DNA of 60,034 nt from Bacilli bacterium (GCA_016935815.1 JAFGQH010000057.1:1-60034), one strand, 5' to 3'. Counted from the first letter of the stretch, positions 1-60,034 are shown. A program made the numbers and translations. Notes: generated by a model not told the origin, from the letters alone.

Positions 1-172
1 CTTACTCATATTTGTCAATTCCCTTCTTCTGAAGGCTTTTTGTCATGGTTTACATTTTCCCTTGACTTTTGATAGTTATTCTCCTTTTAATTTCAAATAC
101 TTTGAACTTCAAAACTATTCTAACATAGTTAAAACTGTTTATCAAGCACTTTGCAAAAACAATCTTAAAAAG

Positions 173-191
173 AACCAGGAATTTCCTGGTT
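173..191 (-). terminator. Rho-independent terminator of the Nif3-like gene
   Basis: AACCAGGA-att-TCCTGGTT stem followed on the minus strand by CTTTTT, directly after the stop codon. Confidence 0.75.
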
Positions 192-955
192 TAGTATGGT
201 TTGTATGGATTTGTGTCAATTTCCGAGGCGATAAACTCGACATCAGGAAATTGTTTTAGTAGCATTTGTCTTACGGATTCCACGAAGATGATTTCGATAT
301 GATGTCCAACATCAAGAAGTGTCATTCCGAGTTGAATCGCATCCAAAGCAGTGTGGTAAGTGATATCTCCGGTGATATAAACATCGCATCCGCGTTTTTT
401 CGCCGCATACATGTGATGACTTCCTGATCCTCCTGAGATACCTACTATCGATACATCACGGTCATCTCGACCGATGACTTTGACATGTTCCAAATCAAAC
501 AATTGCTTGATGTTCTGGACAAAGAATTGGAATGGTACTTTCTCGATGGATCCATAGCGGCCGATATTGTCCACTTCATCCATCAATTTCGGATTTTGAA
601 TGCCGATTTTAGCAGCCAATAGATCATTCATCCCACCGTCTGCCACATCAAAATTCGTATGTGCGGAATAAACGGCGATATTGTGTTGAATCAAATTCTT
701 GACGATCCATCCTTTCGGAGAATCAAAAACGATGTTTTGCATCGGCTTGAACATCAGAGGGTGGTGAGATAGAATCAAATTCACTTTTTTTTGAATCGCT
801 TCTTTTACCACTTCCTTGGTCACGTCCAACGTGACCAAAACCCGTTCGGTTTTATGATTGAGAGTTCCCACTTGCAAACCGACATTGTCCCACTCATAAG
901 CGAGTTCCGTCGGATAATGAGTCTCGAAGTATTTGATGATGTCTACTGCATTCAT
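191..955 (-). CDS. Nif3-like dinuclear metal center hexameric protein (YqfO family)
   Basis: ORF 254 aa; EWDNVGLQVG and LILSHHPLMF motifs typical of the Nif3 family. Confidence 0.9.
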   Translation of the reverse strand: MNAVDIIKYFETHYPTELAYEWDNVGLQVGTLNHKTERVLVTLDVTKEVVKEAIQKKVNLILSHHPLMFKPMQNIVFDSPKGWIVKNLIQHNIAVYSAHTNFDVADGGMNDLLAAKIGIQNPKLMDEVDNIGRYGSIEKVPFQFFVQNIKQLFDLEHVKVIGRDDRDVSIVGISGGSGSHHMYAAKKRGCDVYITGDITYHTALDAIQLGMTLLDVGHHIEIIFVESVRQMLLKQFPDVEFIASEIDTNPYKPY

Positions 956-1602
956 TCCAGTACCTCCTTCAAAGTCGTGATACGTTGTGTAAGTTTTTCG
1001 CGTTCTTCTTCATTTTGGATGTTTAAGACAGCAGCTTCCAAAGTTTGAATGAAACGGCTTAAATATTCGAGAAAAGCGATTGGTCTATTTTGCAATATAT
1101 AAGGACCAAATTCCAGTTCGGTTTCTGTTAAGGACATTTTCCCTTTTTCGACGATGATGATCGGGTAGAATTTACCCTTGTCTTTGAGAAATTCTTCAGC
1201 GATGATCTGCCATTGATTATCCTGTAAAAACGACCGAAGAAACATCGCTTCCGAATTTGGTGAGAGAACCAATCTCTTAAGATATGTGGTATTTGCTTCT
1301 TTGATGATCGTGGCAATGCTTCGACCACCCAAACCCAAAATCGAGACAATGTCGATTTCCGGATTCAAATAGGGAAGTCCATCTGCCAAAACCAAAGTAA
1401 TCTGTTCTTCCAAATACGATTGTTCGACATTTCGTCTGGCATTTTCAAGCGGGTACTTCTTGTTGTCGGAAGCATAGGCATGTTTTACCAAACCTTTTTC
1501 GACCGCATAGATCGGCAGATATCCATGGTCTGTTCCACAATCCGCAAGGCAATGAAAACCATTCAGATATTTGGAACTCACTAGGAGTCGTTCGGAAATC
1601 AT
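952..1602 (-). CDS. trmK: tRNA (adenine(22)-N(1))-methyltransferase TrmK
   Basis: [21 protein letters not shown]-binding motif; [13 protein letters not shown]; position between rpoD and nif3 as in many Firmicutes. Confidence 0.88.
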
Positions 1603-2858
1603 TTTTGATATCCGTTATGGAAATCCTTCAGTTTTTTCGAACGTGTCGGGGTTCTCAATTTTCGAATCGCTTTGGCTTCAATCTGACGAATACGTTCCCG
1701 AGTGACATTGAATTCCTTCCCGACTTCTTCCAGAGTTCTGGATTTTCCATCGAGTAATCCAAAGCGCATTCTCAGGACTTTTTCTTCTCTGTCCGTCAAC
1801 GTACCCAAAGCAGAATCAAGTTCACGCTTCAGCATCTCTTTGGAGGTGTATTCATATGGTGTCAAAATATCTCCATCGGGAATGAAATCGCCCAAAGAAG
1901 AATCTTCTTCTTCTCCGACCGGTGATTCCAAAGAAATCGGTTCTTGTGCTGTCTTCTGGATCGCTTGCACGCGTTCCACGGATATTCCCATTTCTTCCGC
2001 GACTTCCTCTTGGGATGGTTCGCGTTTCAGTTTTTGAGTCAATGTTCGTTGTGTACGAACCATTTTGTTGATGGTTTCGACCATGTGGACCGGAATTCGA
2101 ATCGTACGAGCTTGGTCGGCAATCGCTCTTGTGATCGCCTGACGAATCCACCAGGTTGCGTAAGTGGAGAATTTATAACCTTTGGTATAGTCGAATTTAC
2201 CGACAGCTTTGATCAAACCCATGTTTCCTTCTTGGATCAGATCCAAAAATTGAAGGCCACGGGAAACATAGCGTTTTGCAATCGAAACGACGAGTCTTAG
2301 ATTGGCTTCCACCAATTTGGAACTTGCGAATTCGCCACGTTTTACGAGTTCTTCATAATCCGCCAATTCTTCTGTAGTGATGCCGATACTTTCTTCTTTT
2401 TTGTATTCAAATTCTTGTTTCGCTTTTTTGGCTCTGTCGACCAATACAGCGAGTTCATATTCTTCTTCACTGGATAACAGTTCCACGCGTCCGATTTCTT
2501 TTAAGTACATGCGGACCGGGTCGTCGACTTTGATTGAGACCATCGAATCGAACTTCTTCTCTTTCATCAGTTCCTCTTCGATTTCCTTCGAGAAATTGTT
2601 ATTGAGTTCGAGGTCTTTTTCGTTGACATAGTCGTCTTGGATATCATCCAAACTGACGGTATGATTTGGTTTGTTTTTGTCGTTTTCGATCATATCGAAG
2701 AACTCTTCCGGTAAAATCCCTTTTTTTGCGAGTTCTTGGACCAAGGTGTCAAAGTCTTTCGACTGTTTGTCCAACACCTCGAAGATTTCCGCGATTGTCA
2801 GAAATCCGTTTTGTTCGTGTTTCTTTTCCAGTGTTTCAATAATTTGTTTTTTGTCCAT
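1599..2858 (-). CDS. rpoD: RNA polymerase primary sigma factor RpoD/SigA
   Basis: [70 protein letters not shown]; downstream of dnaG. Confidence 0.98.
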
Positions 2859-4632
2859 TGTGTCTCCCTTCTAATTTTTTGATCTTTCCCTGAATGATCC
2901 GATTTTCATCTTGAAGTCGCACATAAGTGCCTGTGTCGCCTGCGGCCAAAGCTTTCTTGGCTTCCGCTTCGTTGGCTTTGATGTCTTCATTGAGATTTGC
3001 GACTTCCAGAGTTTTGATGCAGGACTCCAAATCCTCTTGATTGTATTCATAGTCTTGAAACAGGACTTGTTCCAAGAATTCGTTGTTTTTTTGGCTGAGT
3101 TTTGATTTCAGTACCACGAGTGGTTCGTCTGGATAGACACCCCAAGCATTCATCATCACCAAAATAGTGAGGATGTCTTTGTTTTGGAAATGCAATAGCT
3201 TGAATCTGCTGATGATTAAATCGCGATAGCGAATATCTTGAAGATAATAATTCAATACGGTTTTTTCAGCGGTTTCATATTTTGGCAATTTTAAAGTGTG
3301 TTGTTGGGTTCTCACCAGTTTGGATTGATAATCGTTTAATATCCGTTCATCGATCCGATTCTGTTGATAGTCGCCTATCAGTGTATCATAACGAATCCCT
3401 GTTTCCGAAGCAAAACGCTTGAGATAGATCTCTCGGATCATTCCGGATGTCTTGCTGAAGAAGTCAAACAAACGATCCTTTGCTTGTTCGATTTCCACAG
3501 GGCGGCGAAAATCCTTCTGTTCGACGATCATTTGATAGACGAACTCGTATTGATCCAATTGATTGTTGTTCAAGAACGTTTCAAAGTCTTTGTGTGTCGT
3601 GATATATTCATCCGGATCCAATCCATCCGGAAGCGATACGACATGCACATTGAGTTTGGCGCGTTCCAATAATTTGATTGCTTTGTAGCTGGCTTCTCTT
3701 CCGGGTTTGTCACCGTCGTAACAGACTACGACATTATCGGTGTATTTCTTGATGATCATCGCTTGATCGATGGTAAGTTGTGTTCCCATCGAGCAGATCG
3801 CTTCCTTGACACCTGCCATATGTGCTTTGATGACATCCATATATCCTTCCATCAGAACGATGCGTTCTTTGGAACGGATATAAGGAGTTGCGTGATAAAG
3901 GTTATACAGAGTCATACCCTTGGAGAAAATCTCCGTATATGGAGTATTGACGTATTTGGCCGGGTTGTCGGTGTCCCCGAAGATTCTTCCGGAGAATCCG
4001 ATGACTCGATTTTGTTCATCGCGAATCGGAAATAGGATGCGATCCCGAAACAAGTCATAGAAATTGCCTTCGGAATTGCGATTCACGAGTCCTGCATTCA
4101 TGAGATCCAACGGTTGGAACTCATTGGACAGATGAGTGAGCAGAGCATTGAATTTGTTCGGTGCGTAACCCAGTTGGAATTCTTCGATGGTCTGAAAATC
4201 CAACCCTCGATTCAAAAGATAATCCAAAGCCGGTTTTCCGGATTCAATGTTGAGCAGATTCAATGTATAGAATTGCAACGCCATATCATTTGCTTTGTAC
4301 AAATTGACATCGGTGCGTTGACGCTCATAGTGTTCATCTTCTTCAATCACGATATTATATTTCTCTGCCAGATAATGAATTGAATCGACATAGGAGAGAT
4401 TCTTGTATTCCTGGATGAATTTGATCGAATCACCTTTTTTTCCACAGCCAAAGCAGTTGAAAATCTGCCGTTCTTTACTGACGAAAAAAGAAGGCGTCTT
4501 TTCACTATGGAACGGGCATAAGCCTTTCATGTTCTTGCCAGCTGCCTGCAAAGGCACAAATTCACCGACCACATCAACAATATCAGCCGTATCTTTAATT
4601 AAATCGATTGTTTGTTGGCTGATTCTTGCCAT
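2836..4632 (-). CDS. dnaG: DNA primase
   Basis: CHC2 zinc finger [26 protein letters not shown]; Toprim EGYMDVI. Confidence 0.97.
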
Positions 4633-4656
4633 AGATTCACCTTCTTATAGAGTTTG

Positions 4657-6039
4657 TTATTTGAGTGCTTTGAATAAATATACGTTGAGTTCACCGAGTG
4701 GTAAACGAATCTGTTCCATGGTGTCTCTTTCTCTTACGGTAACTGTTTCGTCTTCTAGCGTTTGTTGATCGATCGTGACGCAATATGGGGTTCCGATTGC
4801 ATCGGCACGGCGGTACCGTCTTCCGATGTTTCCGGTATCATCATAGGACACTTCGAAATCTTCCAACAATTGCTTGTAGACTTCTTCTGCTTTCTCACTT
4901 TGATATTTCTTCACAAGTGGTAAGACGGTGACTTTGATCGGAGCCAAAGCTTTTGAGATGCGAAGCAGGGTTCTGGTTTCTCCGCCTTCCAGTTCCTCTT
5001 CTTCCAAGTTGTCGCAAAGTACTGAGAGCAGTAACCGTTCGACACCAAGTGCCGGTTCGATAACATATGGTAAATAACTTTCATTGGTATCAGGGTCGAG
5101 ATATTCCAGTTTCTCACCGGAATGTTCCTGATGTCGACCGAGGTCATAATCCGTTCTGGAAGCGATACCCCAGAGTTCATCGAACCCCCAAGGAAAATCA
5201 AATACGATATCCGTCGTAGCATTGGAATAGAACGATAGTTTTTCTTTTGGATGATCGTAGAATTTCAAGTGATCTCGTTTCAGTCCTGCTTTGAGCAAGA
5301 AATCCATCGCGAATTGTTTCCAGTAGACAAACCATTCGAGTTCGGTCCCGGGTTTACAGAAGAACTCCATTTCCATCTGTTCGAATTCTCTCGTCCGGAA
5401 GATGAAATTTCCAGGAGTGATTTCGTTTCGGAATGATTTCCCGATTTGCCCGATCCCAAACGGAACTTTCTTTCTGGATGTCCGTTGGACATTTTTGAAG
5501 TTCAGAAAAATCCCTTGAGCGGTTTCCGGTCGCAAATAGATATCGTTGACGGAATCCGCAGTGACACCTTGATGCGTTTTGAACATCATGTTGAAATCGC
5601 GAATAGGCGTGTAATCTAACCCACCACAAACGGGACATTTGATTTTGTGTTCAATGATATAATCGTACATCTGGCTGTAATCCCAGCCGTCCGCGTCGAC
5701 TTCGCCATGTGTCGCTGTAGCAATCAAACTATCTGCTCTGTGTCTTGATTTGCATAACTTACAATCCATGAGAGGGTCTTTGAATCCGGTCGCATGACCA
5801 GTCGCTTCCCATGTCTTCGGGTTTAAAAGGATTGAAGAATCAATCCCTACGTTCAACGGATTTTTGGATACGAACTCTTCCCACCATAATTTCTTGATGT
5901 TGTTTTTGAGTGCGACTCCAAGTGGGCCGTAGTCCCAAGTATTGGCAAGACCTCCGTAGATCTCCGAACCTTGATATATAAATCCATAACGCTTTGCATA
6001 AGCGTTGAGTTGGTCTAAAGTTTGTTTCAAATGTCTCAT
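4657..6039 (-). CDS. glyS: glycyl-tRNA synthetase (dimeric, single-chain class II type)
   Basis: YGFIYQGSEIYGGLANTWDYGPLG; RPETAQGIFLNF; GIGQIGKSFRNEITPGNFIFRTREFEQMEMEFF. Confidence 0.96.
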   Translation of the reverse strand: MRHLKQTLDQLNAYAKRYGFIYQGSEIYGGLANTWDYGPLGVALKNNIKKLWWEEFVSKNPLNVGIDSSILLNPKTWEATGHATGFKDPLMDCKLCKSRHRADSLIATATHGEVDADGWDYSQMYDYIIEHKIKCPVCGGLDYTPIRDFNMMFKTHQGVTADSVNDIYLRPETAQGIFLNFKNVQRTSRKKVPFGIGQIGKSFRNEITPGNFIFRTREFEQMEMEFFCKPGTELEWFVYWKQFAMDFLLKAGLKRDHLKFYDHPKEKLSFYSNATTDIVFDFPWGFDELWGIASRTDYDLGRHQEHSGEKLEYLDPDTNESYLPYVIEPALGVERLLLSVLCDNLEEEELEGGETRTLLRISKALAPIKVTVLPLVKKYQSEKAEEVYKQLLEDFEVSYDDTGNIGRRYRRADAIGTPYCVTIDQQTLEDETVTVRERDTMEQIRLPLGELNVYLFKALK

Positions 6040-6073
6040 CCTCTCGTTTTTTTGTACATACTACACCATTTTA

Positions 6074-6102
6074 ATTATATGTTTTCCACCTCTGGTTGTC
6101 AA
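6074..6102 (-). promoter_or_regulatory. Consensus sigma-A promoter of glyS operon
   Basis: Minus strand TTGACA-17 nt-TATAAT. Confidence 0.8.
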
Positions 6103-6147
6103 GGAGACGAAATATAATACATTATATTTCAAGAAAATAGGAACCTA

Positions 6148-6879
6148 TCAATAGCCGATAAGTCCCACTAGCATTTTCCGCGAATTGGAGCGGAAATTCA
6201 AATGATATTCGTAATAACGGTCAATCACCCCTCGTAGTTCACGGAGCGTCTCTTCGGTATAATCGATCGGTGTTGGTGCTTGAAGATCGTAATAATAAAG
6301 TTTCATCATCAACTTGACACACTCGTCAGAAACCCTTGGTTCGTTACCTTGGTAGTGTTCTTTACAACACATTCCTCCTTCTCTTACCGAGAATTGAAGG
6401 TGGTCGGTTTTCCCACAACTCGTACAGCTTGTAAAGAGGGGATTGATTCCAAGCAAGTGAAGCAACTTCAGTTCGACCATATTGAGATAGGGAATGTATG
6501 CTTCTGTTGTTTTGACCTTGGCCAATATTTTCAATAAAAACAAATAGAGTTTTTCATGGTCATGTTCGTGTTGGGCAATATGATAGACAAGCTCTAAAAT
6601 GTGCTGAAGATAGGTAAAAGTCTCAATGTTTTCCTTCAGATCACGAAAATCTTCCAAGACATCTCCGTCTCGCAAGGTCTGCAAGTCTTTTCCACTGGTA
6701 TGAAGGCCTACAAGATTCAGTACACGGGTCAGATTGAGATATGGGCTTTTGACTTTTCTGCTTCCATGGACCAAGACGCTCATCAGTCCCTTATCGGTAT
6801 ACAGATAGAGGATTTGCGAACTCTCTTTATAGTCCAGTTTTTTCAAAATCAAGCCTTCAATGTATTCCAAGTCCATCAC
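6148..6879 (-). CDS. recO: DNA repair protein RecO
   Basis: EGLILKKLDYKESSQILYLYTDKGLMSVLVHGSRK; CxxC...C zinc motif CTSCG; downstream of era. Confidence 0.92.
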   Translation of the reverse strand: MMDLEYIEGLILKKLDYKESSQILYLYTDKGLMSVLVHGSRKVKSPYLNLTRVLNLVGLHTSGKDLQTLRDGDVLEDFRDLKENIETFTYLQHILELVYHIAQHEHDHEKLYLFLLKILAKVKTTEAYIPYLNMVELKLLHLLGINPLFTSCTSCGKTDHLQFSVREGGMCCKEHYQGNEPRVSDECVKLMMKLYYYDLQAPTPIDYTEETLRELRGVIDRYYEYHLNFRSNSRKMLVGLIGY

Positions 6880-7772
6880 CCATTTTGATCGGGTCTATAG
6901 CCGTAGTTCTTCAGGTAGTGTTCTCGATTTCGCCAATCTTTTTCGACTTTGACAAAGGTCTCAAGATAGGTTTTTTTACGAAGCAGTGCTTCGATATCGG
7001 TTCTGGCTTGACTACCGATGCGTTTTAACATTTGCCCGCCTTTTCCGATGATGATTCCCTTTTGTGATTTTCGTTCCACAACGATGGTGGCCATGATTTC
7101 CACAAGATCTTTCTTCTCTTTGAATTGCTCGAGATAGACCATGACGGAATGAGGAACTTCCTCATGGGTGTATTCCAGGATTTTCTCACGAATGAATTCC
7201 TGGATCAAGAAGGTCTCAGGACGATCTGATATTTCCCCATCCGGGTAGTATTTTGGCCCTTCATTGATTATCTTTTTGATATCCAGTATCAAGAAATTGA
7301 CGTTGGTTCCCTTGAGTGCGGAAATTCCAAATACACCTTTGAATGGGAAGTGCTCCTTATAAACATTAATCGCTTTTTCCAAACGATCGTAATCCGTAAT
7401 CGTATCGGTTTTGTTTATAATTAGATAAATTGGTGTTTTGATTTCTTTCAAACTCTCTAGGATTCCAAGATTGTACTCCATGACATCATCATAAGCATTC
7501 ACCAAAAACAAGACCAAGTCCACTGATTTGACTGTGGACAACGCAGCGGAAGACATGTATTCTCCCAGTCTGGTTTTTGCTTTGTGGATCCCCGGGGTAT
7601 CCATGAAAATGATTTGCGAATCGTCATCGTTATAAATCCCGGAAAATACATTCCGGGTAGTTTGTGGTTTGTTGGAGACAATCGCGACTTTTTGTTTCAG
7701 GATATGATTCAAAAGTGTTGACTTACCAACATTCGGTTCGCCGATGATGGATACGAAACCAGATTTAAACAT
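6876..7772 (-). CDS. era: GTPase Era
   Basis: GEPNVGKSTLLN (G1), DTPGIH (G3), NKTD (G4), C-terminal KH domain with GIIIGKGGQMLKRIG. Confidence 0.97.
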   Translation of the reverse strand: MFKSGFVSIIGEPNVGKSTLLNHILKQKVAIVSNKPQTTRNVFSGIYNDDDSQIIFMDTPGIHKAKTRLGEYMSSAALSTVKSVDLVLFLVNAYDDVMEYNLGILESLKEIKTPIYLIINKTDTITDYDRLEKAINVYKEHFPFKGVFGISALKGTNVNFLILDIKKIINEGPKYYPDGEISDRPETFLIQEFIREKILEYTHEEVPHSVMVYLEQFKEKKDLVEIMATIVVERKSQKGIIIGKGGQMLKRIGSQARTDIEALLRKKTYLETFVKVEKDWRNREHYLKNYGYRPDQNG

Positions 7773-8164
7773 TATAGATCCTCTTTGGTAAAGCCCAGTG
7801 GCAACAATTCCTTGTTTTTCATAGTCTTCATCTCTCCGGTTGATGTCGCTAAAATGACTTCAGCATCTTCTTCCATCAACTCTCTCATGACTTGACGGCA
7901 GGCTCCGCAAGGAGAGACGAAATAGTCTTTGTCCGTGTAAACCATGATGCGTTTGATGTCCTCTTTTTTCACACCTTGAGAATAAGCAGTGAACAAAGCG
8001 CTGCGTTCTGCACAGTTGGACAATCCATAGGATGCATTTTCAACATTGACGCCTTGGATGGTTTTCCCATCTTTGAGTTCGAGTACTGCGGAAACGCGGA
8101 ATTTCGAATATGGCACATAAGCGTTTTTTATGTTTTCTCTTGCCAACTCATATAATTTATTCAA
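7772..8164 (-). CDS. cdd: cytidine deaminase
   Basis: YSKFRVSAVL, NVENASYGLSNCAERSALF, SPCGACRQVMREL. Confidence 0.95.
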   Translation of the reverse strand: MNKLYELARENIKNAYVPYSKFRVSAVLELKDGKTIQGVNVENASYGLSNCAERSALFTAYSQGVKKEDIKRIMVYTDKDYFVSPCGACRQVMRELMEEDAEVILATSTGEMKTMKNKELLPLGFTKEDL

Positions 8165-8168
8165 ACTA

Positions 8169-8597
8169 TCACCTCTTGTATTTGGTCTGATTGATAATGG
8201 CGTTCTGCAAGGCGTTCATCTCTTCATTGTCTTCGTCTTTGATGTGATCATAGCCAAGACAGTGCAGGAAGCCATGGAGGGCGATAAATGCGAGTTCATA
8301 ATCGAAAGAATGCCCGAGTTCTTCCGCTTGTCTCTTGACGGTGTCAATGGAAATGAAGACATCTCCGATTTCCACCAAGTCATCCAAGTTCTCAAAGCTT
8401 AACACATCGGTTGGTTTATCCATATTTCGATATGTGCGATTGAGATCGTGGATCATTTCATCGGTGACAAAAATGACTGAAAGTATCGTTTTTTCAGTCA
8501 ATTTCAGATAACTGTATCCGGTTTTGATCACCGGTGTGATGATTCCTTGATATGTTTTTGAATCGTCATATTGATTGACGAAGTTAATCTTGATCAT
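8169..8597 (-). CDS. ybeY: endoribonuclease YbeY (rRNA maturation)
   Basis: HGFLHCLGYDH motif; start trimmed to ATG at 8597 (MIKINFVNQ), because the ORF-track start runs into phoH. Confidence 0.93.
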   Translation of the reverse strand: MIKINFVNQYDDSKTYQGIITPVIKTGYSYLKLTEKTILSVIFVTDEMIHDLNRTYRNMDKPTDVLSFENLDDLVEIGDVFISIDTVKRQAEELGHSFDYELAFIALHGFLHCLGYDHIKDEDNEEMNALQNAIINQTKYKR

Positions 8598-9552
8598 GCT
8601 CAAACCTCTTGATGATTGTTTGTACCAACGGGTGACGAACAACATCGCGGTCATCAAAATATAGAATATCAACGCTGTCGATATCTTGAAGGATTTCGCC
8701 GGCCTTTACGAGTCCTGAGATCATACTCTTCGGTAAATCGCTTTGGGTAATATCTCCTGTCACAATCATCTTCGACCCAAATCCGAGTCTCGTCAAAAAC
8801 AGTTTCATCTGATTGATAGTTGTGTTTTGAGCCTCATCCAAAATCACATATGCATTATCCAAAGTTCGACCTCTCATGTAAGCAAGAGGGGCGATTTCGA
8901 TGATGCCTTTTTCGATGTATTCCGTCGTTTGTTTTAGGCCTAAAACCTCATACATTGCATCATACAAAGGTCTCAGATATGGATCCACTTTTTCTTTCAA
9001 GTCTCCAGGTAGGAATCCTAGACTCTCTCCAGCCTCAACGGCAGGACGTGTTAGAATAATACGTTTGATGGATCCTTCTTTCAGTTTCTTCAACGCTAGT
9101 AACACCGCTAGATAAGTCTTACCGGTCCCAGCTGGTCCGATTCCGAATATCAAAGTGTTTCTGTCAATGGAATCGACATAGCGCTTCTGATTCAGCGTCT
9201 TGGGATATATTGGCTTTCCCGCAAACGTGCGAATGATCTCGGTACGCTCCACAAAAAGCGATAGGATATCTTCTTCGCTGTTCTCCATCAAAAGGTTTTT
9301 GATGTAGATGATGTCTCGATCCTGAAAACTGATGTTATTGCGAATCAATCCAATCAAAATACGAAACATCTTGGTTAAACTCAAGATGATGTTTTCTTCT
9401 TGAGTATCCACCATGACATCTTTGTTATTGGAAAAGATATCGACTTTGTATAGGCGTTTGAGCAACTTCAGATTCTTGTCATTTGAACCGAACAGTTCGA
9501 CCAGTTCGTTCAAATTCTCCAGGTCACTCTCCAATTTAATGATATTTGTCAC
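8584..9552 (-). CDS. phoH: PhoH family ATPase
   Basis: FGIGPAGTGKTYLAV Walker A; VILDEAQNTT Walker B; adjacent to ybeY. Confidence 0.96.
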   Translation of the reverse strand: MTNIIKLESDLENLNELVELFGSNDKNLKLLKRLYKVDIFSNNKDVMVDTQEENIILSLTKMFRILIGLIRNNISFQDRDIIYIKNLLMENSEEDILSLFVERTEIIRTFAGKPIYPKTLNQKRYVDSIDRNTLIFGIGPAGTGKTYLAVLLALKKLKEGSIKRIILTRPAVEAGESLGFLPGDLKEKVDPYLRPLYDAMYEVLGLKQTTEYIEKGIIEIAPLAYMRGRTLDNAYVILDEAQNTTINQMKLFLTRLGFGSKMIVTGDITQSDLPKSMISGLVKAGEILQDIDSVDILYFDDRDVVRHPLVQTIIKRFEHDQD

Positions 9553-9630
9553 TTAGAGCAATCATCTCCTTTACTATCATTATACCACAGTGTCGTCGCA
9601 AATCCTACGGGATATCGCGGTTTTAGTGGA

Positions 9631-9666
9631 AAAAATAATGACAATTCCTAAAACAGAATTGTCATT
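9631..9666 (-). terminator. Rho-independent terminator after rpsU
   Basis: AATGACAATTC / GAATTGTCATT 11-bp stem, minus-strand T-run. Confidence 0.85.
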
Positions 9667-9682
9667 AAAATCGACAGTAAAA

Positions 9683-9865
9683 TTATTTTTTTTTGCCTTT
9701 CTTTTGGCGCGCTTTTAATTTCTTTGTGACACTTGGTTTCTCGTAATATTCTTTTTTACGGGCTTGAGCTAATGTACCGGAACGCGACACATCACGTTTA
9801 AAACGACGAAGTGCATCTTCGATGGTTTCGTTTTCTCTCACGACAGTCTTTGCCATTGCTTTCAC
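9683..9865 (-). CDS. rpsU: 30S ribosomal protein S21
   Basis: [38 protein letters not shown]. Confidence 0.95.
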
Positions 9866-10012
9866 CCCTTTTCTTTAACCATAGACATTATACTAGATAT
9901 TAGTGCTTTTGTAAACTAATTTTTTTTGTCATTGTTTCATTTTGAGTTTTTTTATGATAAAATGTTATTAGTCGATATTTAGGCAATTTTTAGACAAAAC
10001 GAGGTGGATGTC

Positions 10013-10699
10013 ATGAGATTCATTGTAGGAGTTGGAGATTGGGATTTGGTCACGGTCATCGGCATTGTCGTCGGGGCCATTGTTGTTATTGTCATCCTGG
10101 CTTTGTTGATCAATTCCGGGAAGTACGCAGCGAGATATAAAAACTTCTATCGCAAGATGGATAAAACGATAAACAAACGATATAATGGAAACCTGTTGAA
10201 TGAGGATATCGTAAATCTCTATGCGAAAGATCAAACCAATACATACAAGACATTGCGCGGAAAAGGCAAGAAAAAAGTCAAAAAGTATTTCGACTACTAT
10301 ACCAAGAACATTCCGGAACTTGTGATGCTCAAGAGTTTTACTTCTTCCGATAAGAATAAGAATCAGGTTGTTTTCCTGTTATTGGATGAATACGACAAGG
10401 TTCAATATCGTTGGTACAGCAAGAGAAAGACCAAAGGCATCATCAAAACCTGTGACAAATATCAAGTTCTGACCACATTTGTCGGTTTCTTGTATGAATT
10501 GCCACTCAATATTCATGAAGATGCACCATTCCGATTCACGAACCATGATAATGACTATGTATTGACCTATCAAATCGTCAAGAAAGTCAAAGGTGGAAAA
10601 CGTAAAGTCAAAGAGAAAAAACTGTCCAAGAAAGAACAAAAAGCCTTGGAGCGCGTTCAAAAAGCCAAAGACAAAAAAGCAAGGAAACAAAAGAGATAA
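10013..10699 (+). CDS. hypothetical single-pass membrane protein with Lys-rich C-terminus
   Basis: ATG at 10013 preceded by gaggtgg RBS; one N-terminal TM segment; highly basic tail; family not recognised. Confidence 0.7.
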   Translation: MRFIVGVGDWDLVTVIGIVVGAIVVIVILALLINSGKYAARYKNFYRKMDKTINKRYNGNLLNEDIVNLYAKDQTNTYKTLRGKGKKKVKKYFDYYTKNIPELVMLKSFTSSDKNKNQVVFLLLDEYDKVQYRWYSKRKTKGIIKTCDKYQVLTTFVGFLYELPLNIHEDAPFRFTNHDNDYVLTYQIVKKVKGGKRKVKEKKLSKKEQKALERVQKAKDKKARKQKR

Positions 10700-10704
10700 A
10701 AAAC

Positions 10705-10730
10705 AAACCCAGAATCAATCTGGGTTTTTT
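10705..10730. terminator. Bidirectional Rho-independent terminator
   Basis: AAACCCAGA / TCTGGGTTT stem with A- and T-runs, between convergent genes. Confidence 0.85.
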
Positions 10731-12019
10731 GTTTGGATTTTTCCGTAGCAATAGGTTCCGTCAAAGGATGTCAAAACGACATCTACCAGAGTTCCAATCA
10801 AGTCTTTTTCTGCTTCGATTCGAACCAAGATATAATCTCTTGTATGGCCCTGAAGATAGCCGTCTTTGACTTGTTCCGGGATGACCTGGTGTGGTCTTCC
10901 TAGTTGACTCTTGATATGTGTATCTTTTAGCTTTTCACTCATTCGAAGCAGTCGATTGACCCGTTCCTTCTTTACATCACCGGGAATTTGGTTTTTCATG
11001 CGACTCGCCACAGTCCCTTCTCTTTTCGAGAATGGAAAGACGTGAAGTTCTTGGAAATTAACCGTTTCAATCACCTTCAGCTGTTCTTGAAAATCGGCTT
11101 CTGTTTCGCTTGGGAAGCCGACGATGATGTCTGTCGTGATAGCCAAATTCGGTATTCTGTCTTTCAAGATATTGATGGTTTTGATGTATTCCTCTGAGGT
11201 ATATTTCCGGTTCATCAATTTCAAGATTCGATCACTGCCACTTTGCAATGGAATGTGCAAGTGATTGACGATCTTTTTGGAAGTGGAAATGACGTCGATC
11301 ACTTCATCGTCCAACTCTGAGATTTCGATCGAGGAGATCCGAATTCGTTTCAATCCTTCCACTGTTTCCAGATCTCTTAATAAATCTGCGAAACTATAGT
11401 TCTGCAAATCCTGACCGTAACCACCGGTATGGATTCCTGTCAAGACGATTTCAACGTGACCGGAATCTACGAGTTGTCTTGCTTCTTGGAGGACTCTGTT
11501 CTTCGCTTTGGAGCGAATTCTTCCACGACTATACGGGATGATGCAATAGAAGCAGAAATTGTTACAGCCGTCTTGGATTTTTAAGAATGCACGTTGATGA
11601 TTCTTGAAATCGCTAATGAAGAGATTGTCATACGTTTCTCTATTCTCTAAAATTTCAACTTTATTCAACGGGATTCGTTCGTTCAGATATTCATCGAGAT
11701 ATTGCAGGATGCGATCTCGGTTCTTGGTTCCAAGAACGATTTTGACACCCTCGATGGAAAGAATTTCTTCCGCTTTCATTTGAGACAAACAACCCATCAC
11801 GAGGATGATTGCATCGGGATTATGTTGAAGCGGTCTTCTGATATATTTTTTGGATTTGCGTTCTCCAGTGTTTGTGACCATGCAGGAATTGATGATATAG
11901 ACATCGCTGTAGGAATCGAAATCAACGATTTCATAACCGTTGTCTTGGAATAATTCCTGAATTGCTTCCGTCTCATAGGAATTGACTTTGCAGCCAAGTG
12001 TGTAAAAGGCGACTTTCAT
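10715..12019 (-). CDS. mtaB: tRNA (N6-threonylcarbamoyladenosine(37)-C2)-methylthiotransferase MtaB
   Basis: TLGCKVNSYETEAI; CNNFCFYCIIPYSRGRIRS radical SAM motif; C-terminal TRAM. Confidence 0.93.
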   Translation of the reverse strand: MKVAFYTLGCKVNSYETEAIQELFQDNGYEIVDFDSYSDVYIINSCMVTNTGERKSKKYIRRPLQHNPDAIILVMGCLSQMKAEEILSIEGVKIVLGTKNRDRILQYLDEYLNERIPLNKVEILENRETYDNLFISDFKNHQRAFLKIQDGCNNFCFYCIIPYSRGRIRSKAKNRVLQEARQLVDSGHVEIVLTGIHTGGYGQDLQNYSFADLLRDLETVEGLKRIRISSIEISELDDEVIDVISTSKKIVNHLHIPLQSGSDRILKLMNRKYTSEEYIKTINILKDRIPNLAITTDIIVGFPSETEADFQEQLKVIETVNFQELHVFPFSKREGTVASRMKNQIPGDVKKERVNRLLRMSEKLKDTHIKSQLGRPHQVIPEQVKDGYLQGHTRDYILVRIEAEKDLIGTLVDVVLTSFDGTYCYGKIQTKNPD

Positions 12020-12778
12020 CTAATTCCCCCAGACATGGCGAAATACCGACATCACATAGATAGCTGCGGTTTCACTTCTCAAAATGGTATTTCCTAAAGT
12101 TACGATGGTTCCTCTGGTCTGTAGAAACTGAATTTCCGAAGGTGAGAACCCACCTTCCGGACCAATCAATACCAACGTGTTCTTGGTCTTTGGCAAGTTT
12201 TCCATTGCTGCTTTCAAGGTCTGCGACTCTTCTCTTGCATAGGCAATGAAGATCGTATCATAATCCTGATATGGTAATGTTTCGATGTTGCAGATGTCAT
12301 GAATGATTGGCATTCTGTTTCGTTCGGATTGTTCTGATGCTTCTTTGACGATGGTTTCATATCTTGTCTTCTTTTTCGCAAAATCATCGATTTTCACAAT
12401 CGAATGGTTTGTAGAAAGCGGAATGATTCCTTTCGCACCGAGTTCTGTCGTCTTTTGCAAGACGAGTTCGAAAGCATCTTTCTTGATCAATGCTTGGGCA
12501 ATCGTCAGGTTCAATGTATTGTCCAAGACGATTTGTTCGTTTCCTAGGGTCAATATGACATCTTTCTTTGTGAATTCTTTGATTTTGGCTTCGTAGGTCT
12601 TACCTGAATATGAGACGACAATCAAGGCATCCCCTGGTTTCAGACGCATGACGTTTTTGATATGATGAGCATCCTGATCCGTAATGATTGCCAGGTTATT
12701 ATGGATTTGCTGGTCTTGAATAAAGTATCGTTGCATAATATCACCATTAAAATAATACCATATTTTTCCAATAAGCAC
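12020..12778 (-). CDS. rsmE: 16S rRNA (uracil(1498)-N(3))-methyltransferase RsmE
   Basis: ALIKKDAFELVLQKTTELGAKGIIPL; LIGPEGGFSPSEI; TLGNTILRSETAA. Real start probably at internal MQRYFIQD. Confidence 0.94.
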   Translation of the reverse strand: MLIGKIWYYFNGDIMQRYFIQDQQIHNNLAIITDQDAHHIKNVMRLKPGDALIVVSYSGKTYEAKIKEFTKKDVILTLGNEQIVLDNTLNLTIAQALIKKDAFELVLQKTTELGAKGIIPLSTNHSIVKIDDFAKKKTRYETIVKEASEQSERNRMPIIHDICNIETLPYQDYDTIFIAYAREESQTLKAAMENLPKTKNTLVLIGPEGGFSPSEIQFLQTRGTIVTLGNTILRSETAAIYVMSVFRHVWGN

Positions 12779-12811
12779 AGCGATTTTATACGGAACTTTT
12801 GTTGGATGAAA

Positions 12812-12840
12812 AAAAGCGTCGGTGGGATTCCGACGCTTTT
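12812..12840. terminator. Rho-independent terminator closing the jetC operon
   Basis: AAAAGCGTCGG / CCGACGCTTTT 11-bp stem with flanking A/T runs. Confidence 0.85.
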
Positions 12841-12844
12841 GGGT

Positions 12845-15800
12845 TTAGTGCATTTGTTTGATGGCTTCATACGCTCTGGCGTTGCGACCATCTCTTAGGG
12901 TAACGATTGTCGTATCCGTGAATTTGGACAGGACTTCCATCTTTTGAGGTGGGGTTGCCAGAATGATCTGAACCGGTAATTCTTGAATGAACTTCATCAT
13001 CGCCTTGATTCTCGATGTGTCCATCTTGTCGAACACCTCATCAAAGATGATCAAACCGATGGCATCATGAAGATGTCCGCCTTTGGCTTGTTCGAACAAA
13101 CGAACGAAGGATGCCAAGGTTGCGACATAGAATGGTACCTGGGTCTCCCCACCGGATTTCTCCTTGAAGACTTTCGAGTACAATACTCGGTCGCCTTGGA
13201 TGTTGGTGATGAGGATATCATAATCCATATAAGTACGATAATCGGTAAATTTGTTCACGATACCAGGAGTGTTGATATCGTCTGATGCGAGATTCACAAA
13301 CAGTTCTTCCAACTGTCTTTGATACTTCATTTCGAAATCATAGTTCAGCATCTCGGTTCCGGCTTTGATCGCTTCATCGGATAAGACCATGTCATAGTAT
13401 TCCCCGTATTCTTTGGATTTCGGGAAGATGAATTCATAGCGGTCATCTCCGAAGTGGATGTGCTGCAAGGTCTCGTTGATACGGCTGATTTCATCTTGAG
13501 CGGAAACGATATAATCCCGAAGTTTGGCGATGAAGTCTTCTTTGAACAGTTTTTCGGCAGACTCTCTTGCCTCACGAACTTTCGCTTCGTATTTGACGAG
13601 TTCGGATTTTACCAGTTTGTTGTATTCGTCCATGTATTCATGGATGTATTCCAATCCGAATTGATATGACAGGTTGTACTTGGAGACATACTTGATCTGT
13701 TTGCTCTTGAGGGAATCCTCGAGGCTATTGATCGATTCAAGCTCCATCGCAACACGATTTTGGTATTCTTCCAAGATATTGTTGATGTTGCTGGATTTCG
13801 AAATCTCGAGTTCATAGAGATCTCTTGCCTGTTTTTCGATCGTGAGATTCTCGGTAGATACTATCTCAATCTTGTTTTGTAGCTTCTTGATGGTCTTTTC
13901 ATGTTCCAAAATCGCTTCGTGGAATTTGATTTCATCGGAGTTGAGTTTTCCGTTGCGCTCATATGCCTTTTGACGGTTGACCTCATATCCTCTGATCTCC
14001 TCACGAATATTTTCGTATTCAAGTCGAAGTTCAGACAAGTCTTCTTGCTTCAGTTGGTCCTTGCGTTTCAACAAGTCTTTCTTCTTGTCTTTCCAAGCAT
14101 TTAGATCGATGAAGGATTCGAACATTTCCAGTGTACCGCTGATATCGATGGTACGGATATCACCGATTTCATCATTGATTTTTTGAATGTCATCTTGAAC
14201 TTTGGTGAAGCGCTTTTTCGTTTCTGCTGCTTTCGCACGCCATTTTTCCAATTGCTTTTCTTGCGCTTTACGACCGATGAACGGTTTCTCTTGGTTTTTG
14301 TTTAAAGAACGTACAGTATAGCTGCGATATACCATTCCGCTTTGAGTGATTGCTTGTGGATGGTTTTCGAGTTGATTTGCTTGTTCTACCATCATTAGAT
14401 TTCCACATACCATGTTGATGTAATGTCTTGCATCAACATTGTCAGAACTGATGATCGAAGCCAATGAATTCTCTCTGAAACTTTTGAAATGCTGGATCTT
14501 TTTGGTGTTGACCAAACCGATTCCATAAATATTCATGGAGTCTTTGATTTCATTGTAAACATCCAAAGCTGCATCAAAGTAACGCGGTTCAACGATTAGG
14601 TTGAAGCGTTGGAAGCCTAGATAATCTTCAATAGTGTCTTGCCACTCTGGATCGCTGATTTCCAATAATTCACAAAGGATATGAACATTGATATCGACGT
14701 CGTAGCGATTCTTAACGCCTTGAATGATGCTGGATTGAAGACGTTTGATCATCGGATTATAACGAAGATTGTGGTTTTCCAAATCCTTCAGCGTTACCAG
14801 AATCTCATTGATTTCAGTGATAAGGTCGTTCTTGATGTGGGTTTGTTTTCCAAGCTCTTCTTTGTTTTCATCGAGTATGGTTTCCAAGTCTTTTCCGACT
14901 TGTTTTAGCTTGAGTTTGTTTTCGTCGAAATTGGTTTCATCGATCTTCGACCATTCGATCTTCGCTAATTCACGATAAACCGGCCGTTTGTAATCGTTTT
15001 TGAGTTCTTCTACGATTGTCTTTGTCTTGCGAAGGCGTTTCAATGCATACTGACGAATTTCAGTTCCATCATTGATTTTCTTCTCGAGGTCGGAGAGTTC
15101 TTTTTCGTAGATTCTGGCCATCTTGAAGGTATCGTTGGAGGACATCATGGAATAGATTTCTTTGCTGCGCTCATCCAAGATCGACAACTGGGTATTGATA
15201 TCTTCAATCAGTTTTTTGTTTTGTTCTTTTTCGATAGCGACTCTTTCCTGTTTGACATTGAGTTTGTCGATGTCTTTCTTCAGGGTTTCAATCTCCAGCA
15301 TTTTCATGAAGAATTCGTAGAATGCCTTTTGGTCTTGATTGTTTTGGATATCTTCATAAATCAATTTGATATCGTTGAGATCCTGGACTTTCTTGCGAAT
15401 CACTTTCAGGGTTGCTTCCAAATCACGATAGGCATTGATCGATTCTTTGATGGATTCGACGTCTAAGATTTTTTCTTCCAACAAATAACGATAGATGAAA
15501 TCTTTGACATCGGGAATCGGTTTGAATGCTAAGGCTTTTGGAATCAAGGAGAAATAAGTTTCGTTGATGGATCCAAACAGAGATCGGAATGCGAGTTTTG
15601 CTTCTCTTCTTGTCAGATACACCTTTGTCGCTTGTTTGGTTTTCTTGAATCCGGATGTGGTTAATATCTTGCCTTCTTCATCCACGAAGAAACTATCTTT
15701 CATCTGACCAGAAAAATGATAGAAGATCACCTTTGGAGGTAGGATTTCACCGAATACATCGATGACTGTTCCGACGGTAAAGTATTCATCCTTGCTTTCA

Positions 15801-16090
15801 TCGTAGAATTCCAAGCTGACATGCCCTGTGGTATCGGAATCTCTCAAGTATTCTTGATTGTCGATACCGAGTTTACATTTGACATAACCACGCAGATCAC
15901 GCTTGCTCTTTTCATTGGCAGCCAAGTTGAAGATTTGATCTCCGGCTGTAATCACAAAGGCCACGGCGTCGATGATTGTGGATTTACCGGTTGCATTTTG
16001 TCCGGTTACCAACATGTTGTTTTTTACATGAATTGTCTCATTGGCAAAGAAATGCCAATTGATAAGACGTATTTTAGTCAGTTTCTTCAT
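12845..16090 (-). CDS. Wadjet/MksB-type SMC ATPase, JetC-like
   Basis: Walker A GQNATGKST, signature KSGGETQVPFYVA, Walker B IGLIIFDEVFDKMD; long coiled coils between; start trimmed to ATG at 16090 (MKKLTKIRLINWHFF). Confidence 0.88.
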   Translation of the reverse strand: MKKLTKIRLINWHFFANETIHVKNNMLVTGQNATGKSTIIDAVAFVITAGDQIFNLAANEKSKRDLRGYVKCKLGIDNQEYLRDSDTTGHVSLEFYDESKDEYFTVGTVIDVFGEILPPKVIFYHFSGQMKDSFFVDEEGKILTTSGFKKTKQATKVYLTRREAKLAFRSLFGSINETYFSLIPKALAFKPIPDVKDFIYRYLLEEKILDVESIKESINAYRDLEATLKVIRKKVQDLNDIKLIYEDIQNNQDQKAFYEFFMKMLEIETLKKDIDKLNVKQERVAIEKEQNKKLIEDINTQLSILDERSKEIYSMMSSNDTFKMARIYEKELSDLEKKINDGTEIRQYALKRLRKTKTIVEELKNDYKRPVYRELAKIEWSKIDETNFDENKLKLKQVGKDLETILDENKEELGKQTHIKNDLITEINEILVTLKDLENHNLRYNPMIKRLQSSIIQGVKNRYDVDINVHILCELLEISDPEWQDTIEDYLGFQRFNLIVEPRYFDAALDVYNEIKDSMNIYGIGLVNTKKIQHFKSFRENSLASIISSDNVDARHYINMVCGNLMMVEQANQLENHPQAITQSGMVYRSYTVRSLNKNQEKPFIGRKAQEKQLEKWRAKAAETKKRFTKVQDDIQKINDEIGDIRTIDISGTLEMFESFIDLNAWKDKKKDLLKRKDQLKQEDLSELRLEYENIREEIRGYEVNRQKAYERNGKLNSDEIKFHEAILEHEKTIKKLQNKIEIVSTENLTIEKQARDLYELEISKSSNINNILEEYQNRVAMELESINSLEDSLKSKQIKYVSKYNLSYQFGLEYIHEYMDEYNKLVKSELVKYEAKVREARESAEKLFKEDFIAKLRDYIVSAQDEISRINETLQHIHFGDDRYEFIFPKSKEYGEYYDMVLSDEAIKAGTEMLNYDFEMKYQRQLEELFVNLASDDINTPGIVNKFTDYRTYMDYDILITNIQGDRVLYSKVFKEKSGGETQVPFYVATLASFVRLFEQAKGGHLHDAIGLIIFDEVFDKMDTSRIKAMMKFIQELPVQIILATPPQKMEVLSKFTDTTIVTLRDGRNARAYEAIKQMH

Positions 16091-16679
16091 CGGTTTCACC
16101 TCCTGGTTTGACTTCGATTCTAGAAATGAGATCATAAACATCGTTGATGGCTGTGGTATTGATTGCCATCAATATCGTTGGGAAAATGATGATGGATGAC
16201 CCGGATTTTGTGATATCGCCTACTGGTTCGATGATATTGAACTTTTTATACAGGCGAAGGATCGTCACAAGATCGGTTTTGTTGATTTTCTTCTTGAGTT
16301 CCAAAGAATCGTAGTATTGATGCAATTCATCGATTCGGACAACAATGTTGTCGTTGACGGATGTATCGGCTAGATGTTGATGGTAAAGAATTCTCAAGAT
16401 GAGCAAAATGATGGTTTCATCCTTTTTCAATTTCATCAGATTCGAATTCTCTTTATGCGTCAGCTGGACGGCTCCGTTCTCACGATCCAAGAGAATCTCG
16501 TAATCGATGATTTCGAAGTATTCGTCGAAGTATTTTTTGTGACTCAACAGGAAATAGTACATCTCCTTGTTGTCTTTTTTGTCTCTAGCCAAGAATCCTG
16601 TTGACAGCAATCGCAAACAAGTTCTTGAAAAGAGATTTTTTTGGCTGCTGTTCAGCTCTTCAAAGTTTTCTAGTATCAT
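16074..16679 (-). CDS. Wadjet/MksE-type subunit, JetB-like (DUF4194-like)
   Basis: 201 aa; position between JetA-like and JetC-like genes with overlapping ORFs; winged-helix-like LDRENGAVQLTHKENSNLMKLKKDETIILLILRILY. Confidence 0.75.
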   Translation of the reverse strand: MILENFEELNSSQKNLFSRTCLRLLSTGFLARDKKDNKEMYYFLLSHKKYFDEYFEIIDYEILLDRENGAVQLTHKENSNLMKLKKDETIILLILRILYHQHLADTSVNDNIVVRIDELHQYYDSLELKKKINKTDLVTILRLYKKFNIIEPVGDITKSGSSIIIFPTILMAINTTAINDVYDLISRIEVKPGGETDEETD

Positions 16680-18082
16680 GCGTCATACCCCCTAATAATC
16701 TCAAAGTCAGCCAGTTTGAATTTTGTATGTTCGATGTGCGATGTGAGTGGCTGAATATAATAGTCTAATTCATCTCCTGCGTATACCAGGATGTATAGCA
16801 ATCGTAAGACCGCTTCATCCGACATATCATCACGGATGATTTCGGATGCCTTGATCTGTTTGTTCTGTTCAAAGAATTTGAGCAGATATCCATAGATGAC
16901 ATCCTCACTGTAGTTGCGTTCGAATTCTTTGTAGAATTCTTCTTGAAGCCTTATTCCTGGTCCTCCGTTGTTTTCTGCCAAGTATTGAGTATCCACACGT
17001 TTGTAGAAACCTCTTGGTGTGAACAAGGAATTGTTTCCGATTTGTGAGTAATTTGCGAATTGGAACAATGGTTCCAAATTCGTCATCGCCCGTTTCGTCT
17101 TGTGGCTTTTGACTTCGGTTGCCGTATAGCGTAGAATCTTCGATAGTTTCGAAATGACGTTTTCATCATCGGATAACAAGAATTTGATTTTGGCAATGGT
17201 CGAATTGACATAGACCTTGTTTTTTTGGTCGATTTGCTCGATGATGTAATTGATCGAATTGTAGATATCGATCATGTCATCGATTCGTTTGTTCGCTCGA
17301 ACAAGTGCCAATTGATAGTTGTTGTGTGTCTTGACTAAGAATTCTTTGGCAATGACATCCATGATATCCGGATCCTGTTGATAGCTTTCCAACGTCTTGA
17401 TGATCTCCAAACGATACTTGTTGATATTGTCGCTTGTCTTGAGTCTTCGATAGGCTTGGTCCACTAACTCGATTTTGTAATTGACCAATAGATTGATCAA
17501 ATCCTTGATTTCGGAATTGTCTACTATCGTACGAATGTAGTATTTCATTCTGGAATCCAACTTGCGGATTTCCCTGACAAATGCAGAAGTATTCTTGTAA
17601 ACCTGATCCAACACCATTCCGTATTCGCCATGATCACTCGTCAGCAATGAATAAACGGTATAAATATATCCTCTAAATTCATGACCTTCAGCTTCTTCTC
17701 CATAGATGGAATCGTTGGCGATGTCTCGCAAGGCTTCAATGATCGTGATAGCATAATCTCGAAAATTGATGATCTCGTCATAATCGTTGTTGACATCGAC
17801 ATCGATCCATTCGGATTCTTCAAATCGCCTTAGAACATAATTTGCCAAGTCCCGGTAGGTGACTTCTTCTTGTTCTTCGTCATCCGACTCGAATCGATCT
17901 GATAGTGGGTGAGCTTCCAGATAATCCATTATGACTTGTTTTGCCAGTGTCTTATCCAAACCTAGTATGGATCCTTGTTCATAGGCTTTGTAGACCTCCA
18001 TCAAACAAGCAATATAAAGTTTTTGGTTTTTGCCGGATAACAGTCCGAAGAACTGTTTCGGTATGATATTGTACATATCCAT
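16676..18082 (-). CDS. Wadjet/MksF-type kleisin-like subunit, JetA family
   Basis: NIIPKQFFGLLSGKNQKLYIACLMEVYKAY N-terminus as in JetA-family proteins; start taken as ATG 18082 with AGGAAG RBS (ORF-track start is GTG at 18091). Confidence 0.75.
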   Translation of the reverse strand: MDMYNIIPKQFFGLLSGKNQKLYIACLMEVYKAYEQGSILGLDKTLAKQVIMDYLEAHPLSDRFESDDEEQEEVTYRDLANYVLRRFEESEWIDVDVNNDYDEIINFRDYAITIIEALRDIANDSIYGEEAEGHEFRGYIYTVYSLLTSDHGEYGMVLDQVYKNTSAFVREIRKLDSRMKYYIRTIVDNSEIKDLINLLVNYKIELVDQAYRRLKTSDNINKYRLEIIKTLESYQQDPDIMDVIAKEFLVKTHNNYQLALVRANKRIDDMIDIYNSINYIIEQIDQKNKVYVNSTIAKIKFLLSDDENVISKLSKILRYTATEVKSHKTKRAMTNLEPLFQFANYSQIGNNSLFTPRGFYKRVDTQYLAENNGGPGIRLQEEFYKEFERNYSEDVIYGYLLKFFEQNKQIKASEIIRDDMSDEAVLRLLYILVYAGDELDYYIQPLTSHIEHTKFKLADFEIIRGYDA

Positions 18083-18094
18083 AATCTTCACTTC

Positions 18095-18445
18095 CTAATT
18101 CTCTCTGTTATAAACAAAATTGCCGCCGACCAGACTTGATAAGGTGTTTTCAATCATTACCCAATCCTTCCGGAACAGCTGCAATTCTTTTTTCCCAAGT
18201 GGAGTGATTTGATAATAACGTCGCTTCATGCCTTTTTTGTTCTTGCCGGTATACGATTTGATTTTATCTTCCGCCAGCAAGCGTTTCAGAGCGGTATAGA
18301 GGGTCGCTTCCGTCAATTGAATGTTTTGCTTGCTGACGGCTTCGATGATTTTGGTCATTTCATAACCATAACTATCGAACTTCGCCAGTATGGACAAGAT
18401 GATGTAGTTTGTAAATCCTCTGACATATTCGCCTGAATTCGTCAT
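18095..18445 (-). CDS. PadR family transcriptional regulator
   Basis: LSILAKFDSYGYEMTKIIEAVSKQNIQLTEATLYTALKRLLAEDKIKSYTG....RRYYQITPLGKKEL winged-helix PadR pattern. Confidence 0.9.
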   Translation of the reverse strand: MTNSGEYVRGFTNYIILSILAKFDSYGYEMTKIIEAVSKQNIQLTEATLYTALKRLLAEDKIKSYTGKNKKGMKRRYYQITPLGKKELQLFRKDWVMIENTLSSLVGGNFVYNREN

Positions 18446-18469
18446 TATCTCACCTCCTTATATAACGTG

Positions 18470-18533
18470 GTTATGCATATCGTTTTTATACATAACGTGT
18501 TTATATTATACCGCATATTCATTCCTTTGTAAA
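18470..18533 (-). promoter_or_regulatory. Sigma-A promoter and candidate PadR operator of the padR-jetABC operon
   Basis: Minus strand TTTACA (18528-18533), 17 nt, TATAAT (18505-18510); inverted repeat GTTATGCATA (18470-18479) / TATACATAAC (18487-18496). Confidence 0.75.
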
Positions 18534-18549
18534 GAGGCCAAATAAAAAA

Positions 18550-18568
18550 ATAGGAAATCCATTCCTAT
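18550..18568 (-). terminator. Rho-independent terminator
   Basis: ATAGGAA-atcca-TTCCTAT stem with minus-strand T-run; downstream of 18649-19572. Confidence 0.7.
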
Positions 18569-18648
18569 CTTTTCATTTCACTTATATTGTCTGTTTAATC
18601 GAGTTCGATAATATTATCCTTTTTGTGCTTAAAAAAGTGGAAAATTGT

Positions 18649-19572
18649 TTACAAAATAAATAAAGTTGTCTCAATTATTTTTGCTTCAGAAATATAGAAT
18701 TGCGAATTGATTGACTCTTGTAGCCAGAACATATGGAAAAACGTTGGAAGAGTTACAAAAGTCACAACAATTACATCTCTAGCCACTATAGTACCTAGAA
18801 TCCACATAATGGAATTTGGTTTGTTTTTGAATATGATCATAATCAACAAAAGAATGAATATCAGATTTAAAAAGGAATTAGCGATCACATTCAGAATTAA
18901 TGTGAATTGAACCAGTTGAGTGGTAGGCTCATCTACGGTGTATTCATGAAGAATCTGTTGATACGGATAAGCGATATAGATATTAACGATATACATTGCC
19001 AAAACCGCAAAGAGTGTCAGTAGAACGACAACATACCAATGTTTGTTCACTGGTTTTCTTATTTTTACTACCGGTTGACCAACCTGTTCAAGCGATTGAA
19101 TCTCTTCTTTCAATGGGGATCGATGATATTGGACGAGGAAGTAGATAAAGTAACTCGTAGTGAGTAGAGTCAACACTACAGATAAGAGAAACGGATATGA
19201 CATTAAGAACGTTTGATCATTAAATGCCAGTAGAATCCAGGCAGCAAAACCCACTATGAATACAAGCAAATAAGTGATAATGATAGCCCATGATTTGGCG
19301 ATTGAAAACCGTTTGGAGAATCTCTTCTGATACTCCAATTCATACAAAACAATGGCTGTTAGGAAAAGTACAAAAGTCATTCCAATTAAAAAGCCAAACG
19401 CAATAAAATAAAGCAATACGATGGAATGATCCATAAAAGGATTTTGATGAATAACGGAACCAACGGATAGTAGAGCTGTTACTACGGATAAGAAAATGGA
19501 AACTGCAATCAATATCACGACTACAAGTAATAATCTTGACTTTTTACCTTTTACTTCCATGCCAACCTCCAA
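18649..19572 (-). CDS. hypothetical polytopic membrane protein
   Basis: 307 aa with about 8 hydrophobic segments; no recognised family. Confidence 0.65.
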   Translation of the reverse strand: MEVGMEVKGKKSRLLLVVVILIAVSIFLSVVTALLSVGSVIHQNPFMDHSIVLLYFIAFGFLIGMTFVLFLTAIVLYELEYQKRFSKRFSIAKSWAIIITYLLVFIVGFAAWILLAFNDQTFLMSYPFLLSVVLTLLTTSYFIYFLVQYHRSPLKEEIQSLEQVGQPVVKIRKPVNKHWYVVVLLTLFAVLAMYIVNIYIAYPYQQILHEYTVDEPTTQLVQFTLILNVIANSFLNLIFILLLIMIIFKNKPNSIMWILGTIVARDVIVVTFVTLPTFFHMFWLQESINSQFYISEAKIIETTLFIL

Positions 19573-19652
19573 AAATCACGATACACTTTCTATCATATTA
19601 CTATAGAATATTAACATATACAAGTCCATTTTCATTTTTAGAAATTCAATTT

Positions 19653-20537
19653 CTACAAATCGAAACTTATTTGCTGAGGGATTTTTACAAATGCTTTGTT
19701 GATGTTGTTGATTTTTGTTCTGATCCCAATTTCCATACATCGTTTATCAAGATGATCATATAGTTTCTTGGCATTTGGCACAGGACATTGATAATTTGAT
19801 CCGAATTGCTTGATGTACTTCTGTTTGATACCTGGAAAGTGTTCATCGAGTTTCTGATAGAAATAGTCTCTCTGTCTATCTCTACAAGTCATTCCAAACC
19901 AAGGAAAGATGTGCTCCACATGATATTGCTTGGACAAATCAATCAATGCATCTAGATTCTCGATCGTATCATTGATGAAAGGCAGAATCGGCATAAGTGT
20001 GATTCCCGCATGGATTCCTGCTTCATGCAAAGCTTTGAGCGCTTCAAATCGTTCGATTGTAGTACTGGACCTCGGTTCGATGATTTTTTGTAAATTTGGA
20101 TCTGCGGTTGTGATGGTGATGTTGACGATGACCGAATGGTGTTTGTTGATTTCCTTGAGAAGATCGATATCTCGCATGATAAGATGACTTTTTGTGATAA
20201 TGGATGTTCCAAAGCCGTATTTTAGAAACAGCTTCAAAGCTCCTCTGGTCAATTCCAGTTTTTTCTCCAAAGGGTTATATGGATCGGACATCGAGCCCAT
20301 GGCCACAATCCCTTTTTTGCGTTTTTTCATGAGTTCCTCTTCCAGGATTTTGAGGGCGTCTTTTTTCGGTCTCACTTGGTCGAAATTATCGATGCCGTAA
20401 CAAAGGCTTCTGGAATCGCAGTATATACATCCATGCGAACAACCACGATACAAATTCATATTGTAATCGTGGTAGATCCAGCCATCATAACTTGGTTTGT
20501 TCTTCTGCAAAATGGTTTTTGCGATGATTTCTTCCAT
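19653..20537 (-). CDS. SPL-family (spore photoproduct lyase-like) radical SAM protein
   Basis: NLYRGCSHGCIYCDSRS CxxxCxxC motif; GSMSDPYNPLEK; TKSHLIMRDIDLL. Confidence 0.88.
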   Translation of the reverse strand: MEEIIAKTILQKNKPSYDGWIYHDYNMNLYRGCSHGCIYCDSRSLCYGIDNFDQVRPKKDALKILEEELMKKRKKGIVAMGSMSDPYNPLEKKLELTRGALKLFLKYGFGTSIITKSHLIMRDIDLLKEINKHHSVIVNITITTADPNLQKIIEPRSSTTIERFEALKALHEAGIHAGITLMPILPFINDTIENLDALIDLSKQYHVEHIFPWFGMTCRDRQRDYFYQKLDEHFPGIKQKYIKQFGSNYQCPVPNAKKLYDHLDKRCMEIGIRTKINNINKAFVKIPQQISFDL

Positions 20538-20576
20538 ACTTATATTATACCAAATTCATTGAATGAAAACAGTAAA

Positions 20577-20600
20577 AAAAGCCAATTCGAATTGGCTTTT
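20577..20600 (-). terminator. Rho-independent terminator after dnaJ
   Basis: AAAAGCCAATTCGAATTGGCTTTT palindromic stem plus T-run on minus. Confidence 0.8.
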
Positions 20601-21733
20601 TACATTTTGAAACTATTCTTTATTTTAGACCAGAAACTCGTGTTCGTTTTGGGGGGATCTTCGACTTTTACAAGTCGTTCGAACAGCCGCTTCTGTTCTG
20701 AGTTCAATTTTGTTGGGGTGACTACGGTGACGATCACATGTTGATCGCCCTTGACTTTGCTTCTGACGTTTGGAGCTCCTTTTCCTTTGATTCTAAATTT
20801 AGAATCGGATTGGGTTCCACTCGGAATCTTCAATAAGACTTTTCCATAGACGGTTGGAACTTCGATTTCCGTACCCAAAGCAGCTTGAGCGAAAGTGATC
20901 GGGATATTGATGATGATATCATCACCCTGTCTGATAAACGTCTCGGATTCCTTGACTTCGAATACGATGTAAAGATCTCCGTTTGGTCCGCCGTTCGAAC
21001 CTTTGTTTCCAAATCCTTCCAGACGGATCTGTTGTCCAGTCTCAATTCCCTCTGGTACTTTGATTTCGATTTCCTTGGTTACGCGTTCCACGCCTTCGCC
21101 ATTGCAGTTGTGGCATTTCTTGGTAATCTCTTTTCCGGTTCCATGGCAAGTAGGACAGGTTCTTCTGGTCTGGGTTCTACCGAACAATGTTTGTGATTCC
21201 ACAACGATTGTTCCAGTCCCGTGACATTGAGAACAAGCCTTGATATCACTTTTCGATTCCGCACCAAGTCCGTGACAGACGTGGCATTCATCATAGACGG
21301 GAATCTTAGCTTTTTCTTTCTTACCAAAGATCGATTCTTCGAATGTGATTGACATGCGGCGTTGAATATCGGACCCCTTTCGAGGTCTGTTTCGTTCACT
21401 GGCTGCGGATCTGGATCCACCGCCAAAGAAAGCACTGAAGATATCGCCAAAATCGAAATCTCCCTGACCAAAGCCGCCAAAACCTCCGGCGCCTCCGAAT
21501 CCAGCGGTTCCATCAAAAGCTTGATGTCCGAATTGATCGTATTGTGCCCGTTTTGTTTTGTCGCTTAGAATGTCATATGCTTCTTGAACTTCTTTAAATT
21601 TTGCTTCCGCATCGGGTTCCGTGGAGACGTCGGGATGGTATTTCTTCGCCAACGTTCGATAGGATTTTTTGATTTCATCCTCACCGGCTCCTTTGGAAAC
21701 GCCTAACACTTCATAGTAATCTCTTTTTGCCAT
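20600..21733 (-). CDS. dnaJ: molecular chaperone DnaJ
   Basis: J-domain with HPD; four CxxCxGxG-type zinc repeats. Confidence 0.98.
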   Translation of the reverse strand: MAKRDYYEVLGVSKGAGEDEIKKSYRTLAKKYHPDVSTEPDAEAKFKEVQEAYDILSDKTKRAQYDQFGHQAFDGTAGFGGAGGFGGFGQGDFDFGDIFSAFFGGGSRSAASERNRPRKGSDIQRRMSITFEESIFGKKEKAKIPVYDECHVCHGLGAESKSDIKACSQCHGTGTIVVESQTLFGRTQTRRTCPTCHGTGKEITKKCHNCNGEGVERVTKEIEIKVPEGIETGQQIRLEGFGNKGSNGGPNGDLYIVFEVKESETFIRQGDDIIINIPITFAQAALGTEIEVPTVYGKVLLKIPSGTQSDSKFRIKGKGAPNVRSKVKGDQHVIVTVVTPTKLNSEQKRLFERLVKVEDPPKTNTSFWSKIKNSFKM

Positions 21734-21788
21734 AGTCGTTCACCCCTAGATAAAGTTGAATTGCAGTCGCCTGCAATTCAACCAAGTC

Positions 21789-23624
<1,836 letters not shown>

Positions 23625-23634
23625 TCATCCTTTC

Positions 23635-24300
23635 TTACTCGTTGGTTTCATTGTTTTTGGATTGATTTTCTAATTCTTCTTGCGTTGCTTCGGAGATGGT
23701 TTCCTCCGGTTTTATATTGATAATGACCATACTAGGTCTCAATATTCTGTCTTTGAACATATAGCCTTTCTTCTGAACGCGAAGGACGGTATGTTCTGGT
23801 TTTTCGGGATCGTATTCTTTGTCGACTGCTTCTTGTTTGGTCGGATCAAATACATCTCCGATTTTGGTTTCAATCAAGGAAACACCTTCGTCCTTCAAAG
23901 AGTTGAAGATCATTTCATCGATCATTTTGAATCCGTATAAGAAATTCTTCAGATTCGGATCGTTGGTTTCCATATTGAGCGCTTGATTAAAGATTTCCAA
24001 AGAGTCGATCAATTTGTTTGCCAGAGAGTATCCCGCGTATTTGCGTTCTCTCAAGAGATCATCATTGACTCGCTTCTTGTAGTTCTCCATTTCCGCTAAT
24101 TTACGGAAATATTTCTCTTTTAATTCTGTGAGTTCTTCCTGGATTTCCAGCAACAACTCGTCAGAAGTCGGTTTCTTCTTTTTCTTGGATTTCTTTTCTT
24201 TGGATTCTTTTGTTTCTTCTACGGTTTCGTCTTCGATGGTTATTTCCGGCGCCTCGATTGTTGGTTCGGCGCCAACCTTCTTATCTTTTTCTTCACCCAT
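23635..24300 (-). CDS. grpE: nucleotide exchange factor GrpE
   Basis: Coiled coil; FRKLAEMENYKKR; VLRVQKKGYMFKDRILRPSMV. Confidence 0.95.
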   Translation of the reverse strand: MGEEKDKKVGAEPTIEAPEITIEDETVEETKESKEKKSKKKKKPTSDELLLEIQEELTELKEKYFRKLAEMENYKKRVNDDLLRERKYAGYSLANKLIDSLEIFNQALNMETNDPNLKNFLYGFKMIDEMIFNSLKDEGVSLIETKIGDVFDPTKQEAVDKEYDPEKPEHTVLRVQKKGYMFKDRILRPSMVIINIKPEETISEATQEELENQSKNNETNE

Positions 24301-24306
24301 TGTGGT

Positions 24307-25341
24307 TTACTCCTCTTCTTCGTACAATTTGGCGATATGTTTCGCGATATATTTGATGAGCGGAATCACGCGACGATAATCCATTCTTGTCGGACCGACA
24401 AGGGAAATCGTGCCTTTTTCTCCATCGTGAGTATCGTAGCTCGAAGAGATCACTGTGCAATCGTTCATTGCGGTAATCTTATTCTCGCTACCGATTTTGA
24501 CGGAGATGCCATCCGCATCTTGATCGACAATCTTAAAGATTTCGTTATTTTCGATGGTCGAGATGAATTCTCTCAATTTTTGAATATCATTGAATTCCGG
24601 TTGATACAGCATGTTGCTGGAACCAGTCAGATAGTAATGTGATTGCGCGAACTTCGAGAACGCTTCGATGAAGGAATCGACGATGGTTTCGCGATACTTC
24701 AGAAGTTCCTTGATTCGGCTGTGTTGAATCTCGTAATGAAGTTTTTCGGATACTTTGGAGATTGGTGTGTCCACTAGCATCTCGTTTAAGAGATCGATTA
24801 CTTTCACAAGTTCGGATTGATCCATATCCTCGGATAATGTGATCTGTTTGGATTCCACATGTCCGAAATTGGTAATCACGATAATCAGTGCTTGATGCTG
24901 CGAGATTGGAACCAACTGAATCTTCTTGACTTTCGAATGATACGCATTCGGTCCCAAAGAGATTGCAGTGCAGTTTGTCGCTTCACTGAGCAGGTTGATT
25001 GCTTCGTGAATGATTTCGTCACGATCTAATGCGCGATCAAAGATCTGATCGAATTCGAAGTAACCATCGGTTTCTTCATCGAGATTCTTGACAATCGTTT
25101 CTATATAGTATCGATAGCCCATTTCCGAAGGTACTCGACCGGATGAAGTATGGGTTTTTTCTATGAATCCGAGATCTTCCAAGACACCCATTTCATTACG
25201 GATGGTCGCAGAGGATACGTCTAATACTTCTGCCAAAACCTTGGAACCGATAGGTTCCGCTGATTTCACGTATTCGTCAACAATCATTTTTAGAATCATT
25301 TCTTGTCTTTTCGTCACTGAAATCACTCCCTTAGCACTCAT
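24307..25341 (-). CDS. hrcA: heat-inducible transcription repressor HrcA
   Basis: RQEMILKMIVDEYVKSAEPIGSKVL; SSATIRNEMGVLEDLGFIEKTHTSSGRVPSEMGYRYY. Confidence 0.97.
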   Translation of the reverse strand: MSAKGVISVTKRQEMILKMIVDEYVKSAEPIGSKVLAEVLDVSSATIRNEMGVLEDLGFIEKTHTSSGRVPSEMGYRYYIETIVKNLDEETDGYFEFDQIFDRALDRDEIIHEAINLLSEATNCTAISLGPNAYHSKVKKIQLVPISQHQALIIVITNFGHVESKQITLSEDMDQSELVKVIDLLNEMLVDTPISKVSEKLHYEIQHSRIKELLKYRETIVDSFIEAFSKFAQSHYYLTGSSNMLYQPEFNDIQKLREFISTIENNEIFKIVDQDADGISVKIGSENKITAMNDCTVISSSYDTHDGEKGTISLVGPTRMDYRRVIPLIKYIAKHIAKLYEEEE

Positions 25342-25404
25342 AATATCTGATTGCTAAACAAATTATACTCGAAGTCATTAGCAATGTCAAGTGTTGAGTG
25401 CTAA
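25331..25404 (-). promoter_or_regulatory. hrcA operon promoter with two CIRCE elements
   Basis: CIRCE1 TTAGCACTC-N9-GATTGCTAA (25331-25357); CIRCE2 TTAGCAATG-N9-GAGTGCTAA (25378-25404); TTGACA-17-TATAAT between 25362 and 25390. Confidence 0.92.
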
Positions 25405-25431
25405 TATTTACAAAAACATCACAATTAAAAA

Positions 25432-25449
25432 AAGAGTCTTACGACTCTT
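25432..25449 (-). terminator. Rho-independent terminator after the MBL-fold gene
   Basis: AAGAGTC-ttac-GACTCTT with minus-strand T-run. Confidence 0.8.
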
Positions 25450-25450
25450 C

Positions 25451-26089
25451 TTATAAATATGGATTTTCTTTTTTGACGACCGACCATTTCCCCGAAGGTC
25501 CATGACCGGGATAAATCGTAGTCTGATGGGAAACATGATCCGTGAGATATCTTAATGATTTCAGCAAATCCGTTTGATTTCCGGAAAACAAATCGGTTCT
25601 TCCGACACTATCGGTGAATACCGTGTCACCGGTAAACAACCAATTCTGATAGCGGATGCAAATAGACCCTTTGGTATGACCGGGAGTATCGATGATTTGG
25701 AACGATTCTTGATTCCATTGAAATCCTTTGGATGAATCGGTATAAATAACCGATACGTTTGATGGCAGGCGAAAAGTCGATCCAAAGGCTTTGGCATAGT
25801 TCTTATCGTCATCCTTTAATAATAGAGAATCCGTTTGACTGACCAAAAGAGAAAACGCAAATTCTTTAGCCAATCTCTCAATTCCCCTGATATGGTCGTA
25901 ATGTCCGTGAGTTAGAATTACTTGTTCCAAATGAAGTTGATTTGCTTTGATATAGTCCAAAATCGCTTCTGCATTGAATCCGGGATCGATCACCAAAAGG
26001 TGATTTTCTTTCGATAACAGATAGGAATTGATCTGAGCGATATTGTCATGGAATACTTTGAGTTTCATCATTGGATCAGATATGCGCAT
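25451..26089 (-). CDS. MBL-fold metallo-hydrolase (glyoxalase II-like)
   Basis: LTHGHYDHIRGI; DTPGHTKGSICIRY; TIYPGHGPSG. Confidence 0.92.
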   Translation of the reverse strand: MRISDPMMKLKVFHDNIAQINSYLLSKENHLLVIDPGFNAEAILDYIKANQLHLEQVILTHGHYDHIRGIERLAKEFAFSLLVSQTDSLLLKDDDKNYAKAFGSTFRLPSNVSVIYTDSSKGFQWNQESFQIIDTPGHTKGSICIRYQNWLFTGDTVFTDSVGRTDLFSGNQTDLLKSLRYLTDHVSHQTTIYPGHGPSGKWSVVKKENPYL

Positions 26090-26994
26090 CCATAGATGCC
26101 GGCATCATTCCCAAGCGAGGCGATTTGAATGTTTGCTTGTTTGATGAAAGGATCGGTCATCTGATAGAAATACTTCTCGATCAAATCGATGAGGAATTGT
26201 CCGGCGTGGCTCACACCGCCACCGATCAAGATGATTTCGGGATCCAAAGTCAAAGAAACATTGGCAATTGCCAGCGCCAAATATTTCATTGCTTCATCAA
26301 TCGTTTTAAGTGAGATGAAATCTCCTTCTTTTGCATAGTCGATGACTTTCTTCGCACTGAAACTTTCATAACGTCGTAAAGGACTTTTTGCCTTGGAACG
26401 AATCAGATTTTCTTTTGCCAAACTGATGATTCCAGTTGCGGAAGCTACCGTTTCCAGACATCCCTTCTTCCCGCAGTTGCAAGGAAAATTGTGTCGGAAA
26501 TCGACGATGGTATGTCCGAGTTCTGCTCCCGCTCCATTGACACCTTCCATCAATTCCCCGTTTAGAACGATTCCGCCACCGATTCCGGTTCCCAGAGTAT
26601 ACATGACAACCGTACGATACCCTCTGGCTGCTCCTTTGTACATCTCACCTGCCGCAGCGACGTTGGCATCGTTACCAGCACGGATGATGATGTCTTTGTC
26701 TTGTAATAAAAGATGCAGTTCCTGGACTAAATCTCTGCGTCCCCAATTCAGGTTGACGCAGTGAACGACGACATTATCTTTCACGGGACCGGGTACACCG
26801 ATTCCGATTCCTTTGATTTCTTTTAAGTCGACTGTTTCTTTGATGGATGCGACAATCGCAGGAAGGATGTGTTCTCCCTTGTCGCTTCGATCGGTACGGA
26901 TACTCCATTTATCAAGAAGGATTCCTTCCAAATCGAATTTCCCAAATTTAACACTCGTGCCACCGACGTCGACTCCGATGATGTATTTTCTCAT
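26068..26994 (-). CDS. glcK: ROK family glucokinase
   Basis: IGVDVGGTSVKFGKFD; CNCGKKGCLETVAS zinc motif; LGTGIGGGIV. Confidence 0.9.
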   Translation of the reverse strand: MRKYIIGVDVGGTSVKFGKFDLEGILLDKWSIRTDRSDKGEHILPAIVASIKETVDLKEIKGIGIGVPGPVKDNVVVHCVNLNWGRRDLVQELHLLLQDKDIIIRAGNDANVAAAGEMYKGAARGYRTVVMYTLGTGIGGGIVLNGELMEGVNGAGAELGHTIVDFRHNFPCNCGKKGCLETVASATGIISLAKENLIRSKAKSPLRRYESFSAKKVIDYAKEGDFISLKTIDEAMKYLALAIANVSLTLDPEIILIGGGVSHAGQFLIDLIEKYFYQMTDPFIKQANIQIASLGNDAGIYGCAYLIQ

Positions 26995-27055
26995 AGATTC
27001 ACCTCAAAAACATTGTACTATGTTTTACCTACTTTTGAAAGAGGACAGAAAAAAA

Positions 27056-27072
27056 GCATCCAAAACGGATGC
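27056..27072 (-). terminator. Rho-independent terminator after rpmG
   Basis: GCATCC-aaaac-GGATGC with minus-strand T-run. Confidence 0.75.
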
Positions 27073-27085
27073 AGAAATTGCTTTC

Positions 27086-27235
27086 TTATTTCTTTTCCTT
27101 GTGTACTGTTGTCTTTTTGCAGACAGGGCAGTACTTCTTGACTTCCATACGATCTGGATGTGTCTTCTTATTTTTGCTGTGTTGATAGTTTTCGGAATTA
27201 CATTCTGTACATCTCAGCGTGAATTGCACTCTCAT
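27086..27235 (-). CDS. rpmG: 50S ribosomal protein L33
   Basis: Manual translation MRVQFTLRCTECNSENYQHSKNKKTHPDRMEVKKYCPVCKKTTVHKEKK (49 aa); missing from the ORF track because of length. Confidence 0.93.
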   Translation of the reverse strand: MRVQFTLRCTECNSENYQHSKNKKTHPDRMEVKKYCPVCKKTTVHKEKK

Positions 27236-27346
27236 AAACGACCCTCCATTCAATTACTAGTATATTCTATAATTTATTGCTTAAAAAATCAAGTCTTTTT
27301 TATTGCAAATGCTTCCCTTTGTGGCTTGGGTTTTAGCAAATAGAAA

Positions 27347-27365
27347 GCACCCGGTTGGCGGGTGC
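27347..27365 (-). terminator. Rho-independent terminator after serA
   Basis: GCACCCG-gttgg-CGGGTGC stem, minus-strand TTTCTATTT. Confidence 0.65.
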
Positions 27366-27369
27366 CGGT

Positions 27370-28527
27370 CTAAATCGTTCTAACCCTTGTGATTCCTTGC
27401 AGTGATTTTAGTTCCAAAACTAGTTTTTCCGGTACCATATCTTTGAAATCAAATGCGAATACACCATAGTCTCCTTTGAATTTGGAAACCGAAGTTTCGA
27501 CGAATTGTTCAACCTGTCGGACCAGTCTGTCGATGGATTCTGTCACATGATCTTGGTCATGCACTAAGATAACGAGGCGTTGTTTTCCTGCAATTTCACC
27601 CAGGATGACGTTTGGATAATTTACGGAGTTCTGAATATCTCCGCGTTCCATGAAATTCATCAACTGATGAGCAGCCATGATTGCACAGTTGTCTTCGGAT
27701 TCTTCCGTGGAAGCTCCTAAGTGAGGAATCGGAATGACATGGTCGAGATTGGCAACGAAATGATTCGGAAAATCGGTGACATAGGTTTTAACTTGTCCCG
27801 CATCCAAAGCCGCTTTCAAAGCTTCATCCTCGACCAACAGGTCGCGGCTATAATTTAGAAGAACGAGACCCGGTTTGACTTTTGCGAATGTGGTTTGATT
27901 GAAGAAATATTTGGTTGATTCCAACAACGGTAGATGCAGCGATATGAAATCGGATACTTTGAAGAGGTGATCAAGATCATTGGACAACTCGACTCCCGGT
28001 TTCAAAGCTTTCATAGCCGCTTCGGAGATGTATGGGTCATATCCATAGACCTTGAGTCCAAGATCGAGACATGCATTCGCCACTCTTCCACCGACGGCAC
28101 CCATACCGATCACAGAAATGGTTTTCCCTTGTATTTCTGTTCCACTAAAGGCTTTTTTTGCTTTTTCGATGGTTTTCAGGATAGCCTCATCGGCTTTGTT
28201 TTCTCTTACCCAATTGATTCCGCCGACGATGTCACGGGATGCCATCAGCATACCGGCGATGACAAGTTCTTTCACGCCATTCGCATTGGCTCCAGGAGTA
28301 TTGAAAACAACCACTCCGGCATCTGCCATCTTATCAAGGGGAATATTATTGACTCCCGCTCCCGCTCTTGCGACTGCGAGAAGGTTCTTATTGATATTGT
28401 ATTCGTGCATGTTGAAACTGCGAACCAAAATCAGATCACTCTGGTTTTGATCGTCTGAGACTTGATAGTTCTTCTTGAATTGATTCAAGCCGATCGGAGA
28501 AATATTGTTTAGGCAACCGACTTTCAT
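27370..28527 (-). CDS. serA: D-3-phosphoglycerate dehydrogenase
   Basis: ISVIGMGAVGGRVANACLDLGLKVYGYDPY; IPHLGASTEESEDNCA; C-terminal ACT-like region. Confidence 0.92.
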   Translation of the reverse strand: MKVGCLNNISPIGLNQFKKNYQVSDDQNQSDLILVRSFNMHEYNINKNLLAVARAGAGVNNIPLDKMADAGVVVFNTPGANANGVKELVIAGMLMASRDIVGGINWVRENKADEAILKTIEKAKKAFSGTEIQGKTISVIGMGAVGGRVANACLDLGLKVYGYDPYISEAAMKALKPGVELSNDLDHLFKVSDFISLHLPLLESTKYFFNQTTFAKVKPGLVLLNYSRDLLVEDEALKAALDAGQVKTYVTDFPNHFVANLDHVIPIPHLGASTEESEDNCAIMAAHQLMNFMERGDIQNSVNYPNVILGEIAGKQRLVILVHDQDHVTESIDRLVRQVEQFVETSVSKFKGDYGVFAFDFKDMVPEKLVLELKSLQGITRVRTI

Positions 28528-29609
28528 GATTGATGCTCCGCTTCGAATTCTTTCATGTATTCAACCAAAGCCAAAACTCCTTCATAAGGCATTGCGTTGT
28601 AAATAGAGGCTCTCATTCCACCAACGGAACGATGACCCTTCAGATTGACAAAACCACGAGTTTTCGCTCCGGCAATGAACAATTTGTCCAATTCTTCGCT
28701 ATCTGTCTTGAAGGTCACGTTCATCAAAGAACGGTCGACTTTGCGAACGGTACCATGGAACATTTGTGATGCATCGAGTGCATCGTAAAGCAGGTTCGCT
28801 TTCTTAAGGTTCTTCTGATACATCGCGATGACTCCACCTGTGTGTAAGAGATGTTTGAAGACCAACCCACAAATATAGATACCATAGGTTGGTGGTGTAT
28901 TATACATCGACCCTTTGTCCGTGTGTAATTTGTATTGCAACATTAAAGGAGTATGTTCCAAATAATCTTTTGTGATCAAGTCTTCTCGTATGATTACGAT
29001 GGTCGTTCCAGCTGGGCCAATGTTTTTTTGTGCTCCCGCAAAAATCAAACCGAATTTGGATACATCGATTGGTTCCGATAATATGTTGGAAGACATGTCG
29101 GAAACCAAAACTTTTCCTTTTGTATCCGGGATTGATGTGAATCTGGTTCCATAGATCGTATTGTTTTGAACCATGTGAACATAATCGGAATCTTCTGAAA
29201 ACTTCAGATTGTTCAAATCGGGAATATAGGTGAAAGCTTGATCTTCACTGGACGCGATGATTCTTGCTTCTCCATAACGGGATGCTTCCGCAATCGCTTT
29301 TTCGGTCCATGCTCCAGTGTGAATGAAGTCCACGACTTTGTTCTTGAATAGATTCAATGGAACCATGGAGAACTGCAAAGTCGCTCCCCCTTGAAGAAAC
29401 AGGACTTTGTAATTGTCGGGAATTTCCAGTAGGGTTCTAAGGTCGGCTTCTGCATCATTGATGATTTGTTCGAAGTCTTTGGAACGATGGCTCATTTCCA
29501 TTACAGACATTCCGCTGTCCTTATAGGAGAGCATTTCATCTGCTGCTTGTCGTAAAACTTCTTCTGGTAATACTGCCGGTCCGGCAGAAAAATTGAATAC
29601 TCTTTTCAT
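28524..29609 (-). CDS. serC: 3-phosphoserine/phosphohydroxythreonine transaminase
   Basis: VFNFSAGPAVLPEEVLRQA; MSHRSKDF; GAQKNIGPAG PLP lysine. Confidence 0.96.
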   Translation of the reverse strand: MKRVFNFSAGPAVLPEEVLRQAADEMLSYKDSGMSVMEMSHRSKDFEQIINDAEADLRTLLEIPDNYKVLFLQGGATLQFSMVPLNLFKNKVVDFIHTGAWTEKAIAEASRYGEARIIASSEDQAFTYIPDLNNLKFSEDSDYVHMVQNNTIYGTRFTSIPDTKGKVLVSDMSSNILSEPIDVSKFGLIFAGAQKNIGPAGTTIVIIREDLITKDYLEHTPLMLQYKLHTDKGSMYNTPPTYGIYICGLVFKHLLHTGGVIAMYQKNLKKANLLYDALDASQMFHGTVRKVDRSLMNVTFKTDSEELDKLFIAGAKTRGFVNLKGHRSVGGMRASIYNAMPYEGVLALVEYMKEFEAEHQS

Positions 29610-29621
29610 GTTTGTACTCCT

Positions 29622-30812
29622 TTATAAAATTCGTTTTCCTTCCAAGTAATACCGTTTCTCCTCGGCTTCTCCAAGCGAGAATGATTTTCGTGGTAAAACG
29701 CCATATTCTCGGATATACGGTAATAATAAATCACGTTGTAATGGTGGCATTGAGATGGCAATTGATCCCTTTGTTTTTTCAACAAGAGAACGAAGGTTCT
29801 TGATGCCGTGAATGAAATCGATCGAAGCTTCAGAATGAGTCTCTAGATAGTCATCCAAGAACTGTTGAATCTGTTTGATGGTTGTGAATGGATTGTCAGG
29901 GACATTTAATTTGATTTCTACATTTCCTCGGAATATGGAAAGTTGAGAATCTCCTGACAAGGTCTCTTTGAGTCCTTGAATCAAATCATCATCCACATCA
30001 AATAGGATACGATGAATCGGTTCAAAGGTCAAGCCTTCATCATAGAGACTGATGAGTTCAACCAAAGCATATCTTGCAGGATGCGTAAGTCTTTCTTCTT
30101 CTTGTAGATTGTTTTTCAAATTATCCCAACAGACTTTGGCTGCGGCCAAAGAGTGGTTCCCATCACCAACAATCAAAGAGATATCGTCATGCAAGGATTC
30201 CAAACGATCAATGATCGGTTGTGTTTCGGGAATCAAATAGCCTCTTACATGACCACCATTCATATTTAAATTGAAATCATACAACAATTCATATTGTTTG
30301 CGTTTTTGGTATAATTCTTCGATAATTTTGTCTGTTTTGTCATCAACCAAAGTCAGAACATGAGGCAGTTCAATCGGTGCTTTCTGACGGATGTGAACTC
30401 TCGGTGGAATACGTTCTGGCACTGTTTTCTCAGTTGCTCTGATTCTCCCATTCTTATGCGGTTCGAATTCGTACTCCTCCAGATCAATGGCTATAATCAA
30501 ACCTAAACGCCTTTTGACAAAAGGCGTTTTACGATCGATTAATATGAATCCCTTGTGTTCTTCGAAGATGTGATTTCGCAAATATCGGTCCATCGTCTCA
30601 TTCACTTTAACGATTTGATATTCCATGTCTTCTTCCAAAAAAGCTTCGGGAAGAATCAAATGATATGTCGAAGGAACATTATCGACCAGGGATTTTAATT
30701 GTTCCCAATATTCTGGCTCGGATGTGAATTGATCACAGGCGATGACCGACCATGTTTCCTTGTTGATGGAAGGACGTGGTAGTAAGATGGTCGGGGTTGT
30801 TACGATTGACAT
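29622..30812 (-). CDS. DUF1015 family protein
   Basis: IVGDGNHSLAAAKVCW and RPSINKETWSVIACDQFTSEPEYW, characteristic of DUF1015; adjacent to serCA. Confidence 0.85.
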   Translation of the reverse strand: MSIVTTPTILLPRPSINKETWSVIACDQFTSEPEYWEQLKSLVDNVPSTYHLILPEAFLEEDMEYQIVKVNETMDRYLRNHIFEEHKGFILIDRKTPFVKRRLGLIIAIDLEEYEFEPHKNGRIRATEKTVPERIPPRVHIRQKAPIELPHVLTLVDDKTDKIIEELYQKRKQYELLYDFNLNMNGGHVRGYLIPETQPIIDRLESLHDDISLIVGDGNHSLAAAKVCWDNLKNNLQEEERLTHPARYALVELISLYDEGLTFEPIHRILFDVDDDLIQGLKETLSGDSQLSIFRGNVEIKLNVPDNPFTTIKQIQQFLDDYLETHSEASIDFIHGIKNLRSLVEKTKGSIAISMPPLQRDLLLPYIREYGVLPRKSFSLGEAEEKRYYLEGKRIL

Positions 30813-32158
30813 TAAAGAATTCCTTGATCCAACATCGCTTGATATACTCTCATGAAGCCTGCGATGTTGGCTCCAACAACTAGATTTCTATGGTCAGTGT
30901 ATTTTCTGGCTTCTGTATATGCTTTTTTGAAGATGTCAGCCATGATGACTTCCAACTTTTGATCGACTTCCGCATATGTCCAAGGATAATGCATTGCATT
31001 TTGGCTCATTTCCAAACCGGATACTGCAACACCTCCGGCATTTGCGGCTTTTCCAGGCGCAAATAGGATGTCAGCGTGTTGCAAGTATTTGGTAGCTTCC
31101 AAAGTTGTAGGCATATTTGCGCCTTCAGCAACTAGGAAACAGCCATTTTCAACCAATGCTTTCGCACCTTCAAGTGGCAATTCATTTTGAGTTGCGCATG
31201 GAAGTGCGATGTCACATGGAACGGTCCAAATATTAGTAGGATTGGAATCATAGACTGCAGAAGGTCTATATTCCAGATATCGTTGAGAGAATTCAGGAAC
31301 TTGTGCTGTCAACATCTTGACAATATTAAGGTCAAGACCGTTTTCATCAAAGACATAACCGTTGATATCAGACAGGGCGATGACTTTTGCTCCGAGTTCT
31401 TGCGCTTTCAATGCAGCAAACATTCCAACTTTTCCGCATCCGGAGATAATCACTTTCTTACCTTCGAATGTGTCATTGCGATATACTTTCAACATTTCCG
31501 ATACGAAATAACAGAGTCCGTATCCTGTTGCTTCTTTTCTCACCAAAGAACCACCATAAGTCAAACCTTTTCCGGTCAAAACTCCTGTGTTCTCATTTCT
31601 GATTTTTCGATACATTCCATACATGTATCCGATTTCCCGGAAACCGACTCCGATATCACCGGCTGGGATATCTGTGTCAGGGCCGATATGACGGTAGAGT
31701 TCTTGCATGAAGTTCTGAGAAAATCTCATGATTTCATCATCGCTTTTTCCTCTAGGGTCAAAGTCGGATCCACCTTTACCACCGCCCATAGGCAGTCCGG
31801 TCAATGCGTTTTTGAAGGTTTGTTCAAATCCCAAGAACTTCAAAATGGATTCGTTGACAGATGGATGGAAACGCAATCCGCCTTTGTAAGGACCGATTGC
31901 CGAATTGAATTGAACGCGATAACCTCTGTTGACACGTACGATTCCTTTGTCGTCAACCCAGGTCACACGGAATTTAACGATCCGTTCCGGTTCGATGATG
32001 CGTTCCATGATGGAATACTTCTCAATCTTAGGATCGTTGCAAACGATGAAATCCATCGCTTCGAAAAATTCTTCCACAGCCTGCAAATATTCTGGTTGTG
32101 AGGAGTTTCTTTCTTGTGTTCTTTTGAACAAGTCGTTCAGGTATTCGCTATTAAACAA
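30812..32158 (-). CDS. gdhA: NADP-specific glutamate dehydrogenase
   Basis: GPYKGGLRFHPSVN; LPMGGGKGGSDFDP; TTG start with GAGAGAGGCGAG RBS. Confidence 0.96.
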   Translation of the reverse strand: MFNSEYLNDLFKRTQERNSSQPEYLQAVEEFFEAMDFIVCNDPKIEKYSIMERIIEPERIVKFRVTWVDDKGIVRVNRGYRVQFNSAIGPYKGGLRFHPSVNESILKFLGFEQTFKNALTGLPMGGGKGGSDFDPRGKSDDEIMRFSQNFMQELYRHIGPDTDIPAGDIGVGFREIGYMYGMYRKIRNENTGVLTGKGLTYGGSLVRKEATGYGLCYFVSEMLKVYRNDTFEGKKVIISGCGKVGMFAALKAQELGAKVIALSDINGYVFDENGLDLNIVKMLTAQVPEFSQRYLEYRPSAVYDSNPTNIWTVPCDIALPCATQNELPLEGAKALVENGCFLVAEGANMPTTLEATKYLQHADILFAPGKAANAGGVAVSGLEMSQNAMHYPWTYAEVDQKLEVIMADIFKKAYTEARKYTDHRNLVVGANIAGFMRVYQAMLDQGIL

Positions 32159-32227
32159 TTTGCTCGCCTCTCTCTTTTTTTATAGTTACGATTGCTTCAC
32201 AATCGCTTGTTTTTTTTCGTAAAAAAA

Positions 32228-32248
32228 GCATAATCAAAAAGGTTTATG
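32228..32248 (-). terminator. Possible attenuator/terminator in the gdhA 5' leader
   Basis: GCATAA ... TTATGC stem followed on minus by TTTTTTT, about 50 nt after the predicted start site and 70 nt before gdhA. Confidence 0.5.
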
Positions 32249-32305
32249 CCGTTTTTTCAAGATTCTGTTTTTCCTCTGTTATGACTTATCTTTTCCACAT
32301 TATAA

Positions 32306-32334
32306 ATTATACAATGAAAGCGCTTTTAATACAA
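32306..32334 (-). promoter_or_regulatory. gdhA promoter with cre-like element in the spacer
   Basis: Minus TTGTAT-17-TATAAT; TGAAAGCGCTTTTA at 32315-32328 matches the cre consensus closely. Confidence 0.7.
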
Positions 32335-32420
32335 GGATTTTTTTCTGGTTTATGTAAATAAATTCAAGATTTCCCAAATGGTTTCCATTTTTGTTTTCAA
32401 GACTCAATCAAGCCATAAAA

Positions 32421-32443
32421 AAAGTCGGTTTTGATCCGACTTT
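32421..32443 (-). terminator. Rho-independent terminator of ilvE
   Basis: AAAGTCGG-ttttgat-CCGACTTT with minus-strand T-run. Confidence 0.8.
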
Positions 32444-33461
32444 ATTTCACAATTCTCGTCCAACCCTCAGGTCCTTCGATATCACCATATTGAATTCCCG
32501 TCAAGAGGTCGTACAACTTGCGTACGGTAGGACCGACTTCGGTTTCACTGAAGAAGATTTGATGTTTCTCACCCATATCGATCCGTCCGATTGGAGAAAT
32601 AACCGCTGCGGTTCCACACGCTCCTGCTTCTTTGAAGATATCAAGTTTGTCGATATAGACTTCTCCTTCAACAACTTCAAGACCCAGTTCATGTTCTGCC
32701 AGATACATCAGACTTTTCTTTGTGATACTAGGAAGTATCGATGATGATTTCGGAGTGATGAACTTATTGTCGTATGTGATTCCAAAGAAGTTCGCAGCTC
32801 CGACTTCATCTATTTTTGTGTGTGTCAAAGGATCGAGATAGATGCAATCCGCATATCCCATTTCTTTTGCCATATGATGAGGATACAAACTAGCAGCGTA
32901 GTTTCCTCCCACTTTACTGTTGCCGGTGCCGTTTGGTGCAGCACGATCATACTCTGTGATCACGAATTTGTTTGGAGCGAGTCCGCCTTTGAAGTAACTA
33001 CCGACCGGCGAACAAATAACACTAAAGATATATTCCTTGGCAGGTCGAACGCCAAGATTGCGTCCGACTCCGATGATGAATGGTCGGACATACAAGGTCG
33101 CACCAGAACCGTATGGAGGTACCAAATCTTCATTCGCTTTTACGACTTGTTCCACAGCGTCGATAAACTTTTCAACTGGAACATCCGGCATCAACAGGCG
33201 TTTGCAAGAATCTTGTAGCCGTTTTGCATTCATATCCGGTCGGAACAATTGAACTTTACCGTCCTTCCGTCTGTACGCTTTCAACCCCTCGAAAGCTTCC
33301 TGTCCATAATGTAGGGCGGGTGAGAATGCGGAAATCTTGATACAATCATCCGATTTCATCATTCCTTCATCCCATTTACCGTCTTTGTAGTAGGAAATGT
33401 AATTCGCATGGGTTTCTCGGCATTCAAATCCTAAGTTTGCATAGTCTGTCGTCTTAATCAA
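32442..33461 (-). CDS. ilvE: branched-chain amino acid aminotransferase
   Basis: SPALHYGQEAFEGLKAYRR; KVGGNYAASL PLP lysine region; EAGACGTAAVISPI. Confidence 0.95.
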   Translation of the reverse strand: MIKTTDYANLGFECRETHANYISYYKDGKWDEGMMKSDDCIKISAFSPALHYGQEAFEGLKAYRRKDGKVQLFRPDMNAKRLQDSCKRLLMPDVPVEKFIDAVEQVVKANEDLVPPYGSGATLYVRPFIIGVGRNLGVRPAKEYIFSVICSPVGSYFKGGLAPNKFVITEYDRAAPNGTGNSKVGGNYAASLYPHHMAKEMGYADCIYLDPLTHTKIDEVGAANFFGITYDNKFITPKSSSILPSITKKSLMYLAEHELGLEVVEGEVYIDKLDIFKEAGACGTAAVISPIGRIDMGEKHQIFFSETEVGPTVRKLYDLLTGIQYGDIEGPEGWTRIVK

Positions 33462-33496
33462 AATATGTCCTCCAAAAGTAATATGTCGTCATTATC

Positions 33497-33525
33497 ATTA
33501 TATGATATGTTAGCGCTTACTTCAA
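33497..33525 (-). promoter_or_regulatory. ilvE promoter with cre-like element in the spacer
   Basis: Minus TTGAAG-17-TATAAT; TGTTAGCGCTTACT at 33508-33521. Confidence 0.6.
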
Positions 33526-33563
33526 GTATAAAATACCGAAAGTTTATGAAACAATTTTCATGT

Positions 33564-34841
33564 TTACGACTTATTTTCCAACTCTTTCATTTGGGTCGCC
33601 AAATCAATCGTCGGATGGTTCTCGTAATGAATCATTTCCCCTTCCCAGGTTCGAAAGAGAATATGGTCTTTCCCTCTGGACAAAAGGTATTGTGGCAACA
33701 TCGGTGTTTTCCCTTTGCCAAGAGGTGCGTTTACGATGTATGTTGGGATAGCCATACCGGATGTATATCCTCTCAGATGTTCCATGATTTCGAGTCCATC
33801 GTCAATGGAGGTGTTGAAATGCATGGTTCCTCTGACTTTTTTTGCATGGAAAATATAATACGGTTTGACACGGATTTTCAGTAACTCTTGATTCAAACAC
33901 TGCATCACGAATTTATCGTTGTTAATGCCGTTTAGCAATACGGCTTGGTTTCCCAAAGGGATTCCGGCATTTGCCAATTTTTCGCAAGCCATCTTGCTTT
34001 CATACGTCACTTCCATCGGGTGATTAAAGTGCGTATTGATATAGATTGGATGATACTTCTTAAGCATCGTGCATAATTTGTCGGTGATGCGTTGTGGCAT
34101 TGTGACTGGTGTTCTGGTACCGATTCGTACATATTCCACATGAGGAATCGCTTTGAGTTCTTTCAACAACCATTCCAATACTTGATTGGCGAGTGTGAAC
34201 GGATCTCCGCCTGTGATCAAAACATCACGGATTTCTTCGTTTTCTCTGATGTAGTCGATCGACTTCTTGAGTTCGGTTTTGTTGACGGCACGATCCTTGG
34301 TTCCAATGTTTCTTCTTCTTTGACAATGACGGCAATACATCGCGCATTCATTGGTCACATTGATTATAAGTCTGTCAGGATAACGTCGTGTGATCGTTCC
34401 TGCAGGATTTGTGAATTCCTCACCCATTGGATCCAGACCATGCGTATGGTCTCTTAATTCCAATGCGGACGGAATCGCCAGCAACCGGATCGGATCCATT
34501 TTGTCTTTGACATTGATCAAACTTAGATAATAGGGCGATATCGCCCAGCGGTATACTTTGGACACGGCTTTGATCTCTTCGATTTCAGCATCGGACAATC
34601 GAATGAATTTCAAAAGTGTATCCACATCGCGGATTCGATGTTTGAGTTGCCAATGCCAATCATTCCAGTTTTCTTCAGTTGCATCTAATATGGTAAGTAT
34701 GTTTTGTTTTCGCTTTTGGATGACTTCGGATTGTTCCCATCCTTTTGGGATGGATTTCTTTGCTTCCAAGTAATCATCGATGCGAGTTTTTAGAACCTTC
34801 GCACGTTCTAGACTGATTTCCCTACTTGTTTTCATTATCAT
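33564..34841 (-). CDS. KamA-family radical SAM aminomutase, probably glutamate 2,3-aminomutase
   Basis: CAMYCRHCQRRR radical SAM motif; family fold as lysine 2,3-aminomutase, but the substrate-binding Asp positions read HAKK and IVNAP. Confidence 0.85.
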   Translation of the reverse strand: MIMKTSREISLERAKVLKTRIDDYLEAKKSIPKGWEQSEVIQKRKQNILTILDATEENWNDWHWQLKHRIRDVDTLLKFIRLSDAEIEEIKAVSKVYRWAISPYYLSLINVKDKMDPIRLLAIPSALELRDHTHGLDPMGEEFTNPAGTITRRYPDRLIINVTNECAMYCRHCQRRRNIGTKDRAVNKTELKKSIDYIRENEEIRDVLITGGDPFTLANQVLEWLLKELKAIPHVEYVRIGTRTPVTMPQRITDKLCTMLKKYHPIYINTHFNHPMEVTYESKMACEKLANAGIPLGNQAVLLNGINNDKFVMQCLNQELLKIRVKPYYIFHAKKVRGTMHFNTSIDDGLEIMEHLRGYTSGMAIPTYIVNAPLGKGKTPMLPQYLLSRGKDHILFRTWEGEMIHYENHPTIDLATQMKELENKS

Positions 34842-34934
34842 ACCCCCTTAGTTTTATTATACCACAAAAAAGGTCTTTTTCGTTCTTGGCCGGTAAGACT
34901 TGAGTTTTCTTTATTTTCATATATCGCAAATGTA

Positions 34935-37100
34935 TTATGGATTTCGTTTGATATTTGATCGGATGATCCATTTATCAAAAATGGTCAATAACTGTGGTAA
35001 AATTATCAGCACATAGAACAGCGAAGTGATAGCTCCAACCGCGATGATCAAACCGATTTGTGAGATCGTCGGGATGGAAGAAAATATACTGATAACGAGT
35101 CCGGAAATCGAGAACAGCATAGCGGATGTGATGACGGATGGAGCGGAACTCTTGATTGCAATTCGAATACTTTCTGTTTTTTCCAGCTGGAGTCTTGACT
35201 CCATATAGGATTTGCTGAGAAGTATCGCATAGTCAATGGTGACTCCAAGCAAGATCGCTGAAACAATCAAATTGGCAAGAAAGACCATTTCACCACTTAA
35301 AAAGTATAACATCGTCATTGTGAAGAATACGGATGTCACGATTACAAGTGGCAATAGGATCGGCATGAACAGGTTTTTGAAGGTGATGAAAATAATCGCC
35401 ATTACAGCGACAACAGCCAAAATCAAAACGAGGTTGTAATCGACTGAAACCACTTCCTTGATGTTGTAAGCAATTGCGGTTTCACCAAGAATGTAAAATT
35501 GCTCCACCCCCAAGTCAGTCAACGTCGTATGAATGTCTTCGTAATACCCAAACGCTTGATCTCCTTCGACCGCACTATCCAGATTGAATTGAATCAAAGC
35601 ATAGTCCTGAGAATAGAATCCTTGAGTGACCATAGCCAATGTGGCCGGGTCGGTTATTACAGATTTGTAATAAATACCAGCTTGTACATTCGATACATAG
35701 TCCATCCCCAGCAATGCCTGATACACGCTCAGTTCACTGGAATCATCTATAGGCATCAAGATTGTCATTGGATTGGTTTCGCCGAAAGTATCATTGATAT
35801 AGGACATTTCTTGGTAATATTCGGTTCCTTCGGATCCAGCAAAACTGGAAGCACCATAGGTGTATTCCGTTTTAGTCTGAAAATAGAGAGAGGCCCCGAG
35901 CACAACGATTAACAACGCCATAAAAGCATAGCGAAACTTATGCAACTTCGCTGTGACGGTTCCTTTGAACAATTCCTTATGTGGTTTTGTTGTTTTATCC
36001 AATTGTCTGGAAAACAGACGAATCAATTGAGGTAAGAGAATAATCGTCGATAGGAGACTGATTAGAATCGCTTTCGCAAACACGATACCAATATCAAACC
36101 CAATCGTAAAGCGCATGAAAATCAATGCCAGAAAACTGACTCCGGTCGTCAATGCAGAAGCGATGATCGGCTTCTTCGCCTTCTTTTTTGCATTTTGGAT
36201 TGCCGCTTCCGTTTCCAATCCATTTCTTCTCTCTTGATGGTATGCGTTGATCATGAAAATCACATAATCAAGTGAAATTGCGATTTGCAAGACAATCGCC
36301 ATCGAACTTGTGATAAATGAAATATCCGGCAAAATCGCATTGGTGCCAAGATTGATGATAATCGAAATTCCGATCACGATCGCAAATATCACAATATCGA
36401 AAAAGGATCGACTGAATACCAGCAACAGTCCCAAAATCAGTGGAACACAGATCAGCGTGATAATCAAAACCTCACTCTCGATCATATCTCTGGTTGACAT
36501 CGAACTGATTGCACTTCCTCCAAACGCAGGAGTATATCCATCATTTTCCAACAGACTGCGAATGTCGTTCACAGCGACCATGGTGCGGGGATCGCTTGAA
36601 TTGGTCGAAAAGATGACTTGAAACAACATCTCGTTATCGCTGATGAATGTATCATGAATGGAATTGAACTGACTCTGATATTCACTTGGCATATATCCAA
36701 CAATCGTCATAAATGCATCTGGATAACTCATTCCCATTGCTAGCAGATTGTTCATCGAAGAGATAGCAGTGGCTTGTTCGAGAGCTGACATATTTGATAA
36801 CAATATCTGAAATGTGACTTCATTCAGGTAATCATCGATATAGACGACTTTCGCAACATTGTCCAATGCCAAAATCTCCTGTTTGATACTCAAAGCAGTC
36901 GAAACCGACGATTCATCAAATGCCAAAAGAGCAGTTGAAGTATCGCCGAATTCTTCTTGATACAATTCGATTCCCTGAGTCACCTCGGAATCTTTTGGTA
37001 AATAGTTCTGCAGATTATAATTCACCTTCACTTGACTGATGAAACAAGCAGATATGACAGCCAACAAAAGGAATACAATCGAAACACCGTACTTTCTCAT
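34935..37100 (-). CDS. MMPL/RND family transporter
   Basis: 721 aa, two 6-TM blocks, SLDYVIFMINAYHQERR and TIDYAILLSKSYMESR. Confidence 0.9.
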   Translation of the reverse strand: MRKYGVSIVFLLLAVISACFISQVKVNYNLQNYLPKDSEVTQGIELYQEEFGDTSTALLAFDESSVSTALSIKQEILALDNVAKVVYIDDYLNEVTFQILLSNMSALEQATAISSMNNLLAMGMSYPDAFMTIVGYMPSEYQSQFNSIHDTFISDNEMLFQVIFSTNSSDPRTMVAVNDIRSLLENDGYTPAFGGSAISSMSTRDMIESEVLIITLICVPLILGLLLVFSRSFFDIVIFAIVIGISIIINLGTNAILPDISFITSSMAIVLQIAISLDYVIFMINAYHQERRNGLETEAAIQNAKKKAKKPIIASALTTGVSFLALIFMRFTIGFDIGIVFAKAILISLLSTIILLPQLIRLFSRQLDKTTKPHKELFKGTVTAKLHKFRYAFMALLIVVLGASLYFQTKTEYTYGASSFAGSEGTEYYQEMSYINDTFGETNPMTILMPIDDSSELSVYQALLGMDYVSNVQAGIYYKSVITDPATLAMVTQGFYSQDYALIQFNLDSAVEGDQAFGYYEDIHTTLTDLGVEQFYILGETAIAYNIKEVVSVDYNLVLILAVVAVMAIIFITFKNLFMPILLPLVIVTSVFFTMTMLYFLSGEMVFLANLIVSAILLGVTIDYAILLSKSYMESRLQLEKTESIRIAIKSSAPSVITSAMLFSISGLVISIFSSIPTISQIGLIIAVGAITSLFYVLIILPQLLTIFDKWIIRSNIKRNP

Positions 37101-37194
37101 TGTTTCTCTCCTTTTTTAGTAAACTGTTGTTTATTTTTTCTTGATACATTCATTATATTGCAGAAATGTGAGAAAATCATGAACCCATAAAAAA

Positions 37195-37212
37195 AACCTT
37201 CCGAAGAAGGTT
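37195..37212 (-). terminator. Rho-independent terminator
   Basis: AACCTTC-cgaa-GAAGGTT with minus-strand T-run at the end of the EI-N-like gene. Confidence 0.75.
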
Positions 37213-37909
37213 ATTTATCTAAAATAAAGATCGCACCTGATTCCCCATTCATGACCAATTGATCTTCATTCTTGATTTGATCGATACGATTTTTGGTACG
37301 GATGATTACCGGGATATTCTTGGTTCTTGCTAGAATCACTCCATGAGAGCAGTTACTACCGAAACGAGTGATGATCCCTTTGAGAATTCCTTCAGGAATA
37401 CGGTAAATGAGTGACGGAAGAATGTCGTCGCAGACTAGAATAAACGGGATTTGTGGAAAATCGCTTTCGCTTTTCTCACCGGATTCCAATCGGGCAAGAC
37501 GATCGAAGATATCTTCTACATCATCAACTTTGGAACGGAAAATCTCTGATTGCATATTCAGAAAATTGGATTTCAAATCTTCTTTCATTCGAATCAAAGC
37601 ACTGAGCAGATCATACCCTTGACCTAGAAGATTATCCATATACTTCATCATCTCCACATCTTCCAATAATAGAACATGGGATGTGAAGATCAGAGCGGAT
37701 TCGGGATCAATCTCCAAAGCCTTTTGATAAAGGTCTTCGATTTCTTCTTTTGCTTTCTGCAAAATCACCAGAAATCGCTGTTTCTCATGCTCTGTGTCAA
37801 TCTTTCTAATGTCGTGGTATGAGGTTTGTTTTCGCTCTATTTTATAGGCGATACCGCTTGTTTTTTTGCCAGAAACACCAATGCCTCTGATTTCAATCAA
37901 AACGATCAC
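37211..37909 (-). CDS. Standalone PTS Enzyme I N-terminal-like protein (PEP-utilising N domain and phosphohistidine swivelling domain)
   Basis: GIGVSGKKTSGIAYKIE; SALIFTSHVLLLEDVEMM; GSNCSHGVILARTKNIPVII; no C-terminal PEP-binding barrel. Confidence 0.75.
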   Translation of the reverse strand: MIVLIEIRGIGVSGKKTSGIAYKIERKQTSYHDIRKIDTEHEKQRFLVILQKAKEEIEDLYQKALEIDPESALIFTSHVLLLEDVEMMKYMDNLLGQGYDLLSALIRMKEDLKSNFLNMQSEIFRSKVDDVEDIFDRLARLESGEKSESDFPQIPFILVCDDILPSLIYRIPEGILKGIITRFGSNCSHGVILARTKNIPVIIRTKNRIDQIKNEDQLVMNGESGAIFILDK

Positions 37910-37985
37910 GTCCTTCCTTTTCTATTGTAACATAATATCAGAAAATTGATTATATTTTTCCCGAATAATTTCTCTTTATAGTATA

Positions 37986-39059
37986 ATGGAATCAGGTGAT
38001 ACTATGTATACAAGAGAAACAGTCAAACCGGTTCGGGTCGGAAACCTGATTATCGGTGGCAATAACCAAGTCGTCATCCAATCGATGACCAATACATTGA
38101 CCAAAAACATCAAAGATACCATCGCTCAAATTTTGCGGTTGGAGGCGGTGGGATGTCAATTGGTCCGAGTTGCAATTTTGGATCAAGAGGATGCCTTGGC
38201 AATCAAACAGATCAAAGAACAGATCCATATACCTATCGTAGCCGATATTCATTTCGATTATCGCTTGGCTTTGGCTGCGATTGAAGCCGGAGCGGACAAA
38301 ATCCGCATCAATCCTGGAAATATCGGATCTGATGAGCGCGTCAAAGAAGTTGTGGAAGCCTGCAAGTCCAAAGGCTTGCCGATACGCATCGGCATCAATT
38401 CCGGTTCTTTGGAAAAACATATTCTAAATCAATACGGATCTCCTACTCCCGAAGCTATGGTCGCTTCTGCCGAGTATCATGTAGGATTATTGGAGCGATT
38501 CGGGTTCAGCGATATCATCATCTCGATCAAATCCTCAAACATCTTGGATACTGTAAAAGCGAATGAGCTCGCTGCGAAACGATTCCCATATCCACTTCAC
38601 TTGGGTATTACGGAAGCTGGTACGGCGTTCTCCGGAACCATCGCATCATCGATCGGTCTGGGGATTCTGTTACGTCAAGGAATCGGTTCTACGATGAGAG
38701 TATCTTTGACAGCCACCCCGGAAGAGGAAATCAAAGTCGCCAAGGAAATCTTGGTCAATTTCGCACTCATTCATAAACCAAAACTTGTCAGTTGCCCTAC
38801 TTGCGGGAGAATACAATATGATATGATTCCGATTGTAAAGGAAATCGAAACCTTCCTGGAAACCGTCGACAAACAAATCACGGTTGCCATTATGGGTTGT
38901 GCCGTCAACGGACCGGGAGAGGCTCAAGGAGCCAATATCGCAGTAGCCGGTGGCAAGGAAGAGGCGCTCCTTTTCATTGACGGAGTCAAACAAAAGAAAA
39001 TCCCTCAATCCAAATTGGTCGAGACTTTGAAACAAGTGATCCTCGATTACAAAGAGTGA
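37986..39059 (+). CDS. ispG: 4-hydroxy-3-methylbut-2-en-1-yl diphosphate synthase
   Basis: VVIQSMTNTLTKNIKDT; RINPGNIGSDERVKEV; SCPTCGR; GCAVNGPGEAQGANIAVAGG. ATG may be at 38004 (MYTRETVKPV). Confidence 0.96.
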   Translation: MESGDTMYTRETVKPVRVGNLIIGGNNQVVIQSMTNTLTKNIKDTIAQILRLEAVGCQLVRVAILDQEDALAIKQIKEQIHIPIVADIHFDYRLALAAIEAGADKIRINPGNIGSDERVKEVVEACKSKGLPIRIGINSGSLEKHILNQYGSPTPEAMVASAEYHVGLLERFGFSDIIISIKSSNILDTVKANELAAKRFPYPLHLGITEAGTAFSGTIASSIGLGILLRQGIGSTMRVSLTATPEEEIKVAKEILVNFALIHKPKLVSCPTCGRIQYDMIPIVKEIETFLETVDKQITVAIMGCAVNGPGEAQGANIAVAGGKEEALLFIDGVKQKKIPQSKLVETLKQVILDYKE

Positions 39060-39073
39060 TAAACCAAAAGAAA

Positions 39074-39112
39074 ATGCTTTCCGGTTGCTGACCAGAAAGC
39101 ATCTTTTTTTAT
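39074..39112. terminator. Terminator between convergent ispG and CvpA-like gene
   Basis: ATGCTTTC ... GAAAGCAT stem followed by CTTTTTTT. Confidence 0.8.
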
Positions 39113-39840
39113 ACAATAGAAACGAATACTCCTATGATGTTTTGCAGGATGTTATTGTCATAGAGGTATTTGCTCAAACGGAACTCCTCTGTAGACAATT
39201 GCATGTCCTTATCCAAAAACGGATAAATCAAATCGTTGATTGCAGGAATATTGATGACGAGTGCCAAGATGAAAAGCAATACTTCAATCAATAATCCAAC
39301 TTTCAAAGCGCCGAATAAAACACCCAAAATCTTGTCGACTTGTTTGATGATTGGAATGGATGTGATCCCCTTCGCCAATAGTTTCAACAGCCAGAACACG
39401 ATCATTGATCCAAAGAAAAGAATCAAGAACGCCAGGAACAAAAGCGCCAATGATAGCACTAAATTTGTGACTGCGTCTGTGATTGATGTGGTCAAAGTGT
39501 TGAAATCGATAGAATCAACGATCCAGTTTGCCATGAAGTCAGGCAATCCAAGTCCAGCTAATGCTTCCGGGAGATTCGCCTGCGTCAATTGGGTTCCGAG
39601 AATCTCCGAAATTCTGCCTGACAGATAATCGTAGATATTGGTCCTCATTGACTCACCGAACCATCCGTCCAAAACCGTTGAGAACGGTCTTGCCAATAAG
39701 ATCGAAGCAATCAATCCGAAGATCGACGATGCCATTTTAATCACTTTCGTTAAAAATCCGTGTTTCCATCCTAATACAAGAAATAACAGCACCAATGCCA
39801 CTATTACGACATCAATAACTCCAAAAAATCCAAAATCCAT
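39109..39840 (-). CDS. CvpA family membrane protein
   Basis: IDVVIVALVLLFLVLGWKHGFLTKVIKMASSIFGLIASILLARPFS. Confidence 0.75.
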   Translation of the reverse strand: MDFGFFGVIDVVIVALVLLFLVLGWKHGFLTKVIKMASSIFGLIASILLARPFSTVLDGWFGESMRTNIYDYLSGRISEILGTQLTQANLPEALAGLGLPDFMANWIVDSIDFNTLTTSITDAVTNLVLSLALLFLAFLILFFGSMIVFWLLKLLAKGITSIPIIKQVDKILGVLFGALKVGLLIEVLLFILALVINIPAINDLIYPFLDKDMQLSTEEFRLSKYLYDNNILQNIIGVFVSIV

Positions 39841-39842
39841 AC

Positions 39843-41312
39843 TTATTCCCCTCTTTCAATGTATTCCAGATAATCCTTATACGTGAAGATCATCTGTTTT
39901 GCAGCGAACACTTCATCGGTTCGCGATATTGGTGTAGTGAGTGGAGCGTTCCTTAATGTGTCCGGATCTGTTTTGGCTTCTTCTGCAATTTGGTTCATCG
40001 TCTCAATGAAGTGATCAATGGTTTGCAGGGATTCCGTTTCCGTCGGTTCAATCATAATCGATTGATGGAACAACAACGGGAAGTAAATCGTAGGAGCGTG
40101 CATTCCGTAATCCAGGAGTCGTTTGGCAACGTCCAAGGTGCGGATTTCATTCGGATTGTGTTTCAATCCGTCAAATACGACTTCATGCATGCAGAAATCC
40201 TGAATTGGAAGTTCATAGTTCTTTCTCAGTTTTTCTCGGATGTAGTTCGCGTTCAAGACCGAATATGGTCCCACGTTCATCAAATTCTCTTTTCCGAGAT
40301 TCAGGATGTAAGAATAAGCTCTCAATTCGACCAAATAGTTTCCGAAAAAGCCGGAAATTTGACCGATAGCATCGGCTTCGTTGGAAATATAGTAATAATC
40401 GTCGAGTTTCTTGATGGTTGGATTCGGCAAAAATTTCACCAAGAAATCTTTGACTCCGACAGGACCGCTTCCCGGTCCTCCGCCACCATGAGGAGTGGAG
40501 AATGTCTTGTGAAGATTGATATGCATGATATCAAATCCCATATCTCCAGGTCTGACTTTGCCAAGCATCGCATTGAGATTGGCACCGTCATAATACATCA
40601 ATCCACCAGCTTCGTGAACCAATCTCGTAATTTCCTGGATATCTTTTTCAAAGATACCCAAGGTATTCGGGTTGGTCAACATCATACCGGCGATTTCATC
40701 GCTAAGAACTGCTTTCAAAGCATCCAAATCGACCATACCTTGATCGTTGGATTCGATTTCGATGACTTCCATGCCGCTGACTGTCGTTGAGGCAGGATTG
40801 GTTCCATGTGCTGAATCCGGAATGATGACCTTATTCCGCATGAAGTCTTTATTAAAGTGATGATATTGTTTCATAATCATCAAACCGACCAATTCTCCGT
40901 GGGCTCCAGCATAGGAATTCAGAGTGAATTCGGACAATCCTGATATCTTAGCCAGGGAATCTTGAAGTTCGTGATACATTCTAAGAGCTCCTTGAATCGT
41001 GCTGACAGGTTGATATGGATGAAGTCTTGGGAAGGAGAAAGTCTTAGCAATCTCTTCGTTAATTTTAGGATTGTATTTCATCGTACAAGAACCAAGTGGA
41101 TAAAAACCTGTTTCCACGCCATGATTTTTGTGCGAGATATTGGTATAATGGCGAACGCAATCAAGTTCGCTAACTTCCGGCAATACAGCGTCGGTCGTTC
41201 TGAGATGATTCTGTAAATCCGAAATGGAATATTTCGGATATTGCGGTTTTGGTAAGGAATATCCAACTCTACCAGGACTGGAGAGTTCGAAAATCAATTT
41301 GTCATATTTCAT
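39843..41312 (-). CDS. gcvPB: glycine dehydrogenase (decarboxylating) subunit 2
   Basis: GSCTMKYNP; GELVGLMIMKQYH; NLHKTFSTPHGGGGPGSGPVGV PLP lysine. Confidence 0.96.
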   Translation of the reverse strand: MKYDKLIFELSSPGRVGYSLPKPQYPKYSISDLQNHLRTTDAVLPEVSELDCVRHYTNISHKNHGVETGFYPLGSCTMKYNPKINEEIAKTFSFPRLHPYQPVSTIQGALRMYHELQDSLAKISGLSEFTLNSYAGAHGELVGLMIMKQYHHFNKDFMRNKVIIPDSAHGTNPASTTVSGMEVIEIESNDQGMVDLDALKAVLSDEIAGMMLTNPNTLGIFEKDIQEITRLVHEAGGLMYYDGANLNAMLGKVRPGDMGFDIMHINLHKTFSTPHGGGGPGSGPVGVKDFLVKFLPNPTIKKLDDYYYISNEADAIGQISGFFGNYLVELRAYSYILNLGKENLMNVGPYSVLNANYIREKLRKNYELPIQDFCMHEVVFDGLKHNPNEIRTLDVAKRLLDYGMHAPTIYFPLLFHQSIMIEPTETESLQTIDHFIETMNQIAEEAKTDPDTLRNAPLTTPISRTDEVFAAKQMIFTYKDYLEYIERGE

Positions 41313-42643
41313 GATAATCCCTCCAATACACTCAGGAGTTTATCAATCTCGGCTTTGGTACGTTTCTCCGTAACAGCGAAATTGATCAGATTCTCGTAAT
41401 CATCCGAGAACCCTGACAAGGAGAATCCTCCAAAGATTCCATTTGCCAGCAACGCTTCTTTGATCAAATCATGAGACAAGGTCGTCTCCAAAGTGAATTC
41501 TTTCAGAAATGGTTGTTGGAATGGATCAAAGAATTTTTTTGTTTTCAGCAATTGGTCGTATAAATAATGGGCATTCTGATAGGAAAGAGAATTGACCTCT
41601 TTGATTCCTTGTTTCCCCATTATAGACAGATATACCGTGGAGTACAGCACCAAAAGCGATTGATTGGAACAGATGTTCGAATTTGCTTTGGCTCTGCGAA
41701 TGTGTTGTTCTCTGGCTTGTAACGTCAAAACAAAAGCCCGGTTGCCAAAGGTATCCGTGGTATAACCACAGATTCGTCCCGGCATCTTACGTACGTGTTT
41801 TTTGATAGTAGCCAAGTAACCGATGGTCGGTCCGCCAAAGGATAATGGCATCCCGAGAGACTGACAGTCCCCGCATGCGATATCCGCTCCGTTCTCACCT
41901 GGAGTTTTCAAAACGCCTAACGCGCTGATATCCCCGTGTTGAATAAAGATGGATTTATTTTCATGCAACAAATCGGCTAAGCCGTCATAGGACTCGATCA
42001 ATCCGAAGAAATTCGGATTTTGAACGATGAGTCCAGCAACCTCTTTGTCCAACATACCAGACAATGCATCTTGGTCCAGCACGCCATCTTTGGCTGGTAC
42101 CATTTCAAATTCATGACCTTTGAATCTTAAATAAGTCTTGATGACTTGGATTGCACTTGGATGCATGGTGCTAGAAATCAATATCTTGTTCCGTCTGCTG
42201 ATGGAACAAGCCATAAAACAGGCTTCTGCCGCCGCTGTCGTCCCATCGTACATGGAAGCATTCGAGACATCAAGACCAGTCAAAGATTGGATCATCGATT
42301 GATACTCGAAGATGTATTGCAATGTTCCTTGAGACACTTCTGGCTGATACGGAGTGTAAGATGTCAAAAACTCCTGCCGTGATGTGATAGCATCAATGAC
42401 AGAAGGAGTGTAGTGATCATATAATCCCAAGCCTGAAAAAATCAGCAATTCCTGATTCTTATCGCTTAAGGTTTTGAGATAGTTCCGAACTTCCATTTCC
42501 GACATCTCGGATGGTAAGTCGTATTCATGGTCCAACAAGACCTCTTTCGGAACCGCGGCAAACAACTCATCGATTGATGAGATGTTGAGTTCTTTCAGCA
42601 TCAGCTCAATGTCTTGTTTGGTGTGCGGAAAGTATTTGAACAT
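41309..42643 (-). CDS. gcvPA: glycine dehydrogenase (decarboxylating) subunit 1
   Basis: YTPYQPEVSQGTLQYIFEYQSMIQSLTGLDVSNASMYDGTTAAAEA. Confidence 0.96.
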   Translation of the reverse strand: MFKYFPHTKQDIELMLKELNISSIDELFAAVPKEVLLDHEYDLPSEMSEMEVRNYLKTLSDKNQELLIFSGLGLYDHYTPSVIDAITSRQEFLTSYTPYQPEVSQGTLQYIFEYQSMIQSLTGLDVSNASMYDGTTAAAEACFMACSISRRNKILISSTMHPSAIQVIKTYLRFKGHEFEMVPAKDGVLDQDALSGMLDKEVAGLIVQNPNFFGLIESYDGLADLLHENKSIFIQHGDISALGVLKTPGENGADIACGDCQSLGMPLSFGGPTIGYLATIKKHVRKMPGRICGYTTDTFGNRAFVLTLQAREQHIRRAKANSNICSNQSLLVLYSTVYLSIMGKQGIKEVNSLSYQNAHYLYDQLLKTKKFFDPFQQPFLKEFTLETTLSHDLIKEALLANGIFGGFSLSGFSDDYENLINFAVTEKRTKAEIDKLLSVLEGLS

Positions 42644-42654
42644 GTTGTACCTCG

Positions 42655-43032
42655 CTATAAAATTGCTTCGTATTCTTCTGCGCTCAACAAGTTTTCCAAT
42701 TCTTCTTTATTGGACAGTTTGACCTTGATCATCCAAGCTGCGAATGCATCTTCATTGACCTGTTCCGGCTCTCCAACCAAATCCTCATTGATTTCCAGTA
42801 CTTCACCGGAAACAGGTGAAACAAGGTCGGATGCTGCTTTCACGGATTCGACTGCACCAAATTCTGTATTGGCTTCAACTGCGTCTCCTACTTCAGGAAG
42901 ATCGACGAATACAACGCTACCAAGTTCTTTGGCTGCGAAATCGGTGATTCCCACTAAAACCTCTTCATCATTCAATTTCTTTACCCATTCGTGGTCGTTG
43001 GAATAAAGCAGACCTTTTAATACTTTGCTCAT
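42655..43032 (-). CDS. gcvH: glycine cleavage system protein H
   Basis: VEANTEFGAVESVKAASDLVSPVSGEVLEIN with lipoyl lysine. Confidence 0.97.
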   Translation of the reverse strand: MSKVLKGLLYSNDHEWVKKLNDEEVLVGITDFAAKELGSVVFVDLPEVGDAVEANTEFGAVESVKAASDLVSPVSGEVLEINEDLVGEPEQVNEDAFAAWMIKVKLSNKEELENLLSAEEYEAIL

Positions 43033-43038
43033 AAAATG

Positions 43039-44142
43039 TTAAGCCCCTTTCGTTTTATAGTTCTTCGTCAAGAATTTTTTATCTCTTACAAAACCAGGGA
43101 CCATCTTGTTCCTGATTTTGACTTGGATTTGCGTGTCTTTTTTGTTGTATGGACGATTGATCATCGCCAAGGCAATCGGTGTTTCCAAACTGACTGAAAG
43201 ATATCCTGTGGTAATAAATCCGACAAGTTCGTCGTTGGAATAAACTTCATAAGTAGCTCTAGGAATTGCCAGTTTTGTCAATTCGATTCCAACAAGCCTA
43301 CGCTTTAAGCCTTCCTCTTGTTGGTCGAGTAATGCTTGTTTTCCGATAAAGTCGGAATCGGAATCGATTTTTGTAAAGAATTTGAATCCCGCTTCCAATG
43401 GTGTGACCGTATCGGAAATCTCATGACCGTACAGCGGCAGCGCTGCTTCAAAGCGCAAAGTATCACGAGAGCCAAGTCCGCAAGGAACGACTCCTCCGAC
43501 ATGAAAAATCGACCAAAGCTCTGTAATTGCATCATCGGATGCATAGATTTCAAATCCATCCTCTCCGGTATAGCCGGTTCTGGATATCAACAGATTATAA
43601 GGTCCATATTCGAAATATCCATAGTGAAAGAATTCCAAAGAAGATAAATCAATACCCAAAAGCTGTTTGACTTTTGCTTCTGCTTGCGGTCCTTGTATCG
43701 CAATCTCGGAGATTTCCTCCGATCGATTGATTACCGTAACGTCAAAATCGTCGGTTTGATCCACTAACCAACTGTAGTCTTTGCCAACATTGCTGGCATT
43801 GACAACGAGGAAATATTCTTCATTCGACATCTTGTACACCAATAGATCATCTACGATCGTTCCGTTTTCATAAAGCAGCATTCCGTAGGTTACAGACCCT
43901 GGTTCTTTGTCCAAGATGTGATTGCAGAACACATGATCGATAAATTTTGTTGCGTCTTTACCTTTGACTGCGAATTCACCCATGTGACTGACATCGAACA
44001 TTCCTGAGGCTTGTCTGACTGCCAGATGCTCATTCTTGATCGTGTCATACACAATCGGCATCATGAAACCGGCAAAATCTTCCATTTTTGCGCCTAAATC
44101 CACATGCGCTTGATATAGACATGTGCGTTTCACTTCATTCAT
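43039..44142 (-). CDS. gcvT: glycine cleavage system aminomethyltransferase T
   Basis: FDVSHMGEFAVKGKDA; SRTGYTGEDGFEIY; GLGSRDTLRFEAALPLYGHE. Confidence 0.97.
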   Translation of the reverse strand: MNEVKRTCLYQAHVDLGAKMEDFAGFMMPIVYDTIKNEHLAVRQASGMFDVSHMGEFAVKGKDATKFIDHVFCNHILDKEPGSVTYGMLLYENGTIVDDLLVYKMSNEEYFLVVNASNVGKDYSWLVDQTDDFDVTVINRSEEISEIAIQGPQAEAKVKQLLGIDLSSLEFFHYGYFEYGPYNLLISRTGYTGEDGFEIYASDDAITELWSIFHVGGVVPCGLGSRDTLRFEAALPLYGHEISDTVTPLEAGFKFFTKIDSDSDFIGKQALLDQQEEGLKRRLVGIELTKLAIPRATYEVYSNDELVGFITTGYLSVSLETPIALAMINRPYNKKDTQIQVKIRNKMVPGFVRDKKFLTKNYKTKGA

Positions 44143-44182
44143 TGGATATACCTCTCATTCATTATACCAAATTTTTCTATTT

Positions 44183-45148
44183 CTAAAACAGAATATCCAA
44201 AAATTCATCAGCTTGAAGATTATAGATATAATCTTGAATCTCGATTTGGTCGAGAACGGCTTGAAATGCGGATTTGGTGAAGGCGACTCCTTTGAACAAA
44301 TCCATGAATTCATCGGCGTCTTCAATCAAGAAGTAGTCGCCCATCAGATTGATGCGTTTGACGATGTTGTTCTTGAGTTCCAATGTCGCTTCAATCATAC
44401 CGGCATTGGTTTTACCTTTCTTCATGACGGTATAATTCGGATTTTTGCCATAGATGAAGTCTTCATCCAAATAGGATGCTTCGATGGCACGAATGCCTTT
44501 GACATCCTCTTCTGATAGAGTAATCTGTGATTTGCACAGGTTCTCTTTGAAATAGGCACGAAAATCTTCGACGGTTATATCGATGTGATCTTTGATGTTC
44601 GTTACCCTGCTCCTGACCGAATCGATGCCCTTGGAAACCAATTTCTCATTGTCAGGCGTGATTGCCCTAACCATGGTTGCGACATCGGTATCGATCATCA
44701 TGGTACCGTGAACGACCGAACGGTTGTTGACACGGTAAAATGCGTTTCCAGAGACTTTGCGACCGTCGATCAAAATATCGTTTCTGCCAGAAAAGACAGC
44801 ATTCAATCCAAGGCTTTTCAATAGGGAAACAACGTGTTCCAAATAGGTATCAAACACGAAGTCCTTGTTGAAGGTTGGCGTGATGAAGCTCAGCATCACG
44901 TTATTCGGATCCGCAAAAACACATCCACCACCGGATTTTCGGCGATAAAATTCAATGTTGTTCTGTCTCACGAAGTCGAGATTGACTTCATTTTCAATCA
45001 ATTGATTCCGACCGAATATAACGGTCGGCTTGACCTGCCACATGAAGAAGTATTCTTCTTCTGGGTAGTGTTTTGCTAAATATTCTTCGGTTGCCAGGTA
45101 AAATGACAAACGTTCCGTCTTCTCTGACGGATGATTTACATAGATCAT
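44183..45148 (-). CDS. lplA: lipoate--protein ligase A
   Basis: RRKSGGGCVFADPNNVMLSFI; GRNDILIDGRKVSGNAFYR; VHGTMM. Confidence 0.93.
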   Translation of the reverse strand: MIYVNHPSEKTERLSFYLATEEYLAKHYPEEEYFFMWQVKPTVIFGRNQLIENEVNLDFVRQNNIEFYRRKSGGGCVFADPNNVMLSFITPTFNKDFVFDTYLEHVVSLLKSLGLNAVFSGRNDILIDGRKVSGNAFYRVNNRSVVHGTMMIDTDVATMVRAITPDNEKLVSKGIDSVRSRVTNIKDHIDITVEDFRAYFKENLCKSQITLSEEDVKGIRAIEASYLDEDFIYGKNPNYTVMKKGKTNAGMIEATLELKNNIVKRINLMGDYFLIEDADEFMDLFKGVAFTKSAFQAVLDQIEIQDYIYNLQADEFLDILF

Positions 45149-45173
45149 AAGTCCTCCAAGAAAAAGAGAGAAA

Positions 45174-45899
45174 CTAGTCTCTCTCCAAAAATTCTTTCAT
45201 TCGTTTTTCTTCAAGTTCGGCTATAAATTCAGTAAATGGTTCGATTTTTTTGTTGATTTTGTATTCATCAATGGTTCTGTAATACTCATCTCTCATTTCT
45301 TTTGTGATCGAAATTGGTAAGAATCCCTCGAGTTCCAATTGGTAGTTGAGCAAGAGTCTTGCCAATCTGCCATTGGCATCCATGAATGGATAGATCTTAA
45401 GGATCTGCAAGTGGGCGAATGCGGCTTTCTTCAATCCCTTGAGTTCTGGATCATTCAAGTCAGCGAAATAGCGATCCATCTTGCTGAAGATTTTCAAATA
45501 AGTTGGCGGTACATGTTTCGCTCCTAAGATGAATAAATCTCTGGTTCTATAAACACCCCCGTTGATGATTCCATCAACAAGGATTTGGTGCAAATCTTTG
45601 ACAATGTTTTCGTCATATTGTCTGTGTTCGTTTACCATACGATGCACTCTTTGAATTGCATGGTAATTGTTGATGATTGCTTTTCTGACTGTCTCACTCT
45701 TGTCAGGAAATTGACGGGAGTGATCTTCCAACAAGAAAACGACATCTTCGTAGGTGAAATCTCCGTTCTCAAAACTAGTAGACTCGTAAATGTACCGTTT
45801 GTCAAACTCTGTGCAACGATTTTTCAGTTCACTTTCGGACAACATTTTTTTCTTGTCGGCTACTGCTTGTAAAAGAGCTTCAGCTCCTTTGATACTCAT
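45174..45899 (-). CDS. Fic family protein with degenerate catalytic motif
   Basis: GVYRTRDLFILGAKHVPP flap; Fic motif reads YPFMDANGRLAR instead of HPFxDGNGRxxR. Confidence 0.85.
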   Translation of the reverse strand: MSIKGAEALLQAVADKKKMLSESELKNRCTEFDKRYIYESTSFENGDFTYEDVVFLLEDHSRQFPDKSETVRKAIINNYHAIQRVHRMVNEHRQYDENIVKDLHQILVDGIINGGVYRTRDLFILGAKHVPPTYLKIFSKMDRYFADLNDPELKGLKKAAFAHLQILKIYPFMDANGRLARLLLNYQLELEGFLPISITKEMRDEYYRTIDEYKINKKIEPFTEFIAELEEKRMKEFLERD

Positions 45900-45971
45900 A
45901 TTACATCACCTCTCTATTTATAATAACATGGAAAACCCTTACATTCAATTGTTTTGCCAAAATATTTATTC

Positions 45972-46002
45972 AAAAAAAAGCAACTTTAAAAAGTTGCTTT
46001 TA
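45972..46002 (-). terminator. Rho-independent terminator
   Basis: AAAAGCAACTTT / AAGTTGCTTTT stem with minus-strand T-run. Confidence 0.8.
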
Positions 46003-47256
46003 GGCATTTACATTGTTATAGGAATATTTGATAATCTGATAGATGACATCCTTCGGAATATCGCCGTAATTATTGGCTTTGAACCAGAGTTCGTCTCTTG
46101 TACTCTTGTTCTTTGAAATCGTCGGATATTTGATAATCAAGCGGATTCCTTTTTCCAAATCGTATTTGAATGCCATGCGGTAGTAATTGCCGAAATTCAT
46201 CAATACGAGGAACGGTTTGCGGTCGACATAGAAAGTGATCCGGTCATCGTCCAATTTGGTTACTACATTTGGCATTTCTCGGATCGATTGGACCAAATCA
46301 TCAAAGGTCGGTTCCAACGGTTTGAACATCTTTGGCTTTTCAATGTAATATTCGATCGAATTCGCCTGGTTGGCAGGTGCCGTTGTTTTGGAGAATTCTG
46401 GATCGACATGAACATCTTCATAGATCATGTTGGTTGGATCGATATTTGCTTCCGAAGAAACGATGGTTTGTTGGTTTGAAACGATCATGGTCTTGTGACC
46501 ATCTTTTGTAGCGATGGTTTTCTTGCCTTGTTCCCTCTTGACATTTTTGGATTGAGATTGAGGTTGTTTCTTCGGTTGAGCAGAAGATCCCTCTCTGATT
46601 TCTTCGATTTCTTCTTCGAGTTCTTCGATTTCCTCATTTTTCTTGGAATGCAAAGAACTGATAATCAGATGAACCACATAAAGAAGAATACTAAGTGCTG
46701 CGACTCCTACCAAGTAGAAAGTCGAGAATGCTGAGTAATTCGTCAATTTATAGTTGAAGAACCAATATGTCAGATATCCCATCACAGCTGCCATTTCCAC
46801 CAACAAGATGAAATGGGCGATACGTTTCCCGTTGGATTCTTCTTTGAAATGAGTTCCGAACACGTGTGCAAAGATAATCAGATTCAAAGCGATGAGTCCA
46901 AAGAAACCGACAATCAGAAGATTAGTCGTATTGCTCGCCTGTGCATAGATGTAATAGTTGATCAATCCACCGAAGACAGTGATTGCGATGATGAACGTGT
47001 AAAGTGGTATGAATGCTGCTCTTGCCGTATTACGACTTACAAATCCGTTGTTTCGATATTCACTGTTCGCGAGGACCAGATAGACAATTCCGATGAGTAT
47101 AGCAAGAACGCCAATCCCACCTTTGATATACATTTCATATGTCGCAGACACGGTTACCGGAATGTACCATTGACCAAGGTCATTCCATGGAACGGCTGCG
47201 AGAGAAATGAGCAAAATAGATATTAAAATAAGGAAATTACCCAGAAACTTTTTCAT
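46000..47256 (-). CDS. Polytopic membrane protein with C-terminal MmcQ/YjbR-like domain
   Basis: About 6 TM segments, charged linker EEIEELEEEIEEI, then KPFLVLMNFGNYYRMAFKY...WFKANNYGDIPKDVIYQIIKYSYNNV. Confidence 0.55.
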   Translation of the reverse strand: MKKFLGNFLILISILLISLAAVPWNDLGQWYIPVTVSATYEMYIKGGIGVLAILIGIVYLVLANSEYRNNGFVSRNTARAAFIPLYTFIIAITVFGGLINYYIYAQASNTTNLLIVGFFGLIALNLIIFAHVFGTHFKEESNGKRIAHFILLVEMAAVMGYLTYWFFNYKLTNYSAFSTFYLVGVAALSILLYVVHLIISSLHSKKNEEIEELEEEIEEIREGSSAQPKKQPQSQSKNVKREQGKKTIATKDGHKTMIVSNQQTIVSSEANIDPTNMIYEDVHVDPEFSKTTAPANQANSIEYYIEKPKMFKPLEPTFDDLVQSIREMPNVVTKLDDDRITFYVDRKPFLVLMNFGNYYRMAFKYDLEKGIRLIIKYPTISKNKSTRDELWFKANNYGDIPKDVIYQIIKYSYNNVNA

Positions 47257-47287
47257 TCAATTCACCCTCTAACCTGTATATATAAAA

Positions 47288-47316
47288 ATTATAACCAATT
47301 AACCTATCTATGTCAA
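47288..47316 (-). promoter_or_regulatory. Promoter of 46000-47256 gene
   Basis: Minus TTGACA-17-TATAAT with GGTTAATTGGTTA in the spacer. Confidence 0.75.
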
Positions 47317-47440
47317 CAAAGCAAACTGTTTTTAGCCTTGGAATTCCGCCAAAATATAAGAGATATGAAATGAAATGTGACACGATATGTCGCAAAAGCA
47401 GTAAATTATTCCTTTTTTCTGTTTTTTTTAATCAATATAA

Positions 47441-47469
47441 TTGTAATTCGCAGTACCCTAATATATAAT
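47441..47469 (+). promoter_or_regulatory. Promoter of the TetR-family gene
   Basis: TTGTAA-17-TATAAT. Confidence 0.65.
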
Positions 47470-47523
47470 GAAAACAGAGATATGATATGTTTATTACAAT
47501 TTAATGGAAAAAGGAGGTTTATT

Positions 47524-48096
47524 ATGCAAGTCTTAAAAGAATCAGTTAGAAATGCGATCGTGGAAGGCGCAATTGCGGAATTCTTCCACAATGGTTTTCA
47601 AAAGGCGAACATGAGAAGAATTGCTGACAACGCCAACATCACTGTTGGAAACATCTATCGTTATTACAAGAACAAAGAAGAGTTGTTTAACGAGATTCTA
47701 CTTCCTGCTGAACGCGCGATCGATGATCTGGAAAGTTTCGACAAGAAACTCCACGTCACCAGAATCGATAGTGAAGAAGATGTCAACCAATTGGTTCAAT
47801 ACGTAATCAATGTCTTAAAGCCTTATACTCGTGAAGTCTTCATCATGATTTACAACTCAGAAGGAACCCATTACCAAAAGGTAAAAGCACAACTTGAGAA
47901 GCTGGTTGTTGACAAAGTCAACAGTTTCTATCCAAGACAATTCGACAGATATCTGTTGACCGTTTTGGCACAAAGTTTTGTTCAAGCAGTATTCCATGTA
48001 TTCAAAGAAAACGTGAACAACATCCGCAAGATCCAAGAGTACATTTCTCAACTGGTTGTCTATTTCTTCCGCGATATGGACAAGAGAATGTTCTAA
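47524..48096 (+). CDS. TetR/AcrR family transcriptional regulator
   Basis: EGAIAEFFHNGFQKANMRRIADNANITVGNIYRYYKNKEELF HTH; start trimmed to ATG 47524 after aaaggagg. Confidence 0.92.
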   Translation: MQVLKESVRNAIVEGAIAEFFHNGFQKANMRRIADNANITVGNIYRYYKNKEELFNEILLPAERAIDDLESFDKKLHVTRIDSEEDVNQLVQYVINVLKPYTREVFIMIYNSEGTHYQKVKAQLEKLVVDKVNSFYPRQFDRYLLTVLAQSFVQAVFHVFKENVNNIRKIQEYISQLVVYFFRDMDKRMF

Positions 48097-48123
48097 GAAA
48101 CAAGAAACAAACATGACAAGAAA

Positions 48124-48157
48124 AAAGTCATACCAGAAATCACTTCTGTTATGACTT
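48124..48157. terminator. Bidirectional terminator
   Basis: AAAGTCATAcCAGAA / TTCTGtTATGACTTT with A/T runs between convergent genes. Confidence 0.85.
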
Positions 48158-48165
48158 TTTTTTAT

Positions 48166-49776
48166 CTACATTTTTTCAAGTTCCAAGACATTTGTCTTGC
48201 CAATGATCGTTTTCGGTAAGGATTCCAATACGACGATTTCAGCTGGTTCTGCATAGATTCCCAGGTTATCTTTGATGAGTTTTTTGATTTCTTCCTTTTT
48301 AAGTGGTTGTTTTCCTGGGACCCATACTAGGAATAATTTAACTTTCGATCCTTTCAGTTCGTCGGGAACACCGATGGCTGCCACTTCTTGTACGGATTCC
48401 TGATCCATAAGAAGATTCTCGATTTCAGAAGGTAACACTGGCATTCCTGACACTTTTATGATTCGTTTCAGACGCTGTTTGAAATGAACGTAACCCTCTT
48501 CATCTAAAAATCCCAGATCTCCTGTTTTGACCCAAGATTTGCCATTTAATTCGACAATGGTCGATTGGGTTGCTTCTGAATCGTTGCGATAACCATTCAT
48601 CATAGTTGACCCCGACACCACGATTTCACCAGGTTGATTGAGCAGTAGGAATTCATTTGTTTTTAGATCGACAATCTGAACTTCTAGTTCCGGCAACGGT
48701 TTTCCAACCGTACCATCTTTGTTATCGCTTAAGGTATTGACAGAACAAACAGTCACTACTTCTGTTAAGCCATAGCCTTCCAAAAGTCTGGCTTCGGAAT
48801 AATAGTATTCCATCACTTCGTTAAACCGATTCTTCAAGTCCTGTGCAACATAGTCCCCTCCGACAAATGCTTGTAGGATGTTCTTTACGGAACGGGAACG
48901 GAATTCCTTATGCCGCAGTAACGCTTCAAACAAAGAAGGTACTCCTATGATGAAATTGATCTGGTTGCTTTCTATCAGAGCGACCGCTTCGTCAGCGTCA
49001 AACTTAGGCATCAATGTATCCACTCCACCAAACATGACCATCGAATGGATTCCCATGCAAAGCCCAAAGCCGTGGAACATCGGCAACACTGCCAACATAT
49101 GTTTGTCTTCAAACTCCTTCAAGCCCAATATATATTCGGTTTTGCTGGAAAGAAAATTGATCGCATAATTCGATAATTCAATGGTTTTCGGTTCTCCCGA
49201 AGTTCCCCCGCTATGTAAAAGGAATGCGGTCTTTTTCGGATCGATCTTTTTGACTTTCACTTCTTCATCTTTGTAAAGATCAACAAGATAAAGAACTTGC
49301 TTACTTGGTTTTATCGCTTTCAGTTTTTTGCGATGGATCAGACGGTATCCGAATTTCTTGATTCCTCCGAATTCGGTAACCGGCGTCACCAAAATAAATG
49401 TTTTGTCTTCTTCTTTCAACAACGCTTCGAAATGCTGGTAGAAGGTATCCAAGATAATCAAATGCTTGGATCCAGTTTGTTTCATAAATTTGGTCATCTG
49501 GATTACCGGTGTCAGCGGATGTACCATATGACAGACAACACCGATTTCATTCAACGCATAAAAAGAAAATATCGCTTCGAAGACATTCGGCATTGCCAAA
49601 GTGACAACATCACCAGCATTTAGTCCAAGGCTGATAAATCCAGCAGCCAGTTTGTTCACTTTGCCATCAAACTCGGAATACGTGATGTATTTCTTCATGA
49701 ACAACAATGCATTGGAGTTTGGATGTTTTTTGGCGGTATCATGCAACGCGCCATAAAGTGTTTGATTATAATTCAT
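48166..49776 (-). CDS. AMP-binding acyl-CoA synthetase/ligase
   Basis: FLLHSGGTSGEPKTIELSN; EGYGLTEVVTVCSVN; KTGDLGFLDEEGYVHFKQRLKRIIKVSG. Confidence 0.92.
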   Translation of the reverse strand: MNYNQTLYGALHDTAKKHPNSNALLFMKKYITYSEFDGKVNKLAAGFISLGLNAGDVVTLAMPNVFEAIFSFYALNEIGVVCHMVHPLTPVIQMTKFMKQTGSKHLIILDTFYQHFEALLKEEDKTFILVTPVTEFGGIKKFGYRLIHRKKLKAIKPSKQVLYLVDLYKDEEVKVKKIDPKKTAFLLHSGGTSGEPKTIELSNYAINFLSSKTEYILGLKEFEDKHMLAVLPMFHGFGLCMGIHSMVMFGGVDTLMPKFDADEAVALIESNQINFIIGVPSLFEALLRHKEFRSRSVKNILQAFVGGDYVAQDLKNRFNEVMEYYYSEARLLEGYGLTEVVTVCSVNTLSDNKDGTVGKPLPELEVQIVDLKTNEFLLLNQPGEIVVSGSTMMNGYRNDSEATQSTIVELNGKSWVKTGDLGFLDEEGYVHFKQRLKRIIKVSGMPVLPSEIENLLMDQESVQEVAAIGVPDELKGSKVKLFLVWVPGKQPLKKEEIKKLIKDNLGIYAEPAEIVVLESLPKTIIGKTNVLELEKM

Positions 49777-49785
49777 AATTTCCCC

Positions 49786-50643
49786 CTAGAAACGATACCC
49801 GAAAAGGTATCCGATAATAAATATGATTGCGAATAAAATGAATTGATGAGTGACAAAAACCCATAATGAATTCCGTCCGGTAAACAAAACCGGATTCTTC
49901 GGTGACATCTTGACGCTTGGAATCAAAGAAACACGATTTGCATAGAACTGCCGTCCGATAACCGTACCGATCATGATCATACCGGAATATGGAAACAATC
50001 CGAAATAATCAGCGCCATAGGCTCTCGTACCATACAACAATCCTGGAATGTCTTCCCAACGAATTGTACTTATATAACGAAGTTGCCAGAAATGGGATTG
50101 AATTCCCATGATGATGATAAACGTACCCACCAAAAGAATGAACCAGTCATAATATCTAGCCCAAGCCGTTTTGGGATCGGCTTTGATTCCAACCTTTTGA
50201 AACAACCAAGATAAAAACGATGGAAGACTCCAAAGCAACCAAGTCAGGAAGATGCTGACACCAAACATATGGATGACTCCAAAGATGATGAAAGTATTCA
50301 TTCCGGTAAACTCTTCAATCAAATAGGTTATGATTGAAATCAATGCAGCTACCCCCATCAGTTTCAATGAACGAGCCAGATTCGATTTGGAGAAGGTAAA
50401 ACTGATTCCCGAAACGATTAGAAAGACGGAAACAAAAAAGAAGTGTCCGTAGAAACGCAATGTAGAGTTCCAGTAAAGTTCCGCCAACTGGTTCAACCAG
50501 ACGAACCCGGAACGATTCAATTCATCAAAATTGTTGAAATAACTGTCCATGTCCTTCAAATCATACATCAAATGATCGAAGACCATCATCAGAATCGCAA
50601 ATCCTCTTGCAAAATCCAGTTCCCAAATACGTTTCTGTTTCAT
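49786..50643 (-). CDS. Heparan-alpha-glucosaminide N-acetyltransferase-domain (DUF1624) membrane protein
   Basis: WELDFARGFAILMMVFDHLMYDL; polytopic. Confidence 0.8.
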   Translation of the reverse strand: MKQKRIWELDFARGFAILMMVFDHLMYDLKDMDSYFNNFDELNRSGFVWLNQLAELYWNSTLRFYGHFFFVSVFLIVSGISFTFSKSNLARSLKLMGVAALISIITYLIEEFTGMNTFIIFGVIHMFGVSIFLTWLLWSLPSFLSWLFQKVGIKADPKTAWARYYDWFILLVGTFIIIMGIQSHFWQLRYISTIRWEDIPGLLYGTRAYGADYFGLFPYSGMIMIGTVIGRQFYANRVSLIPSVKMSPKNPVLFTGRNSLWVFVTHQFILFAIIFIIGYLFGYRF

Positions 50644-50803
50644 CTATCTACCTCAACTATAATTCCTTATTATTATATCATAAGATTTTTTTTTTGTATT
50701 TGCAACCAATAAAAAACCTTTTGAATCCGTATATTATGTGAAATCAAGCTTCCATCATAGAAAATGGCTGAATTATGTTATAATATTCCTCGGAGTGATA
50801 TCA

Positions 50804-51322
50804 ATGGTAGATTATGACAACTATGTCGATTTATTAATCGAAAAAGATAATGAAGCCTTTCAAGTGATCTATGAGAATACGAGAAAAGGTGTCTTTTCTA
50901 TGATTATCTCGATTGTCGGCAATAAAGCAGCAACCGAAGACCTCATGCAAGATACTTACATGAAGATGATCGAAAAGATTCATCAATACAAACGCGGCAG
51001 AAATTTCTATGCTTGGCTCTTGCAAATCGCAAAGAATACGGCACTTGATTACTACCGCAAAGAAAAACGGATGAATGTCTACGATCCACAAGAAAAAGAA
51101 TATATGTTCGATAGCGAATACACCGAAACGGATGATTATGCCGTATTGGATATGGTGAAATCTTTGGATGAAGAAGAAAAACAAATCGTGCTTCTTCGAG
51201 TCGTATCGGATATGAAATTCAAAGACATCGCCAAAGCGATTGCCAAACCCCTTGGAACGGTGTTGTGGATTTATAATAAAGCAATCAAGAAGTTACAAGA
51301 CGAAACCATTGGAAAGGAGTGA
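50804..51322 (+). CDS. ECF-type RNA polymerase sigma factor
   Basis: Region 2 (GNKAATEDLMQDTYMKMIEKIHQY) and region 4 (KSLDEEEKQIVLLRVVSDMKFKDIAKAI); start trimmed to ATG 50804. Confidence 0.9.
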   Translation: MVDYDNYVDLLIEKDNEAFQVIYENTRKGVFSMIISIVGNKAATEDLMQDTYMKMIEKIHQYKRGRNFYAWLLQIAKNTALDYYRKEKRMNVYDPQEKEYMFDSEYTETDDYAVLDMVKSLDEEEKQIVLLRVVSDMKFKDIAKAIAKPLGTVLWIYNKAIKKLQDETIGKE

Positions 51323-51326
51323 TACG

Positions 51327-52583
51327 ATGAACAAAAAAGATATGCTTGCCAGAATCAAACAAGCGGCGTTGGAAGAGATGCCAGATGTCAGAAACAGAAT
51401 CGACATCAATCAGATCAATATCGAACCGAAACCGGAAACCATACGGAAGCCACTGAGTCTTCGCAAGGCATTCTCGTACACTTTCGCTTCCATATTTATC
51501 CTAGCAACCTTTGTCATCGGATGGAATTTCATCAATCTAGGAACGGATTCGACTCCACTCGAATCCGATGCGGAAATCGTAGGTTTCCAAACCGTCTCCG
51601 CAGCCGCATTGCTGGATTCCTTCTCGCTTACAGCATTATCCGAGACCACGACTACAGATTCGGTACTTCTACTGTCCGACAGCACAACGACAGAAGCCAA
51701 ATACGATCCTGTCTTAGATGAAATAGGTCTGATCAACAACTACCTCAACATGGCTGAAACCGTGTTGGTGGAAGATGGACAATATCTCTATGAAACCATC
51801 GAATCCGATATGTCCGCATATGCTTACGCTTTCCGATACAACGGAAGTGATCTATCCGGAAATCTGATTACCTATACTGGTTACTACAACATCGTTGAAG
51901 TCGATGGTGTCCAAACCGAACAAGGTATTCTGATTCATGAGACTACCCAATTCCAATACGAAACCAAAACCAGCGGTACCGGAGACCAACTCCGCTACTA
52001 CTACCAGATTCGCGTGAATTCGGAAAACTATATTGAGGTAACAAATAACAGCACAACGGACTCTCAGACCTTTGCTTACAAGCTCTACCAAAACAGTCAA
52101 TTACAAAACCAGAGTGAAGTTACATTGATCAAACAACGAACCAATCTTCAAGCGATGATGCAAATCACAAATCAAACCGGCGACGAAATCGGTTTGGCCG
52201 TCCAAAGAGAAGTCTCTGAGACCCAGCAATTCCGAGTCAACTACGATATCATGAAAGCCGGTGTCGACACAAGTGGTGAATTCACTGTCAGTTTAGAATA
52301 CAACAGCTCAACACAAACCTACGGCTACAAATACGTTATAAACGGTACTGTTGTCAATGAGAATCGCGGACACAAAGGCGGTAGAGCAGCTACAGACGAT
52401 GATTTCACACCAGGAAACAATTCACAAAGTCCGTTTGTCACAACGGCTAGTGTAACGACTGAGCAGGACACCACAATCCCAGGTTCCGGTTCCAATTCGG
52501 GAACAAGACAAGGCAATGGAACTCCGCAAGGCAATCAAAACAGCAACGATATCGTGATACAAACCACAGCAAGCAATTTGTAA
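51327..52583 (+). CDS. Putative anti-sigma factor / membrane-anchored extracytoplasmic protein
   Basis: Directly follows sigma gene with RBS; cytoplasmic N-terminus, one TM (SYTFASIFILATFVIGWNF), Ser/Thr/Gly/Asn-rich extracellular tail. Confidence 0.7.
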   Translation: MNKKDMLARIKQAALEEMPDVRNRIDINQINIEPKPETIRKPLSLRKAFSYTFASIFILATFVIGWNFINLGTDSTPLESDAEIVGFQTVSAAALLDSFSLTALSETTTTDSVLLLSDSTTTEAKYDPVLDEIGLINNYLNMAETVLVEDGQYLYETIESDMSAYAYAFRYNGSDLSGNLITYTGYYNIVEVDGVQTEQGILIHETTQFQYETKTSGTGDQLRYYYQIRVNSENYIEVTNNSTTDSQTFAYKLYQNSQLQNQSEVTLIKQRTNLQAMMQITNQTGDEIGLAVQREVSETQQFRVNYDIMKAGVDTSGEFTVSLEYNSSTQTYGYKYVINGTVVNENRGHKGGRAATDDDFTPGNNSQSPFVTTASVTTEQDTTIPGSGSNSGTRQGNGTPQGNQNSNDIVIQTTASNL

Positions 52584-52600
52584 GATAAATGGATCAAACG

Positions 52601-52627
52601 AAGAAGGTGAGATTTCACCTTCTTTTT
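52601..52627 (+). terminator. Rho-independent terminator
   Basis: AAGAAGGTGA-gatt-TCACCTTCTT then TTT. Confidence 0.85.
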
Positions 52628-52687
52628 CATGTTTAATTTTACATTTTGATTTCTTATGCTATAATGAAGTCAAATGGGGGGGTTCAG

Positions 52688-54274
52688 ATGGACGGAAAAT
52701 GGGGTATCCCAATGAGCATTCCATTGTATGACTTTTTCGAAGGCTATGAATGCAAAGAGGAATCCGGTTTCGTTGTTTTCTTTGAAGATGGAACCATCTT
52801 TTCATTTAACAGTTCATTTCCAAAGATAATGGAAATTGACAAAGATATCCTTCTGCATTCCAATGTGAAGGATTTATTTTCATGGCAAGAAGGAATTCTC
52901 GAAACAGTGTTGAATGGAGATACCATCAAAGAAAGCTTCTTGGATGCTGGAAAGTTTTTGCAGGTTTACATTGGACCGATGCATTGTCAAGACGACAGAG
53001 TAAAGGGCTTCATTGTGGTATCTGATAAAACGGAGATACAAACCTATATTAATGATTTGCGAGAGAGTTTGGATAATTTCAAAGAATTAATCAATCATTT
53101 TCATATTGGCTTAGCTGTCTTCGATGACTCAAGCAATCTCATCGAAGCCAACGATATTTTTTGCGAAAATCTAGGCTATACTCAAGAAGAAGTCGTTCGT
53201 TTGAATGCGAGGGATTTCATCTATGATTATGATAATCGTACAAAATCCCAAAAGCGGGATGTAAATAAAATCATCTTCTTTGGTCAAGACAATCAACACA
53301 TTCACAAAAATGGGACTTTGATTCCCATCAAAGGATATGCTTCCATACGAGAAATCGCCGGAAAAAGAATTGCAGTCTGCCTTTACGAGAACATCGAAGA
53401 GATCAAGAAATCTTCCGCTCGTTTAGAACAAAGCGAAACAATGTTGCAAAACTTCATCAGCAACTCTTCGGATGTTGTACTTGTTCTTGACAATAATCTG
53501 CAAATCTTCTACATTTCACCAAACACCAAGAAGGTCTTTGGCTACAACAAAAGCATTCCCAAAGCCGAAATCGCGAAACGCTACTTCCCTTTAAAAGACA
53601 AACAATTCCTTGCCTTCATTCGTGCAAGTATGAGGACGAAAGAAAGTGCAACGGAGTTCGAATACATCATCAAGCAAAAGAACAACATTATTAAAACCTA
53701 TTCGGTTCGAACATCAACCGTGACATTCAATCAAAAAATGATTATCTGTTACATCCGCGATGTCACAAAAGATAAAAAATACATTGAAGAACTGAAAATA
53801 CTGAGTTTCACAGACCAGTTGACAAAACTGCACAATCGCCAGTACATGGAAGAACAACTCTTCGAACTGCGAAAAAGCGAGAACTATCCTATCAGCATCA
53901 TCTCAGCGGACTTGGACGGACTCAAAGAAGTCAACGACTCCTTAGGGCATCAAGCTGGAGATGAATTGTTGAGACGATTCGCTGCGATTCTAAAAGAATC
54001 ACACGATAAAGATGAGGAGATTTTCCGAATCGGTGGTGACGAATTCATCATCATTGCGACGAATACCGATGAGAAAGCTGCCGAAACATTGGTTCATCAC
54101 ATCAATCACCGAATCACCAGTCACAATTCTTTACCGAGTTCTCTTCTCAAAATTTCTGTTTCCATCGGATTCTCGACATCCTTGGAAAGTTCATCCAATC
54201 TGTCCACGATGTTGGCACTCGCCGACAAGGAGATGTATCGGGTCAAGAATCTCAAGAAAAACAATCAAACATAA
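52688..54274 (+). CDS. PAS domain-containing diguanylate cyclase (GGDEF)
   Basis: At least two PAS-like segments; LSFTDQLTKLHNRQYMEE; RIGGDEFIIIA; start taken as ATG with ggggggtt RBS. Confidence 0.9.
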   Translation: MDGKWGIPMSIPLYDFFEGYECKEESGFVVFFEDGTIFSFNSSFPKIMEIDKDILLHSNVKDLFSWQEGILETVLNGDTIKESFLDAGKFLQVYIGPMHCQDDRVKGFIVVSDKTEIQTYINDLRESLDNFKELINHFHIGLAVFDDSSNLIEANDIFCENLGYTQEEVVRLNARDFIYDYDNRTKSQKRDVNKIIFFGQDNQHIHKNGTLIPIKGYASIREIAGKRIAVCLYENIEEIKKSSARLEQSETMLQNFISNSSDVVLVLDNNLQIFYISPNTKKVFGYNKSIPKAEIAKRYFPLKDKQFLAFIRASMRTKESATEFEYIIKQKNNIIKTYSVRTSTVTFNQKMIICYIRDVTKDKKYIEELKILSFTDQLTKLHNRQYMEEQLFELRKSENYPISIISADLDGLKEVNDSLGHQAGDELLRRFAAILKESHDKDEEIFRIGGDEFIIIATNTDEKAAETLVHHINHRITSHNSLPSSLLKISVSIGFSTSLESSSNLSTMLALADKEMYRVKNLKKNNQT

Positions 54275-54298
54275 AAAATACCGCAATCGCGGTATTTT
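54275..54298. terminator. Bidirectional terminator
   Basis: AAAATACCGC-aatc-GCGGTATTTT. Confidence 0.85.
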
Positions 54299-54305
54299 CT
54301 TTTTA

Positions 54306-55448
54306 TTAAGCTCGTTTGATGATCGCCACCATCGGAATCAACAGGAATGCGATCCAACTATAAACCCAAGCTCCGGGAACAAAGAACCCCAGAAGGAAGA
54401 ATATCATTGTGGAAATGAACGGCATCAAGGCAATCAATCTGCCCTGCTTCGGAGCGTGCTCCAAAATCGAATACATCGGAACAAACAAGAAGACTAACCA
54501 CAACCATGCCCAAGTGGTGTGGAAGATGACTCCCGCACCAACGTATACAATGATCGTAGTTAGGAATACCAGCCACTCATTCTTGTTTCGTGCGTTGATA
54601 ACCAAGAACGAATCTTCACTGAAAATCAATGAAATGCCTATTGGAATCAAGAAAGCGAATAATCCATACCCCCATTCGTGCATGACATACCCAGTATACA
54701 GGTATACGCCTATGGCAATTAAAAATCCGAGTTCGAAAACGATCAGTTTCCAAAGTTTTCTCTCATGCAGCACACCAATCATCGGTATGATCATGAAAAC
54801 TAGCCAAGTCGGATTCCAAGTCCCGGTGAAATACCAGACCAAAATGAATGCGATCACAACGACAAACGGACTGATTGCGGTCAAAAACGAGATGAAGCGC
54901 ATCGTTTTAACACTGGAGAAAATCGCCAAGATTGGGACCAATAAGAAGATTAACCAAGCAGGATGCCATAATCCCCAACCAAAGCCGAGGACCATAAAGA
55001 TGATCAAAGCCACAAACGGACTCAGTGCGATGAATCCATCCATTGAATTCTTGTCAAATGCATTGACAACGATTGCGGTCATCGGAATCGACAAAAAGAC
55101 AAGCCAACCAGGATGCCAAACGCCCCAACCAAAGCCGAGAATCATAAAGACGATCACGGAGATGAACGGCATCAATGCGGTAATGCGATTATCACGATTC
55201 GTCGCTGAAGATTTCCCACCGCGATGGATATAGATATATTCTTCTCCTTCGACAAATTCTTCGGATAGGCTTTTCACTACCTCTTCCGGTGTTCCCACCA
55301 TTTTGAGAATTTTCTCTTCGGACATGTTCTTGGACATAGCATCTTCAATCATTTCTCCATAGTCAGCCAAGATATCCGCTACCTCATCCTCAGTGATATT
55401 ATATTGTTGTAACAATTCTTTTAATTCTTCGAGATAACGCTCTTTCAT
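54306..55448 (-). CDS. HAAS/DUF1700-like N-terminal domain fused to repeated two-TM units
   Basis: MKERYLEELKELLQQYNITEDEVADILADYGEMIEDAMSKNMSEEKILKMVGTPEEV; repeated HPGWLVFLSIPM / HPAWLIFLLVPI / NPTWLVFMIIPM units. Confidence 0.75.
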   Translation of the reverse strand: MKERYLEELKELLQQYNITEDEVADILADYGEMIEDAMSKNMSEEKILKMVGTPEEVVKSLSEEFVEGEEYIYIHRGGKSSATNRDNRITALMPFISVIVFMILGFGWGVWHPGWLVFLSIPMTAIVVNAFDKNSMDGFIALSPFVALIIFMVLGFGWGLWHPAWLIFLLVPILAIFSSVKTMRFISFLTAISPFVVVIAFILVWYFTGTWNPTWLVFMIIPMIGVLHERKLWKLIVFELGFLIAIGVYLYTGYVMHEWGYGLFAFLIPIGISLIFSEDSFLVINARNKNEWLVFLTTIIVYVGAGVIFHTTWAWLWLVFLFVPMYSILEHAPKQGRLIALMPFISTMIFFLLGFFVPGAWVYSWIAFLLIPMVAIIKRA

Positions 55449-55765
55449 TTTGTTTCATCCCCTTCCAAAATCCGAAATACACCTTTGATAAACAATTTCC
55501 ATTCCGACAGGTATTCTGTCAGTTTTTCTAGTCCCGTGTCTGTAATCTTATAGAACTTCTTCGGTGCCCCGATCACCGAAGGAACCTTGTAGGTTTCAAA
55601 ATAGTCCTGTTGCGTCAGACGTCTGAGCAAAGGATAGATGGTATTTTCATTGACCGGAATCTCACGACTCAAACGATCAATGACATCGAAACCACAAAGG
55701 TCTTCATGTTCCATGATTTTCAAAACACAGATCTCAATAATTCCCTTTTTGAACTGTGTGTTCAT
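55445..55765 (-). CDS. PadR family transcriptional regulator
   Basis: EICVLKIMEHEDLCGFDVIDRLSREIPVNENTIYPLLRRLTQQDYFETYKV...KFYKITDTGLEKL. Confidence 0.92.
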   Translation of the reverse strand: MNTQFKKGIIEICVLKIMEHEDLCGFDVIDRLSREIPVNENTIYPLLRRLTQQDYFETYKVPSVIGAPKKFYKITDTGLEKLTEYLSEWKLFIKGVFRILEGDETK

Positions 55766-55778
55766 GGGTACCCCTCCT

Positions 55779-55832
55779 TTATTGTGTTATACACGATAAT
55801 AGTGTATCATGTTTTTGTGTAAAACACAATAA
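55779..55832. promoter_or_regulatory. Candidate PadR operator upstream of padR-HAAS
   Basis: TTATTGTGTTATACAC (55779-55794) vs GTGTAAAACACAATAA (55817-55832), 15/16 inverted match; inner ATACAC-N7-GTGTAT. Confidence 0.75.
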
Positions 55833-55847
55833 GTTTGTAAATTTTTT

Positions 55848-56747
55848 TTAGTGATGATGATGAAGATGCTCTTCAACCTCTGGTTCAGGGCATTCTTCTT
55901 CGCCACAAGGGCTATTATTGAATTCTATTTGTATGGTAGAATGCAAGATCCCAAAATGATGTAAAGAATCATAAATTTCTTGCTGGATATCGGTGATTGT
56001 TTCACTATCAAGATTTTCTTCCAATAGTGCATGTAAAGTAATCAAAGGAAAACTACCCTCTAAAGACCAAAGGTGGATATGATGGATTTCCCTAACATGC
56101 TCTATGCGTTCCAATTCACTTTTGATTTTATCCAAGTCAAAGCCTTTTGGAGCTTTTTCAAGCAAAACGAAGAATACACTTCGGATATTCTTGAAGACCT
56201 GGTAACAAATGAACAGTGTAAACGCAATGGATAAGATGGCATCCAATGCAATGATATCAGTAAAGACCATGATGATAGCGGTGATAAACAGAGCAACCCA
56301 TCCCAAAATATCTTCTAACAGATGCAAAGAAATCACTTTTTCGTTCAAAGTCTTGCCTTTTGAAACATTCCAAGCAGCTAACCCATTGACAAGAATACCA
56401 ACAATCGAGAAATAGATGACGAGCTGTGCATTGATGGCTTCGGGATTCATTAATCGTTTCACGGCTTCAATAATGATGAATACCGAACCAACAAGCAATA
56501 TAAGACTAGAAATCAAAGCTCCCAGCAAGGAGTATCTTCGATAACCGTAAGTATAAAAATCATCCGGCTTTTTCTTTGATTTCTTCTCCAAAACCATCGC
56601 AATTCCCATTGACAAAGAATCGCCAAGATCGTGAACAGAATCACTTAACAAGGCGATGGAATTTGTGATCAGTCCACCGATAAACTCAAATATCGTGAAC
56701 AATAGATTCAAAATAAAAGATAATAGAATTCTTTTTTCGGATTTCAT
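55848..56747 (-). CDS. Cation diffusion facilitator (CDF) family transporter
   Basis: SIALLSDSVHDLGDSLSMGIA; HHIHLWSLEGSFPLITLHALLE; C-terminal HLHHHH. Confidence 0.93.
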   Translation of the reverse strand: MKSEKRILLSFILNLLFTIFEFIGGLITNSIALLSDSVHDLGDSLSMGIAMVLEKKSKKKPDDFYTYGYRRYSLLGALISSLILLVGSVFIIIEAVKRLMNPEAINAQLVIYFSIVGILVNGLAAWNVSKGKTLNEKVISLHLLEDILGWVALFITAIIMVFTDIIALDAILSIAFTLFICYQVFKNIRSVFFVLLEKAPKGFDLDKIKSELERIEHVREIHHIHLWSLEGSFPLITLHALLEENLDSETITDIQQEIYDSLHHFGILHSTIQIEFNNSPCGEEECPEPEVEEHLHHHH

Positions 56748-56782
56748 ATATACTCCGTTATTCCGTTATGCGGAATACGCTT

Positions 56783-58132
56783 TTATTCCGCTATGCGAAG
56801 TTCCTTTCGCAAGCGGTCGATGCTATTCGCATTTTCGACAAAAGCGATGATAACAAACATTATGATCATATATTGTGGCATAAAGTAGATATTATCTACC
56901 ATACCTTGCATATTGGCTCCGGCGAGTGCAATCAACAGGATGGCTTTTTCACCGGTCAGTTTATAAAAGAAAATACGTAAAATTGAAAGAAATTGCACCA
57001 ACAAAGCGACTCCACCGAGAATACCAAAACAAGCCAAGGTGTGTAAAATCGTATTGTGAAACATCCGCAACTCATTGACTCCTACTGCCGTTTGCCTTGC
57101 CAAGATTCCGCCACCGAACCACAAGTTCTCTTTGAACGTCGCCCATGCTTCTTCCCACAATACAATGCGGCCGTTGTCATCCAGACCATAGAGTTCCAAA
57201 CGATCCCAAATCATGATGAAGTAATCCCGGAAGTAATATGCCACAGCCGATACGATAGTGACTCCGATGAAAAGATTCAAAAGTAGATTCCATTTGTGTG
57301 GATAGTGAACAAACATGTAGACAAACAAGAACAGAGTGGTTATAGCAAACGCGATGATTCCCGCTCTTGAGAGCGTAAACAACAACATCGCGATTTCAAA
57401 CAACGCCAGTACAATCCAGACGATGTGCAGTTTGAATTTCTTGATGAAATAGAATGTCACGGAGACGAACATGATCAGATAGGTGGCGATGAAGTTGGAA
57501 ATCCCCCAGCCCAAATCAAGATCTTTGACTCGCAAGGATTCCAAAATATCATCTTGTCGCAAATAAAAAACTGCGACTTCGAAGGAAATCATGACTCCCA
57601 TTACAACAAAGATACGAATCAGATACAATAAGTGATCCCCTTTGATGGTGTTGGCGAAAAATCCATACACTACCAACATCAGCAGCACTGCCAATACAAT
57701 AATCAGAGTCGTCATATCATAGGTTTCGGTATTGAGAATGGTCGAAACCAATATCGCGATTGACAAGAGTGCGATTCCTAGGAAGAACTGACCTTTGAAC
57801 GGATTGATCTTATACAGGATCACGTGACCGATGATTCCCAAGATGATTGCCGAAGGCATAATATATATCGACAACGGAATCACATCCAAATTCCATTCCG
57901 TTTGCGAGATCAGAAACAGCATATTCAACATGAATGGAATGACATAGATAGTATTTCGCACTGCCAATAAGAGTATGAAGATCAAACCGGCGAATCCGAT
58001 CAACCCCCATTCTTGAATTTGAGTCGTTTGGGAAGCGATGTATTCCGCCGAACCAAAATACCAGATTGCAAAAGCAATCAGGCTGACAAAAATCAGATAT
58101 GGCAATGAAGTAAAGAGATTCTTCTCGGTCAA
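56783..58132 (-). CDS. O-antigen ligase-like / Wzy-type membrane protein
   Basis: About 12 TM; LSRAGIIAFAITTLFLF; GGGILARQTAVGVNELRMFHNTILHTLACFGILGG. Confidence 0.75.
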   Translation of the reverse strand: MTEKNLFTSLPYLIFVSLIAFAIWYFGSAEYIASQTTQIQEWGLIGFAGLIFILLLAVRNTIYVIPFMLNMLFLISQTEWNLDVIPLSIYIMPSAIILGIIGHVILYKINPFKGQFFLGIALLSIAILVSTILNTETYDMTTLIIVLAVLLMLVVYGFFANTIKGDHLLYLIRIFVVMGVMISFEVAVFYLRQDDILESLRVKDLDLGWGISNFIATYLIMFVSVTFYFIKKFKLHIVWIVLALFEIAMLLFTLSRAGIIAFAITTLFLFVYMFVHYPHKWNLLLNLFIGVTIVSAVAYYFRDYFIMIWDRLELYGLDDNGRIVLWEEAWATFKENLWFGGGILARQTAVGVNELRMFHNTILHTLACFGILGGVALLVQFLSILRIFFYKLTGEKAILLIALAGANMQGMVDNIYFMPQYMIIMFVIIAFVENANSIDRLRKELRIAE

Positions 58133-58147
58133 TGGGGTCTCCTATCT

Positions 58148-59095
58148 TTATTTGTAACTGATGAAATATTCTTTGATTCTTGGAAAACTGAGTTTGATGT
58201 ATTCCGTTGGATTCTTTTGAATCGTCAAGACATAATTGAATAACCGAATCCGTTTGGCGATCATGACGAGTTCAAACAACCTGTCGTCGATGATCGGAAT
58301 GGAATTCACGGAACGATATCCCGACATGAAATTGGTTTTCGCTTTGAAGAAATCAATATCATCTCGAGTTCGGTAGTAATACATGAAATTGGCGATATCC
58401 ATGACCGGATATCCCATCAAGGCTTCTTCAAAGTCATAGATGATATAGCCAAATTCATTTTGTTTGATGTTCCAAGGTGTGAGGTCCGCATGGATCAGTC
58501 TTGGATCTCTAGTGTCATATAGGTTGTTCAGGACGATATCGATATGAGGAATCAATTCATCCAGAATTTGAATCATTTCAGGAGTAAGGAACTTTGCATA
58601 TTTGGAATCGTGATACACTACTTTTTCTTCCTCCAGATAAAACACTTTGTCCCAACGGGTAGGGTTCACGAATTCCGGGAATTGCGTCCCTTTGGTTGCG
58701 AGATGCATTTTCGCTACGACTCTACCGATTTCTTGAAAATAGGTTTCGGTTTCTTCTCCGGCAAAGGATTCTCCCGGTAAATAGTCATATAAAGCAACTC
58801 GTTTGTATCCCCTTTTGTTGTTGAAAGGGACTTTCGTTACGGTTTCTCCTTGTTTGTTGGGAATAACACGCGGAGTTTGAATCTCTGTTTTGGATAAGAT
58901 CAACCCCAGAAAATAGTGTTCTGTCAAACTGTCGTTGATATCACTTGCCTCGTCCGAGTAAATCTTGAGTGCATAACTCGAATCATCGGTTTTGATAAGA
59001 TAGAAGAGATTGGTCTCTTCTGCCAAACGATGAATCGATTTCATCTGGATATCATATTGTTTGAGAGCTTCTGTAGCTACCGTGTGAAATTTCAT
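58148..59095 (-). CDS. Aminoglycoside phosphotransferase/homoserine kinase-like family protein
   Basis: LIHADLTPWNIKQNEFGYIIYDFEEALMGYPVMDIANFMYYY kinase-like catalytic motifs. Confidence 0.88.
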   Translation of the reverse strand: MKFHTVATEALKQYDIQMKSIHRLAEETNLFYLIKTDDSSYALKIYSDEASDINDSLTEHYFLGLILSKTEIQTPRVIPNKQGETVTKVPFNNKRGYKRVALYDYLPGESFAGEETETYFQEIGRVVAKMHLATKGTQFPEFVNPTRWDKVFYLEEEKVVYHDSKYAKFLTPEMIQILDELIPHIDIVLNNLYDTRDPRLIHADLTPWNIKQNEFGYIIYDFEEALMGYPVMDIANFMYYYRTRDDIDFFKAKTNFMSGYRSVNSIPIIDDRLFELVMIAKRIRLFNYVLTIQKNPTEYIKLSFPRIKEYFISYK

Positions 59096-59166
59096 GAATA
59101 TACCTGATTCCTAAAAATAAATGTCGTCTTATTATTAAAATAATAAGCCAGTGTCATATTGTACGC

Positions 59167-59862
59167 TCATTCAAGGGTTTTGTCAACTGGCAAGATGATG
59201 TCAGGGTCATCATTGAGAGGCTTGTTGACACGACTTGAGACTTCGTGTAGTTGCATGTCGTTCGGGTCATATTGGCCGAGAAGTTCGTTTAGGACTTCCA
59301 AATCTTTTTGATTTGGATCAAGCCAAAGTTTTGCTTGATCCTCCGTCAGAATGACTGGCATCCGGTCATGGATATCCGACATCAAAGAATTTGCGGTTGT
59401 GGTGATGATCGAACAAGTGTAAAGTTTGGAACCATCCGCTCGTTTCATCACGGACCAAAGTCCTGCAAAGCCGAATATCTTGTTATTCTTAAGATAAAAA
59501 TAATATGGCGTTTTGGTGGATGTCGTACGATACCACTCAAAAAACCCGTCTGCGAGAATCACGCAGCGACGTTCCAGGAAGGATTTCTTGAATGCGGGTT
59601 TCTGACTCAATCCTTCTTTTCTGGCATTGATCATCTTGTAGCCGACTTTTTCATCTTTCGCCCATTCTGGAACAAATCCCCATTTCAACAAACCAACCCG
59701 AAATCGGGTTCCATCGCCAATCAAAGAAACCGCATCTTGACCCGGTGCGATATTGTATCTTGGCAAGCGAATCTGTTCGTCCAAAACCTCGATGCCATAA
59801 TGCTCACCGAGATATTCTTTGAGTTCTTCTCTTGTAACGGAAATCCCGTAACGACCACACAT
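59167..59862 (-). CDS. SOS response-associated peptidase (HMCES/YedK family)
   Basis: MCGRYG with catalytic Cys2; CVILADGFFEWY; MISDIHDRMPVIL-like SDIHDRMPVIL; start trimmed to the ATG giving MCG. Confidence 0.95.
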   Translation of the reverse strand: MCGRYGISVTREELKEYLGEHYGIEVLDEQIRLPRYNIAPGQDAVSLIGDGTRFRVGLLKWGFVPEWAKDEKVGYKMINARKEGLSQKPAFKKSFLERRCVILADGFFEWYRTTSTKTPYYFYLKNNKIFGFAGLWSVMKRADGSKLYTCSIITTTANSLMSDIHDRMPVILTEDQAKLWLDPNQKDLEVLNELLGQYDPNDMQLHEVSSRVNKPLNDDPDIILPVDKTLE

Positions 59863-59949
59863 CGCGTTCACCTCTCTTTGATTATATCAAAACAAAGAGT
59901 CTTCTACAATCGAATCACTTTCAAACGTAAAAAAAAAGACGGTCAATTT

Positions 59950-60034
59950 TATAGTGAACCCCATATAGTGGACACTAAATAAAAAGACAAAAGAGTAAAG
60001 ATGTTAGTACTAGATACTAGCATCTTTTTTGGTA
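59950..60034. mobile_element. Possible IS3/IS150-group insertion sequence end
   Basis: ATAGTGAACCCCATATAGTGGACACTAAATAAAAAG resembles IS150-group terminal repeats; transposase would lie outside the window. Confidence 0.4.
60000..60030 (+). terminator. Rho-independent terminator-like hairpin
   Basis: GATGTTAGTA-ctaga-TACTAGCATC then TTTTTT. Confidence 0.6.

What the first reader, a model, noticed from the sequence alone, without database searches (positions are those of the whole stretch)
12845..18535. PadR-controlled Wadjet/MksBEF-type SMC operon with no JetD nuclease
Sequence: four tightly packed minus-strand genes encode PadR, a 469-471 aa JetA-like protein, a 201 aa JetB-like protein and a 1081 aa SMC ATPase (GQNATGKST, KSGGETQ, LIIFDEVFDKMD). 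JetA/JetB overlap by 4 nt and JetB/JetC by 17 nt. A strong terminator follows JetC, then the unrelated rsmE. Established knowledge: Wadjet systems are normally JetABCD, where JetD (Toprim-type) cuts plasmid DNA; MksBEF without MksG exist and act in chromosome organisation. Inference: no JetD-like gene lies nearby (the upstream neighbour is a polytopic membrane protein), so this may be a nuclease-free, inducible loop extruder with a different role, or it may recruit an effector in trans.
Basis: partly seen in the sequence, partly recalled or inferred. Interest (0 to 1): 0.8.

Follow-up and report, generated by a model that had tools for sequence, protein, structure and literature searches.

The report
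Nuclease-free Wadjet replacing bacterial condensin
This wall-less bacterium carries the DNA-looping motor of a plasmid-destroying immune system (Wadjet JetABC) without its DNA-cutting part, and the same stripped-down motor is a stable core gene set in whole bacterial families that have lost the usual chromosome-organising complex (Smc-ScpAB), so it has probably become their chromosome organiser.

Summary
The operon is real: padR-jetA-jetB-jetC on the minus strand, with the stated overlaps and terminator. Profiles place it in type I Wadjet (JetC1 967 bits; JetA and JetB equally clear), not MksBEF, SbcC or RecN. No JetD lies nearby, in the genome, or in any of 90 genomes of the order, including the complete genome of the cultured relative Hujiaoplasma nucleasis zrk29.

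The surprise is the distribution. JetABC is near-universal in this family (JetA or JetC in 32 of 34 genomes), always beside dnaJ and rsmE. It diverges as slowly as DnaJ. Smc and ScpA are absent from the order, apart from one apparently contaminant smc. Across 395 Bacilli genomes, 102 have JetA without ScpA, and 8 of these have a JetD anywhere; 13 have both JetA and ScpA, and 11 of these have JetD. Trees reject a single origin of the nuclease-free forms, so at least three lineages arose independently.

Best reading: a defence SMC motor that lost its nuclease and was kept as the resident chromosome SMC in Smc-less bacteria, under PadR autoregulation here (conserved 15-bp operator-like repeats). 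The main caveat is that some sister families lack both complexes. The function itself is inferred.

The parts
18505..18533 (-). promoter of the padR-jetABC operon (-35 TTTACA, 17-nt spacer, -10 TATAAT)
   Evidence: 11 of 12 consensus matches; the -10 TATAATATAA is kept in most family-f1 relatives
18458..18505 (-). three 15-bp direct repeats (palindromic core TTATGCATAA / TTATGTATAA) between the -10 and the ribosome-binding site; candidate PadR operator
   Evidence: TRF: period 15, 2.9 copies; period 15 is the best period in 16 of 16 family-f1 upstream regions, longer arrays in some relatives; binding by PadR is inferred
18095..18445 (-). padR, PadR-family winged-helix regulator, 116 aa
   Evidence: Pfam PadR 1.8e-17; present upstream of jetA in family f1, absent from family f3 and the other families
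16676..18091 (-). jetA, kleisin subunit
   Evidence: PF18982 1.7e-70; PADLOC JetA1 1.5e-104; the predicted fold matches E. coli JetA and MukF
16074..16679 (-). jetB, KITE subunit
   Evidence: DUF4194 5.4e-26; PADLOC JetB1 2.4e-58
12845..16090 (-). jetC, SMC ATPase, 1081 aa; Walker A TGQNATGKST, signature EKSGGETQ, Walker B LIIFDEVFDKMD intact
   Evidence: PADLOC JetC1 967 bits; motif residues near-invariant over 110 relatives
12809..12840 (-). intrinsic terminator after jetC
   Evidence: AAAAGCGTCGG...CCGACGCTTTTTTT, z -4.3
10715..12778 (-). rsmE and mtaB, conserved downstream neighbours (context, not part of the complex)
   Evidence: rsmE and mtaB found downstream of jetC in 20 of the 21 family-f1 loci compared
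20600..25341 (-). dnaJ, dnaK, grpE, hrcA: conserved upstream heat-shock cluster that fixes the ancestral location of jetABC (context)
   Evidence: grpE-dnaK-dnaJ also stand upstream of jetABC in family f3 (L136-L138)

Best explanation
padR-jetABC encodes a type I Wadjet SMC motor (SMC ATPase JetC, kleisin JetA, KITE JetB) that has lost the nuclease JetD and is kept as a resident, vertically inherited SMC complex in a lineage that has no Smc-ScpAB. Likely mechanism: JetABC dimers load on chromosomal DNA and extrude loops by ATP hydrolysis, as characterised Wadjets do on plasmids. Completing a circle has no consequence without JetD, so the same motor serves to compact and segregate the chromosome, as MukBEF does in enterobacteria. 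In this family PadR probably autoregulates the dose by binding the 15-bp repeat array that overlaps the transcription start. Shown here: gene identity, order-wide absence of JetD, ScpA and (with one contaminant exception) Smc, conserved location, slow evolution, and several independent nuclease-free lineages. Inferred: loop extrusion on the chromosome, the condensin role, and PadR binding.
For: Identity. JetD 0 of 90 in the order, while the same model finds JetD in other Bacilli. JetA in 30 of 34 genomes of the own family, 7 of 7 of family f3, 0 of 49 of family f2; JetC rescues two more of family f1. ScpA 0 of 90; Smc above cut-off in 1 of 90, on a likely contaminant contig. Class survey of 395 genomes: JetA+ScpA- 102 (8 with any JetD), JetA+ScpA+ 13 (11 with JetD); Smc 0 of 78 in the JetA+ScpA- genomes outside the order, 77 of them at least 90% complete. 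The locus is fixed between dnaJ and rsmE-mtaB, also next to grpE-dnaK-dnaJ in f3. JetC distances track DnaK (r 0.95) and JetA/B/C are 89-94% identical to the nearest congener, like DnaJ (93%) and above MtaB (81%) and RsmE (60%), at saturated synonymous sites. JetD-less copies form family-wide clades and one origin is rejected (AU p 2.6e-5; each pairing of three clades p below 1e-5). ATPase motifs are intact. Genomes that also carry a JetABCD keep it as a separate, differently placed copy.
Against: No experiment: a condensin role is inferred from distribution. Sister family f2, families f7 and f18, and parts of f9, f12 and f16 have neither ScpA nor JetC, so an SMC of these kinds is not indispensable in this group. 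Family f10 keeps JetD-less JetABC together with ScpA, so loss of JetD does not require loss of Smc. Two f1 genomes (G013, G020; 86% and 92% complete) show no JetC. ParB is present in f1 but absent in f3, so a common loading mechanism cannot be assumed.
Confidence: 0.64

Rival explanations
1. JetABC is still a defence module: it acts against plasmids or phages without cleavage (sequestration, silencing, or interference with segregation), or with a nuclease recruited in trans.
For: The proteins are type I Wadjet by profile; a PadR-controlled operon could be inducible by invading DNA; JetABC is a circle sensor in characterised systems (PMC10586767).
Against: Near-universal presence, fixed location and housekeeping-like conservation over the family are not typical of defence genes; no nuclease is conserved beside it; no other PADLOC hit among seven neighbours tested; some genomes in families f9 and f22 carry a separate, complete JetABCD.
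Confidence: 0.14
2. JetABC works on the chromosome but in an auxiliary role (repair, replication-termination or division-linked DNA clearance) rather than as the general condensin.
For: Sister families live with neither complex; in family f10 JetABC coexists with ScpA; in family f22 a SepF cell-division gene stands directly downstream of jetC in 8 of 9 loci.
Against: Its retention almost only in genomes without Smc/ScpA, in several independent lineages, suggests filling the general SMC vacancy.
Confidence: 0.17
3. A decaying remnant of a Wadjet system that has lost JetD and is on its way out.
For: JetD is missing; one f1 genome (G006) shows stops inside jetA.
Against: All three genes are full-length with intact ATPase motifs and strong amino-acid conservation at saturated synonymous sites, kept over 11 genera.
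Confidence: 0.03

Closest known systems
Wadjet type I (JetABCD; E. coli GF4-3, P. aeruginosa PA14, B. cereus Q1)
   Same: JetA, JetB and JetC all match type I families; same gene order jetA-jetB-jetC; JetC matches solved Wadjet JetC over full length and the JetA model matches E. coli JetA.
   Different: No JetD, in this genome or in the order; stable core-genome location; PadR leader; lineage without Smc-ScpAB.
MukBEF (enterobacteria and relatives)
   Same: A kleisin/KITE/SMC complex without a nuclease that stands in for Smc-ScpAB; the 2023 review states MukBEF replaced Smc-ScpAB in an ancestor (PMC10586767).
   Different: Different family (type I Jet, SMC about 1080 aa against 1482 aa for MukB); arose separately in Bacilli; no MatP-type partner known.
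MksBEF of Pseudomonas aeruginosa
   Same: Nuclease-free Jet/Mks-type SMC acting on the chromosome; [quoted passage not shown]
   Different: Different SMC family (here JetC1 967 bits against 27 bits for JetC2; MksE below cut-off); here the complex stands in Smc-less families as the only SMC-kleisin complex found.

Membership tests
Wadjet type I (JetABCD) | JetC1-type SMC ATPase | tested here: met
   PADLOC PDLC00519 4.4e-291, 967 bits
Wadjet type I (JetABCD) | JetA1 kleisin and JetB1 KITE in the same operon | tested here: met
   JetA1 1.5e-104, JetB1 2.4e-58; JetA model matches E. coli JetA and MukF
Wadjet type I (JetABCD) | JetD Toprim nuclease | tested here: not met
   PF09983 0 of 90 genomes of the order and none in the own genome; the same profile finds JetD in 30 of 395 class genomes
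Wadjet type I (JetABCD) | restriction of small circular plasmids | not testable with these tools
   needs a transformation or conjugation assay
MksBEF / MukBEF (types II/III and Muk) | SMC of the MksB/MukB or JetC2 kind, MksE/MukE KITE | tested here: not met
   JetC2 27 bits against JetC1 967 bits; MksE 22.6 bits, under its cut-off of 27
MksBEF / MukBEF (works like) | nuclease-free SMC-kleisin-KITE complex acting on the chromosome | tested here: inconclusive
   nuclease-free: met; chromosomal action only inferred from distribution
Smc-ScpAB | Smc (TIGR02168) with ScpA | tested here: not met
   ScpA 0 of 90; Smc above cut-off in 1 of 90 genomes of the order, a likely contaminant contig
SbcC/Rad50/RecN | best profile match to SbcC, Rad50 or RecN and no kleisin/KITE partners | tested here: not met
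   JetC1 profile dominates; NCBIfam Rad50 only 13.7 bits; kleisin and KITE present

The most novel reading that the evidence does not exclude
In several independent lineages of wall-less and related Bacilli that lack Smc-ScpAB, a type I Wadjet plasmid-defence motor lost its nuclease and became the only SMC-kleisin complex organising the chromosome: a domestication of an immune machine into a condensin, with extant intermediates (f10: Smc plus JetD-less JetABC; f9 and f22: resident JetABC plus a separate JetABCD).
Probability: 0.55. Interest if true: 0.85.

Novelty: new variant of a known kind. Interest (0 to 1): 0.72.

Why it matters
Reviews propose that MukBEF and MksBEF descended from plasmid-defence SMCs by loss of the nuclease, but that rests on old, single events and no JetABCD-type complex has been documented acting on a chromosome (PMC10586767). 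Here the step from defence to housekeeping appears at least three times independently within one class, with JetD-bearing relatives and apparent intermediate states. Cultured members exist on both sides: Hujiaoplasma nucleasis zrk29 has JetABC and neither Smc nor JetD, while its relative Xianfuyuplasma coldseepsis zrk13 has none of them. The question of how an immune motor becomes a condensin becomes directly testable. Annotation pipelines will also wrongly count these operons as plasmid defence.

Tried and rejected
1) JetB 'IFDR' motif (reported JetD contact in Wadjet, PMC10586767) as a marker of JetD coupling: absent from JetB of JetD-bearing Bacilli too, so uninformative. 2) dN/dS: synonymous sites saturated for most genes, so relative amino-acid identity was used. 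3) JetC-like complex in family f2: a 1082-aa hit was an extracellular solute-binding/lipoprotein and a 1075-aa hit looked like SbcC; a broad JetC profile found nothing. 4) Single smc hit in the order (G076): its genes look foreign, taken as a contaminant contig. 7) Searches for JetA on phage and plasmid records gave three weak, partial matches each: not a mobile-element gene in this form. 8) Profile search of JetA against PDB sequences found nothing; only the fold comparison did.

Full report
WHAT IS THERE. It runs from a good promoter (TTTACA at 18533 / TATAAT) to a strong terminator at about 12840-12809. The subunits are type I Wadjet: JetC1 967 bits, JetA1 348 bits, JetB1 195 bits, with JetC2, SbcC/Rad50 and Smc profiles far behind. 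A profile of JetC matches solved Wadjet JetC chains over full length. The AlphaFold model of JetA (mean pLDDT 72, pTM 0.64) has Wadjet JetA and MukF chains as its top nine Foldseek matches, although the whole-chain TM-scores are low, probably because the domains are flexibly placed. ATPase motifs are intact and near-invariant over 110 relatives.

NO NUCLEASE. JetD (PF09983) is missing from the own genome (that assembly is only about 80% complete) and from all 90 genomes of the order. The same model finds JetD in 30 of 395 genomes of the class, so the absence is not a blind spot. A JetD profile built from relatives also finds none beside any of the family's operons.

WHO CARRIES IT. The tool names no genomes, but contig lengths identify some. 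G005 has one contig of 1,808,583 bp, the exact size of Hujiaoplasma nucleasis zrk29 (PMC10470597). G079 has 1,958,905 bp, the exact size of Xianfuyuplasma coldseepsis zrk13 (PMC8397711). Hence the window's family (f1) is the Hujiaoplasmataceae-like family of Izemoplasmatales and f2 is the sister family Izemoplasmataceae. JetA is in 30 of 34 f1 genomes, 7 of 7 f3 genomes and 0 of 49 f2 genomes. JetC brings f1 to 32 of 34.

THE USUAL CONDENSIN IS MISSING. ScpA is absent from all 90 genomes of the order while the controls ring. Smc scores above its cut-off only in G076, on a contig that looks foreign. Over 395 genomes of the class, 102 are JetA+ScpA- and only 8 of them have a JetD anywhere; 13 are JetA+ScpA+ and 11 of them have JetD; 168 are ScpA+ only; 112 have neither (Fisher p 3e-20 for JetA against ScpA, but genomes are not independent). 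In the 78 JetA+ScpA- genomes outside the order, 77 of them at least 90% complete, Smc is absent from all. By family, 9 of 13 ScpA-lacking families carry JetD-less JetABC (f1, f3, f5, f9, f12, f20, f22, f24, f25). Of 12 ScpA-bearing families only f10 clearly does, with one unclear long-branch copy in f15.

IT BEHAVES LIKE A CORE GENE SET. In f1 the order grpE-dnaK-dnaJ-(variable)-padR-jetABC-(variable)-rsmE-mtaB is conserved in nearly all loci whose contigs are long enough, and f3 keeps grpE-dnaK-dnaJ directly upstream of jetABC. This points to inheritance from the common ancestor of f1 and f3. JetC distances track DnaK (r 0.95, 21 loci; 0 of 2000 permutations as high) and, within f1, MtaB (r 0.80). 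Against the nearest congener JetA, JetB and JetC are 90%, 94% and 89% identical, like DnaJ (93%) and above MtaB (81%) and RsmE (60%), with synonymous sites near saturation. No PADLOC defence gene was found among seven neighbours tested.

REPEATED DOMESTICATION. In the JetC tree the JetD-less copies fall into family-wide clades: f1+f3+f22; f12; f9+f20 with f24/f25 nearby; f5; and second copies of f10. Holding all Smc-less nuclease-free copies in one clade is rejected (p-AU 2.6e-5), and so is each pairing of the three main clades. Genomes of f9 and f22 that also have a complete JetABCD carry it as a separate, distant copy. Family f10 has JetD-less JetABC together with ScpA, often beside a JetABCD elsewhere in the genome, which looks like an intermediate state.

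REGULATION. Between the -10 and the ribosome-binding site of padR lie three 15-bp repeats with a palindromic core TTATGCATAA (window 18458-18505). Period 15 is the best period in all 16 f1 upstream regions tested, and some have longer arrays. The likeliest meaning is PadR autorepression setting JetABC dose. Binding is inferred, and PadR is not present beside jetABC in other families, so it is a local control and not part of the machine.

MECHANISM PROPOSED. JetABC extrudes loops on any DNA. In full Wadjet, finishing a small circle triggers JetD (PMC10586767). Without JetD the motor is harmless to circles and can serve chromosome folding and segregation, as proposed for MksBEF and known for MukBEF. 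The step not shown is activity on the chromosome. The strongest counter-evidence is that f2, f7 and f18 have neither complex, so an auxiliary chromosomal role remains a real rival.

LITERATURE. Nine searches of the held open library found no report of JetABC as resident SMC in these bacteria. The closest statements are that MukBEF replaced Smc-ScpAB in enterobacteria and that P. [quoted passage not shown] Subscription papers and preprints could not be searched.

Noticed in passing
L172:4712-5041 and 7 other family-f22 loci: A SepF-like cell-division gene stands directly downstream of jetC on the same strand in 8 of 9 f22 loci (the one protein scanned matches Pfam SepF at 2.6e-9); a hint of a link between JetABC and division.
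   Followed up: partly
families f2, f7, f18 (e.g. G079, G093, G115): Families of Bacilli with no ScpA and no JetC; Smc also absent in f2. How they organise their chromosomes is unknown.
   Followed up: partly
G083-G089 (family f3): ParB (TIGR00180) is found in none of 7 f3 genomes although nearly all f1 genomes have it.
   Followed up: no
L186, L190-L193, L203 (family f10): JetABC without JetD in genomes that keep ScpA, in several cases next to a second, complete JetABCD copy elsewhere in the genome.
   Followed up: partly
G346 / L167 (family f12, genus g144, 0.8 Mb genome): A jetA without detectable jetB or jetC in a strongly reduced genome whose congeners have lost the operon.
   Followed up: no
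G006 / L135: jetA of this genome has stops inside (3 TGA, 2 TAA) although the rest of the operon is intact; assembly error or pseudogene.
   Followed up: no
G076:C29 (L031): The only smc in the order lies on a contig whose genes look foreign; probable contamination of that assembly.
   Followed up: partly
window 54306-55765: A second PadR-family regulator next to a polytopic membrane protein, resembling the common PadR plus DUF1700-type pair.
   Followed up: no
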